From: Marivita sp.
GTDB taxonomy: Bacteria > Pseudomonadota > Alphaproteobacteria > Rhodobacterales > Rhodobacteraceae
Direction of reading: 5' to 3'
DNA length: 64,000 bases
Assembly (NCBI RefSeq): GCF_022763305.1
Contig: NZ_JALEGT010000121.1
Span: 1 to 64,000 of the forward strand
Both the position numbers and the translations under genes were made by a program. Below the pieces are notes generated by a model. That model saw nothing but the letters and a program-made list of their open reading frames with translations, had not been told where the DNA came from and ran no database searches. How positions within the stretch are numbered: the stretch's first letter is position 1; every line of letters begins with the position of its first letter. Below, one piece after another: positions 1-64,000 of this stretch.

Positions 1-81
1 CGCTTCCCTCCACTCATGTGGTGACCCTGCCCAATCCGATACTGCCATGATCCCTCCCCCAAGTCACTCAGCGAGATTGAA

Positions 82-288
82 TCAGAGAAATGTAACATCC
101 GCAACTGTAGTACTAAGCTCCCGGGTCTCTGGAGGCAGAATCCGACCATATGCATGAACCACATCATGCAGGGACTGGCTTTCAACCCGATGCAAACCCC
201 AAGCCTGTATGGTTTCCGCGCTTCCTTGACCGACACACAATCCGCAGGACAATGCGATCGCCAGGGCGCATGTGCGCAGACCTGTCAT
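82..288 (-). CDS. Hypothetical small secreted protein (about 68 aa, candidate signal peptide)
   Basis: Start [25 protein letters not shown] resembles a signal peptide; its ATG (286-288) overlaps the hemA stop (285-287) as ATGA. No recognised family. Confidence 0.4.
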
Positions 289-1553
289 GCCGCGCTCGCT
301 ATTCGGTTCAGGGCGCAATGGCTCCACAACTGATCCAAGGCATCAATAAGCTGCGTAACGTCAGACGAGGAGTGAATGGGCGAAGGTGTCAGCCGCAGCC
401 GTTCCGTCCCTTTGGGCACCGTCGGATAGTTGATCGGCTGCACATAAATCCCATACTCATCGAGCAGGATGTCCGAAACGCGCTTGCAATGAACCGGATC
501 GCCCACAATCACAGGAACGATGTGTGACCCGTGATCAACAAGCGGCAAACCGCGGGACAGCAGCTGGGCCTTGACCTCCGCCGCACGTGCGGCAAGGCCG
601 TGACGCAATTCTTGACCTTCACGCGATTTCAGCACCCGCAGGCTTTCTACTGCGCCAGCAGCAACAGCCGGCGGCAAGGATGTTGTGAATATAAATCCCG
701 GAGCATGGGATCGAATGGCATCCGCGATCCGGGATGATGTTGCGATATAGCCGCCGAACACACCCACGGCCTTGGCAAGCGTGCCGTTGATGATATCAAT
801 TCGATCCATCAGGTTGTCGCGTTCAGCGACACCGGCACCGCGTGCGCCGTACATGCCCACTGCGTGTACTTCATCGATATAGGTCAGTGCGCCGAACTCT
901 TCTGCGATGTCGCAGACAGCTTCAATAGGAGCAAAATCACCATCCATTGAATACACAGATTCAAACGCGATCAATTTTGGTGCAGCAGGATCGTCGGCCA
1001 CAATCAACTGGCGAAGATGGCTCAGATCGTTGTGGCGAAAAATGCGTTTCTCACCACCGCCACGACGGATCCCTTCAATCATTGACGCATGGTTCAGACT
1101 GTCCGAATAGATAATGAGGCCCGGCAACAATTGGCGCAACGTCGACAAGGTTGCATCGTTGGCAACATAGGCGGATGTAAAAAGCAGCGCCGATTCTTTC
1201 TGATGAAGGTCAGAAATTTCGCGCTCCAGAGCTTTATGATGCCGCGTGGTCCCAGAGATGTTCCGTGTCCCGCCAGAACCCGCGCCAGAGCTGATCAAAA
1301 CGTCCTGCATGGCGTCCAGCACGCGCGGATGCTGCCCCATGCCCAGATAATCATTCCCGCACCAGACCGTCACATCATGTGTTGTCCCGTCCGCCAATGA
1401 TCGTTGAGCATGTGGGAAATGCCCGCATTCACGATCCACGTTTATGAAAACGCGGTACCTTCCTTCATCGAAGAGGCGTTGCAGAGCCGCGTCCAAAGCG
1501 TGATCGACTTCAAGACGCAACGCAGCGCCATGCGTTGGAGAATTATCAGTCAT
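285..1553 (-). CDS. hemA: 5-aminolevulinate synthase
   Basis: 422 aa ORF with alpha-oxoamine synthase motifs ([46 protein letters not shown]). Confidence 0.97.
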
Positions 1554-2032
1554 GGAGGCCCCTTACCGCGCAAAAATCATCTGTGACGGTAGGGGATTCG
1601 CTATCGAGAGCGCATCATCGGAAGGTCAGGCGGTTCGACCAACGAAAGTATGAAAAATCGACCACCGCACGCGGCACGTCCAACTTGTCTTTGCCTGCCT
1701 GACAGGTCTGAGAGCAGTACCTGACAGGTGGTCACTGCAGCTGCATGACCTTTCCAGCCAATCGCTACACGATCATCATGACAACTCTGTTCGAGCGAAT
1801 AAACGAAGCTTTGATGTTCCGCGCGACTATCATCAGACTCACTTGCAAGCGCGGTACTATGGTGATCGCAGGCAAAGACCGCAACTCGATCGTTGGCGCA
1901 GACCATAGCGCGCGAGAACTATCGCGATAATGCTGAAACCGCGCAAGAAACACTGCGTTGAACGGCAATGCAGGCCTTCGACATCGCTCAGACAGGAGCA
2001 TCCAAGTCAAGAAGCTAGTTTTGTTGAAGAAC

Positions 2033-2108
2033 TGGTGCCGCTGAAGGGACTCGAACCCCCGACCCCATCATTACGAATGACGTGCTCTACCAGCTGAGCT
2101 ACAGCGGC
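2033..2108 (-). tRNA. tRNA-Thr (anticodon CGT)
   Basis: Reverse complement GCCGCTGTAGCTCAGCTGGTAGAGCACGTCATTCGTAATGATGGGGTCGGGGGTTCGAGTCCCTTCAGCGGCACCA folds as a cloverleaf with encoded CCA. Confidence 0.95.
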
Positions 2109-2181
2109 CATTCCAGCTGTGTGATCAGTTCACTGCAGGAATGGCCGGGCTGTTAGCACCGGTTGAACGCCAAGAAAAGGG

Positions 2182-3708
2182 TTATTTGACCTTTTCAGGT
2201 TCGGGTGTTGGCTGGGACGTATCGGCTCCTGAAACAGGGGACGTTTCTTCCGTGCCAGCTGTCGCGTCTTCAGTTGGCGCGGGCTCGGGATCAAGAACCT
2301 CGCCCTCGTCAACGGGGGGTGATTTGTCCTCGATGGACCCCACGATCAGGGGCAGCATCTCGGCACCGGCGGGCAGAACGGTTTCGCTTTGCGGCGGGGT
2401 GGTCCAGCTCAGGGTGTCGAAGCTTTCGCAGGTGTTACAGACCGGCGTCCATTCGCTGTGGATGGTCTTGCAGTTGTCGCAGACCCATTGCGGGCCGCGC
2501 GGCGCGGTCAGCGCACGGGCCAGCCATCCGCGCACAACCGCATCCGAGGCTCCCTCGCCCCGTTCGATAGCGGCAGCGATGGCAAGGACACGTGTATCCG
2601 GCTCGGTTTCCGCAAGATCGCCCAGCGCACGTCGCGCTTCCGGAAAGTCCTCGGCGGCGAGGTTCAATTCCGCCAGCAGCAGCTTGGTCTCGCGGTGCTC
2701 TGGCCGGATCGCGGTGAGTTGCTTGAAGCGTTGGAGGCGGGCCTGCGGGGTTTCGTTCGGCTCGATCTCGGCAAAGGCGGCTGCAAGATCGGGATGTGGC
2801 TGCGCCTGCCAGGCCTTTTTGAGAATGCGCACGGCATATTTCGCACGCCCCTGCGCGATATGGCTGCGGGCGGCCATGGCTGCCGCGGGAATAAGGTCAG
2901 GCGAGGATTTGTTCGCAGCAATGGCGGCTTCCTGCGCTTCGATGGTCTTGCCTTCGTCCAGCACGCCCTTCGCTTCGGACAGGGCCAGAACCGCGTCGCG
3001 CCGTTTGTGAACGTCGCGCGGCAAAGCGCCGTGCTTGAGCTTGGCGTTCAGAGTCTGGCGGGCACCGGCCCAGTCCGCATTGCGCGCCTGAAGACGCAGA
3101 AGCGTATCCTGTACCTCTTCGTGCTTGGGCTTGAGGGCAAAGGCCCGCTCTGCCAGCTTGAGCGCGGTATCCGTGTCTCCGGCGTCGAGCTTTTGACGCA
3201 TCAACCCGCGCACACCCACAAACCGGGTGCGTTCGTTTTGCACCAGACGTTTGTAGACCTCTTCGGCCTTTTTGCGGTCGCCGGTCATCTCGGCCGCCTG
3301 AGCGGTGATCAGATCAGTCAGTTCCGGTTTATGCAGGTATTTTTCGGCCTTGTTGGCCTTGGCCATTGCAAGCCGACCTTCACCCGAAGCAAGGGCCATC
3401 AATCCTTCGCTCAGCGCCTGGAACCCTTTGCGTTCGCGATTGCGGTCGAAATACCGCGAAATGGCGGTTTCATCGCCATTGATGAATTTCAGCGTCGCGA
3501 TCAGCAGCGCAAAGAGCTTGAGGAACAGCCACACCGCAAGGATTGCGACCAACGCAGCAATCACCGACTGAAGCGGGCCAAGCGTGAATTCGGTACCACC
3601 GGCAGTGATCTGAATGCCGCCGTTGCTTTCCATGAGATAACCGGCACCGAGCGTCAAAGCGGCGACGATGACGACAAAAAGAACGATCTTGAAAAGAGAC
3701 CAAAGCAT
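2182..3708 (-). CDS. hemY: HemY-like heme biosynthesis TPR protein
   Basis: N-terminal TM helices, HemY_N-like region and TPR-like repeats; sits in the hemD cluster. Confidence 0.85.
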   Translation of the reverse strand: MLWSLFKIVLFVVIVAALTLGAGYLMESNGGIQITAGGTEFTLGPLQSVIAALVAILAVWLFLKLFALLIATLKFINGDETAISRYFDRNRERKGFQALSEGLMALASGEGRLAMAKANKAEKYLHKPELTDLITAQAAEMTGDRKKAEEVYKRLVQNERTRFVGVRGLMRQKLDAGDTDTALKLAERAFALKPKHEEVQDTLLRLQARNADWAGARQTLNAKLKHGALPRDVHKRRDAVLALSEAKGVLDEGKTIEAQEAAIAANKSSPDLIPAAAMAARSHIAQGRAKYAVRILKKAWQAQPHPDLAAAFAEIEPNETPQARLQRFKQLTAIRPEHRETKLLLAELNLAAEDFPEARRALGDLAETEPDTRVLAIAAAIERGEGASDAVVRGWLARALTAPRGPQWVCDNCKTIHSEWTPVCNTCESFDTLSWTTPPQSETVLPAGAEMLPLIVGSIEDKSPPVDEGEVLDPEPAPTEDATAGTEETSPVSGADTSQPTPEPEKVK

Positions 3709-3720
3709 CGGACGCCCCCC

Positions 3721-5229
3721 TTATTCCTGAAGCAGCTGCTGGACGAGTGCGTCCGCTGCCGTTTTTGCGTCTAGTCGCGTTTGTGCCCGTGCCTGCCAAT
3801 CGGACAGGACCGATCCGGCCACCTCGGGCAATGCGGACAACTCGGACAAGGCCGCGCTCAGATCCCCTGACCGAACTGCGGCTTCGGCGCGCGACAGCAC
3901 GGAATCGGCGTCATCGCCTTCTTTCGGAGCGACTGACCGCGCCCCAAGCTGATTGGCGAAGAATGTGGTGACGCGGCTCATTCCTTCGGCGCCTTCCGTA
4001 TCGGCGGTGCGGGCAGCGGCAAGGGCCGCGCGGGCCGCGTCGGGGAAGGTTTCAACAAGACCTGCCTGTGTCGGCACACCGTTGTCCGCATTGGCGGCAA
4101 GGATGTCGGGCACCTCGACACCGTTCGAGGCAAGAACGGTCACGGCTCCGCTATAGGCAGCACCAGTATCAAGCGCGGTAGAGACTTCCGCCATCGCAGC
4201 GCGGGATGCCGCCAGTTGGGCCTTGGCTTCGGCGTTTTCCTCGGCGGCAACGGCTTCTTGTGCCATTTGAGCGACTTCGGCACGCTGTGTTTCGATCTCT
4301 GCCCGCAAATCGGCGAGCGCCCGTTCATAGGCGTCGATGGCCTCCTGAGACACGGCCGATTCCAACGGCTGTCGCTCCAGAGTGTCGATACGGGCGACGA
4401 TTTCGTCGAGGCGCGCCGATATGGCACGGGTGCTGTCTTGTACCGACGCAATCTGTGCCTCGATCGGGCCAAGATCGACACTGGGCGCTTCGGCGCCTTC
4501 AAGCGTGGCGATCCGCGTGCCCAGATCGGACAGTGTGCCGTCCTGCGATGTCAGCGCATCACGAATCTCGTCCTCGAATTCCGTGTCCGTGGCAGCATCG
4601 AACGGCCAGACCGCCTGCGAGGTATAGGCGGCGGCCCCATAGCCAAGAATGGCCGCAGCGGCACCACCCAGCAGCATGGGCACAAAGCCCCCTTTCCGCT
4701 CGACCGTCGTTTCCTTGATCACCTGAGGTGCGACCGGCAGTGTTTCGGGCTCTGAGGAGAGTTCGGTATACGTGGTCTCGGTGGGATGATCGTCCGCATG
4801 TTCGGCCTCGGCGATCAGTTTTTCAGCCTCTTCGTCGCTCAGATGCTCGTCCGGACGATCCGTGGTGCCGGTATCGGCATCGGACTCCGCTGTCGGAGAT
4901 TCGCCTGATGATGACTGATCTGACTCGGTTTGGCCGTTGTCTTCCTTGTTGGGCTCGGGCTGTTCGACCACATCCTCGGTAACCGCCTCGTCGTCCTTGG
5001 GTTTGGTCTCCTCGGAGGCAGCATCGTCAGTCTCAGCGCCATCGGCAGGGGCATAAACCTCAACCGCTTCAACAGCTTCCGCTGCCACATCCATATCCTT
5101 GGACTCTGGCTCGGGTGCCTTGGCCTGGTCTGTCGCGTGATCTGCGTCGGCCTGTTGTTCCGTATCGTCTTTTGAGGTTTTGTCCGTGCTTTTGCGTTTC
5201 GCCACCGGGTATTCCTTCGAATCTGTCAA
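3721..5229 (-). CDS. Mitofilin/Mic60-like inner membrane protein
   Basis: Acidic disordered N-terminus, single TM (GGFVPMLLGGAAAAILGYGAAAY), long coiled coil, C-terminal mitofilin-like helical region; located between hemD and hemY as in other alphaproteobacteria. Confidence 0.8.
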   Translation of the reverse strand: MTDSKEYPVAKRKSTDKTSKDDTEQQADADHATDQAKAPEPESKDMDVAAEAVEAVEVYAPADGAETDDAASEETKPKDDEAVTEDVVEQPEPNKEDNGQTESDQSSSGESPTAESDADTGTTDRPDEHLSDEEAEKLIAEAEHADDHPTETTYTELSSEPETLPVAPQVIKETTVERKGGFVPMLLGGAAAAILGYGAAAYTSQAVWPFDAATDTEFEDEIRDALTSQDGTLSDLGTRIATLEGAEAPSVDLGPIEAQIASVQDSTRAISARLDEIVARIDTLERQPLESAVSQEAIDAYERALADLRAEIETQRAEVAQMAQEAVAAEENAEAKAQLAASRAAMAEVSTALDTGAAYSGAVTVLASNGVEVPDILAANADNGVPTQAGLVETFPDAARAALAAARTADTEGAEGMSRVTTFFANQLGARSVAPKEGDDADSVLSRAEAAVRSGDLSAALSELSALPEVAGSVLSDWQARAQTRLDAKTAADALVQQLLQE

Positions 5230-5267
5230 GTCTGCGCGACAGCTATGTCAACTTTACCTTACAACCG

Positions 5268-6002
5268 TCATGGCCGCCGCTCAAGGAGAACGGCGTCCGT
5301 GATCATGTCCTTTACCAGCGCCACCATTCCATCACGGTCTGGCGTTTGTGCAATTTCCGTTCTCCCTGCCGCATCGTCGGGCAACGCATCAGCGACCGCC
5401 CTGCTGATCGCGGCGTATCGAATATGGTCCAACCCCATCGATTCGCGCGAAAGTTGCCGGGCCGTTCTGGGCGAGAATACCGGCGCAAGGACTGGTCTGT
5501 CTTGCGACAAAGCTTCCCGTGCGGCAGGCGACAAAGGTTCCAGCTTTTGGGTATATAGCACAGCATCCGAAGTTTCCACGCCGGCCGCGCTCAGCCGGTT
5601 TGCGATATCACCGATTGCGGCTTCGCCTCGAAGATGCAGCAGCGGGCCCCTGCGGCAAAGCCGTAGAACGCAAGCGATGACCTCGTCTGCATTTCCCTTG
5701 GCGACATGGGTCTCGAACCCGATGGCACGCGCCGCCTCGCCAGTCGCCGGTCCAACGGCAAAGGCCGGAACCCGAAGGGCCTGACCGCCCAGAAAGCGAT
5801 AGGCCTCGACCGCATTGGCTGAGGTAAAGATCACACCCGCCACACCCGCAAGATCGGGCAAGGGGCCCGTGACATGGATTGACAGAAGCGGATTGATCAG
5901 CACATCGACCGCATCCCGCGCCTCTGGTGGCAACGCCGACCAGAACGCTTCCGACGACGCTTCGGGGCGCGTGAGAAGCAGAAGTGGGCGTGCGGCAGCC
6001 AT
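5268..6002 (-). CDS. hemD: Uroporphyrinogen-III synthase
   Basis: MAAARPLLLLTRPEASSEAFWSALP... with a FTSANAVEAYRFLGG motif; start trimmed to the ATG at 6000-6002 to avoid overlap with divergent tsaD. Confidence 0.85.
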   Translation of the reverse strand: MAAARPLLLLTRPEASSEAFWSALPPEARDAVDVLINPLLSIHVTGPLPDLAGVAGVIFTSANAVEAYRFLGGQALRVPAFAVGPATGEAARAIGFETHVAKGNADEVIACVLRLCRRGPLLHLRGEAAIGDIANRLSAAGVETSDAVLYTQKLEPLSPAAREALSQDRPVLAPVFSPRTARQLSRESMGLDHIRYAAISRAVADALPDDAAGRTEIAQTPDRDGMVALVKDMITDAVLLERRP

Positions 6003-6075
6003 GGCATCCCGTCTTGTTGTGAGCAACACCCAAGGGTGGTAACTGCTGAGCTTCATGGGTGCAACGGAATCTCGG

Positions 6076-7146
6076 ATGGACCACGACCTCACCGTACTTG
6101 GCCTCGAAAGCAGCTGCGACGACACGGCCGCCGCCGTTCTGCGCGGTCGCACGATCCTGTCCTCAGTTGTCGCTGACCAGACGGCCTTGCATGCGGCCTT
6201 TGGCGGTGTCGTTCCCGAGATCGCCGCCCGTGCCCATGCTGAAAAGCTGGATCTCTGCGTTGAACAGGCGCTTCAGAAAGCCGAACTTTCCCTGTTCGAG
6301 ATCGATGCCATCGCCGTAACCGCCGGTCCGGGGCTTATCGGGGGCGTGCTGTCGGGCGTGATGATGGCCAAGGGGCTGAGCGCGGCCACGGGTAAGCCCC
6401 TGATCGGAGTCAACCATCTGGCCGGGCACGCCCTCACGCCGCGCCTGACGGATGGGATGGACTATCCCTATCTCATTCTTCTCGTGTCAGGTGGGCATTG
6501 CCAATTCCTTCGGGTGGATGGACCGACATCGTTCTTGCGTCTGGGAAGCACCATCGACGATGCCCCGGGCGAAGCCTTTGACAAGACGGCGCGCCTGCTG
6601 GGTTTGCCTCAACCCGGTGGTCCTTCGGTCGAACGACATGCACACGCGGGCGACGAGGCACGGTTCGCCTTTCCCCGGCCTCTACTGGATCGGCCCGGAT
6701 GCGACCTGTCCTTTTCGGGTCTCAAGACTGCGCTGCTGCGTCAGCGGGACAATTTGGTGGCCGATCAGGGGGGCTTGCATCCGCAGGACGTGAACGATCT
6801 CTGCGCCGGATTTCAGGCGGCCATCCGCGATGTTCTGGTCGAGAAATCGCGCCGCGCCCTTTTGGCCAGCGAAGGGATCACCGGCTTTGCCGTCGCAGGT
6901 GGGGTGGCCGCGAACACGCCGCTTCGGCTGGCGCTTGAAGCGCTTGCAGCAGATCATGGACACCGGTTTGTTGCCCCACCGCTTGCGCTTTGCACCGACA
7001 ATGCCGCGATGATTGCCTTTGCCGGGTCCGAGAAATTCGCCGCCGAAGGTGCCGACGATCTGACCCTGACGGCACGACCCAGATGGCCGTTGGATCAGGC
7101 GGCGCCGGCGGCACTGGGCAGTGGCAAAAAAGGGGCGAAGGCGTGA
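6076..7146 (+). CDS. tsaD: tRNA N6-threonylcarbamoyladenosine synthase TsaD
   Basis: [42 protein letters not shown] motifs. Confidence 0.97.
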
Positions 7147-8099
7147 TCGGTATCCTTGGCGCCGGCGCATTCGGGACAGCTTTGGCCATCGCCTTGGCCA
7201 AGACCGGCCAATCCGTCCGAATGTGGTGTCGCAACCCGGATCAGGCACGCGAGATGGTCGAACACCGTCAGAACACGACGTATCTTCCCGGCGCTCCATT
7301 TCCCGATAGCCTTGCCATTGAACAGGACGTGCGGTCGATCCTCGGAGGCACAGCACTGCTGGTCGCTGTGCCAGTGCAATCGATGCGGTCTGCGGTGGCG
7401 CAAATCGGGGCGACGGATACGCCCCTTGTGGCCTGCTGCAAGGGCATCGAGCTTAGCTCGGGGCTGGGTCCGACCGGGGTTCTTGCCGACGTCCTGCCCG
7501 CCGCGACCTCGGCCATTCTGACAGGCCCCAGCTTTGCCGCCGATATCGCCATCGGTCGACCCACCGCACTCACCCTCGCCTGCACGGACGCGCAGATCGG
7601 GGAAATCCTGCAGACCGCGCTGACCACACCGACCCTTCGGCTGTATCGGACCACCGACACGCAGGGCGCCGAATTGGGAGGCGCGCTGAAGAACGTGATG
7701 GCCATCGCCTGTGGTGCGGTGATTGGTGCCGGACTGGGTGACAGCGCGCGTGCGGCAACGATGACGCGGGGCTTTGCAGAAATGCAAAGGATCGGCACAA
7801 TCTTCGGAGCACGTCCCGACACTCTTGCAGGACTATCCGGATTGGGCGATCTCGCCCTGACCTGTACGTCGGACCTGTCGCGAAATTACCGGTTCGGTCT
7901 CGCGCTGGGTCAAGGCGCACCCTTCGATCCCGCGATCACCGTGGAAGGCGTGGCAACCGCGCGCGCGATGCAGCAGATTGCACAGCGGAGGGGGCTGGAC
8001 CTTCCGATCACCGACACCGTGACCCGTCTTGTTGAGGGTTCAACCACGATCACGGATGCCATAGAACGGCTCATGACCCGTCCATTGAAGGAAGAATAG
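7143..8099 (+). CDS. gpsA: NAD(P)H-dependent glycerol-3-phosphate dehydrogenase
   Basis: GTG start overlapping the tsaD stop; [20 protein letters not shown] Rossmann motif, [26 protein letters not shown]. Confidence 0.95.
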
Positions 8100-8375
8100 A
8101 TGCTCGTCGCCCTGATCGCCCGTGATAAAGCCGGAGCTTTGGAAACCCGCAAGGCCAACCGCGAGGCGCACCTTGCCTATATCGAAGCAACCGGTGTGGT
8201 TGATCAAGCCGGCCCGCTTCTGGATGAAACCGATCAGATGATCGGGTCGCTGGTTATCCTGAACGTCGCAGACATGGCCGCCGCAAGTGACTGGGCCGAC
8301 AATGACCCCTACGCCAAAGCCGGTCTTTTCGAAAGTGTTGACCTGATCCCGTGGAAGCGCGTGATCGGCGGATGA
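8100..8375 (+). CDS. YciI family protein
   Basis: 91 aa; MLVALIARDKAGALETR...RLAHLAYIE-like, DNDPYAKAGLFESVDLIPWKRV typical of the YciI fold. Confidence 0.85.
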   Translation: MLVALIARDKAGALETRKANREAHLAYIEATGVVDQAGPLLDETDQMIGSLVILNVADMAAASDWADNDPYAKAGLFESVDLIPWKRVIGG

Positions 8376-8791
8376 GATACTGGCTATTCAAATCGGAACC
8401 GGCGACCTGGTCCTGGGACGATCAGGTTGCAAAAGGTGACGCCGGAGAAGAATGGAACGGCGTGCGCAACTATCAGGCGCGCAATTTCATGCGCGAGATG
8501 GCCGTCGGTGACAGGGGCTTCTTTTATCATTCCCAGTCCGAAAAGGCGATTGTCGGCACGGTCGAGGTGATTGCCGAGTCACATCCCGACAGCAAGACCG
8601 ATGATGCCCGTTGGGACTGTGTCGACATCAAGGCGCTGTCTCCGGTCAGAACACCGGTCACTCTGGAGCAGATCAAGGCGGATGATCGGCTGTCGGCGAT
8701 GGTGCTGGTGAACAACTCCCGTCTGTCCGTACAGCCGGTTACCGAAACGGAATGGCGCCTGATCTGCGACATGGCCGGCTTGGAAGGCTGA
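8372..8791 (+). CDS. EVE domain-containing protein
   Basis: MRYWLFKSEPATWSWDDQ...WNGVRNYQARNFMREM...FFYHS; ATGA overlap with the yciI stop. Confidence 0.93.
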   Translation: MRYWLFKSEPATWSWDDQVAKGDAGEEWNGVRNYQARNFMREMAVGDRGFFYHSQSEKAIVGTVEVIAESHPDSKTDDARWDCVDIKALSPVRTPVTLEQIKADDRLSAMVLVNNSRLSVQPVTETEWRLICDMAGLEG

Positions 8792-8857
8792 CACGCAATT
8801 TCCCTTCGTCCGACCCGGTTTTCGGGGTAGTCTTTCCTTGACTGCCTGGAGGGTGAC

Positions 8858-9250
8858 ATGGGGTTTCTTTCGGTACTGGCCGCCGCAGCGGCATCTTGGG
8901 TGTTCGGAGCGATCTGGTACATGACACTGTCCAAGCCGTGGCTTGCCGCTGCAGGTGTCGAATGTGACGAGACCGGCAAACCAACCAACACCAGCCCGCT
9001 TCCCTTCCTGCTGTCGGCGATCTGCATGGTCCTGGTGGCCGGTATGATGCGCCACATCTTTGCGACAAGCGGAATCGGGTCCGTTGGGAAGGGTGCCCTG
9101 ACCGGTCTGGGCATCGGGCTGTTCTTCATCGCGCCGTGGACGATGATCAACAATGCCTATGCCGGACGACCATTTTCGCTGACTCTCATCGACGGTGGGT
9201 ATGCGGTCTGCGGATGCACGATCATCGGGGCAATCCTGACCCTGATGTAA
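8858..9250 (+). CDS. DUF1761 family membrane protein
   Basis: 130 aa, several TM helices; FGAIWYMTLSKPWLAAAG motif. Confidence 0.75.
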   Translation: MGFLSVLAAAAASWVFGAIWYMTLSKPWLAAAGVECDETGKPTNTSPLPFLLSAICMVLVAGMMRHIFATSGIGSVGKGALTGLGIGLFFIAPWTMINNAYAGRPFSLTLIDGGYAVCGCTIIGAILTLM

Positions 9251-9420
9251 ACACGGAGGGTCCGGCCGACGCCGAAACCCCCCGTCCCCGCGCTCCCAAG
9301 TCACCACGCGCGTCAACTGATATGGTTTCGGTCGTCCTGACCGCTGCTTGGAAGTTATGTCACAACGGACTGAACGCAAAACGCGAAATCCGTTGTATTT
9401 TACGAAATCCGAAAACAATA

Positions 9421-9452
9421 AAGGGTGCTCCCTTGGGACCACCCTTACTTTT
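9421..9452. terminator. Candidate intrinsic terminator
   Basis: AAGGGTGCTCCCTTGGGACCACCCTT hairpin followed by ACTTTTT, between convergent genes. Confidence 0.5.
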
Positions 9453-9469
9453 TGAACTGTCTGCCGGGT

Positions 9470-9814
9470 TCAGCCGTACACCGATTCCTTGCCGAAATGC
9501 TTGGTCAGCATGTAGTACACGACAGCGCGATACTTGTTCCGCTCGGATTTGCCGTACGTCTCGATCACGGAATGGATCGCATCCATCAGTTCCGGTCCGT
9601 CCTTGAGACCAAGCTTCTTGATAAGAAAATTGGTCTTGACCGTTTCCAGTTCGGACTCCTGCGAACCGGCAACTGTAGACGCATCATCATTGTAGATCGC
9701 CGGTCCACATCCGATGGTCACTTTCGTCAGCAGATCCATGTCCGGCGTCATGCCACATTTGTTCTTCAGGTCGTCCGCATACTTTGCGATCAAATCGTCT
9801 CTCTTACCCATCAC
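9470..9814 (-). CDS. DUF2853 family protein
   Basis: 114 aa; KYADDLKNKCG...KVTIGCGPAIYNDDASTV... resembles DUF2853. Confidence 0.75.
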   Translation of the reverse strand: MMGKRDDLIAKYADDLKNKCGMTPDMDLLTKVTIGCGPAIYNDDASTVAGSQESELETVKTNFLIKKLGLKDGPELMDAIHSVIETYGKSERNKYRAVVYYMLTKHFGKESVYG

Positions 9815-9995
9815 TGTCTCCCTGTGAAGTCTTGGTTCCCCGGAGGACCGGCCCCCAACACCCGGGAAAGTGGCAAAAACGGTTTAAGGGGGCAACGGAA
9901 AATCACGTTTTGCGTTTATCCGGCCTGTTTTCCCCCTAGAGTGGACGTGGAAGCCACGCAAAGCTGGCTTCGACACGCAACCATAGGAGGGGCAT

Positions 9996-10415
9996 ATGGG
10001 ACTTTGGAATTTCGTGAAATCGGCCGGTCGGAAACTGGTAGGCGGAGATGATCTGCCCACGGCCGCCGTTCTTGAAAAGGAAGTGGCAGATCTGGGTCTG
10101 GACACCAAAGGTGCCGAGATCAAGGTCGAGGGTGACAAGGTGGTTGTCTCAGGCGGCACCATGTCCAAGGAAGAGCGGGAAAAAGTGATCCTCGCGGTCG
10201 GCAATGTCGAGGGCGTTGCGGCGGTCGAGGCTGATACGGACGACGAACCCGTGTTCCACACGGTCGAAAAAGGCGATACGCTTTGGGCGATTGCCGAAAA
10301 GACCCTTGGCAACGGATCGAAGTACAACGCGATCTTCGAAGCCAACCGCCCGATGCTCAGCCACCCGGACAAGATTTACCCGGGTCAGGTTCTGCGGATC
10401 CCTGCAGAGGCATAA
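9996..10415 (+). CDS. BON + LysM domain protein (Kbp/YgaU-like)
   Basis: N-terminal BON-like segment and C-terminal LysM (HTVEKGDTLWAIAEKTLGNGSKYNAIFEANRPMLSHPDKIYPGQVLRIP). Confidence 0.9.
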   Translation: MGLWNFVKSAGRKLVGGDDLPTAAVLEKEVADLGLDTKGAEIKVEGDKVVVSGGTMSKEEREKVILAVGNVEGVAAVEADTDDEPVFHTVEKGDTLWAIAEKTLGNGSKYNAIFEANRPMLSHPDKIYPGQVLRIPAEA

Positions 10416-10518
10416 GGCCGCCCGTAAGGCGGTCGCCTGCGCATTCGGGGATTGCGAATTTCGTCATCACGGGTGCCAGACGCACATCCAATCAAGACGA
10501 CACGCTGGCCTGGCGAAT

Positions 10519-11484
10519 TTATTCGCCGGCCGCATATGTCGGCATGGTTTTCGTAAGAATAACTGTCTGCTCTGCTGATTTGCCGATCTCGCGTAAGTGC
10601 CAGACCTCCTTGCCTTTTTTCTTGCTCGGTGGCTCGGAGATGATCTTGTAGGTCGATATCCTTGGGCCGACGTTCGAACCGTGCTGGCACACGACGACTT
10701 CGTCGTTCAAGACATGGTCGATCACTCCGATATGGGCGTGGTGGTCAGGCCCTTTCTGACCGTTGGGAATGACTTCCCACAGATCTTTCTTATCGCCTTC
10801 CGACGCCTTGGGGCGCGCCCACAGAATAACGCTGTCGTAATCAATATCATACCAATCGTGCGCAACGCCCGCGATCTGCTTGTACTTGTTATGATAGTGG
10901 ATCGGGTTCTCAAGGAAGCTTCCGATGGCCGTGTAATACGCATTCGTAAACCCGTTGCAGTCCAATCCGAATTCCTGGTCCTGATCGATCCAATTCTGAA
11001 GTCGATCGACCGAAACCAGCCCGGCTTTCAACGCAAGTTCAAAGAGAAGCGACAATTCTTCGAGTGTGGCATGCCCGCAGAAGGCCATTCTCACCCGTTG
11101 CTTGGAAACATCCAGCCAGTTGATGGCGTGCTTGTCCTTCTGAACCTCGGGGTTCTTCTGCAATTGACCTCTGAGCAAGCCTGCGCGCTTGTAGGCACCA
11201 CCTCCGGTCCCTGACTTGTATCGCGTGATCGCGACCTTCTTCTTGCCTCCTCCCGGCAATCGGACCGGAAGGGCGTGACAGATTTCAACGAATTCCGAAC
11301 ACCACAGCTCTGGTTTGAACCGCGGGAAGTTGGCGTTTCGGATTTCCTTGATCGCAGGATGGTCGCGGTAATTGCCCATCTCGACCTCAAAGGAAAAAGC
11401 GGTTGTGAATGCGGAGATGAGAACACGTTGTCGTGATTCCTCAAAAGGCTTTCGTTCCTCGCACCTGACCGCGAGAAAGCGCAT
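10519..11484 (-). CDS. Hypothetical protein, possible NlpC/P60-like cysteine hydrolase fold
   Basis: Long standalone ORF; FGLDCNGFTNAYY and HHAHIGVIDHV resemble catalytic Cys and His motifs of NlpC/P60-type proteins. Start uncertain (internal Met at VEMGNYRDHP possible). Confidence 0.6.
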   Translation of the reverse strand: MRFLAVRCEERKPFEESRQRVLISAFTTAFSFEVEMGNYRDHPAIKEIRNANFPRFKPELWCSEFVEICHALPVRLPGGGKKKVAITRYKSGTGGGAYKRAGLLRGQLQKNPEVQKDKHAINWLDVSKQRVRMAFCGHATLEELSLLFELALKAGLVSVDRLQNWIDQDQEFGLDCNGFTNAYYTAIGSFLENPIHYHNKYKQIAGVAHDWYDIDYDSVILWARPKASEGDKKDLWEVIPNGQKGPDHHAHIGVIDHVLNDEVVVCQHGSNVGPRISTYKIISEPPSKKKGKEVWHLREIGKSAEQTVILTKTMPTYAAGE

Positions 11485-11533
11485 GACGCCTGTCGAAAGC
11501 GACAGGACACCCTACAGACCTGACAAGCAAAAA

Positions 11534-11567
11534 GAAAAAGGCCCGGGAGAGAACCCCGGGCCTTTCC
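11534..11567 (-). terminator. Intrinsic terminator downstream of ahcY
   Basis: Minus strand AAAGGCCCGGGGTTCTCTCCCGGGCCTTTTTCTTTTT hairpin plus T-run. Confidence 0.85.
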
Positions 11568-11596
11568 GATGCATGCGCCAATTATTGCCGATTGGC

Positions 11597-12985
11597 TCAG
11601 TAGCGATAGTGCTCCGGCTTGAACGGACCCTCGGGCGACACGCCGATATACGCTGCCTGCTCCGGAGAAAGCTGGGTCAGTTTCACACCGATCCGGCCCA
11701 GATGCAGGCGGGCGACTTTCTCGTCCAGATGCTTGGGAAGGATGTAGACCTTGTTCTCGTACTGGCCGCCGTTCTTCCACAGCTCGATCTGCGCGAGCAC
11801 CTGGTTGGTAAAGGACGCGGACATCACGAAGGAGGGGTGGCCCGTAGCGTTGCCGAGGTTCAGCAGACGGCCTTCGGAGAGCAGGATGATGCGGTTGCCC
11901 GAGGGCATCTCGATCATGTCCACCTGTTCCTTGATGTTCGTCCACTTGTGATTGCGCAAGCTTGCGACCTGAATCTCGTTGTCGAAATGGCCGATGTTGC
12001 CGACGATGGCCATGTCCTTCATTTCGCGCATGTGCTCGATGCGGATCACGTCCTTGTTGCCGGTGGTGGTGATGAAGATGTCGGCGGTCGACACCACGTC
12101 TTCCAGCAGAACAACCTCAAACCCGTCCATCGCGGCCTGAAGCGCGCAGATCGGGTCAGCCTCGGTCACTTTCACCCGGGCCCCCGCACCGGCGAGCGAC
12201 GCGGCAGAGCCTTTGCCCACGTCACCATAGCCACAGACCACGGCCACCTTGCCTGCCATCATGGTGTCGGTGGCGCGGCGGATACCGTCGACCAGCGATT
12301 CCTTGCAGCCGTACTTGTTGTCGAACTTGGACTTGGTGACAGAGTCGTTCACGTTGATCGCCGGGAAGGGCAGTCTGCCGTCGCGCATGAGTTGATAGAG
12401 CCGGTTCACACCGGTGGTGGTTTCCTCGGACACCCCCTTGATCGCCTCACGGGTCTTGGTGAACCAACCCGGGCTCTGCGCCATGCGCTTGGCGATCTGT
12501 TTCTTGATCACCTCTTCCTCTTCAGACTGCGGCACCGGGATGATCTCTTCCCCGGCTTCCGCCCGCGCGCCAAGCAACACGTAAAGCGTCGCATCGCCGC
12601 CATCGTCGAGGATCATGTTCGCGCCTTCGGGGAACATGAACGACTTGTCGAGGTAATCCCAATGCTCTTCCAGCGTCTGGCCCTTGATCGCAAAGACCGG
12701 CACACCGGCCTCGGCAATCGCTGCCGCTGCGTGGTCCTGGGTCGAGAAGATGTTGCAGGACGCCCAGCGCACATCTGCGCCCAGAGCAACCAGTGTCTCG
12801 ATCAGAACGGCCGTTTGGATTGTCATGTGCAGCGAGCCGACGATCCGTGCACCCGTCAGCGGCTTTTCTGCGCCGTATTCCTCGCGCAGGGCCATCAGAC
12901 CCGGCATCTCGGTTTCCGCGATATCCAATTCCTTGCGGCCAAACCCGGCCAACGCAATGTCCTTGACGATATAATCCTTGGCCAT
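11597..12985 (-). CDS. ahcY: Adenosylhomocysteinase
   Basis: [31 protein letters not shown]..., [14 protein letters not shown]-terminal KPEHYRY. Confidence 0.98.
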
Positions 12986-13110
12986 ACCCGGCTCTCCACA
13001 TGTCATGCTTTATTGGAAGCGGCAGTTAGCACGGGGTCGCCGTTCCGGCAATGCACAGCTGTTTACAACCTGCGGGCGGCATCTTACCCAAGTCAAAAAC
13101 GAGGCATATC

Positions 13111-13707
13111 ATGGCGAAAACTCCCCGCGCATGGCAACGGATGCTGTCAGGCCGAAGGCTTGACCTGCTCGATCCGACACCCGTCGATATCGAGATCGAG
13201 GACATTGCGCACGGACTGGCATTTGTGGCGCGTTGGAACGGGCAGACCTTTGGCGACTATGCCTATTCGGTGGCCGAGCATTCCTTGTTGGTTGAAACGC
13301 TGTTCGGGCGTCTTTGCCCCAAGGCGACTGCGGCCGAACGGTTAACCGCGCTTCTGCACGATGCACCGGAATACGTGATCGGGGACATGATCTCTCCGGT
13401 AAAGGCTGCGGTGGGACCGGGCTATGGCGCACTGGACGACCGTTTGACCGCTGCCATTCACATCCGCTTCGGTCTGCCTGCGGTCACACCGGCCAAACTC
13501 AAAAAGCAGATCAAGAAGGCGGATCGGATCAGCGCCTGGATGGAAGCCACTCAGATCGCCGGCTTTACACGGGCTGAGGCAGACAAGTTCTTCGGCGCGC
13601 CTGATCTTGATCTGATTGCCGATCTGTCCATCGTGCTCCGACCGCCTGTCGAGGTGCGCAAAGAGTTCACGGCCCGCCATACCGCGCTGATCGGAGAGAT
13701 GGTGTGA
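13111..13707 (+). CDS. HD domain phosphohydrolase
   Basis: AEHSLLVE...ALLHDAPEYVIGDMISPVK (HD-superfamily H...HD). Confidence 0.85.
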   Translation: MAKTPRAWQRMLSGRRLDLLDPTPVDIEIEDIAHGLAFVARWNGQTFGDYAYSVAEHSLLVETLFGRLCPKATAAERLTALLHDAPEYVIGDMISPVKAAVGPGYGALDDRLTAAIHIRFGLPAVTPAKLKKQIKKADRISAWMEATQIAGFTRAEADKFFGAPDLDLIADLSIVLRPPVEVRKEFTARHTALIGEMV

Positions 13708-14192
13708 TCACAATTCGACGCGCCGGTGTTCTGGATGCACGGCAAATGGCCGAGCTTTTGAATGCGATCATCCGGAAAGGTGGCACCACTGCGCACACGA
13801 CATCTGTTTCGCGGGACACCATTCTGGAATGGATGGATCGCGATCCACAAAGATCGGCATGGCATGTGGCCGAGGATGACACAGGAAACATCCTTGGGTT
13901 CCAATTCCTCGAACCGCATCCAGATCTGCCGGTCGAAGCCTGTGACATCGCCAGTTTCGTGCGGTTGGGACAAACGGGTCTCGGGGTGGGATCAAAGCTG
14001 TTCGACGCATCCCGAAAAGCCGCGAAAGCTCTTGGATATGCCTGGATCAACGCAACTATCCGCGCTGACAACTCCGGGGGTCTGGCTTATTACCAAAGCC
14101 GAGGCTTTGAAGACTACGCACACCACACGAAACAGCGCCTCGCCGATGGCGCAGTGGTTGACAAGATCAGCAAGCGATACGATCTGACCTGA
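13704..14192 (+). CDS. GNAT family N-acetyltransferase
   Basis: ITIRRAGVLDARQMAELLNAII..., GLGVGSKLFDASRKAAKALGYAWINATIRADNSGGLAYYQSRGF. Confidence 0.9.
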   Translation: MITIRRAGVLDARQMAELLNAIIRKGGTTAHTTSVSRDTILEWMDRDPQRSAWHVAEDDTGNILGFQFLEPHPDLPVEACDIASFVRLGQTGLGVGSKLFDASRKAAKALGYAWINATIRADNSGGLAYYQSRGFEDYAHHTKQRLADGAVVDKISKRYDLT

Positions 14193-14199
14193 TCGAAGT

Positions 14200-14754
14200 T
14201 CAGCGCGGTGATCGTTTTGCGAGGATCCGCTGCAGCGTCCGGCGGTGCATGTTCAACCGGCGTGCTGTCTCGGACACGTTGCGATCACAAAGCTCGTAAA
14301 CACGCTGGATGTGTTCCCATCGCACGCGATCCGCGCTCATCGGGTTCTCGGGCGGCGGCGGAAGATCGTCGCCCTTGGCCAGCAGAGCATTCGTGATGTC
14401 GGTCGCATCAGCCGGTTTGGAAAGGTAGTCTGTCGCGCCGATCTTGACGGCCGCAACGGCGGTGGCAATCGCACCGTATCCCGTCAGAACCACCACCCGA
14501 CTGTCCGGACGTTTTTCACGGATGACCTCGACCACGTCGAGACCGTTCCCATCTTCCAGACGAAGGTCGACAACGGCATAGGCAGGCGGCCGGGCGGTGG
14601 CAATTGCGGACCCGGCTGTCACCGATTGTGCAGTCTCGACCTCGAAACCACGCTTTTCCATCGCCTTGGCCAGCCTGCGCAGAAACGGCTCGTCGTCGTC
14701 AACAAGAAGGAGGCTCTTGTCGTCGCCCAGATCGTCGATGGTCCGCTCGCTCAC
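14200..14754 (-). CDS. regA: Redox response regulator RegA/PrrA/ActR
   Basis: 184 aa receiver (LLLVDDDEPFLRRLAKAMEKRGFEVE) plus Fis-type HTH (NVSETARRLNMHRRTLQRILAKRSPR); adjacent to senC and regB. Confidence 0.95.
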   Translation of the reverse strand: MSERTIDDLGDDKSLLLVDDDEPFLRRLAKAMEKRGFEVETAQSVTAGSAIATARPPAYAVVDLRLEDGNGLDVVEVIREKRPDSRVVVLTGYGAIATAVAAVKIGATDYLSKPADATDITNALLAKGDDLPPPPENPMSADRVRWEHIQRVYELCDRNVSETARRLNMHRRTLQRILAKRSPR

Positions 14755-14833
14755 CGTGGTTCCCTCCCGTCGCGTTTGCGTTATCCGCCAGTATTACCGG
14801 CGAAATTTTCAACATCAACGCACAAATGACCCG

Positions 14834-15457
14834 TTAACTGGCGGCGTCAAGAAAGCAGGACGTGCGCTCGGCAACCTGTTCGGGGCTCAATTCACGACGG
14901 AAAAACTCGACGAAACCGTCCTCGGGCATGACGAGATATGTAAAGGTGGAGTGATCGACGAGGTAGTAATCGTCATCACCCGGTTGCGCGCGGAAATAGG
15001 TCCGATACGCTTGGCTCGCTGCCTTCACCTGCTCTTCCGATCCCGTCAGACCGATCATGTCTTCGTGCAGATTGGCAGCGAATGCACCCACCGCTTCAGG
15101 CGTATCGCGTTTCGGGTCGATGGAAATGAACACCGGGGTCACCTCGTGCCCCTGGCTCTTGAGCAGGTCGACCGCCTCGGCATTGCGGACCGTGTCGAGT
15201 GGGCACACATCCGGGCAGAACGTGTAGCCGAAATAGATCAGTGATGGCTTTGTGATCACATCTTGATCCGTGACGGTCTCACCCGCGGAATTTACCAATG
15301 TGAATGGACCACCAATGGTGTCGGCCCCGCCTGCAACCTGCGTATTCCGGCAAGAGGCATACTTGTCGCCATCGCCGTCCGGCTGGCTTGCGTACCAAAT
15401 TCCCCCCATCAGGGCGACAATCGCCACACCAGCCGAAATCGCTGCCAAACGTACCAT
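14834..15457 (-). CDS. senC: SCO1/SenC/PrrC family protein
   Basis: FGYTFCPDVCPLD copper-binding CxxxC motif, VDHSTFTYLV; start trimmed to MVRLAAISAG. Confidence 0.93.
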   Translation of the reverse strand: MVRLAAISAGVAIVALMGGIWYASQPDGDGDKYASCRNTQVAGGADTIGGPFTLVNSAGETVTDQDVITKPSLIYFGYTFCPDVCPLDTVRNAEAVDLLKSQGHEVTPVFISIDPKRDTPEAVGAFAANLHEDMIGLTGSEEQVKAASQAYRTYFRAQPGDDDYYLVDHSTFTYLVMPEDGFVEFFRRELSPEQVAERTSCFLDAAS

Positions 15458-15574
15458 GTTATCTCCTTCGCCGTCGCGCGAACAAAGCACTTCTCATCAG
15501 AATTGCCTTGCTTATGCTCTGCCACTGTCGAGGTAAGGATTTTGACATCCGGCACAAGTGGCGAAAGGGCGCAG

Positions 15575-16963
15575 ATGACACAATCCGAATTCGGGATTTT
15601 CCAGGAACGCCAGCGCGGCAGTTTCATCCGACTGCGGACGATGATCTGGCTGCGCTGGTGCGCCATCGTGGGTCAACTTGCGGCCATCACGCTTGCGCAG
15701 AAATTCTACAACCTGCAGCTTGAACTGGGTTTGTGCTATCTCGCCGTCGGCGTGTCCATCGTCGGAAACCTGATCGCGATCTTCGTTTTTCCCGAGAACA
15801 AGCGTCTGAACGAGGCCGAGAATTTTCTCATGGTCCTCTTCGATCTCTTGCAACTGTGTTTTCTGATTTATCTCACGGGCGGTTTGCACAATCCCTTCAC
15901 CATTCTGATCCTCGGTCCGGTGATCGTGTCTGCGACCATCATGACACTTCGGTCGACCATCATCATTGGTGCAACAGCCCTGACACTCGTTACGTTGATG
16001 GTGTTCTTTCACCTGCCGCTTCGCACCGAACAGGGGTTCATCATGCGCATCGCGGACGTGTTCGTCTTCGGGCAATGGACGGCCATCACCATCGCGGTGA
16101 TCTTCCTGTCGCTCTATGCGCGCCAGATCACCGAGGAAATGAACTCGATGGGTGATGCCGTTGTCGCAACGCAGATGGCCCTCAGCCGAACCCAGATGCT
16201 CAACAATCTCGGTGGAGTGGTTGCAGCCGCAGCGCATGAGTTGGGGACACCTCTGGCGACCATCAAGCTGACAAGCGCCGAGTTGATCGAAGAACTGTCG
16301 GACCAACCGGACCTGCAAGAGGATGCGCGCCTGATCCGCGATCAGGCCGACCGCTGCCGCGACATTCTTCAGTCGATGGGCCGCGCGGGCAAGGAAGACC
16401 TCCAGATCCGCTCGGCCCCCTTGGTCGAGGTCATCCGAGAAGCGGCGGAGCCACACCTGAACAGGGGCAAGGATGTACTGATCGACTCACTGGGAGAGGA
16501 CGAAGACCCGTTTGATCCACCACTTGCCCTTCGACGTCCGGAAATCATCCATGGTTTGCGCAATCTGATCCAGAATGCCGTCGACTTCGCGCGTGCCACG
16601 GTTTGGGTCGAAGCCCGCTGGACAGCGAAAACCGTGTCCGTGCGGATCATGGATGATGGTCCGGGCTACCCGACCAATATGCTTGGACGGATCGGCGATC
16701 CCTTCGTCCGCAACCGTCGCACGGAACGCGACCGCACAACCCGACCGGAATACGAAGGCATGGGCCTTGGTCTGTTCATTGCAAAGACACTGTTGCAGCG
16801 CTCGGGGGCCGAACTCAGCTTTGCCAACGGCGCAGATCGCGCCAACGGCTCTTCCCGCCGACGCGGCGCGATTGTCGAGGTCGTCTGGCCACGGGATGCC
16901 ATCGTGCCTCCCATCCTGCCAAAGGGTGAAGGCATCGGGGAAAATCCGTCGTTCGAGGTCTGA
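15575..16963 (+). CDS. regB: Redox sensor histidine kinase RegB/PrrB
   Basis: Six-TM N-terminus, AAAHELGTPLATIKLTSAEL H-box, conserved Cys in DQADRCRDIL, C-terminal HATPase; divergent from senC-regA. Confidence 0.95.
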   Translation: MTQSEFGIFQERQRGSFIRLRTMIWLRWCAIVGQLAAITLAQKFYNLQLELGLCYLAVGVSIVGNLIAIFVFPENKRLNEAENFLMVLFDLLQLCFLIYLTGGLHNPFTILILGPVIVSATIMTLRSTIIIGATALTLVTLMVFFHLPLRTEQGFIMRIADVFVFGQWTAITIAVIFLSLYARQITEEMNSMGDAVVATQMALSRTQMLNNLGGVVAAAAHELGTPLATIKLTSAELIEELSDQPDLQEDARLIRDQADRCRDILQSMGRAGKEDLQIRSAPLVEVIREAAEPHLNRGKDVLIDSLGEDEDPFDPPLALRRPEIIHGLRNLIQNAVDFARATVWVEARWTAKTVSVRIMDDGPGYPTNMLGRIGDPFVRNRRTERDRTTRPEYEGMGLGLFIAKTLLQRSGAELSFANGADRANGSSRRRGAIVEVVWPRDAIVPPILPKGEGIGENPSFEV

Positions 16964-16978
16964 CCTTGTCTCATCTCA

Positions 16979-16993
16979 TTAACGCTTGATTAA
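16979..16993. promoter_or_regulatory. CtrA-type binding site (TTAA-N7-TTAA)
   Basis: TTAACGCTTGATTAA, exact match to the alphaproteobacterial CtrA consensus, 44 bp upstream of the ATG at 17038. Confidence 0.75.
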
Positions 16994-17037
16994 CCAACTC
17001 ATCGTTGAATGACCCGGACGGCAGACCGGGGTGTGTG

Positions 17038-18552
17038 ATGGAGTCCTTGTATCTTGCAGCAACGACCATAGGCCTCGTCTGTGCCGCAACGGCAATCATC
17101 GCCATTCTCATTCTTCATCAATCACGGACGGATGAAGGAACGGCAGTCGCCTCCCGCTCGATGTCGATGGTTTTTCACGACAACCGGCTGATTGATGCGG
17201 ATGACTGGATCTGGTCACTGCTGCCAGGGCCACAGACGCAGATCACATGGGCCGAAATCCGTGCAGCTCTCAGGCCAGTCTTCCCCGATCTGCCCGACCA
17301 TCTCGGCCGGATGCGGCGCTTGTGCCCAGAAACAGGAGTCACCCTGAGTGTCACACGCACAGGGTCGCAATTCCGCGTGACCATCGACCCCGAAGACGGC
17401 TCCGATGTCGATTGGTTCCTTGCCAAACATGCCGAAGCCCATGCCAAGCGCATGAACACCGCCTTGATGCGCGCACCCGACCTGATCTGGTACATGACCG
17501 ATCTGGATGGGTTTGTCTGGGGCAATGATGCGTTCGCCACCTATGCCGAATCCTTTGGCGGAATGTCGCATCTGGCGGACCATATCTCCGGCATCGTCGC
17601 GGAAGCCGGATCGCCCTATCCAAGACGCGTGCCCATCGACCGCAACGAATTGCGAACCGACCAGAACCGGTGGCTGGATGTTTCGATGCACGAAACCGAG
17701 GCCGGACGCTTTTACTACGCAACCGGAATCGATGCGATGATGCGCGCTGAAGCTGCGCAACAGAATTTCGTTCAGACCCTGTCCAAGACATTTGCCAACC
17801 TGACCACAGGGCTTGCCATCTTCGACCGGGACCGTCGCCTGATGGTGTTCAACCCTGCGCTCGTCGATCTCTGCCGTGTGCCCATCGACTTTCTGAGCGC
17901 GCGCCCGGCAATGTTCGAGTTTTTCGATAAGCTCCGAGATTGCCGTGTCATGCCCGAACCCAAGAGCTATGACGATTGGCGCGACCGCATGGCCAGGCTG
18001 GTGGCCGCAGCTCATGATGACCGGTTTCGCGAGACATGGTCGCTGAGCAGCGGTCAGACCATTGACGTCACCGGCCAACCCTACCCTGATGGCGCCATCG
18101 CTTTCCTGTTCAACGACATCACTGCAGAAGTGTCTCTGACACGAGGCTATCGGACCGAACTCGATACCTTGCAATCCGTGATCGACACCATCGACGATGC
18201 TGTGGCGGTGTTCGACCCACAAGGCATCCTGACCGTCTGCAATGCGAACTATGCGACCCAGTGGGATGTCGACCCGGATGCCTGTATCCCGGCGATCACC
18301 ATCGCGGACGCCACACAAGTATGGAAATCCGCCTTTCACCCCAGCCCGATCTGGGCAGACCTTCGGGACTTTGTCACAAACGCCACCGATCGCGTCAGTT
18401 GGGACAGTGAATTGCGCGGCAGGGACGGTCGCGAGGTGCTTTGCAGGATAGACCCAATCTGCCATGGATCTACTCTGATCAGGTTTTCTCACAGATTGCG
18501 CGAGAACCAGACACCGCCGGACACAGGCGGGCTCAAGATCGTTTCCGCCTGA
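17038..18552 (+). CDS. PAS domain-containing membrane-anchored signalling protein, probable DivL-like protein lacking a kinase core
   Basis: N-terminal TM (LYLAATTIGLVCAATAIIAILIL), PAS-like segments (FANLTTGLAIFDRDRRLMVFNPALVDL; VIDTIDDAVAVFDPQGILTVCN); no HisKA/HATPase motifs; next to tsaE. Confidence 0.75.
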   Translation: MESLYLAATTIGLVCAATAIIAILILHQSRTDEGTAVASRSMSMVFHDNRLIDADDWIWSLLPGPQTQITWAEIRAALRPVFPDLPDHLGRMRRLCPETGVTLSVTRTGSQFRVTIDPEDGSDVDWFLAKHAEAHAKRMNTALMRAPDLIWYMTDLDGFVWGNDAFATYAESFGGMSHLADHISGIVAEAGSPYPRRVPIDRNELRTDQNRWLDVSMHETEAGRFYYATGIDAMMRAEAAQQNFVQTLSKTFANLTTGLAIFDRDRRLMVFNPALVDLCRVPIDFLSARPAMFEFFDKLRDCRVMPEPKSYDDWRDRMARLVAAAHDDRFRETWSLSSGQTIDVTGQPYPDGAIAFLFNDITAEVSLTRGYRTELDTLQSVIDTIDDAVAVFDPQGILTVCNANYATQWDVDPDACIPAITIADATQVWKSAFHPSPIWADLRDFVTNATDRVSWDSELRGRDGREVLCRIDPICHGSTLIRFSHRLRENQTPPDTGGLKIVSA

Positions 18553-18603
18553 CACCGGGTTTCCAATCTTGCAGCCCGCAACAGGGCGGGTAAACATGCC
18601 TGC

Positions 18604-19077
18604 ATGACCCAGAACAGCGCGGCCTTCACCTCGACCTCACCCGATGAAACCGCGCGGTTGGCCATACGGCTGGGGGCAACACTGCAAGCCGGGGATACCA
18701 TGCTTCTCGAAGGTGACATCGGCGCCGGAAAGAGCCATTTCGCACGTGCTCTGATCCAATCGCGACTGCCTGTACCGGAAGACGTGCCCTCGCCGACATT
18801 TACCATCGTTCAAGCCTACGATCTGCCGGACACCATGATTTGGCACGCCGATCTTTACCGGCTTGGCGACCCCGATCAGGTCATCGAACTGGGCCTGCTC
18901 GACGCGTTCCAGACGGCGATCTGTCTCGTCGAATGGCCGGACAGGCTCGACGATCTGCGCCCAAAAGAGGCGCTGACCATCAAGCTTGACGATCCGGACA
19001 AGACAGACCGGCGTGTCATCACACTGAGCTGGTCGGATCCGCGCTGGACGGGGCGTGTTGCGGGCGTTCTGACATGA
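18604..19077 (+). CDS. tsaE: tRNA threonylcarbamoyladenosine biosynthesis ATPase TsaE
   Basis: LLEGDIGAGKSHFARALI Walker A, SPTFTIVQAY, WHADLYRLGDPDQVIELGL. Confidence 0.95.
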   Translation: MTQNSAAFTSTSPDETARLAIRLGATLQAGDTMLLEGDIGAGKSHFARALIQSRLPVPEDVPSPTFTIVQAYDLPDTMIWHADLYRLGDPDQVIELGLLDAFQTAICLVEWPDRLDDLRPKEALTIKLDDPDKTDRRVITLSWSDPRWTGRVAGVLT

Positions 19078-20042
19078 ATATCGAGGCATTTCTGAAAGCA
19101 CATGGATGGGCCGGAGCCAGCCAATATCCCTTGGCAGGCGATGCATCGTCGCGAAGGTATATCAGGCTCTGTTCAGGCCCAAAACGCGCCATCCTGATGA
19201 TCGATCCCCAAGACGACACGGAGCGCTTCGCCGCTGTCAGCACACACCTTCAGTCGCTGGCTCTCTCCGCGCCGGACATCTATGCCCGCGACGCCGGGTT
19301 GATGCTTCTCGAGGACTTGGGCGACGCACAAGTCGCTCGGGTGGCAAAGGCTGATCCGACTTTGGAGATTCCCCTCTATCAGGCCGCGGCCGATGTTCTC
19401 TGTCACCTCGAAACAGCCGAACTGCCGGACGGGCTGACCCATGTCACGCCAACGATCCTTGGTGAGATGATCGAACCGGCGTTCGACCATTACCTTCCGC
19501 TTTTTGGACAGAGCAATTCCGAAACAGCAGCAGAGATCACGACACGGTTGACCGAACTTCTTACCCGTCACTTGCCGAATGAGACCGTCCTCGTGATGCG
19601 GGACTATCATGCCGAAAACATGATCTGGCTGCCCGAACGCGCACATCTTCGCCGTATGGGGCTTCTGGACTTTCAGGATGCGCTTGTCGGACCGCCGATC
19701 TACGATCTTGTCTCCATGCTTCAAGACGCCCGTCGCGATGTGAGCGACACCTGTCACGCGGCCACTCTGCGTCATTACCTGAAGCGGACAGGGCGATCGG
19801 AACAGGCTGTCATGCCTGCGTTTCACCTGCTGGGTCTGCAACGCAATCTGCGTATTCTGGGCGTCTTTGCACGGCTTGCAACAGACCGGAACAAACCGGG
19901 GTACCTGTCTCTGATCCCACGGGTTTGGCGGCACATCAAAACCAGTTTGGCGCAACCCTTCGCGAGCGACCTCGAACCGCTTGTGCGGGACCTTTTTCCC
20001 GAACCCACAGCGGATCGCCTGACACCGAGGGTCATGACATGA
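19074..20042 (+). CDS. AmgK-like sugar kinase / aminoglycoside phosphotransferase family
   Basis: GDASSRRYIRL, VMRDYHAENMIWLPE, LDFQDALVGPPIYDLVSMLQDAR; followed by a MurU-like gene. Confidence 0.88.
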   Translation: MNIEAFLKAHGWAGASQYPLAGDASSRRYIRLCSGPKRAILMIDPQDDTERFAAVSTHLQSLALSAPDIYARDAGLMLLEDLGDAQVARVAKADPTLEIPLYQAAADVLCHLETAELPDGLTHVTPTILGEMIEPAFDHYLPLFGQSNSETAAEITTRLTELLTRHLPNETVLVMRDYHAENMIWLPERAHLRRMGLLDFQDALVGPPIYDLVSMLQDARRDVSDTCHAATLRHYLKRTGRSEQAVMPAFHLLGLQRNLRILGVFARLATDRNKPGYLSLIPRVWRHIKTSLAQPFASDLEPLVRDLFPEPTADRLTPRVMT

Positions 20043-20719
20043 CCTTTCCTGTGATGCTGTTCGCAGCTGGCTTCGGCACGCGCATGGGCGCGTTGACCAA
20101 GGACCAACCGAAACCTCTGATTTCCGTGGCGGGCAAACCGCTGATCGACCACGCGCTCGACCTGGTGCGCGACGCGTCGCCAAGTCGAATTGTGGTCAAC
20201 GCCCATTACAAGGCAGAGAAGATTGTCGAACACTTCGACGGGACGGACGTGCAGGTCCTGATCGAAAGCCCCGACATTCTCGACACAGGCGGTGGTCTCA
20301 AGGCCGCTCTTCCGGTTCTGGCGTCGGACGTCGTGGTGACAATGAACACCGACGCAGTCTGGGACGGACCCAACCCGCTGCACGTCCTGCAATCGGCATG
20401 GACCGACGACATGGACGCTTTGCTGTTGTGCGTCCCAAAGGGACAGACCATCGGACACATAGGCAAGGGCGACATCGACATCGGACAGGACGGGCATGCG
20501 ACCTGGGGGACCGAAACCGTCTATTCAGGTGTGCAGATCCTGCGGGCAAAAACAGTCTCTGAGACACCTGAACGCGTCTTTTCGCTGAAGACCGTCTGGC
20601 AGCGGCTGGAGGCGAAAAGCGCGCTGCATGCGGTGGTTTATCCCGGACGCTGGTGCGATGTCGGACATCCCGGAGGGATCGGACTGGCCGAACAGATGCT
20701 GAGGTCCGCAGATGTTTGA
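20039..20719 (+). CDS. MurU-like nucleotidyltransferase
   Basis: MLFAAGFGTRMGALTKDQPKPLISVAGKPLIDHALD nucleotidyltransferase signature; 4-nt overlap with the amgK-like gene. Confidence 0.9.
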   Translation: MTFPVMLFAAGFGTRMGALTKDQPKPLISVAGKPLIDHALDLVRDASPSRIVVNAHYKAEKIVEHFDGTDVQVLIESPDILDTGGGLKAALPVLASDVVVTMNTDAVWDGPNPLHVLQSAWTDDMDALLLCVPKGQTIGHIGKGDIDIGQDGHATWGTETVYSGVQILRAKTVSETPERVFSLKTVWQRLEAKSALHAVVYPGRWCDVGHPGGIGLAEQMLRSADV

Positions 20720-23657
20720 CCCGTCGGATCGGCCGCGCCTCTTTGCTCTTCCGCCCGGGGCAGATTTCGCCAGGGAATTGGTGCTTGGCATCAAACGCAG
20801 GCTGATGGGCCACCCGCCCGAGGCGATGGCGCGCGTGGAGCTGATCCTCAACACCCGGCGGATGCAACGCCGCGTCGAAGCCATGTTCGACAGTCTTGGC
20901 GCTGGCTTTCTGCCCCGCATTCGACTGATCACCGATCTGGCCGATCCGGTCGATCGCGCGCACCTTCCGAATCCGATCGCGGGACTGCGCCGCCAACTGG
21001 AACTGGCGGAACTGGTCCGCAAATTGATCGACGCAGATCCGGGCCTTGCACCCAGATCGGCAGTCTACGATCTTGCTCAGAGCCTTGGCGCTCTTCTCGA
21101 CGAAATGCAGGCCGAAGGCGTGACGCCGGACGATATTGCTCGCCTCGATGTCACCGACCAATCCGGCCACTGGGAGCGTGCCCAACGCTTTCTGGGGATC
21201 GTAACGCACTATTTCGACCCGTCAAACGACACGCCCGATGCAGCCGCCGTCAATCGTATGGCACTGAACAGGCGTCTTGAGCGTTGGGCAGGAAATCCGC
21301 CGCATCACCCTGTCATTGTCGCCGGATCTACCGGCTCGCGCGGGTCCGCGTTTCAGCTCATGACAGTGGTGTCCAACCTGCCCCAAGGTGCGGTTATCCT
21401 GCCCGGTTTCGACATGGATATGCCGGCATCAACCTGGGATGTCCTGCGAAATGATGTGCGCAACACCGAAGCGATGCAGGGTGAAGATCACCCACAATTC
21501 CGCTTCGCGCGCCTGCAGGAACGGCTGGAGCTGCATCATGACGAGATTGTCCCCTGGACGGATGCATCTGCACCGAACCCGGCGCGCAATGCGCTGGTGT
21601 CTCTTGCAATGCGCCCGGCACCAGTGACGGACGAATGGTTGAAAGAAGGGCCAAGACTTCCAGCTTTGTCTGACGCGACACAGTCACTGACCCTGCTCGA
21701 AGCGGCCTCGCCGCGCGATGAGGCCCGCGCCATCGCCATGCGCTTGCGACAGGCGGCCGAGGACCACGTGACCGCTGCCTTGATCACGCCGGACCGGATG
21801 CTCACCCGCCGCGTGACTGCCCTTCTCGATCGGTGGGGCATCCTGCCGGATGACAGCGCAGGCACCCCTGCGCATCTCACGGCACCTGGACGGTTGCTGC
21901 GCCACGTCGCCCAACTCCGCGTCAAGGGCCCGACCGCTGATGCCTTGCTGACAATCCTGAAACATCCGCTGTGCCACGCAGGCGGGGATCGCGGTCAGCA
22001 CCGGCTGTGGACTTCGGAACTGGAATTGTACATCCGCAAGAAAGGCATCCCTTACCCCGACCTTGGGCAACTCATGGCGTGGCCCGGTGCGGACGATGCG
22101 CAGGACTGGCTTACGTGGCTGGAGCGCTGTCTCTTGCGCCCTGCCGATACGGGACTGGCTCCTCTGGGGGACCATGTGTCCCGGCACATCAGGCAGACCG
22201 AAGAGATCTGTGCAGGATCCGGTAGCGATGATGCGTCCGAACTTTGGAACCGCAAGGCGGGTGAGACATGTCGCAAGGCATTCGACACCCTGATCGAGAC
22301 TGCGGGTTTCGGCGGAGGCGTCACCTCCCGTGACTATGCCGACCTGGTGGACAACCTGCTGCGCGCAGAAGACGTGCGGGACCGCGACACGCCGCATCCC
22401 CATATTCTGATCTGGGGCACCATCGAGGCACGTGTGATGGGTGCCGATCTCGTGATTCTGGGCGGTCTGAACGAACACTCCTGGCCGGATGCACCGCCTG
22501 CCGATCCATGGCTGAATCGCAGGATGCGACAGCAAGCGGGACTTTTGTTGCCCGAACGCCGCATAGGACTGTCCGCGCATGACTTCCAGCAAGCCATCGG
22601 GGCCAAGGACGTCTGGCTTAGCCGTGCCGTGCGATCAGAGGATGCCGAGACCGTTCCATCCCGCTGGTTGAACCGTCTGACCAACCTGCTCAGCGGATTG
22701 CCCGGCACCGGAGGACCCGAGGCACTGAAGGCGATGCAGGCGCGCGGGCAGGCATGGTTGCAACTTGGGCGCGCGCTTGAACGGCCCATTGCTGTGCCAG
22801 CAGCATTCCGGCCGTCGCCCATCCCGCCGGTCGAGGCGCGGCCAAGCGAATTGTCGGTGACCAATATCGAAAAGCTGATCCGCGATCCCTATGCCATCTA
22901 CGCATCCAAGATCCTGCGGTTGCGCCAATTGCATCCGATTCAGCACGCCCCGAACCCGATGCATCGCGGCACGGTAATTCACAAGGTTTTCGAGGAATTC
23001 GTCTCTGATACGGCCCGAAAGGGCGCGCCATTGACGGAACAGACATTGCTCGAGACCGCTCGACGTATCCTCGATGCCGAGGTTCCCTGGCCGACGGATC
23101 GCATCCAATGGCGCATTCGGATCGAAAAGATCGCTCGTTGGTTCGTCGCAAACGAAGCCGCCCGGCAAGACATCGCAACGCCCGTCCTGTTCGAAACCCA
23201 AGGCGCGATGCAACTGGCCGATCCGCCGTTTCGCATCACCGCCAAGGCTGACCGCATCGACCTCAACGACAGGGCCGAAGCGTTTGTCTACGATTACAAG
23301 ACAGGGACCGCTCCAACAAAGGATCAGCAATTGCAGTTCGATGTGCAATTGCTCGTGACTGCGGCTCTGATCCTTGAAGGCGGTTTTGACGGGTTCAGCC
23401 CCCGTTTCGTGACCGATGCCCGCTACATCTCGCTTGCCGGCGATGGCAGCGAAGTCCCCGCACCGCTGGATGCGTGCCCGCCGGCGCAGACCATCGGAAT
23501 GCTTAGGTCGCTGATCGACGCTTATCGCCATCCGGACACCGGCTACACGGCACGCAATCGCCTGCACAAGGACGCCTTTGGATCGGATTACGACCAACTG
23601 TCCCGCTATGGCGAATGGACCGCAGCGGATCCTGCAAGAAAAGTGCGGCTGTCATGA
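20712..23657 (+). CDS. addB: Double-strand break repair protein AddB (alphaproteobacterial type)
   Basis: 981 aa; C-terminal PD-(D/E)xK nuclease region (ITAKADRIDLNDRAEAFVYDYKTG); immediately upstream of addA. Confidence 0.95.
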   Translation: MFDPSDRPRLFALPPGADFARELVLGIKRRLMGHPPEAMARVELILNTRRMQRRVEAMFDSLGAGFLPRIRLITDLADPVDRAHLPNPIAGLRRQLELAELVRKLIDADPGLAPRSAVYDLAQSLGALLDEMQAEGVTPDDIARLDVTDQSGHWERAQRFLGIVTHYFDPSNDTPDAAAVNRMALNRRLERWAGNPPHHPVIVAGSTGSRGSAFQLMTVVSNLPQGAVILPGFDMDMPASTWDVLRNDVRNTEAMQGEDHPQFRFARLQERLELHHDEIVPWTDASAPNPARNALVSLAMRPAPVTDEWLKEGPRLPALSDATQSLTLLEAASPRDEARAIAMRLRQAAEDHVTAALITPDRMLTRRVTALLDRWGILPDDSAGTPAHLTAPGRLLRHVAQLRVKGPTADALLTILKHPLCHAGGDRGQHRLWTSELELYIRKKGIPYPDLGQLMAWPGADDAQDWLTWLERCLLRPADTGLAPLGDHVSRHIRQTEEICAGSGSDDASELWNRKAGETCRKAFDTLIETAGFGGGVTSRDYADLVDNLLRAEDVRDRDTPHPHILIWGTIEARVMGADLVILGGLNEHSWPDAPPADPWLNRRMRQQAGLLLPERRIGLSAHDFQQAIGAKDVWLSRAVRSEDAETVPSRWLNRLTNLLSGLPGTGGPEALKAMQARGQAWLQLGRALERPIAVPAAFRPSPIPPVEARPSELSVTNIEKLIRDPYAIYASKILRLRQLHPIQHAPNPMHRGTVIHKVFEEFVSDTARKGAPLTEQTLLETARRILDAEVPWPTDRIQWRIRIEKIARWFVANEAARQDIATPVLFETQGAMQLADPPFRITAKADRIDLNDRAEAFVYDYKTGTAPTKDQQLQFDVQLLVTAALILEGGFDGFSPRFVTDARYISLAGDGSEVPAPLDACPPAQTIGMLRSLIDAYRHPDTGYTARNRLHKDAFGSDYDQLSRYGEWTAADPARKVRLS

Positions 23658-26600
23658 TCCGGAACGAGGCCACGGAGGCGCAAGTCCGCGCGGCGGATCC
23701 CTGGGCGTCGACCTGGCTTGGCGCAAATGCCGGGTCTGGAAAGACACGTGTGCTGACCGACCGTGTCGCACGTCTGCTGCTGGGCGGCACACGGCCGGAA
23801 CATATCCTCTGCCTCACCTTCACCAACGCGGCAGCGAGCGAAATGCAGAACCGCCTCTTCAAGCGGTTGGGCGAGTGGGCGATGCTGGACGACCCAAGCC
23901 TGAAGGATCAACTTGAAGAATTGGGTGAGGATCCCGCGCTTCTGACCGATACCTTCCTGTCCCGGGCGCGCACTTTGTTTGCCCGGGCCATCGAAACGCC
24001 CGGCGGCTTGCGCATTCAGACGATCCACGCCTTCTGCGCGTCGATCCTCAGGCGTTTTCCCCTCGAAGCAGGGGTCAGTCCGCAATTTCAGGAAATTGAC
24101 GATCGAACCGCCCAGTTGCTGCGCGAGCAGATCCTCGACGAGATGGCCAGCGGTCCAGAAGCCGACCTGATCGCCGATATCGCGCGGATTGCGTCAAACG
24201 AACCGCTTCAGGTTCTGGCGGAGTCCATTGTGACCCAGCGCGACGGGTTCACACCTGCGCTGACGAAAGATGAGCTTCGTCAGAGATATGGCCTCGCACC
24301 AGATCAGACGCTCGGGACTTTGGCATCCTCTGTTTTTCCTGGTGACGAACTCGCGTTTCTGGCCGGATTGGTCACTGATCTGCGGACCGGAGGCGCCACC
24401 GACAACAAGCTGGCCGATGCCATCGTCACCGCGCAGGCCGGCGGATTGACGGCAGTGCTCGCGCTTGAAGGTGGGGTGCTGACGCAGCAGGGCACAATAA
24501 GCCAAAGGGTGCCGCCGACCGGCAAATTACGCAAAGGGCCACTTGCGGGCAGTGTCACGAGATTGGAAGACCTGTATCTGCGCATCGAGGCTGCGCGCGA
24601 AACGCGACTTGCCCTGGAGGCTGTCGAACGCGACGCCACACTTCATCGCTTTGCAGCGGCTTTCCTGCACCGCTATGAAACGACGAAACAGGCGCGCGGC
24701 TGGCTTGATTTTGACGACCTGATCACGCGCACGCGCGCCCTTCTGACCGACCGGCACCAGGCGCAATGGGTGCTTTACCGCCTGGATGGCGGCATCGACC
24801 ATATCCTTGTCGATGAGGCTCAGGACACCAGTCCGGCCCAATGGGATGTCATCAACAAACTCGCGCAGGAATTCACAGCGGGTCAGGGTGCCCGCAGCAC
24901 AGTGCGGCGCACCATCTTTGTCGTGGGGGACAAAAAGCAATCGATCTATTCCTTCCAGGGTGCCGATCCACGCGAATTCGACACGATGCGAACCGCGTTC
25001 AGGGAACAGATGCAGGCGACAGATGCACCGCTGCAGGACGGTCAACTCAGTTATTCGTTCCGCTCTTCGGTCCCGATTCTGCGGCTTGTCGATCAGCTAT
25101 TCGCAGGTCGGGACAGGGCCGGTTTTCTGCCGGATCAGACACATATTTCCTTCCACGACAACGTGCCCGGGCGGGTCGATCTTTGGCCGTTGATCGAACC
25201 CGCGCCAGCAGAAGAAGACACCTTACCATGGGATACACCTGTAGACCGTGTCAGCCCGACACATCACAACGTGATCCTTGCCAAACGGGTCGCTCGGTTC
25301 ATACATGACACGCTGGACGCCAAGACGGCAATCCCGGTGGCGGCCAAGAACGGTGAGGTCGACTCCCGCGCTGTCCATGCCGGGGATTTCCTGATCCTCG
25401 TGCGGAGCCGCGGCGGGCTGTTTCACGAGATCCTCAAGGCCTGCAAGGCGCTCAGCCTGCCGATTGCCGGGGCTGACAAGCTCAAGGTGATGGCAGAACT
25501 CGCGGTCAAGGACCTGCAGGCGCTCTTGGCCTTTCTGGCGACGCCCGAAGACAGCCTGTCGCTGGCATCCGCCCTGCGATCGCCCCTGTTCGGGCTGGAT
25601 GAACAAGCGATCTTTGATCTTGCCCATCGGCGCACGTCGCCGCATCTCTGGGAAGAATTGCGTCGGCGCAAGGACGCGTTTCCCACTGTTTTCGAGGTCT
25701 TGGACGATCTGCGTCGGCAGGTCGATTTCCTGCGCCCATATGACCTGCTGGAACGTGTGCTGATCCGGCACACGGGACGTCAGAAGCTGATTGGGCGACT
25801 TGGAGAAGAGGCTGAAGACGGGATTGACGCGCTGCTCAACCAGGCCTTGGCCTACGAACAAACGGACATCCCCAGTCTGACGGGCTTTCTGCATTGGATG
25901 GAAACCGACGACATCGAAATCAAACGCACCGTAGACAGCGCCGGTGCCCGGATCCGCATCATGACGATCCACGGCGCAAAGGGTCTCGAAGCGCCCATTG
26001 TGATCCTTCCCGACACGCACAAGAAACCCTCGCAATCCGGGAAGGACGTGTTTGTGCGCGCCGAAGGTTCCGCGCATTGGCGCGGCTCCGACAAGACACG
26101 CGCCGCCTATCAGCGCGCTGCACTGGAAACCGCAAGACAAGCCGAGGACGAAGAACGCGACAGACTCCTCTACGTGGCGCTTACACGTGCGGAGCGGTGG
26201 CTGGTTGTGGCGGGTGCCGGGCCTGCCGACAAGGCCGCCGAAAGCTGGCATGACCGCGTCAAGGCAACGTTAGAGACTGTTGGTGCCGTCCCGCATCGCT
26301 TTGCCTTTGCTGACGACGAGGCAAACGAGGGACTGCGTCTGAACCATTCGAACTGGCCCGCAGCCGCTCCTTCGGACGCTGCGCCTTCCCCCGCAGCAGA
26401 GCCACCCCTGCCAGCGCTTTTCGACATGCAGGCACCAGAGCCGCCGAAAACCACCCAGGTCCGCAGCCCGTCCGACCTGGGCGGCGCAAAAGCTCTCGCC
26501 GGTGCCGAGGGCGACATGACCGATATCGCCAAGGATCGCGGAACGATGATCCACCTGTTGCTGGAAACACTGCCTTCGATCCCGCGCGAGGACCGCAGGG

Positions 26601-27046
26601 CAGTTGCACAAAGTCTGGTCGCGGGTCACTCTCTCGGAGAGGAAATGATCGACGAAGCGATCAGCGTTCTGGACACCCCGGCCCTCGCCCGGTTTTTCGC
26701 AGACAGTGCACTCGCCGAGGTGCCAGTGACCGCAACAATCGACGCGTTTCCCGACACCCACTTCCATGGCGTGATCGACCGGCTTTTAGTGCTGGACGAT
26801 TGCGTGATCGCCGTTGATTTCAAGACAAACCGAACTGTGCCGGACACAGAGGTTCAAACGCCCGAAGGCCTGTTGCGGCAGATGGGCGCCTACCAAGCCA
26901 TTCTTCGCCGGATTTACCCGGACAAGCAGATCGAGACCGGCATCCTCTGGACCCGCACTTCCACCTACATGCCGTTGTCGGAAAACCTCGTGACACAAGC
27001 ACTCGTGAGAGCGCGCCACCTTGACGGGTCAACAGCGGATACATAG
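23654..27046 (+). CDS. addA: Double-strand break repair helicase/nuclease AddA
   Basis: UvrD-like [53 protein letters not shown]-terminal nuclease [21 protein letters not shown]. Confidence 0.97.
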
Positions 27047-27095
27047 TGTCTCGGTCCGACTGAACCATGCGCCCGAGCCTCAAGGAGAGCCGCCA

Positions 27096-27416
27096 ATGCC
27101 CACCGTCGCCGTGACCGATGAAACCTTCGATGCCGAAGTCAAGAATTCCAGTGTTCCCGTAGTCGTGGACTTCTGGGCCGAGTGGTGTGGCCCCTGCAAG
27201 CAGATCGGCCCGGCGCTTGAAGAGCTTGCTGCCGAATATGGCGACAGCGTGAAGATCGCCAAGGTGGATGTCGACAGCAACCCCAATTCGGCCGCCGCCA
27301 TGGGCGTCCGGGGCATTCCGTCGCTTTTCATCTTCAAGGACGGTCAGGTCGTGTCGAACAAGACCGGCGCGGCGCCGAAAGCGGCGCTCAAGGGCTGGAT
27401 CGACGAAAGCATCTGA
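27096..27416 (+). CDS. trxA: Thioredoxin
   Basis: [23 protein letters not shown] active site. Confidence 0.97.
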
Positions 27417-27437
27417 TTTCCGTTGTGAATTTTCTGA

Positions 27438-27466
27438 AACGCCCGGTCCCAGAACCGGGCGTTTTC
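27438..27466 (+). terminator. Intrinsic terminator after trxA
   Basis: AACGCCCGGTCCCAGAACCGGGCGTTTTCC hairpin followed by T-run. Confidence 0.75.
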
Positions 27467-27476
27467 CATTGCGGGG

Positions 27477-27505
27477 CTTGTGGGCTTTGACCGATCGGCC
27501 CATAT
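27477..27505 (+). promoter_or_regulatory. Candidate RpoH (heat-shock sigma) promoter for hslVU
   Basis: CTTG - 17 nt - GCCCATAT compared with CTTGAAA-N14-CCCCATNT; 27 bp upstream of the hslV ATG. Confidence 0.45.
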
Positions 27506-27531
27506 CACCTGCAACGCAAAGAGGACGACAC

Positions 27532-28089
27532 ATGGCTGACAATGACTTTCCTGGCTGGCACGGCACCACGATCATCGGCGTCCGCAAAGGCGGCAAGGTG
27601 GTGATCGCAGGCGATGGACAGGTCAGCCTTGGTCAGACCGTGATCAAGGGCACTGCGCGCAAGGTGCGCCGCATCTCGCCCGGTGGCTATGACGTGGTCG
27701 CTGGCTTTGCGGGATCGACTGCGGATGCCTTTACACTTTTGGAACGTCTTGAGGCCAAGCTCGAAAGCACCCCCGGCCAGCTTCAACGGGCCAGTGTCGA
27801 ACTGGCCAAAGATTGGCGCACGGACAAATATCTGCAGAAACTCGAGGCGATGCTGATCGTGTCAGATGGCAGGGAACTATACGTAATCACTGGTGCCGGT
27901 GATGTGCTGGAGCCTGAACACGATGTCACTGCAATCGGATCGGGCGGGAATTACGCACTCGCGGCCGGCCGCGCCCTGATGGGAACCGACAAGGATGCCG
28001 AAGAAATCGCCCGCGAAGCCATGGCGATTGCGGCAGACATCTGTGTCTACACCAATGGCAACCTGACGGTTGAGACGATCAGCGCCTGA
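27532..28089 (+). CDS. hslV: ATP-dependent protease subunit HslV
   Basis: [39 protein letters not shown]; followed by hslU. Confidence 0.97.
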
Positions 28090-28126
28090 GTGCGTTTCGC
28101 TCCCGTAGCTGCAAGGACAACATGAT

Positions 28127-29437
28127 ATGACCGACCTCACCCCCCGCGAAATCGTGTCGGAACTGGACCGCTTCATCATCGGGCAGAAGGATGCCAAGCG
28201 GGCAGTTGCCGTAGCCTTGCGCAACAGATGGCGGCGCAAGCAGCTGAGCGATGATTTGCGCGAAGAGGTGTATCCCAAGAACATTCTTATGATCGGGCCC
28301 ACCGGCGTCGGCAAGACCGAGATCAGCCGCCGTCTGGCCAAGCTGGCCAAAGCACCTTTCATCAAGGTCGAGGCGACCAAGTTCACCGAGGTGGGCTATG
28401 TCGGGCGCGACGTCGAGCAGATCATCCGTGATCTTGTGGATGCTGCCATCGCCATGACCCGTGACCACATGCGCGAAGACGTCAAGGCCAAGGCGCACGA
28501 AGCCGCAGAGGAACGCGTGATCGAAGCCATCGCAGGTGACGGAGCCCGAGAGGCCACGCGCGAGATGTTTCGCAAGAAGCTCAAGGATGGCCTGCTGGAC
28601 GACACGGTGATCGAGCTCGAACTGCAGGACACATCCAGCCCCTTCCCGATGATGGACATCCCCGGACAGCCCAATATGGGCGGCGGCGGCATGATGAACC
28701 TGGGCGATCTGTTCGGTAAAGCCTTCGCCGGGCGCACCACCCGCAAACGGATGACCGTGGCGGAAAGCTATGATGTTCTGATTGCAGAAGAGGCCGACAA
28801 GCTTCTGGACGATGAATTGGTCAAGGAAAAGGCGTTGGAAGCCGTTGAGCAGAACGGAATCGTCTTTCTTGACGAAATCGACAAGGTCGCCGCACGGCAG
28901 GAAACGCGTGGCGGAGATGTAAGTCGCGAGGGCGTGCAGCGCGATCTTCTGCCACTGATCGAAGGCACGACAGTCAGTACCAAGCACGGTCCGGTCAAGA
29001 CCGACCACATCCTGTTCATTGCCTCTGGTGCGTTCCACATTGCAAAACCCTCGGACCTGTTGCCCGAGCTGCAGGGTCGTCTGCCAATCCGCGTGAATCT
29101 GCGTGCCCTGACCGAGGAGGACTTCGTCCGCATCCTGACAGAAACGGACAATGCTTTGACGTTGCAGTACACCGCGCTGATGGCCACGGAAGAGGTGACA
29201 GTCGCCTTTACCGAGGACGGAATCGCCGCCCTGGCCAAGATTGCTGCGGATGTGAATCAATCTGTGGAAAACATCGGCGCGCGGCGGCTCTATACGGTGA
29301 TGGAACGTGTGTTCGAAGACCTGACTTTCGAGGCCCCTGATCGATCTGGCGACACTGTCACGGTTGATGCGGCCTTTGTGGAAAAACATCTGGGCGAGTT
29401 GACGAAATCCGCCGACCTCAGCCGCTACGTTCTGTAA
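28127..29437 (+). CDS. hslU: ATP-dependent protease ATPase subunit HslU
   Basis: [52 protein letters not shown]-terminal YVL. Confidence 0.98.
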
Positions 29438-29529
29438 CCACCCTGTTCGTCGTCAGGTTTCGTGAGGACTCGCCAACGCAGTCCTGTGCTTTCCATGTGG
29501 TGCGCGCCTCTCTATGTTAGCGCCATCAC

Positions 29530-30222
29530 ATGGGGAGAGAGATTGTGAAACGGTCCCGCATCAACGACATTCTGCGCGAAAGCGATGCTTTCATCCGCTC
29601 CTTCGGATACACGCTGCCGCCCTTCGCCTATCACTCACCCGACGCTTTGAAAGCCAGCGATCACACCGAGATCAAGGCACGCCGCATGGGGTGGGACATC
29701 ACGGATTACGGCAGGGAAAACTTCGACGAGCTGGGCCTCTTCCTGTTCACCACGCGCAACGGACTGAGCGCGGATCTTGGTCAGCGGTCAGCCATGCTCT
29801 ATGCCGAGAAGATCATGATCTCGCGCGACCGACAGCTCAGCCCGATGCATCGGCATGATCTCAAGGTCGAGGACATCATCAACAGGGGCGGTGGAACGTT
29901 GGTCATCGAACTGTTCATGGCAGACGCAGCGGGAGGCGTTGACCGTGACGCCGATGTGAAGGTCATGGTTGACGGTGTGGTTCGCACCTTGCCTGCAGGG
30001 GGTCATCTGAAGCTCGACCCGGGTGAATCGGTGACACTTTTCCCAAACAATTGGCATGCTTTCTGGGGCGAAAAGGGCGATGTGCTGATCGGCGAGGTGT
30101 CTACTGTCAACGATGATCTGACCGACAACATTTTCGTTGAACCGATCGGCCGCTTTTCCAACGTCCAAGAAGATGAAGCGCCTCTGCATCTTCTGGTTTC
30201 GGACTACGACACTCATCTCTGA
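29530..30222 (+). CDS. D-lyxose/D-mannose family sugar isomerase (cupin)
   Basis: MHRHDLKVEDIINRGGGTLVIEL and GESVTLFPNNWHAFWGEKGDVLIGEVSTVNDD typical of D-lyxose ketol-isomerases; start may be the GTG at 29545. Confidence 0.8.
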   Translation: MGREIVKRSRINDILRESDAFIRSFGYTLPPFAYHSPDALKASDHTEIKARRMGWDITDYGRENFDELGLFLFTTRNGLSADLGQRSAMLYAEKIMISRDRQLSPMHRHDLKVEDIINRGGGTLVIELFMADAAGGVDRDADVKVMVDGVVRTLPAGGHLKLDPGESVTLFPNNWHAFWGEKGDVLIGEVSTVNDDLTDNIFVEPIGRFSNVQEDEAPLHLLVSDYDTHL

Positions 30223-30223
30223 C

Positions 30224-30251
30224 AAAAAAAGCCCCGCCAGACTGGCGGGGC
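30224..30251 (-). terminator. Intrinsic terminator between convergent genes
   Basis: GCCCCGCCAGACTGGCGGGGC hairpin; minus strand continues into a T-run (plus strand AAAAAAA upstream). Confidence 0.8.
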
Positions 30252-30275
30252 AATTGTCGCTCTCGCGTTGGTGGA

Positions 30276-31823
30276 TCAGACCATCCACCACCGTTCGGCC
30301 ATGCGCCCATTGTCCATCTGCCAGAGATTGCCGACGGTTTCTTCCGTCGCGATCTTGTTGGACACCGCCTGAACGTAGTTGGCGAACATCGGGATGATGA
30401 CGCCGCCATCGTCGCGCAGAATCTGCTGCATCTCGAAATACATCTCGCGACGCTTGTTGCTGTCCAGTTCGGCACGGGCGGTCAGCAGCAATTCCTGGAA
30501 GCGCGGCTGATCCCACTGGCTGTCGTTCCAGGGCACACCGGCTTCGTAGGCGGTTGCGAACATCCAGTCCTCAGTCGCGCGGCCCGAGAAATAGGAAGCA
30601 CAGAACGGCTTCTTCAGCCAGACGTTCGACCAGTAGCCATCTGCGGGTTCCTGCACCACGTTGATGTTGATGCCCGCACCCTTGGCCGAAGCCTGATACA
30701 GCTGCGCCGCATCCACCGCACCGTTGAACGCCGCATCCGACACGTTGAGGTCGATGTTGAGCTCGGTCAGACCCGCTTCCTTGAGGTAGAACTTGGCCTT
30801 GTCCAGATCGTAGGTCAGCGGCTCCATCTCGGCGTGGAAATACTGGTTGGCCGGGCCGATCGGCGTGTCGTTTGCGGCTTTGCCGTGACCCAGCAGGATT
30901 TTGTCTACCAGCTCCTGTCGGTTGATGCCGTACTTGAGCGCACGGCGTACGTTCACGTCGGTGAAGGGATCGACCTTGGTCAGCATCGGGAAGGTGTAGT
31001 GCTGGTTGCCTGTCACTTCCTGAATGCGGATCATCGGGTTCGCCCGGAGCAGCGCCTCGGTCTTGAAATCGATGCGATTGATCACATCGACCTGACCCGT
31101 CATGAGCGCATTCATGCGCGCCGTGGAATCGTTGATGGCTATGTATTCCAGTTCGTCGAAGAAGCCCGCGCTGTCGCCCTTGTAGTGGCTGTCGACACGG
31201 CGTGCGGTCATGCGCACACCCGGCTCGAACGATGTGACCTGATACAGGCCCGTGCCGATGCCCTTGGCAATCGCCTCTTCGATCTGACCCGCCGGATACA
31301 TCAGCAGGTGATAGTCGGACATCAGATAGGGGAAGTCGGCGTTGCCAGCTTCCAGCGTGAACTGAACCTGATGTTCGCCGGTTTTCTTCATCTCGCTGAT
31401 CGCGGCGACGATGGGCTGGGCGGCAGATTTTGCACCTTCAGCCACGTGCATCTGCAGCGATTCCAGAACGTCATCCGCACCAAAGGGCTTGCCATTGTGG
31501 AAGGTCACACCCTGACGCAGGTTGAATGTCCATGTCTTCGCATCGGGTGTCGCTTCCCAATCCGTGGCAAGTTCACCGATCAGCGATCCATCCGCTGCGA
31601 TCTCGGTAAGGCTGTCGAACACGGCGCCCTGAGCGCAGGCGATCATGTAAAGATCCGAATGCGTCCGGCCGTCCCAGCTGTCCGATGTGTTGGCCCCGTT
31701 GAGACCAGCCCTTAGGCGACCGCCGCGTTTCGCCTGGGCAAACACCGGCAGGCCACTTGCGGCCAGAACACCGGCGGCAGCACCGGTTCGAAGTAGTCCA
31801 CGTCTAGAAATGCGAGTCATCAT
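30276..31823 (-). CDS. Peptide/nickel-type ABC transporter substrate-binding protein (family 5), Tat signal
   Basis: SRRGLLRTGAAAGVLAASGLPVFAQ twin-arginine signal; ATDWEATPDAKTWTFNLRQGVTFHNGKPFGADDV. Confidence 0.93.
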   Translation of the reverse strand: MMTRISRRGLLRTGAAAGVLAASGLPVFAQAKRGGRLRAGLNGANTSDSWDGRTHSDLYMIACAQGAVFDSLTEIAADGSLIGELATDWEATPDAKTWTFNLRQGVTFHNGKPFGADDVLESLQMHVAEGAKSAAQPIVAAISEMKKTGEHQVQFTLEAGNADFPYLMSDYHLLMYPAGQIEEAIAKGIGTGLYQVTSFEPGVRMTARRVDSHYKGDSAGFFDELEYIAINDSTARMNALMTGQVDVINRIDFKTEALLRANPMIRIQEVTGNQHYTFPMLTKVDPFTDVNVRRALKYGINRQELVDKILLGHGKAANDTPIGPANQYFHAEMEPLTYDLDKAKFYLKEAGLTELNIDLNVSDAAFNGAVDAAQLYQASAKGAGININVVQEPADGYWSNVWLKKPFCASYFSGRATEDWMFATAYEAGVPWNDSQWDQPRFQELLLTARAELDSNKRREMYFEMQQILRDDGGVIIPMFANYVQAVSNKIATEETVGNLWQMDNGRMAERWWMV

Positions 31824-31882
31824 CGTCTCCCTGTGATTATGAGCGGTCTCAGGCCGCCTGTAGGTCCTTCATGGACCGATTC

Positions 31883-33529
31883 TCATGACATCTTATCAAC
31901 GGCTGCATCGCCGATGTTATCAACTCCACGTTCGTTGAGTAGATTGGTAAGCCAATCCGGGTCCATTTCCGGCACCGAACTGAGCAACAGGTCCGTATAG
32001 GGGTGATGCGGTGGCACGAACATCTCCTGTTTCGGCCCCTGCTCCACCACCTCACCGTCTTTCATCACGACAACTTCGTCTGCGATGGCTTTGACCGTCG
32101 CAAGATCATGGGTGATGAACATATAGCTGAGTTTCAGATCATCCTGCAGCCGTGCCAACAACTTGAGGATGCCCTCGGCCACAAGCTGATCCAAGGCACT
32201 TGTGACCTCGTCACAAATGATGAACTTCGGCTCCGCCGCCAAAGCACGGGCAATGCCGATGCGCTGCTTCTGACCGCCAGACAGCTCGGACGGCAAACGG
32301 TCGATATACTGCGCCGCAGGAAGCTCGATCTCATCGAGCAACTCCTCTACACGACGGCGTTTCTGCTTGCCGGTCAGTCCCATGTAGAATTGCACTGGCC
32401 GACCGATGATGTCGCCGATGGTGGTCCGCGGGTTCAGCGCCGTGTCCGCCATCTGGTAGATCATCTGCGCTTGCCGCAACTGATCCTTGCTCCGGCTCTT
32501 GTAATTCGCCGGCAGCGCCTTTCCGTCGAACTCGATCACACCATGCGTCGGCGGCAACAGCCCCGTGATACACCGCGCCGTGGTCGACTTGCCCGACCCG
32601 GATTCACCCACCACCGCAACGGTACGCCCTTCGTGGATGTCAAAGCTGACGTTGTTCAGGACTTTCACCTTGCCGTAGGCGGCAGACACGTTCTGAACGG
32701 ACACAACAGGCGTCGCGCTTGTGTGCACAGCCGGTTTCTGGGGACGCTCAAAGGCCCGCACTGCCCAGAGGCTCTTGGTATACTCTTCCTTCGGCTGGGC
32801 CAGCATCGTGCGCGTGTCAGCCTCTTCCACCTCGTCACCCTTGAGAAGAACTTTGATCCGATCTGCCATCTGGGCGACCACGGCCAAATCGTGGGTGATA
32901 TAGATCGCGGCGGTGTCAAACTGCTCGACGATATCACGGATCGACGCCAGAACTTCGATCTGCGTCGTCACATCCAAGGCTGTCGTCGGCTCGTCAAAGA
33001 TGATCAGATCAGGGCGACAGGACATCGCCATCGCCGTCATTGCGCGCTGAAGCTGACCACCGGACACCTGATGCGGGTAGCGGAAGCCGATCTGATCCGG
33101 ATTGGGCAAGCGCAACCGACGATAAAGCTCGATCCCGTCCTTCATACTCTCGGCGCGGGACATGACACCGTGCTGCACCGGGCCTTCGGTGTGCTGGTCG
33201 ATCAGCTTGTGCGCCGGGTTAAAGCTGGCTGCCGCAGATTGCGCGACATAGGCAATGCGCTTGCCCAACAGATCCCGCTTCTTGGCGGCTGAGGCTGCAA
33301 TGAGGTCGATCCCGTCGAACATGACCGACCCCTTCGAGATCCGCACGCCATCGCGGGTAAAGCCCATAGCGGCCAGCCCCAGCGTCGACTTGCCCGCACC
33401 CGACTCGCCGATCAGACCCAGCACTTCGCCCTTGTTCAACGTCAGGCTCGCGCCGTTGATGATCGGCGACCACACCTCGTCGCTGCGCCCTTCGATCCAG
33501 AGATCGCGGATTTCGACCAGCGCGCTCAT
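31883..33529 (-). CDS. ABC transporter ATP-binding protein, fused DppD-DppF type
   Basis: Two complete NBDs: GESGAGKSTLGLA / SGGQLQRAMTAMAM and GESGSGKSTTARC / SGGQKQRIGIARAL. Confidence 0.95.
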   Translation of the reverse strand: MSALVEIRDLWIEGRSDEVWSPIINGASLTLNKGEVLGLIGESGAGKSTLGLAAMGFTRDGVRISKGSVMFDGIDLIAASAAKKRDLLGKRIAYVAQSAAASFNPAHKLIDQHTEGPVQHGVMSRAESMKDGIELYRRLRLPNPDQIGFRYPHQVSGGQLQRAMTAMAMSCRPDLIIFDEPTTALDVTTQIEVLASIRDIVEQFDTAAIYITHDLAVVAQMADRIKVLLKGDEVEEADTRTMLAQPKEEYTKSLWAVRAFERPQKPAVHTSATPVVSVQNVSAAYGKVKVLNNVSFDIHEGRTVAVVGESGSGKSTTARCITGLLPPTHGVIEFDGKALPANYKSRSKDQLRQAQMIYQMADTALNPRTTIGDIIGRPVQFYMGLTGKQKRRRVEELLDEIELPAAQYIDRLPSELSGGQKQRIGIARALAAEPKFIICDEVTSALDQLVAEGILKLLARLQDDLKLSYMFITHDLATVKAIADEVVVMKDGEVVEQGPKQEMFVPPHHPYTDLLLSSVPEMDPDWLTNLLNERGVDNIGDAAVDKMS

Positions 33530-34728
33530 TCCTTGAGCCCCGAACTTCTGTGCAGCATCCAGTCCACCACGAAGTTGACTCCGACGGTCAGCAGCGCAAT
33601 CGCCCCGGCGGCCAGCAGCGGCAGTGCCGCCGTCAAAGGCGAAAACGCCGCGAAGTTGATGAACTGTGCCGAGTCGCGCACCATCGTGCCCCAATCCGCC
33701 AAGGGCGGCTGGATGCCGACACCCAGGAAGGACAGCGATGCGATCGTCAGGAAGACAAAGCAGAAGCGCAGTCCGAACTCGGCCAGCAACGGTGCGGTCG
33801 CATTCGGCAGGATTTCCTTGAAGATCAGGTAGCCCAAACCTTCGCCCCGCAGCTTGGCGGCTTCAATGTAGTCCATGACCACGATGTTCAGACCCACCGC
33901 GCGTGCAAGGCGAAACACCCGCGTGCTGTCGATCACGGCGATGATCAGGATCATGTAGACCGTCAGCAGCCACCGCTCTGATCCGGCCCAGGCACTGGCG
34001 ATGGTCATCAGGAGCAGCGCAAAGATCAGCGACGGAATCGCCATCAGAACGTCCACGGCCCGGCTGAGAGCCTGATCGAGCCAACCCTGAAGCGTGGCGG
34101 CCAGAAATCCGAGAGTCCCTCCAAGGAAGAACGCAATGCAGGTGGTGATGAACGCAATCCCGACGGTGTTCTGCGCGCCATAGATCAGGCGGCTGAGAAG
34201 ATCGCGCCCGATCTGATCGGTGCCCAGCGGATGCAACGGATCACCCCCCGCCGCCGGGTTACCCCCTGGCAGGACATTGACCTTGGCAAAAACGGCTTCC
34301 TGACCATAAGGCGCCAGCCACGCGGCAAAAACAGCCGTAAACGCGTAGACAATCACCACCAGCACGCCAAAGCTCGCAGTCAAAGGCATCTGGCGAAACA
34401 GCTTTTTGCTGCCACGCGTGCCAACCGTACGACCCAGAAGGCGAAAGAGATACGCAGCAGCAGCAGACAGAATGAAGAACTGCACCGCCCAGCGAAAGAA
34501 GACGACGCCGGCATTCGGGATCCCGGCTTCGTTTACCGTAGGTTGGAAGAAATACCAGACCGAGAAAACCAGAAGACTTGCCCCAAGAACGTAGCCGAAG
34601 GCGACTGCGAAAGGCATGTCCCGGAATGCCGGCGCATTGCCCGTTGCCTTTTGCCCGGCGAAGCGGAGAACCCAGCCGCCTGCGGCGATCCCGGTCAGGA
34701 TCAGGGCCATTGTCAGAAGCGTGTTCAT
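33526..34728 (-). CDS. ABC transporter permease, DppC type with extended TM N-terminus
   Basis: HPLGTDQIGRDLLSRLIYGAQ and EAAKLRGEGLGYLIFKEILPNA; about 140 aa hydrophobic N-terminal extension. Confidence 0.92.
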   Translation of the reverse strand: MNTLLTMALILTGIAAGGWVLRFAGQKATGNAPAFRDMPFAVAFGYVLGASLLVFSVWYFFQPTVNEAGIPNAGVVFFRWAVQFFILSAAAAYLFRLLGRTVGTRGSKKLFRQMPLTASFGVLVVIVYAFTAVFAAWLAPYGQEAVFAKVNVLPGGNPAAGGDPLHPLGTDQIGRDLLSRLIYGAQNTVGIAFITTCIAFFLGGTLGFLAATLQGWLDQALSRAVDVLMAIPSLIFALLLMTIASAWAGSERWLLTVYMILIIAVIDSTRVFRLARAVGLNIVVMDYIEAAKLRGEGLGYLIFKEILPNATAPLLAEFGLRFCFVFLTIASLSFLGVGIQPPLADWGTMVRDSAQFINFAAFSPLTAALPLLAAGAIALLTVGVNFVVDWMLHRSSGLKE

Positions 34729-35720
34729 TTGGGATGCCTCAGACGCGGATTGGACAGGATCGACAGGATGTCCGCCAACAGGTTCAGCAGGATGTACGCG
34801 GCAGCAAAGATCAGGCAGCACGCCTGCACCACCGGAATGTCGCGGATCTTCACGCTGTCGACGAACAGCTGACCGATGCCGGGATAGACAAACACCACCT
34901 CGACCACCACGACCCCGGTGATGAGATAGGCCAGGTTCAAAGCGATCACGTTGATGATCGGTGCAAGCGCATTGGGCAGCGCGTGTTTCACGATGACCCG
35001 CATCGGCGACATGCCCTTGAGCCGCGCCATTTCGATATAGGGCGAGGCCAGAAGGTTGATGATCGCCGCCCGCGTCATCCGCATCATATGCGCCGTGACC
35101 ACTAGGGTCAGCGTCAGCGCGGGCAGCAGCGTCCGTTCAAGCCGTTCACCAAAGGACATGCCCTCAAAGATGTTGGACAGCGACGGCAGCATCGGATTGA
35201 GCACCGCAAGGAACAGGATCAGCACATAGGCAAGGAAGAACTCGGGTGACGAGATCGAGGTGAGGGTTGTGATATTCGTTGCACGGTCAAAAACCGAATT
35301 GCGGAACAGGGCGGCCAGGATGCCCAGCACAAGCGAGACCGGAACGGCGATACAGGCGGTCACGGCGGCAAGGAACATCGTGTTGGCAAATCGCGGCGCG
35401 ATCTGCTGCGCGACGGTGGTGCGCACACCACTGTCGGCGCCGACGAAACTGGCAAAGTTCGCCTGTGCAAAGGAATTGCCCAAATCCCCTTGGATCGCGG
35501 CACCCAGCCATTGGAAATACCGCGTGATCGGCGGTTGATCGAGACCGAGGTCCCGACGAATCGCCTCGACCGCATCAGGCGTCGCACCCTGCCCCAGGAT
35601 CGCTTGCGCGAAATCTCCGGGAAGCATGTTCACTGCGGTGAAAATGACAATGGACACCACGAACAGTGTCAGCAGGCCAAGCCCCAGCCGTTGGAGAATG
35701 ATACGTATGACCGATTGCAA
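34725..35720 (-). CDS. ABC transporter permease, DppB type
   Basis: MQSVIRIILQRLGLGLLTLFVVSIVIFTAVNMLPGDFA; EMARLKGMSPMRVIVKHALPNAL. Confidence 0.94.
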   Translation of the reverse strand: MQSVIRIILQRLGLGLLTLFVVSIVIFTAVNMLPGDFAQAILGQGATPDAVEAIRRDLGLDQPPITRYFQWLGAAIQGDLGNSFAQANFASFVGADSGVRTTVAQQIAPRFANTMFLAAVTACIAVPVSLVLGILAALFRNSVFDRATNITTLTSISSPEFFLAYVLILFLAVLNPMLPSLSNIFEGMSFGERLERTLLPALTLTLVVTAHMMRMTRAAIINLLASPYIEMARLKGMSPMRVIVKHALPNALAPIINVIALNLAYLITGVVVVEVVFVYPGIGQLFVDSVKIRDIPVVQACCLIFAAAYILLNLLADILSILSNPRLRHPK

Positions 35721-35802
35721 CTTCTGGCTTAACCTTGGTTCCCGTCGTTTGCATACGTTAACAACCGCGGGCCACGTGTAAACATCTAATGCCAGCTAAA
35801 TG

Positions 35803-36774
35803 TTAAGATGTTGATATATCATCCATAATGCGAACCAGCTCAGCACTGATCCCGGGCTCGGACAGGGCATGACCCGCATTCCGCACCATGCGCAGGTCAC
35901 ATTCCGGCCAGGCACGGGCGAGTTCCCATGCCCGAACAGGCGGGCAAATCATGTCATACCGACCTTGGACAATGGCACCGGGAATGCCCGAAAGGCGACC
36001 GATATTCTTGAGGATCCAGCCATCCTCGTCGAGAAACCCGTTGTTGATGAAATAGTGGTTCTCCAGCCTCGCGAAGGCACGGGCGTAATCCCCCGGCGAT
36101 TCTCCACCCGATCCGCTCGAATAGACCGAGGCCAACGCGTTTTCCCAGGCCGACCATGCCCGCGCAAACCGGGTTTCGGTGCGCAGATCACCACAGAACA
36201 GACGCCGGTGATAGGCCGCGATCAGGTCGTCGCGTTCATCCTCGGGGATCATGTCGACGAACCGCGCCCAGGTTTCGGGCCAGAATTGGCCTGCACCCCC
36301 GCCGTAGAACCAGTCAAGCTCGGCACGGGTCATCGTGAAAACACCGCGCAGCACAAGATGGCGCACATGCTCTGGATGGCTGATCCCGTAGATCAGAGCC
36401 AGCGTGGCGCCCCAGCTGCCACCAAAGACGATGAACTGATCGATCCCGAGCGTCTTCCGGATCAGCTCGATATCCGCAACCAGATCCCACGTCGTGTTGT
36501 TGTTGACGCTGGCATGGGGACGGGACCGGCCGCAACCGCGCTGATCGAATAGAACGACGCGGAACACCTTGGGATCGAAATACCGCCGCATCGACGGGCT
36601 GCACCCTCCGCCCGGTCCGCCATGAAGCACGATCACCGGGATGCCGTGTTCTGCGCCACATTGCTCGACATACACGCTGTGCCCATCCCCGACGGACAGC
36701 ATACGCTGATCGTAGGGGTCGATGGGGGGATAAAGGTACTGCACTGCGCGCTTTTGGCTCGGGAATTTATCCAT
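35803..36774 (-). CDS. pip: Prolyl aminopeptidase
   Basis: [61 protein letters not shown]. Confidence 0.97.
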
Positions 36775-36809
36775 ACCCAATCTATATTGGCAGCGATCAC
36801 CAAAAGACC

Positions 36810-37568
36810 ATGGGGAAAAATCCAGTGACCGCCACGACAACAGTCGATCCTGCCGAAATCGCCAAGTTCGAAGCGATGGCCGCCGAATGGTGGGACCCCA
36901 ATGGCAAGTTCAAACCCTTGCACATGATGAACCCCGTTCGGCTCGACTACATCACCTCCCAAATTGCTGCAGAGTTCGACCGGGACCTGTCGCAACGCCA
37001 ACCGTTCTCTGGCTTGCGCCTTCTCGACATCGGCTGCGGCGGCGGGCTCCTGTGCGAACCAATGACCCGGCTTGGCGCGACCGTGGTCGGCGTCGATGCC
37101 GGCGGCAGCAACATCCCGGTGGCGCAGGCACATGCGCGCCAATCCGGGCTCGAGATCGACTATCGCCATACAACAGCCGAAGCGATGGCCGCAGCAGGTG
37201 AAACATTCGATGTCGTACTCAGTATGGAAGTCATTGAACACGTCGCTGATCCGCTGGGCTTTTTGACGGCGTGCAAGCAGTTGCTGAATCCCGGCGGCCT
37301 GCACGTCTGTTCAACGATCAATCGCAATGCCAAAAGCTTTGCCGCCGCCATTGTCGGCGCGGAATACGTCATGCGCTGGCTGCCGAAAGGCACTCATGAC
37401 TGGGCCAAGTTCATCACTCCGGACGAGCTCTACGGTCTGTTGCGGCAAGCAGGCCTCGATCCCGTTGATCGCAAAGGCTTCCAGTTCAATCCCGTGTCGT
37501 GGAAATGGAGCCTCTCGGACCGTGACCTGAGCGTGAACTACGTGACCACAGCCCTGAACCCGCATTAA
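36810..37568 (+). CDS. ubiG: 3-demethylubiquinol / polyprenyl-dihydroxybenzoate O-methyltransferase UbiG
   Basis: [49 protein letters not shown]. Confidence 0.96.
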
Positions 37569-37598
37569 CCACCAGAGCGCGTCAAAGGGACGTTGCGC

Positions 37599-38048
37599 CT
37601 AGCCCCGACCGTCCGGCTCTTCCAGCTTCACGCGCAATTCGCGCAGAACCGGGATCGCCGCACGGACCTTGGTGTCGCCCAGTTCTTCGACCATTTCGTT
37701 GATCAGCGGCGTGATCGCAGCTATCGCCGCATCCCGCGCAGACAGCCCTGCCGGACTGATGGACACCTGCTTTCGGCGGGCATCGTCCCAGTCGGGGCGG
37801 ATATGCACATAGCCTGCCGCCTCGAGCTTGCCCAAAGTGTTGGTCATGGCACCGCGCGTCACGTGAAACGCCTTGGCCAATTGTGCGGGGGTCTTTTCGG
37901 ATCCTCCCCGTGCCAATTGGTTCAGCACCGAAAAATGCGAAATCTCCATCTTGTTGGGCAACACGCGCGTCAACCTGTTCCGCAGCAACTGATCTGCGGT
38001 CAGCAATTCACTGAAGAGCGAAATGGCAAGGGGGCTGCTATCGGTCAT
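37599..38048 (-). CDS. MarR family transcriptional regulator
   Basis: MarR winged helix: SVLNQLARGGSEKTPAQLAKAFHVTRGAMTNTLGKLEAAGYVHIRPDWDDARRKQVSISPAG. Confidence 0.9.
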   Translation of the reverse strand: MTDSSPLAISLFSELLTADQLLRNRLTRVLPNKMEISHFSVLNQLARGGSEKTPAQLAKAFHVTRGAMTNTLGKLEAAGYVHIRPDWDDARRKQVSISPAGLSARDAAIAAITPLINEMVEELGDTKVRAAIPVLRELRVKLEEPDGRG

Positions 38049-38878
38049 CAGGGGCCAGTGAAGTCTCTATCATGCTGTAAAGATGGAATTTTATGTCGCG
38101 CTTGTGCCACGTGCGACATATCGAGGTCAACCAGGTGCACCCCGGGTTGCTGCCCCGCATCCAAAAGCACCTCGCCCCAGGGCGATACCGCAAGAGAATG
38201 CCCATGTGTTGTGCGTGGCTTGCCTGTACTTACGTCGTGCCGCCCCACTTGGGCCGGGGCCAGGACGAAACACCCGGTTTCGATGGCCCGGGCACGCAGC
38301 AACGGTTCCCAATGCATCGGTCCGGTTGCAGGCGAGAAGGCCGCAGGAACGGTCAGGATGTCAGCCCCAGCCTTGGCAAGCGCGCGATGGAGATAGGGAA
38401 AACGCACGTCATAACACACTGTCAAACCCACGCGGCCAAAAGGAGTATCGCCCACCACCGCCGCGTGACCGGGCGCAAACCCGGCCGATTCCCGAAATGT
38501 CTCGGTTTCCGTCACCTGAACGTCGAACATGTGCAGCTTGTCGTACTGCGCGGCAATCGACCCGTCCGGCGCGATCAGAAAGGACCGGTTCGCAAAACGC
38601 TCTTCAGGCGGTTCCGCTTTGAGTGCCAAAGACCCGATCAGAATCCATACCCCCAGGGTCGCGGCCTCATTCCGCAGACCAGCAAGGGTCTGATCCTCGT
38701 CCTGATGTACGAGAACGCTGCGCTGATGGCTGCGGCTGTTACTGATGCAATTCGTGACTTCGGGCGTCAGGATGAACTCGGCTCCGTCGCGCGCCGCATC
38801 ACGGATCAGGCCGGTTGTCACCCGAAGATTGGCAGCGGGATCATCCGAAGACGTCAGTTGGAGCAGAGCCGCACGCAT
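38048..38878 (-). CDS. Carbon-nitrogen hydrolase (nitrilase superfamily)
   Basis: EFILTPEVTN, YDKLHMFDV, GLTVCYDVRFPYLHR (Glu-Lys-Cys triad contexts). Confidence 0.93.
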   Translation of the reverse strand: MRAALLQLTSSDDPAANLRVTTGLIRDAARDGAEFILTPEVTNCISNSRSHQRSVLVHQDEDQTLAGLRNEAATLGVWILIGSLALKAEPPEERFANRSFLIAPDGSIAAQYDKLHMFDVQVTETETFRESAGFAPGHAAVVGDTPFGRVGLTVCYDVRFPYLHRALAKAGADILTVPAAFSPATGPMHWEPLLRARAIETGCFVLAPAQVGRHDVSTGKPRTTHGHSLAVSPWGEVLLDAGQQPGVHLVDLDMSHVAQARHKIPSLQHDRDFTGP

Positions 38879-38883
38879 GACGG

Positions 38884-39144
38884 TCAGGCTGCCAGCAACG
38901 GATCGAGCTTGCCAGCGCGATCAAGCGCATAAAGGTCGTCGCAGCCGCCGACATGGGTGCCGCCGATGAAGATCTGCGGCACAGTCCGACCGCCATTGGC
39001 GCGCTGGATCATCTCAGGTTTGCGCTCGGGATGGGACAGAACGTCGATTTCCGTGAATGTCGCGCCCTTCTGGGTCAGAAGGCGCTTTGCCGCGTGGCAG
39101 AATCCGCAAAGCGGCGAGGTGTATATTTCGATCTGGGGCATCAT
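38884..39144 (-). CDS. grxC: Glutaredoxin 3
   Basis: IEIYTSPLCGFCHAAKRLL, GGRTVPQIFIGGTHVGGCDDLYALD. Confidence 0.95.
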   Translation of the reverse strand: MMPQIEIYTSPLCGFCHAAKRLLTQKGATFTEIDVLSHPERKPEMIQRANGGRTVPQIFIGGTHVGGCDDLYALDRAGKLDPLLAA

Positions 39145-39171
39145 CAATCCTCTCGGGTAAGTGTCGAGGAT

Positions 39172-39900
39172 TTAATCAGCCTTTGCAACGCGTGCCAGAA
39201 CCGTGACAAAAATCTCTCGACTCTGTGCGCTCTGGCAGGCGACCGCGCAGGCGGCAAGGGTGGCACCCGAGGTCATCACGTCGTCCACCAACAGGATCGG
39301 ACGGTCTCGGATATGGTCCGCTTTCCGAACCCGAACCGAGATCGCATCCGACAGTTCCGCGAACCGGGCATCCCGCGATTTGCCATCCAGAGACTGTGTC
39401 CGTCTGTGCCGGATCAGAACGTCGGGACAGAACTCCAGCCCAAGTCGCCGCGCGACGGCCTGAGCCAGAAGCGCAGACTGGTTGTATCGACGGGACAGCA
39501 ACCGGAAAAGATGGAGCGGAACCGGCACGACAATAGCGCTTGGCGGCAGCGCGGGTGGACACGCCGCCACCATCCAGTCCGCGGCCATCGGCACGATGTC
39601 ATGCCGATCTCCGTGTTTCAGCCCGAGAACAAGCCTGCGCGCGACACCGTCGTAGCGCACCGGCGCACGCCCCTGTGTCCACGGTCGGCCAAGCGACAGG
39701 CAATCGTCACACTGGACCGCAATGTCAGAGGTTCCGGGCAAAGAGACCCCGCACAAATCACAGACCAGTCCGGTGATGAATGGGGTTTCGGCAAAGCATG
39801 TGGCGCAGAGCCCATGTTCGTCCTGCACCATTCCGCCACACCCAAGGCAGCGCGGCGGGTAAAGCATGCGCAACGCCGTTTGCATTCCACGCTGCAGCAT
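39172..39900 (-). CDS. ComF family phosphoribosyltransferase-like protein
   Basis: Zn-finger-like Cys pairs (CLGCGGMVQDEHGLCATC, CDLCG...CDDCL) and PRPP loop ILLVDDVMTSGATLAAC. Confidence 0.93.
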   Translation of the reverse strand: MLQRGMQTALRMLYPPRCLGCGGMVQDEHGLCATCFAETPFITGLVCDLCGVSLPGTSDIAVQCDDCLSLGRPWTQGRAPVRYDGVARRLVLGLKHGDRHDIVPMAADWMVAACPPALPPSAIVVPVPLHLFRLLSRRYNQSALLAQAVARRLGLEFCPDVLIRHRRTQSLDGKSRDARFAELSDAISVRVRKADHIRDRPILLVDDVMTSGATLAACAVACQSAQSREIFVTVLARVAKAD

Positions 39901-39914
39901 CCTATCTGCCCTGC

Positions 39915-40736
39915 ATGTCCGACACTCCTACCTTGACAGACCGGCCCGCTCTTGCCCGCTACCGTGACCGCGCCCGGCGCGGCCCAGCGTTGTTCCTCCA
40001 TGAAGAGGCGCTGGCCGATGTGCAGGATCGGCTCGCTTTGGTTAACAAATCCTTTAGCGCGCCCGCCGTCGTGACACCTTTTCCCGACCTTTGGCGCAAC
40101 GCGTTCCCAACGGCCTGTCTTGTGGATGATACTGAGGTGCTCGACCTATCGGAGACCACCCATGATCTGGTCATCCACGCCATGGCGCTGCATTGGGCCA
40201 ATGACCCGGTCGGCCAGTTGATCCAGTGTCGGCGGGCGCTCAAACCGGATGGTTTGCTGCTGGTTGTCGCTTTGGGCGGGCAAACCCTGCATGAGTTGCG
40301 CGCGGCCTTGGGTCAGGCGGAGATCGAGATCACCGGAGGTCTGTCTCCCCGAGTGGCGCCGATGGGCGAAATCCGTGATCTTGGCGCTCTTCTTCAGCGC
40401 GCCGGACTTGCACTTCCTGTGGCGGACAGTGCCGTGCTCAGAACCAGCTATGCGTCCCCCGTGCACCTGATGCACGACTTGCGCGCGATGGGCGAAACCA
40501 ACGCCATGTCGGCGCGCGTTCGGACCGCGACCCGCAAGAGCGTGATGCTCCGCGCCATGGAACTCTATTCCGAAGCCTACTCGGACGAAAATGGTCGTGT
40601 CACGGCCACGTTCGAGCTGATCACCCTGACCGGTTGGGCACCTGATTCGTCGCAACCCCAACCATTACGACCAGGACCTGCAGCGCATCGCCTCGCCGAC
40701 GCGCTGAACACGGTAGAAACGCCGCTCAAAGATTGA
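39915..40736 (+). CDS. SAM-dependent methyltransferase-fold protein (BioC / NDUFAF5-like)
   Basis: HDLVIHAMALHWANDPVGQLIQCRRALKPDGLLLVVALGGQTLHELRAAL; divergent from comF. Confidence 0.8.
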   Translation: MSDTPTLTDRPALARYRDRARRGPALFLHEEALADVQDRLALVNKSFSAPAVVTPFPDLWRNAFPTACLVDDTEVLDLSETTHDLVIHAMALHWANDPVGQLIQCRRALKPDGLLLVVALGGQTLHELRAALGQAEIEITGGLSPRVAPMGEIRDLGALLQRAGLALPVADSAVLRTSYASPVHLMHDLRAMGETNAMSARVRTATRKSVMLRAMELYSEAYSDENGRVTATFELITLTGWAPDSSQPQPLRPGPAAHRLADALNTVETPLKD

Positions 40737-40792
40737 CCTGACCCAGATAGAGGTTAGTTAGCCCGCTAAACGACGTGAAGGAAGCAGGCCAG

Positions 40793-41857
40793 ATGTTGGA
40801 CGCAACAAAAACAGCACAACGCCCCACCCACGCCCCGACGGATCATCCGAAGGTGCCCGCGGAACGGGTTGGCATTCTTCTCGCCAATCTGGGCACACCG
40901 GATCACTATTCCTACTGGCCGATGCGCCGCTATCTCAACGAGTTCCTGTCGGATCGCCGGGTCATCGACTACAGCCCATGGCTGTGGCAGCCGCTGTTGC
41001 AACTCATCATCCTGACGAAGCGTCCGTTCAGTTCAGGCGAAGCGTACAAGTCGATCTGGAACGAGGACGAGGGTGAAAGCCCGCTCATGACGATCACCAA
41101 GGCACAGACAGCCAAGATCACCAAGCAAATGCAGGATCGCTACGGCGATCAGGTGATGGTCGATTTCTGCATGCGCTACGGAAATCCGTCGACCAAATCC
41201 AAGGTCCGCGAAATGGTCGATGCCGGATGCCGCAAGATCCTGTTTTTCCCACTGTACCCGCATTATGCGGGCGCCACATCTGCCACCGCCAACGATCAGT
41301 TCTTTCGTGCGCTGATGGACGAAAAGTGGCAACCGACGGTACGCACGGTCGATCCCTACTACCAGCACCCGCTTTATATCGAAGCGCTCGCCCAGTCGAT
41401 CGAACGCGCCTATGCCAAGCTCGAAACCCGTCCGGATATCCTTGTCTGTTCCTACCACGGTGTGCCCAAGCGCTACCTGATGGAAGGCGATCCCTATCAC
41501 TGCCAATGCCAGAAGACGACGCGCCTGCTCAAGGAACGGCTGGGCTGGGATGACACCGAGATCACCACGACCTTCCAGTCGAAATTCGGCCCGGAAGAAT
41601 GGCTGAAACCCTACACAGTGGAAGAGGTCGCGCGTCTGGCCGAGGAAGAGAACAAGAAAAACATCGCGGTCTGTGCACCTGCGTTTTCAGCCGACTGCAT
41701 CGAAACGCTGGAAGAGATCAACGAAGAGATCAAGGAAAGCTTCGAAGAAGCGGGCGGTGAGCATTTCACCTACATCCCCTGCCTCAATGACGACGATGCT
41801 CACATCGCGGCATTGTCGGCCGTCATCGAAGAAAACCTCAACGGCTGGCTTGGTTGA
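40793..41857 (+). CDS. hemH: Ferrochelatase
   Basis: VGILLANLGTPDHYSYWPMRRYLNEFLSDRRVID, LVCSYHGVPKRYLMEGDPYHCQCQKT. Confidence 0.97.
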   Translation: MLDATKTAQRPTHAPTDHPKVPAERVGILLANLGTPDHYSYWPMRRYLNEFLSDRRVIDYSPWLWQPLLQLIILTKRPFSSGEAYKSIWNEDEGESPLMTITKAQTAKITKQMQDRYGDQVMVDFCMRYGNPSTKSKVREMVDAGCRKILFFPLYPHYAGATSATANDQFFRALMDEKWQPTVRTVDPYYQHPLYIEALAQSIERAYAKLETRPDILVCSYHGVPKRYLMEGDPYHCQCQKTTRLLKERLGWDDTEITTTFQSKFGPEEWLKPYTVEEVARLAEEENKKNIAVCAPAFSADCIETLEEINEEIKESFEEAGGEHFTYIPCLNDDDAHIAALSAVIEENLNGWLG

Positions 41858-41892
41858 CGAAAAGCGGAGAACGGCACAAGGAACGCGCGTTC

Positions 41893-42240
41893 CTAGCCGT
41901 CCGCGTGTCCAAGGAAAGATTCAAGCTCTGCCTGCTTGATAGGCTTTGGCATCAATGGCACCGCCGAAAGGCTTGCCGGGATGACGTACTGCGAATAAGC
42001 GGATGAAAACGCGATGGTCACGCCTCGTTCCTGAAGCACTTCGGCGACAGCGAAAGACGTGACATCTCCGCCAAGGTTGATATCCAGCACGGCATGGCTG
42101 GGTGTCTGATCCGCAATCGCGGCGAATGCATCCTCCTGCGAGACGCAGGGGCCAATCACGGTGTGTCCCATTTTGTGAACCATGGCTTCGAGCATGGTCG
42201 CGACCACCATGTTGTCTTCGACGATCATTACGGTCTTCAC
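41893..42240 (-). CDS. Single-domain response regulator
   Basis: VMIVEDNMVVATMLEAMVHKMGHTVIGP, AVLDINLGGDVTSF, VPLMPKPIKQAELESFL; start uncertain (GTG about 42240 or longer ORF to 42372). Confidence 0.88.
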   Translation of the reverse strand: MKTVMIVEDNMVVATMLEAMVHKMGHTVIGPCVSQEDAFAAIADQTPSHAVLDINLGGDVTSFAVAEVLQERGVTIAFSSAYSQYVIPASLSAVPLMPKPIKQAELESFLGHADG

Positions 42241-42545
42241 GGCGTTCAGTCTCCGCCAGTCATTGTCACAGAATGTCGCAAGTTTAACGCTGAAAGTAAA
42301 TCGGCATGGTGCGGCGCTTGCAGGACAAGCGGGATATTGATCAGGACTCGAGGCAAGATCATGAACCGCCAATCTGCATTGATGTGCTGGTATGGTCTCC
42401 AGAACCTGACTGGGAATTGCCGATTGCTGCCAATCGCCGGTTGGTGTCGGACGAGACTTCTCGACAGGAAGGGCTCAACCACCTACGCTCAAGGGCCTGT
42501 TCCCCAACGCGGCACAGGTCAATTTGCTTCCGAAGGCGTGCGTCG

Positions 42546-44624
42546 ATGACCACAAGCGGAGCCCGCAGACTGTTGGTTGTGTTCCTCCTGATTTTATCGG
42601 GCACATCGGCCTCTGCCGAACAGCGGGTTCTGTTTCTATCGGATTTTGCATCCATCACTCCTGGATACCGTGCGATGGAGAACGGCATCGCCGACATCTT
42701 GGGGGATGACTTTCGGTTCTTTCATTCCGAGTTTCTGAATGACCGGGACCTGACCGCCGACGAAGCACGTATGACGTCGATCGTGGATCTCTACGCCCAG
42801 AAATATGAAGCGACCGGAATAGATGTCGTCGTCAGCTACGGTCCTCAGTCAGATATCCTGGCCGGCCAGATAAGGGATCGCCTGACAAACGCGCGCATTC
42901 TGAGGATTTTGCTGGCGCCCCCGACGTATGACCTCCTGCCTCAGGACGTGGAAATCTCGGTCGAAGCCGACTTGCATCGGATTTTCGAGGAAATCTTCAC
43001 CTTGTCCGAGCCGGACACCATCCTGTTTACCGGCGAAACAACCGGCCAGCCCTGGCGCGACGGTGAAACGGCTGTCTTTCGCGAGGCGCTTGAAGCCTAC
43101 GGGTTTGATGGTGAACTGATCGACATGCTCAATCAGCCATTGAGCGAAGTGGAACAGCGGGCGTCCGCACTTTCGGAAAACGCGATCGTCGTTTCGCTGC
43201 TATGGTTCTCGGATGGGGAGGGGCGCCCGCTCTATCCTTATCAAGCAATCGACCGCCTGATCGAATCCGCCTCGGCGCCTGTCTTCACCATCCTGAGTGA
43301 ACATGTAGGGCGCGGCGCTCCGGGTGGGCTCGTCGTCAGTCGCGAAATGATGGGACGCGGGATTGGCCAAGCTCTTCTGGATATGGAACAGGATGTCGAA
43401 CCGATGGCCACGATGCCTGCGATGCGGCATGTCTATAATTGGGACGCTTTGCAAAAATGGGGTCTCACACCCGCAACGTTTCCCGACGATGCCATCGTTT
43501 TGAACACGCCCCCACCTCTCTGGTATACCCACCGCCGACAGTTGATCGCCTCAGGCATACTTGTCGTTCTGCTGTTGAATGCCTTGGTGCTGGCTCTTCT
43601 GCTTGCGCGTCAGAGAGCGCTGTCCAATCGAAAGCTCGAAACCTATGTCGAGCAGCTTAACGTCGCCCGCAAAGCGGCCCAGATCGGGTTTTTCCGTCGA
43701 ACCTATGGCGTTGACGAAATGTACTGCGATGAACGCTTTCGCGAACTGTTCGGTCTGCCTCTGACCGGCCCTGTCTCTGTCGATGAGGCAAACGGCAAGG
43801 TTCACGCCGACGATGTTGCCACGATGCTTGAGGAAACCAGGCGCTGCCGGGATCCGGCGTACCCATCAAACGAATACGAAGGCGAATTTCGGATAGATTG
43901 CGGACCGATGTCTCCACCTCGTTGGGTGCATGCCCGGGGAGAGGTGCATTTCGAAGACGGGACGGCCAAGACATTTACCGGGGCGGTTTATGACGTCACG
44001 GATTATCGGGAAGCCGTCAAAACGCGGGATGTTCTGATCGAGGAGCTGAACCATCGGGTCAAGAATACGCTGTCCGTTGTACAGGGACTGGCGTTCCAGA
44101 CCTTTCAGGGGGCCGACAATATCGAGCACGCGTGCGAGTCATTTTATGCCCGGCTGACCGGGCTCTCGACCGCGCATGACCTTTTGGCAGCGGCAAGCTG
44201 GGAAGCGGCCGAAATACATGACGTTGCCGAAAAAACGCTGATCGGTTCAAGAAACATCTTCATGTCGGGTCCGCATGTGCAGCTGCCACCCAAGCTGTCG
44301 CTCAGCATCTCGATGGCATTGCACGAACTGCACACAAACGCGATCAAATACGGGTCGCTGTCCCAAGGTGTTGGCCATGTCGACCTGGAATGGTCCACAA
44401 CGGAACATCGCGGATCAAAAACGCTGCACCTGACCTGGACTGAAACCGGTGGTCCGCACACGAAAGAGCCATCTACTCAGGGCTTCGGTCTCGTGCTGGT
44501 GTCCAAGATCGTTCCAAAGGACAATGGCGGGGAAGCAAAACTCGTATTTCGCGAGACCGGGGTCCGGTACGAACTGACCGTGCCGATCAAGCCTGAGAAG
44601 AATCTGGTCGGCCCAAAGGCTTAG
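42546..44624 (+). CDS. HWE/HisKA_2-type sensor histidine kinase with periplasmic substrate-binding-like domain and PAS
   Basis: Signal peptide, long periplasmic domain, TM (IASGILVVLLLNALVLALLLA), PAS, LIEELNHRVKNTLSVVQGLAFQTF H-box and LSISMALHELHTNAIKYGSLS N-box. Confidence 0.92.
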   Translation: MTTSGARRLLVVFLLILSGTSASAEQRVLFLSDFASITPGYRAMENGIADILGDDFRFFHSEFLNDRDLTADEARMTSIVDLYAQKYEATGIDVVVSYGPQSDILAGQIRDRLTNARILRILLAPPTYDLLPQDVEISVEADLHRIFEEIFTLSEPDTILFTGETTGQPWRDGETAVFREALEAYGFDGELIDMLNQPLSEVEQRASALSENAIVVSLLWFSDGEGRPLYPYQAIDRLIESASAPVFTILSEHVGRGAPGGLVVSREMMGRGIGQALLDMEQDVEPMATMPAMRHVYNWDALQKWGLTPATFPDDAIVLNTPPPLWYTHRRQLIASGILVVLLLNALVLALLLARQRALSNRKLETYVEQLNVARKAAQIGFFRRTYGVDEMYCDERFRELFGLPLTGPVSVDEANGKVHADDVATMLEETRRCRDPAYPSNEYEGEFRIDCGPMSPPRWVHARGEVHFEDGTAKTFTGAVYDVTDYREAVKTRDVLIEELNHRVKNTLSVVQGLAFQTFQGADNIEHACESFYARLTGLSTAHDLLAAASWEAAEIHDVAEKTLIGSRNIFMSGPHVQLPPKLSLSISMALHELHTNAIKYGSLSQGVGHVDLEWSTTEHRGSKTLHLTWTETGGPHTKEPSTQGFGLVLVSKIVPKDNGGEAKLVFRETGVRYELTVPIKPEKNLVGPKA

Positions 44625-44675
44625 AAATTCACCTTGGACGCAGGTGACGATCCAGAGGATGCACTGTCGGGAATC

Positions 44676-44706
44676 AAAAAAGGCGGTGCTGACGCACCGC
44701 CTTTTT
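44676..44706. terminator. Bidirectional intrinsic terminator
   Basis: AAAAAAGGCGGTGCTGACGCACCGCCTTTTT between convergent genes. Confidence 0.85.
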
Positions 44707-44728
44707 CTATAGGATAATCCGCTGTGGA

Positions 44729-44920
44729 TTAGTCCGAAGCAGCAGCAGCCAGCAGTACGAGCAGTACCAGCGGGATGATGATGCCAGCGGACGAGGAGCT
44801 TGCTGCGGCTTCTTCAACCACAACCACCGGCTCCATGACCACGTCGTCTTTTGCGTAGGAACCGGCCATTGCTGTCGAAGCAGCACCAGCGAACGCGGCG
44901 GCGAGAACGAGTTTCTTCAT
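44729..44920 (-). CDS. Small exported/membrane protein of unknown function (63 aa)
   Basis: [63 protein letters not shown]: signal peptide plus C-terminal hydrophobic helix; RBS-like GGAGG upstream and terminator downstream. Confidence 0.8.
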   Translation of the reverse strand: MKKLVLAAAFAGAASTAMAGSYAKDDVVMEPVVVVEEAAASSSSAGIIIPLVLLVLLAAAASD

Positions 44921-45066
44921 ATTAACCTCCAGATATTTGCATGTCGGCGCGCATAGCAACACACGACAGGCACCCAAGACTTACCTCGTAAGACTCTCTA
45001 ACCAGTATATCGTGCCAAATGCAAACCTATCTTATCGCTCGACTTTCCAGCTTCGACGCCATGTCG

Positions 45067-45666
45067 TCAAATTAGCAACACCTGCGTGCCAACTTTCGCC
45101 AACTCGTAAAGTTCCTCGATATGCTCGTTGTAGAGCCCGATGCACCCATTCGAAGACCGCCGTCCGATCTTGCGTGTGTCATGGGTTCCGTGAATGCGGT
45201 AATAGGTCCAGCTCAGGTGAAGCGCGCGGGTACCAAGCGGGTTGTCAGGACCCGGCGGAACATAATCCGGCCATTCGGGGTTGCGGATCTTCATCGACGG
45301 TGTCGGACGCCAATCCGGCTCGGGATCCTTGAGCGTAACTTCCGTGCGGCCGCGCCGTGTGAGGTCTTCTGTCAGCGGCACGGAGGATGGATACAGCCGG
45401 TAATTCCCGTTCTCTTCCCAGTAGTGAAGCGCCCGCGAATCGATGTCGACAAGGATCGCACCCTTTGTCAGGTTGCTGAAATAGGGCTGCCAATCCAAGG
45501 TCCGGAAGCTCGAGATGTTGCGGCGGACAACCTGCGACAGATCGCGCTCCATTTCGACGGTCGAGCCATCATTGACGTCCTGCGCGACGGCGGGCGTCGC
45601 CACGAGCGCCGCGGTTCCCGCAAGGAAACCGCGGCGGTTTATTGGAAAACGAGTATTTTCTGCCAT
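45067..45666 (-). CDS. L,D-transpeptidase (YkuD) with Tat-like signal
   Basis: NRRGFLAGTAALVATPAVAQ; YRIHGTHDTRKIGRRSSNGCIGLYNEHIEELY catalytic motif. Confidence 0.95.
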   Translation of the reverse strand: MAENTRFPINRRGFLAGTAALVATPAVAQDVNDGSTVEMERDLSQVVRRNISSFRTLDWQPYFSNLTKGAILVDIDSRALHYWEENGNYRLYPSSVPLTEDLTRRGRTEVTLKDPEPDWRPTPSMKIRNPEWPDYVPPGPDNPLGTRALHLSWTYYRIHGTHDTRKIGRRSSNGCIGLYNEHIEELYELAKVGTQVLLI

Positions 45667-45841
45667 TTTCTGGCCTCTGCGTAAGCATGGAAATTCGGAA
45701 GTTGTGTCTCTAGTCTATATGGCGTGAATGCCTCAGTCGCAATTCAAAGGAATGTCATATCGGCAATTCTCGGCTTTGTGTGTTTGCTCCTCCCCCGGAC
45801 TGGGGCTAAGCCCGGGAACGACCGAATTTGGGTGGCCTATC

Positions 45842-46396
45842 ATGAAGCGTTCGACATTTATCCTGAGTGCAGCCGCGATGGCGCTGACGGCCTGCGCCGG
45901 AGCGCCGCCGCCTCCGACGCTTGGGCCAGACGGAAAACCGCTTCCACGAGTGTATCGCATTCGGTCGACGGACACGGGGCGCATCCAGTTCCGGATGCTC
46001 GATGCGATCAATGCGCTGCGTCAGGCCTCTGGTGCACCTGCCCTCGAGCTGGACGCACGGTTGACTGCCGCTGCGGCCACCCATGCCCGCGACATGAGCG
46101 TGCAGAACCGCCCGTGGCATTTCGGTTCGGACGGGTCTTCTCCGATCACCCGCATCCAGCGGGCCGGATATTCCGGCCGTCTTGTCGGTGAGGCGATCTC
46201 GGAAACTTACGAGACCGAGCTCGAGACGCTCGGCGCATGGATGGAAGCGCCGAACACGCGCACCGTGATTCTCGATCCCTCTGCGCGCGAAATGGGCTTT
46301 TCCTGGTTCCAGGAATCGAACGGCAAGATTTGGTGGAACCTTGTTCTTGGTGCACCGAACGAAACCGGCTTCACACCGGTCAACGCCCCGTCCTGA
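45842..46396 (+). CDS. CAP (SCP-like) domain lipoprotein
   Basis: Lipobox ALTACAG; MLDAINALRQASGAPALELDARLTAAAATHARDMSVQNRPWHFGSDGSSPITRIQRAGY. Confidence 0.92.
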   Translation: MKRSTFILSAAAMALTACAGAPPPPTLGPDGKPLPRVYRIRSTDTGRIQFRMLDAINALRQASGAPALELDARLTAAAATHARDMSVQNRPWHFGSDGSSPITRIQRAGYSGRLVGEAISETYETELETLGAWMEAPNTRTVILDPSAREMGFSWFQESNGKIWWNLVLGAPNETGFTPVNAPS

Positions 46397-46413
46397 TATA
46401 GGTCCGCGCCGGA

Positions 46414-46441
46414 CCCAATGTTTCGCGCGCGAAACAATGGG
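46414..46441. repeat. 28-bp near-perfect palindrome with a TGTTTC...GAAACA core
   Basis: CCCAATGTTTCGCGCGCGAAACAATGGG between convergent stops; arms match apart from one A/T position. Confidence 0.7.
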
Positions 46442-46461
46442 TCAGCAAGACTGACCAAGTA

Positions 46462-46947
46462 TCACGGATTGATGGTGATCGGTGTGCCGTCCCGAACCAT
46501 GGAATAAATCTCTCGCATCTCGCGATTGGTCACGGCGATGCAGCCCCAGGTCCAGTCGCGCCCGCCCTTGCGGTTTTTCCAAGGTCGACCATGAATGAAA
46601 ATATCGCCACCGGGCGATTTGCCCATGGCCCGTGCGGCCTCCACATCATGCGGTCGCGGGTAGTCGATCCCGATGGAGAGGTAGAAATTGCTGTTCGGAT
46701 TGCGGCGATCGATCATGTATTCGCCTTCGGGCGTCTTGCCGTCGCCCTCAACCTGTTTGTGCCCGACCGGTGCAAAGCCAAGACCGATATCATAGGACTT
46801 CAGGATCGCGTTGTGGTGCAGCAGGTACATCTTGCGATCCGCCTTCTGGACAACGATCCGGGTCACTTCGGGACCGGTATAGGTTGGAAACTTGCCACAG
46901 GCCGTCAACCCGAGGAACAGCGCCAGAAGACACAGAAGTCGCAACAT
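46462..46947 (-). CDS. L,D-transpeptidase family lipoprotein
   Basis: Lipobox LGLTACG; DIFIHGRPWKNRKGGRDWTWGCIAVTNREMREIY. Confidence 0.93.
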   Translation of the reverse strand: MLRLLCLLALFLGLTACGKFPTYTGPEVTRIVVQKADRKMYLLHHNAILKSYDIGLGFAPVGHKQVEGDGKTPEGEYMIDRRNPNSNFYLSIGIDYPRPHDVEAARAMGKSPGGDIFIHGRPWKNRKGGRDWTWGCIAVTNREMREIYSMVRDGTPITINP

Positions 46948-47033
46948 GGAAAGATCTGCCCGATTTGTTTTCGGGCATCCTACCAGACATTCATGCCCAC
47001 GGGAAAACGAAACCGTGAGTCCCGATGCGCGAC

Positions 47034-47798
47034 TTACCGCTGGTCCAGACGTTTTTCGATGGCTTCCAAGCGGGCAAGCACCTGGTCACGATAGGCATCG
47101 GTCTTTTCATTCGATTCCTCGGCATGAGCATCCTGCATCGAATTCACGATGAGACCCACCAGCAGGTTCACCACGGCAAAGGTCGTGACCATGATAAACG
47201 GCACGAAGAACGCCCACGCCCAAGGATAGACCTCCATCACAGGACGGACAATTCCCATCGACCACGATTCGAGCGTCATGATCTGGAACAGCGAATAGGC
47301 AGACCGTCCCAGATCGCCGAACCATTCCGGGAACGCGTCGCTGAAGAGCTTGGTGGCCATGACGGCACCGATATAGAAGATCAGCGCCATCAGGAGGAAC
47401 ACGCTGCCCATGCCGGGCAGCGCGGTGACGAAACCTTCGACCACCCGGCGCAGACGCGGTGCGGCCGAGATGATCCGCAACACCCGCAGGATCCGCAGCG
47501 CGCGCAAAACCGAAAAGCCTTGTGTCGCTGGAACCAGCGCAATGCCGACAATGACGAAGTCGAAGATATTCCATCCGCTGCGGAAAAATCGCCATCCATG
47601 GGCAAACAGTTTCAGTGCAATCTCGATCACGAAGATGGCAAGGCAGAGCTGATCCAGCAGGAGGATCATCGGTCCAGCGACCGCCATCACCTCGTCCGAG
47701 GTTTCAAGCCCCAGCAAAACGGCGTTGAACAGGATCACGCCGATGATGAAATTCGTCACCCAGGGTTGTTCAAGTAACCCCGCCACCTTGTCGCGCAT
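47034..47798 (-). CDS. Voltage-gated sodium channel (NaChBac/BacNav family)
   Basis: S4 VLRALRILRVLRIISAAPRLRRVVEGF; selectivity filter TLESWSMGIVRPVME; C-terminal coiled coil (DQVLARLEAIEKRLDQR). Confidence 0.95.
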   Translation of the reverse strand: MRDKVAGLLEQPWVTNFIIGVILFNAVLLGLETSDEVMAVAGPMILLLDQLCLAIFVIEIALKLFAHGWRFFRSGWNIFDFVIVGIALVPATQGFSVLRALRILRVLRIISAAPRLRRVVEGFVTALPGMGSVFLLMALIFYIGAVMATKLFSDAFPEWFGDLGRSAYSLFQIMTLESWSMGIVRPVMEVYPWAWAFFVPFIMVTTFAVVNLLVGLIVNSMQDAHAEESNEKTDAYRDQVLARLEAIEKRLDQR

Positions 47799-47810
47799 TG
47801 TGCCGCCCCG

Positions 47811-49031
47811 TCACTTGTCCCGGCGCAGAAGCGCCACCAGTTCCACATGGGTCGACCAACGGAATTGATCAACCACTCTGACCCATTCAAGATCGTAGCC
47901 CGCGCGGATCAACGTGGCGGTATCTCGCGCGAATGTTGCCGGGTTGCACGAAACATGGGCGATCCGCGGGACCCTGGCCTGTGCAAGTTCGGCGACCTGT
48001 GCCGCAGCACCGGCGCGCGGCGGGTCGATCACCACGGCGTCGCATTTCGACAGTTCCTCGGGCTGCAGCGGGGCGCGGAAGAGGTCACGCACTTCGTGGG
48101 TGATCCGTTTCAACCCTTCCGCATTGCGCCAGGCATGGTCAAGCGCACGGATCATTTCGCGGTCGCCTTCAACCGCGTGCACCATGGCGTCTTGAGCCAA
48201 TGGAAGCGCGAATGTTCCGCAACCGGCGAAAAGGTCGATGACCCGCTTTGCCCCGTGTAGAGCCTGATGCACCGCGTCGATCAGGGTGATTTCCCCCTCT
48301 TTCGTCGCTTGCAGAAAGGCTCCGGGTGGTGGCGTCAGATCAGCAGGACCAAGGCGCAGGATCGGTGCGCGGCGTTGCAGGGCGATGTCGTCATCCCAGC
48401 TGATCCGCGCCAGATCATAGTCGCGGGCCAGTTCGGCAAGTGACTGGTGCAGAGCAACATCCATCTCCTTGCCGCCGGTGACAGCCACGTCGAGACCGGT
48501 ATCGGTGCGCGTGACAAGCACGGACAGTTCGCCCTTGCGGGATGCGCCAAGCGCGCCCAGCGCTTCGACCATCGGAAGCGCGGCGCTCAGGTCGGGATGT
48601 ACAAGCTGGCAATTCGGGACGGCGATGATGGTGTCTGATGCTTTAATGTGAAATCCGGCCAGCGCACCCTTCTTGGTGCGACGCACGGAAAATGTGGCCC
48701 GCCGACGGGACTGGGGCGGTGACGTGATCGGCTCATCAAGGTCGATCGCGATGCCCTGCGCGGCAAGCGCTTGCCGTACCACATCGCGCTTCCAGTCAGC
48801 GACGAAGGCATCGGACGCATGTTGCAGCTGGCAGCCACCACAGGATCTCGCGTGCGAGCACGGTGGCTTGACCCGCTGATCCGACGGCCTGTCGATCTTG
48901 GCATCGCGCAGATGCTCCCCCTCGAGCGTGCCGCTCACCACCTCGCCGGGCAGAGCGCCGGCAACATAGATCGGACCGTCGGCAATGCCGTCGCCCAAGT
49001 GGCCCAGTCGTTTGATCGTTACCGTTGTCAT
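47811..49031 (-). CDS. TrmA/RlmCD-type 23S rRNA or tRNA (uracil-5-)-methyltransferase
   Basis: CSHARSCGGCQLQHA Fe-S motif; LFAGCGTFALPLA; VVIDPPRAGA; HVSCNPATFARD. Confidence 0.93.
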   Translation of the reverse strand: MTTVTIKRLGHLGDGIADGPIYVAGALPGEVVSGTLEGEHLRDAKIDRPSDQRVKPPCSHARSCGGCQLQHASDAFVADWKRDVVRQALAAQGIAIDLDEPITSPPQSRRRATFSVRRTKKGALAGFHIKASDTIIAVPNCQLVHPDLSAALPMVEALGALGASRKGELSVLVTRTDTGLDVAVTGGKEMDVALHQSLAELARDYDLARISWDDDIALQRRAPILRLGPADLTPPPGAFLQATKEGEITLIDAVHQALHGAKRVIDLFAGCGTFALPLAQDAMVHAVEGDREMIRALDHAWRNAEGLKRITHEVRDLFRAPLQPEELSKCDAVVIDPPRAGAAAQVAELAQARVPRIAHVSCNPATFARDTATLIRAGYDLEWVRVVDQFRWSTHVELVALLRRDK

Positions 49032-49070
49032 GCGGCGGCTTTTGCCTCAGCCAAAGGGATTGGTCGAGGG

Positions 49071-50900
49071 CTATTCGGCGGCTTCGGCTCCGATGAACCC
49101 GCCGGACTGCCGATCCCAGTAGCGCGCATAAAGCCCGCCCTTGGCCAGAAGCGCGTCGTGCGTCCCGATCTCGACAATGCGGCCTGCGTCCATCACCACG
49201 ATCCGGTCCATGCTGGCGATGGTCGACAGACGATGCGCAATGGCAAGAACGGTCTTGCCCTGCATCACGTGCTCCAACGCGGTCTGGATCTCGGATTCCA
49301 CCTCGGAATCGAGCGCGCTGGTTGCCTCGTCCAGAACGAGGATTGGCGCATCCTTCAGGATTGCGCGCGCCAGGGCAATGCGCTGGCGTTGACCACCGGA
49401 CAGCTTGACCCCTCGTTCGCCAAGATGGGCCGCGTATCCAACACGCCCCTTGAGATCGACAAGACCCTCGATGAAGGTATGGGCCGACGCACGGCGCGCA
49501 GCCTCGAACACCTCTTCGTCGGTGGCTTCGGGGCGACCGTACCGGATGTTCTCCATTGCGGAGCGGTTGAACATCGAGGTTTCCTGCCGCACGACCGAGA
49601 TATCCTTGCGAAGCGCGATCTGCGTGACGTCCCGGATGTCCGTGCCACCCAGCGTGATCCGCCCTTGCTCGACATCGTAGAGTCGAAGCAGAAGCGACAC
49701 GACGGTCGATTTACCGGCCCCTGACGCGCCGACCAGCGCGACTTTCTCACCCTCCGCGATCGTCAAGTCGAACCCGTCCAGCGCGCGAGCGGTCCGGCCA
49801 TAGCCAAAGCTCACCTTATCGAACCGCACATGACCACGCGGCGCACTGTCCTGCGCCATCGGACGGTCGGTGATCCCATGTGCGGGCGTCAGGGTACCGA
49901 TCCCGTCTTCGACTTCACCGATATTGGTAAAGATCGACATCGCGACCCGGCCCAGGCGATTGGTCAGCATCGACAGGCGCGTGGTGATCATCGCGGTCAT
50001 GGCGATGTCCCCGGCGGAGGCACTGCCCGCGCTCCACAGCCAGAGAGCCCCGAGAATGGCGAACAGCGGCAGGATGCCACCCAGCGTCATCAGGACCATG
50101 CGGAAGACAGCCGAGAGTGTTCCGAATTCAAGGGAGCGGTCCCGATAGGCGTCCAGAGCGGCGCGGGTCGCCGTGTCCTCGTCCGCGTCACCGGCAAACA
50201 GTTTGACCGCCGCGATGTTGGAATAGATGTCCACCACCTGACCCGTGACATGGGTTCGCGCGCCAGCCCGAGCCTTGGATCGTTTCTGAACCCGCGGGAT
50301 GAAATAACGCAACGCCGCCGCATAGAGGATCGCCCAAACAACAAAGACCAGAAGCAAGCGCGCGTCGATGGTCAGCATGAGGACAAAAGCCCCGATGAAC
50401 ATCGCGATGGAATAGATGACGACGTCCGAGACCTCGATCACCAGATCGGTCAGCGCACGTGCGGTTTGAAGCGCTTTCTGGCTCAGGCGACCGGCAAAAT
50501 CATTCTCGAAGAACTGCATCGAATGACCCAGCGTATGCTGGTTCAAGCGTGCCAGGATCATGGGATAAAGGTTCGGCCCAAGCAGGATGCTTGTCACGCC
50601 CGCATCCATGACAAAGATCAGCGGCCGGATCACGAGAAAGAAGGCCACGCCGACAAGGACAACCGGCCAGAACGTCGCCCAGAATGCGCCTTGCTCGGCC
50701 ACCGCTGTCTGGTCGATGACCCACCCGGTAAAACGGGCGGCGACCAGTTCGGACATGCCTGTGACGAACGTCACCGCAAACGCCACAAGGATCGCGCGTT
50801 CAGCGCCCTGCAACGCCCACCGCATGAAGGGCAGGATTGCCTGTGGCGGCGGCCCTTCTGCCGGATCGAACGGCCGGATCAGGCGACCAACAAAAGTCAT
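49071..50900 (-). CDS. ABC exporter half-transporter (permease + ATPase)
   Basis: TMD followed by GASGAGKSTVVSLLLRLYD and LSGGQRQRIALARAILKDAPILVLDEATSALDSEVE. Confidence 0.95.
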   Translation of the reverse strand: MTFVGRLIRPFDPAEGPPPQAILPFMRWALQGAERAILVAFAVTFVTGMSELVAARFTGWVIDQTAVAEQGAFWATFWPVVLVGVAFFLVIRPLIFVMDAGVTSILLGPNLYPMILARLNQHTLGHSMQFFENDFAGRLSQKALQTARALTDLVIEVSDVVIYSIAMFIGAFVLMLTIDARLLLVFVVWAILYAAALRYFIPRVQKRSKARAGARTHVTGQVVDIYSNIAAVKLFAGDADEDTATRAALDAYRDRSLEFGTLSAVFRMVLMTLGGILPLFAILGALWLWSAGSASAGDIAMTAMITTRLSMLTNRLGRVAMSIFTNIGEVEDGIGTLTPAHGITDRPMAQDSAPRGHVRFDKVSFGYGRTARALDGFDLTIAEGEKVALVGASGAGKSTVVSLLLRLYDVEQGRITLGGTDIRDVTQIALRKDISVVRQETSMFNRSAMENIRYGRPEATDEEVFEAARRASAHTFIEGLVDLKGRVGYAAHLGERGVKLSGGQRQRIALARAILKDAPILVLDEATSALDSEVESEIQTALEHVMQGKTVLAIAHRLSTIASMDRIVVMDAGRIVEIGTHDALLAKGGLYARYWDRQSGGFIGAEAAE

Positions 50901-52756
50901 TCGGCCGCCTGCGCACCGATGAAGCCACCGGACTGACGGTCCCAGTAGCGGGCATAGAGCCCGTGTTGTGCGAGAAGAGCATCATGGGTGCCGATTTCGG
51001 CAATACGGCCACCATCCATGACGATGATCCGGTCCATGCTGGCAATGGTCGACAGGCGGTGCGCGATGGCGAGAACTGTCTTGCCCTCCATGACACGCTC
51101 CAAAGCCGATTGGATCTGGGCCTCAACCTCGGAATCAAGCGCGCTGGTTGCCTCATCAAGAACAAGGATCGGAGCGTCCTTCAGAATGGCGCGCGCAAGC
51201 GCGATGCGTTGGCGCTGACCACCTGACAATTTCACGCCGCGTTCCCCGAGATGTACCGCATATCCGGACCGTCCCCGGGAATCCTCTAGGCTGAGGATGA
51301 ACTCATGCGCTTCGGCTTTCTCGGCGGCACGGATCACTTCGGCCTCGGTGGCGTCCGGACGGCCATAGCGGATGTTTTCCATGGCCGAGCGATTGAACAT
51401 CGCCGTTTCCTGCGTGACCATCCCGATCTGCCGACGCAGACTTTCCTGTGTGACAGTTGAGATGTCCTGTCCGTCAATCGTGATCCGGCCCTTTTCGGTA
51501 TCATAGAGCCGCAACAACAGAGAAACGAGGGTGGACTTGCCCGCACCTGACGCCCCCACCACGGCAAGTTTTTCCCCGGCCGCGATGTCGAGCGACACGT
51601 TTTCTATGCCGCCCTCCTGTTGGCCGTAGGCAAACGACACGCCGTCAAACCGGATATGCCCATCGGTCACTACAAGATCTGGGGCACTTGGAGCGTCCTC
51701 GATCCTTTGCGCCGGGGCCAAGGTATTCATGCCGTCCTCAACTTCGCCGACATGGCTGTAGATGACCATGATCGTATAACTGATCCATCCGGTCATCTGA
51801 GACAAGCGGATGCCGACGGCCCCCACAGCCGCAATGTCACCGGGAGTCACGGTACCGCTGCCGCGCATGGCGACGGCCATGCCGACCAACACAATCGGCA
51901 AGGCACCGGCGATGAACATCAGTCCGAGGCGAAACAGGGTCTGCGCCTCGCCGAACCGCAATGCGGTTCCGCGCAAATGCTCCATCGCGCCCAGCGCCTT
52001 TCCATCCTCGTGCCGATCCCCCGCAAAGAGTTTGACCGTCTTGATGTTGCTGATGGTGTCGACAACCTGCCCTGTGACCTGAGCCTTTGCTTCGGCGCGA
52101 GCGGCAGACCGCGCGCGGATGATCGGCAGCATCACACGCAGGAACCCGAGATAGATCGCGAACCAGACGCCCAGAGCGGCAATCATCCAAGGATTGACGG
52201 CCCCGACAAGAAAGGCTGTTCCAAGGATCGTTGCCAAGCCAAAGGTCACCGCGTTGACGGTTTCAATCACAATCTCGGTCAGGGAGTTCGACGCCTGCAT
52301 CTTTTTCTGGGCCAGACGTCCCGCAAAATCATTGTCGAAAAATGTGACAGATTGGCCGAGCGTCCAGCGGAACATGCGGGCCATGATCTGCATCCCGATA
52401 TTCGGGCCAATCATCACAGACTGGGTCAGGGCCAGACCACCAAACAGCAGCGGGCGGGCGATCAGAAGGACGACTATGCAGGCAATGACAAGCCCGGCGT
52501 GATCGGTCAGAAACGTCTCTGGCGGTGTGGCCGCGACCGCGTCGACAACGTTGCCCAAGAGCTGCATCGACACCACTTCAGTCAGCCCGGCCAGAACGGA
52601 AATCAGCACACCCAGCCAGACCACGCGCCAACCGCCCCGCAGGCACCACCCCATGAAGGCCCGCAGTTCGAGAGGCGGCACGCCCAGTGCGGGGGCATCC
52701 GGATCAATCTGGTTGCCGGCGCGCAAGATGAGGTTGTGGTAGAACTGCCGCATCAT
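50897..52756 (-). CDS. ABC exporter half-transporter (permease + ATPase)
   Basis: As above; GASGAGKSTLVSLLLRLYDTEKGRI, LSGGQRQRIALARAILKDAPILVLDEATSALDSEVE; 4-nt overlap with the next gene. Confidence 0.95.
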   Translation of the reverse strand: MMRQFYHNLILRAGNQIDPDAPALGVPPLELRAFMGWCLRGGWRVVWLGVLISVLAGLTEVVSMQLLGNVVDAVAATPPETFLTDHAGLVIACIVVLLIARPLLFGGLALTQSVMIGPNIGMQIMARMFRWTLGQSVTFFDNDFAGRLAQKKMQASNSLTEIVIETVNAVTFGLATILGTAFLVGAVNPWMIAALGVWFAIYLGFLRVMLPIIRARSAARAEAKAQVTGQVVDTISNIKTVKLFAGDRHEDGKALGAMEHLRGTALRFGEAQTLFRLGLMFIAGALPIVLVGMAVAMRGSGTVTPGDIAAVGAVGIRLSQMTGWISYTIMVIYSHVGEVEDGMNTLAPAQRIEDAPSAPDLVVTDGHIRFDGVSFAYGQQEGGIENVSLDIAAGEKLAVVGASGAGKSTLVSLLLRLYDTEKGRITIDGQDISTVTQESLRRQIGMVTQETAMFNRSAMENIRYGRPDATEAEVIRAAEKAEAHEFILSLEDSRGRSGYAVHLGERGVKLSGGQRQRIALARAILKDAPILVLDEATSALDSEVEAQIQSALERVMEGKTVLAIAHRLSTIASMDRIIVMDGGRIAEIGTHDALLAQHGLYARYWDRQSGGFIGAQAAE

Positions 52757-54618
52757 TCCGCAGCCTTTGTATCCGGGTCAAGGAACCCACCGGACTGGCG
52801 GGCCCAGAACCCAGCATATAGCCCACCCTTGGCCAAAAGCGCATCATGACTTCCCTGTTCGACGATGCTGCCGTGATCCAAGACGAGGATGCGATCCATA
52901 TGGGCGATGGTCGACAGTCGGTGCGCAATGGCGATCACCGTCTTGCCCTCCATCATACCATACAGCGTGTCCTGAATTGCTGCTTCGACCTCGGAATCAA
53001 GCGCGCTGGTGGCCTCGTCCAAAAGCAGGATCGGCGCGTCCTTGAGGATCACCCGCGCGAGTGTCACGCGCTGACGTTGCCCCCCCGAGAGTTTGACACC
53101 CCGTTCCCCGACCTGCGCGTCATACCCGGTGCGCCCCTGCGGATCCTGCAGGTTGAGGATGAACTCGTGCGCCTGCGCCTGTCTGGTGGCGGCGATCAAT
53201 TCGTCTTTGGTGGCGGACGGTCGACCGTACAGGATGTTGTCCCGAACCGACCGGTGCAGCAAAGAGCTGTCCTGCTGGACCATACCGATAGCGAGGCGCA
53301 GGCTGTCCTGCGTGACATGGCTTATGTCCTGACCGTCAATCAGGATGCGCCCCTGTTCGGCGTCGTAGAACCGCAGCAGCAGTTTCACCAGGGTCGATTT
53401 TCCCGCTCCGGACCGACCGACCAGACCCACCTTTTCGCCGGGTTCAATGGTCAGGGTGATGTCATCAAGACCGCCCGTGTCGCGGCCATAGTGGTGTGTC
53501 AGAGACTGAATCTCGATCTTCCCCGTGCTCAGCTTCAGCGGTTTTGCGTTTGGCTGATCGACCAACGTGATGGGCTGGGCAATGGTTTCCATCCCTTCGG
53601 CCACAACGCCCAATTGGCGGAAGAACGAGGTCAGCGCCCACATAATCCAGCCGGTCATCGCGTTGAGGCGCAGCGTCAAAGCGGTCGCCGCAGCGACCAC
53701 ACCGACACTGGCCTGCCCCTGCATCCAGAGCCAGAAGGCCCAGCCGACGACGGCGACGATCAGCAGACCGTTCAGCGTGACCAGAACAACGTCCATGATG
53801 GTGAAGAGCCGCATTTCGTACTGAAACGTACGGCGCGTGTTCTCGATCGCGTCCTTGGCGTAGGTCAGTTCGGTGTCATTGTGGGCGAACATCTTGACCG
53901 AATGGATGTTCGTGTAACTGTCTACAACGCGGCCCGTGACCTCGGACCGGGCATCCGAGGCCGCTTGCGAGGCGGGGCCGACCCGTTTGACCGTCCAGAC
54001 CACCAGTGCGCCATAGAGGAAGAGCCATCCGACCAGCGGGATCGCCAGACGCGGGTCCGCCTGCCCGAGCAGCACCAATGCACCGACGACATAGGCTATC
54101 GAAAAGGTGATGGCGTCGAACACCTGAAACACCGCTTCACCTGCGGCGGGGGGTGTCTGCATGATCCGGTTGGCGATGCGTCCGGCAAAATCGTTTTCGA
54201 ACCAGCCCACGGATTGCCGCAGCACATGCTTGTGCGCCCGCCAGCGGATCAAAGTGCCGAAATTCGGCAGGATCGTGTTGTTCAGCAGCAGAACGTCCAG
54301 CGCCTGCAACGCGGGCCTGAGAAAGAGAATGAACAGCGCCAGCGCGATCAACCAGCCGCCATAGCTGTCCCACACCTCGGCCGGATCACCGGCGAGGATG
54401 TCGACAACCCAGCCCATGGCCCAGATCAACCCGATCTCGATCGACGCCACCACAACCGACATCAGCGCAGCATAGACGAAGACCCGTTTGAACGGTTGCG
54501 CATAGTCGAGCAGGAACGGCAGCAGTCGCGAGGGCGGCGTGTCCTTTTCGTCGTAGGGGACGTAAGGATCGACCAGATTTTCGAAGAAGCGGAACACCGA
54601 ACGGTCTCCTTGGGACAT
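52753..54618 (-). CDS. ABC exporter half-transporter (permease + ATPase)
   Basis: GRSGAGKSTLVKLLLRFYDAEQGRI, LSGGQRQRVTLARVILKDAPILLLDEATSALDSEVE; start at MSQGDRSVFRFFENL. Confidence 0.94.
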   Translation of the reverse strand: MSQGDRSVFRFFENLVDPYVPYDEKDTPPSRLLPFLLDYAQPFKRVFVYAALMSVVVASIEIGLIWAMGWVVDILAGDPAEVWDSYGGWLIALALFILFLRPALQALDVLLLNNTILPNFGTLIRWRAHKHVLRQSVGWFENDFAGRIANRIMQTPPAAGEAVFQVFDAITFSIAYVVGALVLLGQADPRLAIPLVGWLFLYGALVVWTVKRVGPASQAASDARSEVTGRVVDSYTNIHSVKMFAHNDTELTYAKDAIENTRRTFQYEMRLFTIMDVVLVTLNGLLIVAVVGWAFWLWMQGQASVGVVAAATALTLRLNAMTGWIMWALTSFFRQLGVVAEGMETIAQPITLVDQPNAKPLKLSTGKIEIQSLTHHYGRDTGGLDDITLTIEPGEKVGLVGRSGAGKSTLVKLLLRFYDAEQGRILIDGQDISHVTQDSLRLAIGMVQQDSSLLHRSVRDNILYGRPSATKDELIAATRQAQAHEFILNLQDPQGRTGYDAQVGERGVKLSGGQRQRVTLARVILKDAPILLLDEATSALDSEVEAAIQDTLYGMMEGKTVIAIAHRLSTIAHMDRILVLDHGSIVEQGSHDALLAKGGLYAGFWARQSGGFLDPDTKAAE

Positions 54619-54738
54619 AGGCAGGCGGCCAAGGTCCCGCTGATGTGCGGGACGGCCACGACGATAGATAAAGCAATGTTCGGTATTGTCCGTATGACAC
54701 CGCAACTTTAGCGCGGGTTTTTCGAAGAGGAAACCCGC

Positions 54739-55884
54739 CTAACGCAGAAGGTCCGCCTTGCTCAGGGTAAAGCCGGATGCGACCCACCTGTCTTCGACCT
54801 CGCGCAGCTTTTCGCCCAACGCGGCACCGGTATAGGCGGGCATCAGGTCACCCGGTTTGACCGGGCATTTTTGCTGCGATCCCATCCTGGCGTCGGGCAA
54901 AGCATCTGGTGCGACCGGCGCTTCCAGAAGAGCGGCGCGCAGAAGGATCACGTCCTCCGCCACCTCTGCACCCTGCCGATACCCCAACTCGGCGGGGGAT
55001 TCTGTGGTCGAGATCAGGCTCTGATACTGCTCAAGTCGCCTTTGCTGCTTTTTCGAGAGCCGCAATCCGTCGCTGTCGAACACGCCCAAAACCGCCAGCC
55101 TGCGGAGCGGGTCGGGGACCACGTTGTTGGTCTGTTCAAGATGCACAAGCACTGCCAGACCGCGCGTCGTACTTCCCGGCAGAATGGCGTGCAGGACACC
55201 GGTTTGTTCCATCGAGCCGACAGCCGGTGCGGGATCGGGCGCTGCAAGAAGCTTGATCACTTCCCCGCCGATCCGTTCCCGCGACAGGCCCTGAAGGCCG
55301 TCCAGACTTTGAGCAATGGCCGCAAGCGCGTCGGGGTCGAACCCGAGATCGGGATCGCCGTACCACGCGGCAAAGCGAAAGAAGCGCAGGATGCGCAGGT
55401 AGTCCTCGGCGATCCGATCCTGTGCTGTACCGATGAACCGCACATGCCGCGCCTCGAGATCGGGGAGTCCCCCCAAAGGGTCGACCACCTGCCCCGCCGC
55501 ATCGGCATAAAGCGCATTCATGGTGAAATCACGCCGCGCCGCATCTTCGGCCATATCGGTCGAGAACCGCACCACCGCATGTCGGCCATCGGTTTCGGTA
55601 TCCGCGCGAAACGTGGTGACCTCATACCCCGTGCCGCCGGACACTACCGTGATCGTTCCGTGGTCGATGCCTGTCGGCACGGATTTGAGGCCTGCCGCCT
55701 GCGCAAGGCTCTGCACGGTTTCGGGGGTGGCATCGGTTGCGATGTCGATATCCGTGACGGGGACACTCATGAGCGCATTGCGCACACATCCCCCTACGGC
55801 AAAGGCGCTGTGTCCGTCAGCCTGCAACGCGGCGAACACCGCCTGTGTGCTGTCTGCGGTCAACCAGTCGCCCGTGACCTTCAT
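54739..55884 (-). CDS. cca: CCA tRNA nucleotidyltransferase / poly(A) polymerase family
   Basis: FAVGGCVRNALMSVPVTDIDIATDATPE, RRDFTMNALYADAAGQVVDPLGG, RFIGTAQDRIAEDYLRILRFFRF. Confidence 0.95.
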   Translation of the reverse strand: MKVTGDWLTADSTQAVFAALQADGHSAFAVGGCVRNALMSVPVTDIDIATDATPETVQSLAQAAGLKSVPTGIDHGTITVVSGGTGYEVTTFRADTETDGRHAVVRFSTDMAEDAARRDFTMNALYADAAGQVVDPLGGLPDLEARHVRFIGTAQDRIAEDYLRILRFFRFAAWYGDPDLGFDPDALAAIAQSLDGLQGLSRERIGGEVIKLLAAPDPAPAVGSMEQTGVLHAILPGSTTRGLAVLVHLEQTNNVVPDPLRRLAVLGVFDSDGLRLSKKQQRRLEQYQSLISTTESPAELGYRQGAEVAEDVILLRAALLEAPVAPDALPDARMGSQQKCPVKPGDLMPAYTGAALGEKLREVEDRWVASGFTLSKADLLR

Positions 55885-56477
55885 ACGCTCTCCATTCGTT
55901 GGGCCAGCCCGCGCAGGATACGCGCCGTTGCCCCCCAAATGTAGTAGGGTCCGAAGGGAACGGTATAGTAATGGCGGCGCGTGCCCCGCCACCGCCGGGA
56001 TTGCACCGTAAATTGGCTGGCGTCGGTCACATGCGCCAGCGGAACGCGGAACGCTTCGGCCACTTCGCCCGGTTCGGGGATCACGTCAAACGCGGTTTCG
56101 ATCCAGCCCACAACGGGCGTCACCAGAAAACCCGTCACTGTTTCATGGGTCGGCAAGGTGCCCAGTATCTCGACATGGCCACGCGGCAGACCTACCTCTT
56201 CCTCGGCCTCGCGCAAGGCGGCTGCGATCACATCGGCATCGCCGTCGTCCTGTTTGCCGCCGGGAAAGGCGATCTGACCGGGATGGTGTTTGAGCCGCGA
56301 CGACCGTTTGGTCAAAAGCACCTCCGCCCCCTGCGCACCCGCAATGACAGGGACCAAAACACCAGCGGGGCGCAGTTTGCGCCCCACCGGGAGAACCACA
56401 TCCGGGTTCAGATCGAAATCGGACGAGGCCGTGCTGTTCTGCGTCAGCGCCGCTTCAAGCCGCGCACGGTCATTCAC
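55881..56477 (-). CDS. NUDIX CoA pyrophosphatase (NudL-like)
   Basis: LTKRSSRLKHHPGQIAFPGGKQDDGDADVIAAALREAEEEVGL Nudix and NudL motifs. Confidence 0.93.
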   Translation of the reverse strand: MNDRARLEAALTQNSTASSDFDLNPDVVLPVGRKLRPAGVLVPVIAGAQGAEVLLTKRSSRLKHHPGQIAFPGGKQDDGDADVIAAALREAEEEVGLPRGHVEILGTLPTHETVTGFLVTPVVGWIETAFDVIPEPGEVAEAFRVPLAHVTDASQFTVQSRRWRGTRRHYYTVPFGPYYIWGATARILRGLAQRMESV

Positions 56478-57459
56478 CCGACACCTCTTCGGCCTCGAAC
56501 CCGACGGTGGCCGGATCCAGATTGTAATGCGCGCCGCAGAACTGGCAGTCCGCCGTCACGCGGCCTTCGGCCGTTGTCATCGTGGCGATGTCCTTGGCCG
56601 AATAGATCGACAGGCTTTGCCGCACGCGGTCTTCCGAACAGGTACAGCCAAACCGCACCGGCAAGGCATCGAACACGCGCGGACCTTCTTCGTGAAACAG
56701 ACGGAACAGCAGGTCGGTCGAGGGCAGGGACGGACCGATCAGCTCCATGTCTTCGACCGTGGCCAGATGGTAGTTCACCCGGTTCCAGTTCTCGCCCTCG
56801 TCCTCGTTCAGCAGGTCATCGGCGTGCAACAGACCGCCTTCGCCCGATCCGCCACCCTCGGCAAAGGGCGACGCCTTGGGCATGTGCTGCACCATGATCC
56901 CGCCTGCGCGCCAATGCTGCGGTACGCCGGGTTCCGTCGACTGACCAAAGCTCAGCGCGAATTTGGTCGGCAACTGCTCGGACTGCGCGAAATACGCCTC
57001 GGCACAGCTTGACAGGGTCTGGCCTGTCAGCGGCGTGATCCCCTGATACGGCTGCATGCCCTTGCCCTGATCCATCAGGATCGCGAAATAGCCTTCGCCG
57101 ATCTGATCCATCGCCGGGCCATCGGTGATCCGGTCACGATCAAAGCTGGCATAGGCACGGATGCGGGCAGGCTCACCTTCGGCCTCGGGCGCATAGAAAT
57201 CGGTGGCGATCATGCGCACCGCACCCTTGGTCTGGATCTGCAGCGACAGCTTCCAGCGCAGCTTGATCGTCTGCCCGATCAACGCGGTCAGCAAGGCCAT
57301 CTCGGCCACCAACGCCTCGACCTGAGGCGGGTAGTTGTGCTGCTTGAGAATACCGCTCAACACCCCGTCCAGACGGGCCACCCGGCCACGGATGCCCGAA
57401 CGGTCAAGTTGAAAGGGCAGGACGGTGTCGTCCCAGGCGATTTTCGATCCGAGTGTCAT
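56470..57459 (-). CDS. hslO: Hsp33 family redox chaperone
   Basis: FGCTCSEDRVRQSL...DCQFCGAHYNLD Cys-x-Cys / Cys-xx-Cys zinc motifs; start trimmed to MTLGSKIAWDD. Confidence 0.95.
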   Translation of the reverse strand: MTLGSKIAWDDTVLPFQLDRSGIRGRVARLDGVLSGILKQHNYPPQVEALVAEMALLTALIGQTIKLRWKLSLQIQTKGAVRMIATDFYAPEAEGEPARIRAYASFDRDRITDGPAMDQIGEGYFAILMDQGKGMQPYQGITPLTGQTLSSCAEAYFAQSEQLPTKFALSFGQSTEPGVPQHWRAGGIMVQHMPKASPFAEGGGSGEGGLLHADDLLNEDEGENWNRVNYHLATVEDMELIGPSLPSTDLLFRLFHEEGPRVFDALPVRFGCTCSEDRVRQSLSIYSAKDIATMTTAEGRVTADCQFCGAHYNLDPATVGFEAEEVSGE

Positions 57460-57545
57460 GGAATTTCCTTGCTTGCCGCCCTCCGGCATGTTCGGGACTA
57501 TATAAGGGACGATCCGGCAGGTCCAAGGGGCAGAAGGGGAATGAC

Positions 57546-58010
57546 ATGATCCGCAGGTTTGGCGACGCACCGGACGCTGGCAGATCCTACACGCTGCGCA
57601 CGGGGGCTTATGCCATTCTGCCCTTGGGCGACGGGCTGCTGCTGACGCATCAGGATGCGCCCGAACCCGAGGTACAATTGCCCGGTGGTGGCGTCGATCC
57701 GGGCGAGTCGCCGGTTCAGGCCCTGATTCGCGAGGTCTACGAAGAAACCGGCTGGCGCATCGCGAGTGCACGTCGTCTTGGGGCGTATCGCCGGTTCACC
57801 TATATGCCCGAATACGATCTTTGGGCGGAAAAGCTGTGTCTGATCTACATCGCCTCTCCGGTTCGTCGCTATGGTCCGCCACTTGAGCCGGGCCACACGG
57901 CGCTATGGATGGGGATGGACGAGGCCATGTCCTGCCTCGCGAATAGTGGAGATCGCGATTTCGTGGCGCGCTTTCAATCACGCATCGGCATATTCCAGCA
58001 GCGCCGCTGA
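57546..58010 (+). CDS. NUDIX hydrolase
   Basis: LPGGGVDPGESPVQALIREVYEETGWRI Nudix box. Confidence 0.93.
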   Translation: MIRRFGDAPDAGRSYTLRTGAYAILPLGDGLLLTHQDAPEPEVQLPGGGVDPGESPVQALIREVYEETGWRIASARRLGAYRRFTYMPEYDLWAEKLCLIYIASPVRRYGPPLEPGHTALWMGMDEAMSCLANSGDRDFVARFQSRIGIFQQRR

Positions 58011-59273
58011 CAGATCGTCATCGAACTCTGATCCATCTCCCAGCATCGCTTTCAGGCGCTCATAGAGTTCGTCGAGGAAATCAGGCCCGGTGATCTTGGG
58101 CGAGATGGACTGGACGAGGGTGCGCAAGCCATCGGTGTCGAGCATCGATCCATCCCGCAGCACCGCTTCGGTGAAGCCGTCCGTGTACAGCAAGAGCCGA
58201 TCACCGGGCATCAAGGTGACCTCATGATCTTCGAACTCGGCGCCTTCGATCAGACCGATGGGCAATCCCCCGGATCCCACAAATTCCGCGTGTCCGGAAT
58301 GCCGCAAGAGCAGCGGGGGCGGATGCCCCGCCTGGACAAAGCGAATCCTGCCGGAGGGTTGAACATGCGCATATGCCAACGTGAGGTATTCGGTGACGCC
58401 CTTCTGTGCAACGATGCGTTGGTTCAATCGCGCGGCGAGTTGCCGGGGCGGAAGGCATTCCAATTCCCCGTCGGTACGTGTCAGGGCAAGGTTTTCTTCG
58501 GGGTGATCCGGAGTCAGATATCCGGCGACACGCGCCGTCATCATGGCAGAGGTGATGCCATGTCCCGACACATCGAGACTGAAGAGGCCGAACTCGCCCG
58601 CAGGACCCGAGAACATTCCTGCAAGATCACCGCCGACATGGCCACAGGATCGCAAGAGCAGGCTGACCCGGCTTGCACCAAAGCGCGCGGAGCGGATCGG
58701 CATCAATGATTCCTGCAGAATACGTGCTTGTTGCAGGTCCTTGTCGATGGCTGCGTGAATAGTTTGCAACTGGGACAAGGTATCGACGATCATCGCATTC
58801 TTGGCCCGAAGTTCCTGCTCCATCGACAGGATTCGGGCGCCCGCGTTGATGCGCGCGCGCAGTTCGTCCCCATTCACGGGCTTGGTCAGAAAATCATCCG
58901 CACCGGATTCCAGCCCTGTGGTGACAGCGGCCTTTTCGGACTTCGAGGTCAGGAGAATGAAATAGCCATACCTGTCGCGTTGGGTGGCCCGAAACGCGGC
59001 ACAAAATTCAGGCCCGCTGAGCCCGGGCATCATCCAGTCCGAAATGATGAAATCAGGTTGAAATGTCTCACAAAGGTCAAGCCCGGCTTCGGCATCTTCC
59101 GCCTCGGCAACGTGGAACCCCCAGCGCTGCAACATCAGGGTGAGGATCCGACGCTGTGCGCGGCTGTCATCGACGACCAGTACCCGGCACGAATGACCGC
59201 CCCGCAAATCGGGGAACGCGAATGCCGCGTTCTGAAACATAACCATCACCAACCCAAGCGTCGGCCCCCGCAC
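57978..59273 (-). CDS. Response regulator receiver fused to PP2C/SpoIIE serine phosphatase
   Basis: Receiver VLVVDDSRAQRRILTLMLQRWGF, DFIISDWMMPGLSG; phosphatase GGDLAGMFSGPAGEFGLFSLDVSGHGITSAMMTARV. Start may be 59240/59246. Confidence 0.92.
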   Translation of the reverse strand: MRGPTLGLVMVMFQNAAFAFPDLRGGHSCRVLVVDDSRAQRRILTLMLQRWGFHVAEAEDAEAGLDLCETFQPDFIISDWMMPGLSGPEFCAAFRATQRDRYGYFILLTSKSEKAAVTTGLESGADDFLTKPVNGDELRARINAGARILSMEQELRAKNAMIVDTLSQLQTIHAAIDKDLQQARILQESLMPIRSARFGASRVSLLLRSCGHVGGDLAGMFSGPAGEFGLFSLDVSGHGITSAMMTARVAGYLTPDHPEENLALTRTDGELECLPPRQLAARLNQRIVAQKGVTEYLTLAYAHVQPSGRIRFVQAGHPPPLLLRHSGHAEFVGSGGLPIGLIEGAEFEDHEVTLMPGDRLLLYTDGFTEAVLRDGSMLDTDGLRTLVQSISPKITGPDFLDELYERLKAMLGDGSEFDDDLSAALLEYADA

Positions 59274-59293
59274 ATCGCTATACGCCGTAAGTG

Positions 59294-59308
59294 TTAACCG
59301 GATATGAA
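59294..59308. promoter_or_regulatory. Near-consensus CtrA-type site (TTAA-N7-TGAA)
   Basis: TTAACCGGATATGAA in the divergent intergenic region; one mismatch to TTAA-N7-TTAA. Confidence 0.35.
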
Positions 59309-59395
59309 AGTCCGAAGATATTTCGGTTCACGGCGCGTCGTTGCAATTTGTTCACCTTTAGCTGCTATCCGAAACCCGCAAGGATGGAGGGTCCC

Positions 59396-59728
59396 ATGAT
59401 CGACTGGCTGCGTGTTTCCGAACTGCGATGCGAAATCGGACCAGATGATTTCGCAGAAGTGGCCGAGCTGTTCCTGATGGAGGTCGAAGACACCCTGTCG
59501 CGCCTCCAAAGTGTCGAAGACGATCCGCAAGAGGTTCAGGAGCTGATGCACTTCCTCAAGGGCTCGGCTCTCAACCTTGGCTTTTCCCAGTTGTCCGACA
59601 TGTGCAGCGTGGCCGAGCGGAATGCCGCACTGGGCACGGTGTCCATTGACCTGCCGGTTCTCAAGCAACTTTATCGACAGTCGCGCGCGCTGTTCGAAAC
59701 GGAATATTCGCGCAGATTTGCCGCCTAG
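59396..59728 (+). CDS. Histidine phosphotransfer (Hpt) domain protein
   Basis: 110 aa; ELMHFLKGSALNLGFSQLSDMCSVAE has the HxxKGSA Hpt motif. Confidence 0.88.
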   Translation: MIDWLRVSELRCEIGPDDFAEVAELFLMEVEDTLSRLQSVEDDPQEVQELMHFLKGSALNLGFSQLSDMCSVAERNAALGTVSIDLPVLKQLYRQSRALFETEYSRRFAA

Positions 59729-60537
59729 ATGAACCGGTGAATAGCGGCCGGGTCCGTTCCATCGGCCTGATCCATGACACGGGCCCGCAAACGCTGCATT
59801 CCACTGATCCACCGGTCCGTATCTGACGCCCGTTGCAGGAAGAACGTCTGCGCCTCGGGGTGGGGAAGGATCAGGAATTGTCCGTGCTCAACGCCATGCA
59901 GAGTTGCCTGCGCAACGGTTTCGGGCGCTATCACACCTGCAGGACGCTCGCCCTCATGTTCTTCGTATCCCAGAAGCGGCGTCGCCACATAGAGCGGACA
60001 GACAACGGAGACCTGCACACCCTGATGGGCGTGGTCGATGGCAAGGGATTGTGCAAGGCTGACTGCGGCGTGTTTCGTTGCAGAGTACGCGGCATCCCCA
60101 ATCTGTGACAGAAGCCCGGCGGCGGACGCGACATTCACCAGAACGCCCGATTTCCGGGCAACCATCTGCGGCAACAGCAATCGCGCTGCGCGCAGATGTG
60201 CCATGACGTGCAGATCCCAGCTTTTCTGCCAGTGGCCATCAGGTTGCGACACAGGCCCATCGGGTTCGCCCAACGCAAATCCAGCATTCGAGAACAGCAT
60301 ATCGACATGGCCGAACGCATCTTGCGCGCAGTCGATCATCTCTTTGATCACCTCGGGATCGCAGAGATCACCGTGATGTGGAACACCGCCTATTTCATCC
60401 GCTACGCGCTGCGCGAGAGCGGGAACGAGATCGCTGACGAGAACGCAGGCACCTCGCGCGGCGAGCGCCCGCGCCAAGGCCGCGCCGATTCCCTGTCCGG
60501 CACCGGTGACAATGACATGTGCCCCATCAAGAGGCAT
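59725..60537 (-). CDS. SDR family oxidoreductase
   Basis: VIVTGAGQGIGAALARALAARGA, NVASAAGLLSQIGDAAYSATKHA. Confidence 0.94.
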   Translation of the reverse strand: MPLDGAHVIVTGAGQGIGAALARALAARGACVLVSDLVPALAQRVADEIGGVPHHGDLCDPEVIKEMIDCAQDAFGHVDMLFSNAGFALGEPDGPVSQPDGHWQKSWDLHVMAHLRAARLLLPQMVARKSGVLVNVASAAGLLSQIGDAAYSATKHAAVSLAQSLAIDHAHQGVQVSVVCPLYVATPLLGYEEHEGERPAGVIAPETVAQATLHGVEHGQFLILPHPEAQTFFLQRASDTDRWISGMQRLRARVMDQADGTDPAAIHRFI

Positions 60538-61763
60538 CAGATCACGAATTGCGACAACAGATCATCGTCGGTGATGTCCTGATAGGTGAATCCGGCCGAG
60601 TCGAGCTGACCGAACAATCGATCGAAATTGGTCGCGTTGCGGGTTTCGATGCCGATCAGCACCGAGCCATAGTTGCGGGCCGATTTCTTGAGGTATTCAA
60701 ATCGGGCGATGTCGTCCTCTGGTCCGAGAAAGTTCAGGAAATCCTTCAGGGCGCCTGGGCGCTGCGGCAATCGCAGGATAAAATACTTCTTGAGCCCGAG
60801 GTATTTCTGAGCCCGTTCCTTGACTTCGGGCAAACGTTCAAAGTCGAAATTGCCGCCCGTGGTGACACAGACGACCGTGCGCCCCTTGATCGACTGGCCT
60901 AGGTCCTGCAACGCATCGACCGACAAGGCCCCTGCGGGTTCAAGCACAATTCCTTCGACGTTCAGCATCTCGAGGATCGTCGTACACAGCCGGTCCTCCT
61001 TGATGGTCAGAGTGTTGGCCAGTCCGACACCCGACAGCCGCGCGAAGGTGCGCTGCCCGATCTGTCCTACCGCCGCACCATCGGCAAAGGTGTTCACCTT
61101 GTCGAGGCGCACCGGCTTTCCCACCTCGAGAGCAGCGCGAAGACAGGCCCCGCCTGCCGGTTCCACAAAGGTGTATTGGCACCCTGTTCCCAGGTAACTC
61201 AGCATGCCAGCCGACAAGCCGCCACCCCCCACAGGAATTACAAGATGATCGGGCATTTTGCCGAGCTGCTGGATTACCTCTACTGCAACGCTTGCCTGCC
61301 CTTCGATCACGTCTTCATCATCAAAGGGCGAAAGAAAATGCCCGCCCGCCTCGGTACAGAAGGCCTGTGCCGCCGCGAGGGTGTCATCGAAATAGTCACC
61401 TGTCAGACGAATCTCGATACTTTCACCACCGAACATGGCCGTTTTCTGGATCTTCTGCTGCGGCGTCGTCACCGGCATGAAGATCACGCCGGTTTTGCCG
61501 AAATGTTTGCACATATAGGCCACGCCCTGCGCGTGATTGCCCGCGCTGGCACAAACGAAAAGCTGAACATCCGGGCGTTTGCGCATGGCGTTGAACGCAC
61601 CACGCAGCTTGTAGCTGCGCACCGGGGACAGATCTTCCCGCTTGAGATAGATGTCCGCGTCGTATTGCTCGGACAAATGGGCATTGCGAAGAAGCGGCGT
61701 CGGTGGGAACACCTCGCGCATCGCTTCGGTCGCGTCACGCGCGGATTGGGCAAAATCAGTCAT
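60537..61763 (-). CDS. ilvA: Threonine ammonia-lyase
   Basis: YLKREDLSPVRSYKLRGAFNAM PLP lysine motif, VPVGGGGLSAG, C-terminal ACT-like region. Confidence 0.95.
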   Translation of the reverse strand: MTDFAQSARDATEAMREVFPPTPLLRNAHLSEQYDADIYLKREDLSPVRSYKLRGAFNAMRKRPDVQLFVCASAGNHAQGVAYMCKHFGKTGVIFMPVTTPQQKIQKTAMFGGESIEIRLTGDYFDDTLAAAQAFCTEAGGHFLSPFDDEDVIEGQASVAVEVIQQLGKMPDHLVIPVGGGGLSAGMLSYLGTGCQYTFVEPAGGACLRAALEVGKPVRLDKVNTFADGAAVGQIGQRTFARLSGVGLANTLTIKEDRLCTTILEMLNVEGIVLEPAGALSVDALQDLGQSIKGRTVVCVTTGGNFDFERLPEVKERAQKYLGLKKYFILRLPQRPGALKDFLNFLGPEDDIARFEYLKKSARNYGSVLIGIETRNATNFDRLFGQLDSAGFTYQDITDDDLLSQFVI

Positions 61764-61801
61764 ACATCCCCCTCGGCGCAATAGCGCATGGTCGTACGCA
61801 G

Positions 61802-62554
61802 TCAGTCAATGGGTCGGTTTTCCACGAAATGGCCGTAGAGCGTGGTCAGAACCGAGATTCCGATGATCGTGGCAAACCAGTTGACGACAAGCGAATAGAC
61901 GACGTTGATGACCGAACTCGGGTCGTCATTGAACCACGAAGGAAGTTGGATGACGATGCTTGCACCAACCACGATCAGGGCGAGGACAAGGATTGTGCCA
62001 CTTTGCCCTTTCGTCACGTCCCAGGTTTCGCCCAGTGTCAGCCTCTCTCCAAGTGCAGCGGCTGGAAGCATGACACCCAGCCTGAAAAACAGATAGGCGG
62101 CTGTCCCGATCAGGATCAGGGACATGATCCCGGCCAAAGGCGGCAACCCGATGGAGATGATACCGACGGGGATCGACAGGACCATGACCCCGAGCACGAC
62201 GAGAACGCCGATCAGGATGGACCGCCCCAGATAACCCATGACGGCGGAGCCATGAAACCGCGGCAGCCATCCAGATGTACTCTCACCGGTGAGGGCAAAG
62301 CGATGCCAGGCGACTGCGATCCAGAGGCTCGCGATCACGGCGAGTATCCCGAAAAGGATCGTCGGAAGAATTGTCTCGGGTGACATCACGGGCACTTCGG
62401 TGCCTTCGAATTCCATCATCTGGGGCGGGTTGAAGAAACTGTAGACTGTGTAAATGCTTTGCGCGAGGTAAAGAACCAACGAAAGGCGGAACGCCTGATC
62501 AAGGTTGGCCATCACCAGATTGAACGAATGCCGGAAAATCTGCCAACCCTTCAT
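61802..62554 (-). CDS. Hypothetical multi-pass membrane protein
   Basis: 250 aa from MKGWQIFRHSFNLVMANLDQAFRL with several hydrophobic helices; the longer ORF upstream is antisense to argG and is not supported. Confidence 0.75.
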   Translation of the reverse strand: MKGWQIFRHSFNLVMANLDQAFRLSLVLYLAQSIYTVYSFFNPPQMMEFEGTEVPVMSPETILPTILFGILAVIASLWIAVAWHRFALTGESTSGWLPRFHGSAVMGYLGRSILIGVLVVLGVMVLSIPVGIISIGLPPLAGIMSLILIGTAAYLFFRLGVMLPAAALGERLTLGETWDVTKGQSGTILVLALIVVGASIVIQLPSWFNDDPSSVINVVYSLVVNWFATIIGISVLTTLYGHFVENRPID

Positions 62555-62656
62555 CGTATCCCCGCTTTTGTTGTGTCGACCTTGTTCCAAGGCGACTTCT
62601 TGCCCCTGCGCTGAAAAACAAGTAATCGCCCCGGCAAACCCGTTAAAGGAAAACCC

Positions 62657-63880
62657 ATGTCTGCGCCCAAAAAAGTTGTGTTGGCCTATTCCGGTGGCCT
62701 CGATACCTCGATCATTCTGAAATGGCTTCAGACGGAGTATGGTTGCGAAGTCGTGACCTTCACCGCCGATCTGGGCCAGGGCGAAGAGCTGGAACCGGCG
62801 CGCGAAAAGGCGATCCTGCTGGGGATCAAGCCCGAGAACATCTACATCGAAGACGTCCGCGAGGAATTCGTGCGCGATTTCGTCTTCCCGATGTTCCGCG
62901 CCAATGCGCTTTATGAAGGGCTGTATCTTCTCGGCACCTCCATCGCCCGTCCGCTGATCTCCAAGCGTCTGGTCGAGATCGCGGAAGAGACCGGGGCCGA
63001 TGCCGTGGCGCATGGCGCAACCGGCAAGGGGAACGATCAGGTGCGGTTCGAACTGGCAGCCTATGCGCTCAACCCCGACATCAAGGTGATCGCGCCCTGG
63101 CGGGAATGGGATCTGACCTCGCGGACCCGGCTGCTCGATTTTGCGGAAAAGAACCAGATCCCGATCGCCAAGGACAAGCGCGGCGAAGCGCCGTTCTCGG
63201 TGGATGCGAACCTGCTGCACACCTCGTCCGAGGGCAAAGTTCTTGAGAACCCGTCCGAAGAGGCACCCGATTACGTCTACCAGCGCACCGTACATCCCGA
63301 GGATGCGCCCGATACTCCGGAAATGGTCGAGATCACGTTCGAAAAGGGCGATGCCGTGGCCATCAACGGCGAAGCGATGTCGCCTGCAACGATCCTGACC
63401 AAGCTGAACGAACTGGGCGGCAAGCACGGCGTCGGCCGTCTGGACCTCGTGGAAAACCGCTTTGTCGGCATGAAGTCGCGCGGCATCTACGAAACGCCCG
63501 GCGGCACCATCCTGCTCGAAGCGCATCGCGGGATTGAACAGATCACGCTGGACAGCGGCGCGGGCCACCTCAAGGATTCGATCATGCCGCGTTATGCGGA
63601 GCTGATCTACAACGGCTTCTGGTTCTCGCCCGAGCGCGAGATGCTGCAAGCGCTCATCGACAAAAGCCAGGAACATGTGACCGGCACGGTGCGCGTGAAG
63701 CTTTACAAAGGATCGGCCACGACCGTCGCACGCTGGTCGGACCATTCCCTCTATTCCGAAGCGCATGTGACCTTCGAAGAAGACGCAGGCGCTTACGATC
63801 AGAAAGACGCACAGGGGTTCATCCAACTCAACGCGCTGCGGCTGAAGCTGCTTGCGGCGCGGAACCGTCGGCTAAAGTAA
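62657..63880 (+). CDS. argG: Argininosuccinate synthase
   Basis: [40 protein letters not shown]. Confidence 0.98.
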
Positions 63881-63900
63881 ATCAGTCTCTGTTCAAGCCA

Positions 63901-63930
63901 AAAGGCCCGCCATTTCGGCGGGCCTTTTTC
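63901..63930. terminator. Intrinsic terminator after argG
   Basis: AAAGGCCCGCCATTTCGGCGGGCCTTTTTC hairpin plus T-run. Confidence 0.85.
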
Positions 63931-63935
63931 GTTTT

Positions 63936-64000
63936 TCAGTTGGCGGTCACGACCGTCATTACAAGCTTGTCGTCCACCCGGATCGGGCCGTCCTCCTTGG
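63936..64000 (-). CDS. C-terminal fragment of an unidentified CDS running off the window
   Basis: Minus-strand reading frame ...KEDGPIRVDDKLVMTVVTAN-stop is open to the window edge. Confidence 0.4.
   Translation of the reverse strand, partial: KEDGPIRVDDKLVMTVVTAN

Follow-up and report, generated by a model that had tools for sequence, protein, structure and literature searches.

Truncated forms of DivL, lacking the pseudo-kinase domain, are a common trait of the Rhodobacterales, where they have been associated with DivK loss and with the presence of a CtrA site at divL (Brilli 2010; Vega-Baray 2022, PMC9430884); the truncation has been mapped onto the species tree (Vega-Baray 2022, PMC9430884). 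The hallmark of DivL is a tyrosine in the position where kinases have a phosphorylatable histidine (PMC4211667). In Caulobacter crescentus, binding of CckA by DivL requires its PAS domains, while its HisKA and CA portions dock DivK~P (PMC11500502). Osp has been put forward as the supplier of inhibition in the DivK-less pathway (PMC9430884), and in Rhodobacter capsulatus DivL promotes CtrA phosphorylation via CckA, according to the part of PMC9143464 that cites Westbye 2018; divL qPCR primer sequences for this organism are printed in the same paper (PMC9143464).

Here we describe a gene from Marivita sp. within a stretch of 64,000 nucleotides, termed the window. With a probability of about 0.87, we regard it as an ortholog of the truncated DivL, devoid of a kinase core, that Rhodobacterales carry: a membrane-anchored array of PAS domains that would stimulate CckA and from which the DivK docking site has gone. 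Coordinates of the gene, its predicted domains and associated features are collected in Table 1.

Table 1. Features of the divL locus and of related loci elsewhere in the same genome (window positions unless a locus or contig is named).
Feature	Position	Strand	Evidence and remarks
regB, conserved upstream neighbor	15263..16963	+	NF045988, 751 bits (cut-off 570); open reading frame as listed, true start probably internal
Exact full CtrA-binding box TTAACGCTTGATTAA	16979..16993	+	Sole exact match in the window; 44 bases from end of box to ATG
Probable short DivL (membrane helix and four PAS-like folds, no DHp/CA)	17038..18552	+	Open reading frame, Pfam, hhalign, AlphaFold, PAS profile
Predicted N-terminal membrane helix, residues 2-31	17041..17130	+	AlphaFold model; hydrophobic sequence
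PAS-like fold A, residues about 42-118	17161..17391	+	AlphaFold model
PAS-like fold B, residues about 149-230	17482..17727	+	AlphaFold model
PAS fold C (PAS_7), residues about 257-360	17806..18117	+	PF12860 over cut-off; AlphaFold model
PAS fold D, residues about 388-485; last part of the protein to align with full-length DivL	18199..18492	+	PF13188 over cut-off; hhalign; AlphaFold model
tsaE, conserved downstream neighbor	18604..19077	+	TIGR00150, 94.9 bits (cut-off 60.1)
Osp-like single-domain receiver, 120 residues	G000:C81:47027-47386; L192:728-1087	-	D51 and H115 present, conserved Lys missing
PAS-HisKA-HATPase-REC hybrid kinase	L183:938-3079; G000:C45 about 153.4-155.6 kb	- in L183	Not DivL by anatomy

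The reading frame is open throughout and encodes a product of 504 residues from an ATG at 17038, immediately preceded by an in-frame GTG (17035). PAS families alone were recognized by Pfam above cut-off, PAS_7 (PF12860) in two stretches, the better spanning residues 253-365, and PAS_8 (PF13188) at residues 378-402; neither HisKA nor HATPase_c was found in the protein by this means. The same DHp/CA-less anatomy is seen in an AlphaFold2 model built with an input of 28 orthologs (mean pLDDT 84.6; pTM 0.45, which makes the mutual placement of the PAS domains uncertain), where the N-terminal helix is followed by four PAS-like folds with long helices between them, and where the tail past residue 485 or so is disordered, the protein stopping about 20 residues beyond the last PAS. 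The original prediction of one N-terminal membrane helix, at least two PAS segments and no kinase core, for which an AlphaFold model had been proposed as a check, thus agrees with both analyses, its count of PAS domains being low by comparison with the four now modeled.

The genes around divL also proved to be those named in the original prediction. Profiles placed ahcY, regA, regB, tsaE, addB, addA and trxA above their curated cut-offs, and the amgK-like and murU-like neighbors gave best matches to those families at scores under cut-off. Among 80 named relatives, regB lies 5' of divL in 77 and tsaE 3' of it in 77, with both flanks retained in 74. An exact CtrA box between -250 and +30 of divL is likewise found in 69 of the 80, and seven control motifs sought in the same upstream regions each occurred in 0-2 of them; the box is read as a predicted CtrA-binding site in the promoter of divL. 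The constancy of regB as neighbor, together with the similarity of the PAS folds to those of PpsR and FixL, could be taken to mean that short DivL is mainly a sensor of redox state or of a ligand, tied to RegBA and not chiefly an activator of CckA. We consider this unlikely, since the likeness to PpsR and FixL is one of fold only, at about 9-17% identity, and the CtrA box suggests a place in the CtrA circuit.

That the gene is an ortholog of DivL is argued most directly by profile comparisons. Within the family, 56 of the 61 genomes searched contained a match to the window protein, mostly a strong one, and a class-wide search retrieved weaker matches, most of them in proteins of about 800 residues. 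In 20 of the distant alphaproteobacterial relatives the phosphorylatable His box is replaced by S/T-Y-[E/Q]-L-R-T/N-P, and both of the distant full-length relatives tested with Pfam contained HisKA and HATPase_c. Alignment by hhalign of full-length, Tyr-bearing DivL with the short DivL profile gave a probability of 100 (E 6.6e-54; 429 columns), the short family occupying columns 131-575 of the 833-column full-length profile and stopping at the border between PAS-D and DHp; the part missing is exactly DHp-CA. When the genome containing the window was searched with a profile of the PAS portion only of Tyr-DivL, the window gene scored 154 bits and the runner-up 31. A search of PDB sequences gave weak PAS-type or chance matches only, and Foldseek general multi-PAS matches only. 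A sensor built of PAS domains alone, unrelated to DivL and perhaps working with RegB, placed here by chance would also sit directly 3' of regB and show no other domains to Pfam, but is made very improbable by this specific match to Tyr-DivL, by the CtrA box, and by the occurrence of tsaE 3' of full-length DivL in other families as well (L034, L040, L044, L045). The grouping with unrelated PAS proteins that had been named as a possible refutation was not seen in these profile comparisons, and the DivL identity first proposed from the letters is supported by the PAS profile, hhalign, the CtrA box and regB-tsaE synteny together.

Nor was a separate full-length DivL, the other outcome named beforehand as contrary, found elsewhere in this genome (121 contigs, 99.72% complete), either among kinase matches or with a degenerate codon pattern for the Y-box (S-Y-[E/Q]-L-R-T-P), which had no match in it. 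Among the kinases, the profile of full-length DivL scored highest at G000:C45:154229-155332, part of a hybrid kinase that was rejected as DivL on account of its single PAS_7 followed by HisKA, HATPase_c and REC, with a normal His box, SHEIRTP. Its architecture is like that of Dinoroseobacter shibae Dshi_3346, which is also labeled a DivL protein in one paper (PMC6473078).

Short DivL recurs throughout the family, at 414-534 residues in the 80 named relatives, and so is not the product of a frameshift or assembly artifact. The nearest of these relatives are Marivita species and metagenome-assembled genomes, at 50-60% identity. A decayed, non-functional remnant of DivL, as absence of the kinase half might suggest, is scarcely credible given an open frame of about 500 residues with many invariant positions across 28 genera, a conserved promoter box and gene order, and an ortholog with a reported role in R. 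capsulatus (PMC9143464). The five family genomes in which a DivL match was absent (G014, G029, G033, G036 and G059, of which G036 is rated at 100% completeness) represent possible losses. At another locus, a DivL frame of only 342 residues lies between regB and tsaE (L026:1456-2481, minus strand), missing most of PAS A-B and apparently the membrane helix, which may be real or reflect an error of start or sequence. An apparent 942-residue RegB-DivL fusion at a further locus (L004) was rejected as an artifact, its additional N-terminal part being regB read out of frame.

The printed primers allowed the window gene to be connected with R. capsulatus divL (rcc00042). The forward primer has an exact match in one of 397 family genomes, inside the orthologous reading frame at locus L191, where the reverse primer lies 82 bases downstream with one mismatch. 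This reading frame is 38% identical to the window protein, is preceded by regB and followed by tsaE, and has an exact CtrA box; it is through the placement of the primers within it that the link with rcc00042 is made. The genome concerned may belong to a close relative of R. capsulatus and not to that species itself. The work of Westbye 2018 is reportedly a study of R. capsulatus DivL.

Partners of the CtrA pathway were sought in the genome that contains the window. CtrA is present (NF045991, 422 bits; cut-off 350), as are a CckA-like hybrid kinase adjoining a gene recognized as recA and a ChpT-like protein, these two being best matches below the subgroup cut-offs, and a GTA_TIM protein. Among the stand-alone receiver proteins seen, from which the presence of DivK was judged, none was recognized as DivK. 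The 120-residue receiver listed in Table 1 fits the published description of Osp (PMC9430884) in its D51, its H115 and its missing lysine, and from these sequence features its gene (on contig C81) is likely to be the osp of this genome. Relatives of it, at 40-63% identity, occur in 30 of 60 other family genomes searched; an exact CtrA box lies upstream in 13 of the 30 Osp-like loci read (controls 0-1), and the boxes just upstream of the gene in our genome are each one mismatch off. Two further receiver-like sequences lie on the minus strand of the window: a small stand-alone frame of 159 residues from a TTG (42372 to 41893), its match to Response_reg weak and below cut-off, and a receiver domain within a protein of roughly 430 residues (59183 to 58845).

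By analogy with the systems described, the window gene probably helps to switch on the CckA-ChpT-CtrA pathway. In the scheme we propose, the membrane-anchored PAS array of short DivL would bind CckA and favor its kinase state, raising CtrA~P, and CtrA would in turn activate divL in a positive feedback. The DHp-CA platform for docking DivK~P would have been lost along with DivK, whose disappearance would make it dispensable, and Osp would take over from DivK the negative control of CckA. A further proposal, to which we give little credence, is that CckA activity is governed, through the PAS array kept beside regB, by redox state or by a small ligand, making the protein a direct environmental sensor for the CtrA pathway and not a leftover activator. 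As to the signal sensed by the array, the locus offers no new leverage beyond a well-conserved set of orthologs.

Compared with the full-length DivL that Caulobacterales and other alphaproteobacteria possess (PMC4211667), the window protein shares the N-terminal membrane helix and PAS array over about 430 homologous columns, but it lacks all of the DHp-CA region, present there with Tyr for His, and hence the docking surface for DivK~P. With the short DivL proteins known from Rhodobacterales (R. capsulatus rcc00042; D. shibae Dshi_3433; PMC2877005, PMC9430884, PMC6473078) it shares the PAS-only build and a promoter with a CtrA site, as well as the order regB-divL-tsaE, found also at the locus carrying the R. 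capsulatus primer sequence. Genomes with short DivL have CckA-ChpT-CtrA without DivK; in the present one CtrA scores over its cut-off, CckA and ChpT are represented by best matches under theirs, and none of the stand-alone receivers seen was recognized as DivK. We found no difference of note from these proteins, identities of 33-60% being usual between genera and species of the family. The kinase-less form is carried by nearly all of the order and has been in print since 2010, so that the original reading was correct and describes a trait already known. The locus adds another genus to the Rhodobacterales in which the CtrA phosphorelay works with a truncated DivL and probably has an Osp-like inhibitor where DivK would otherwise act.
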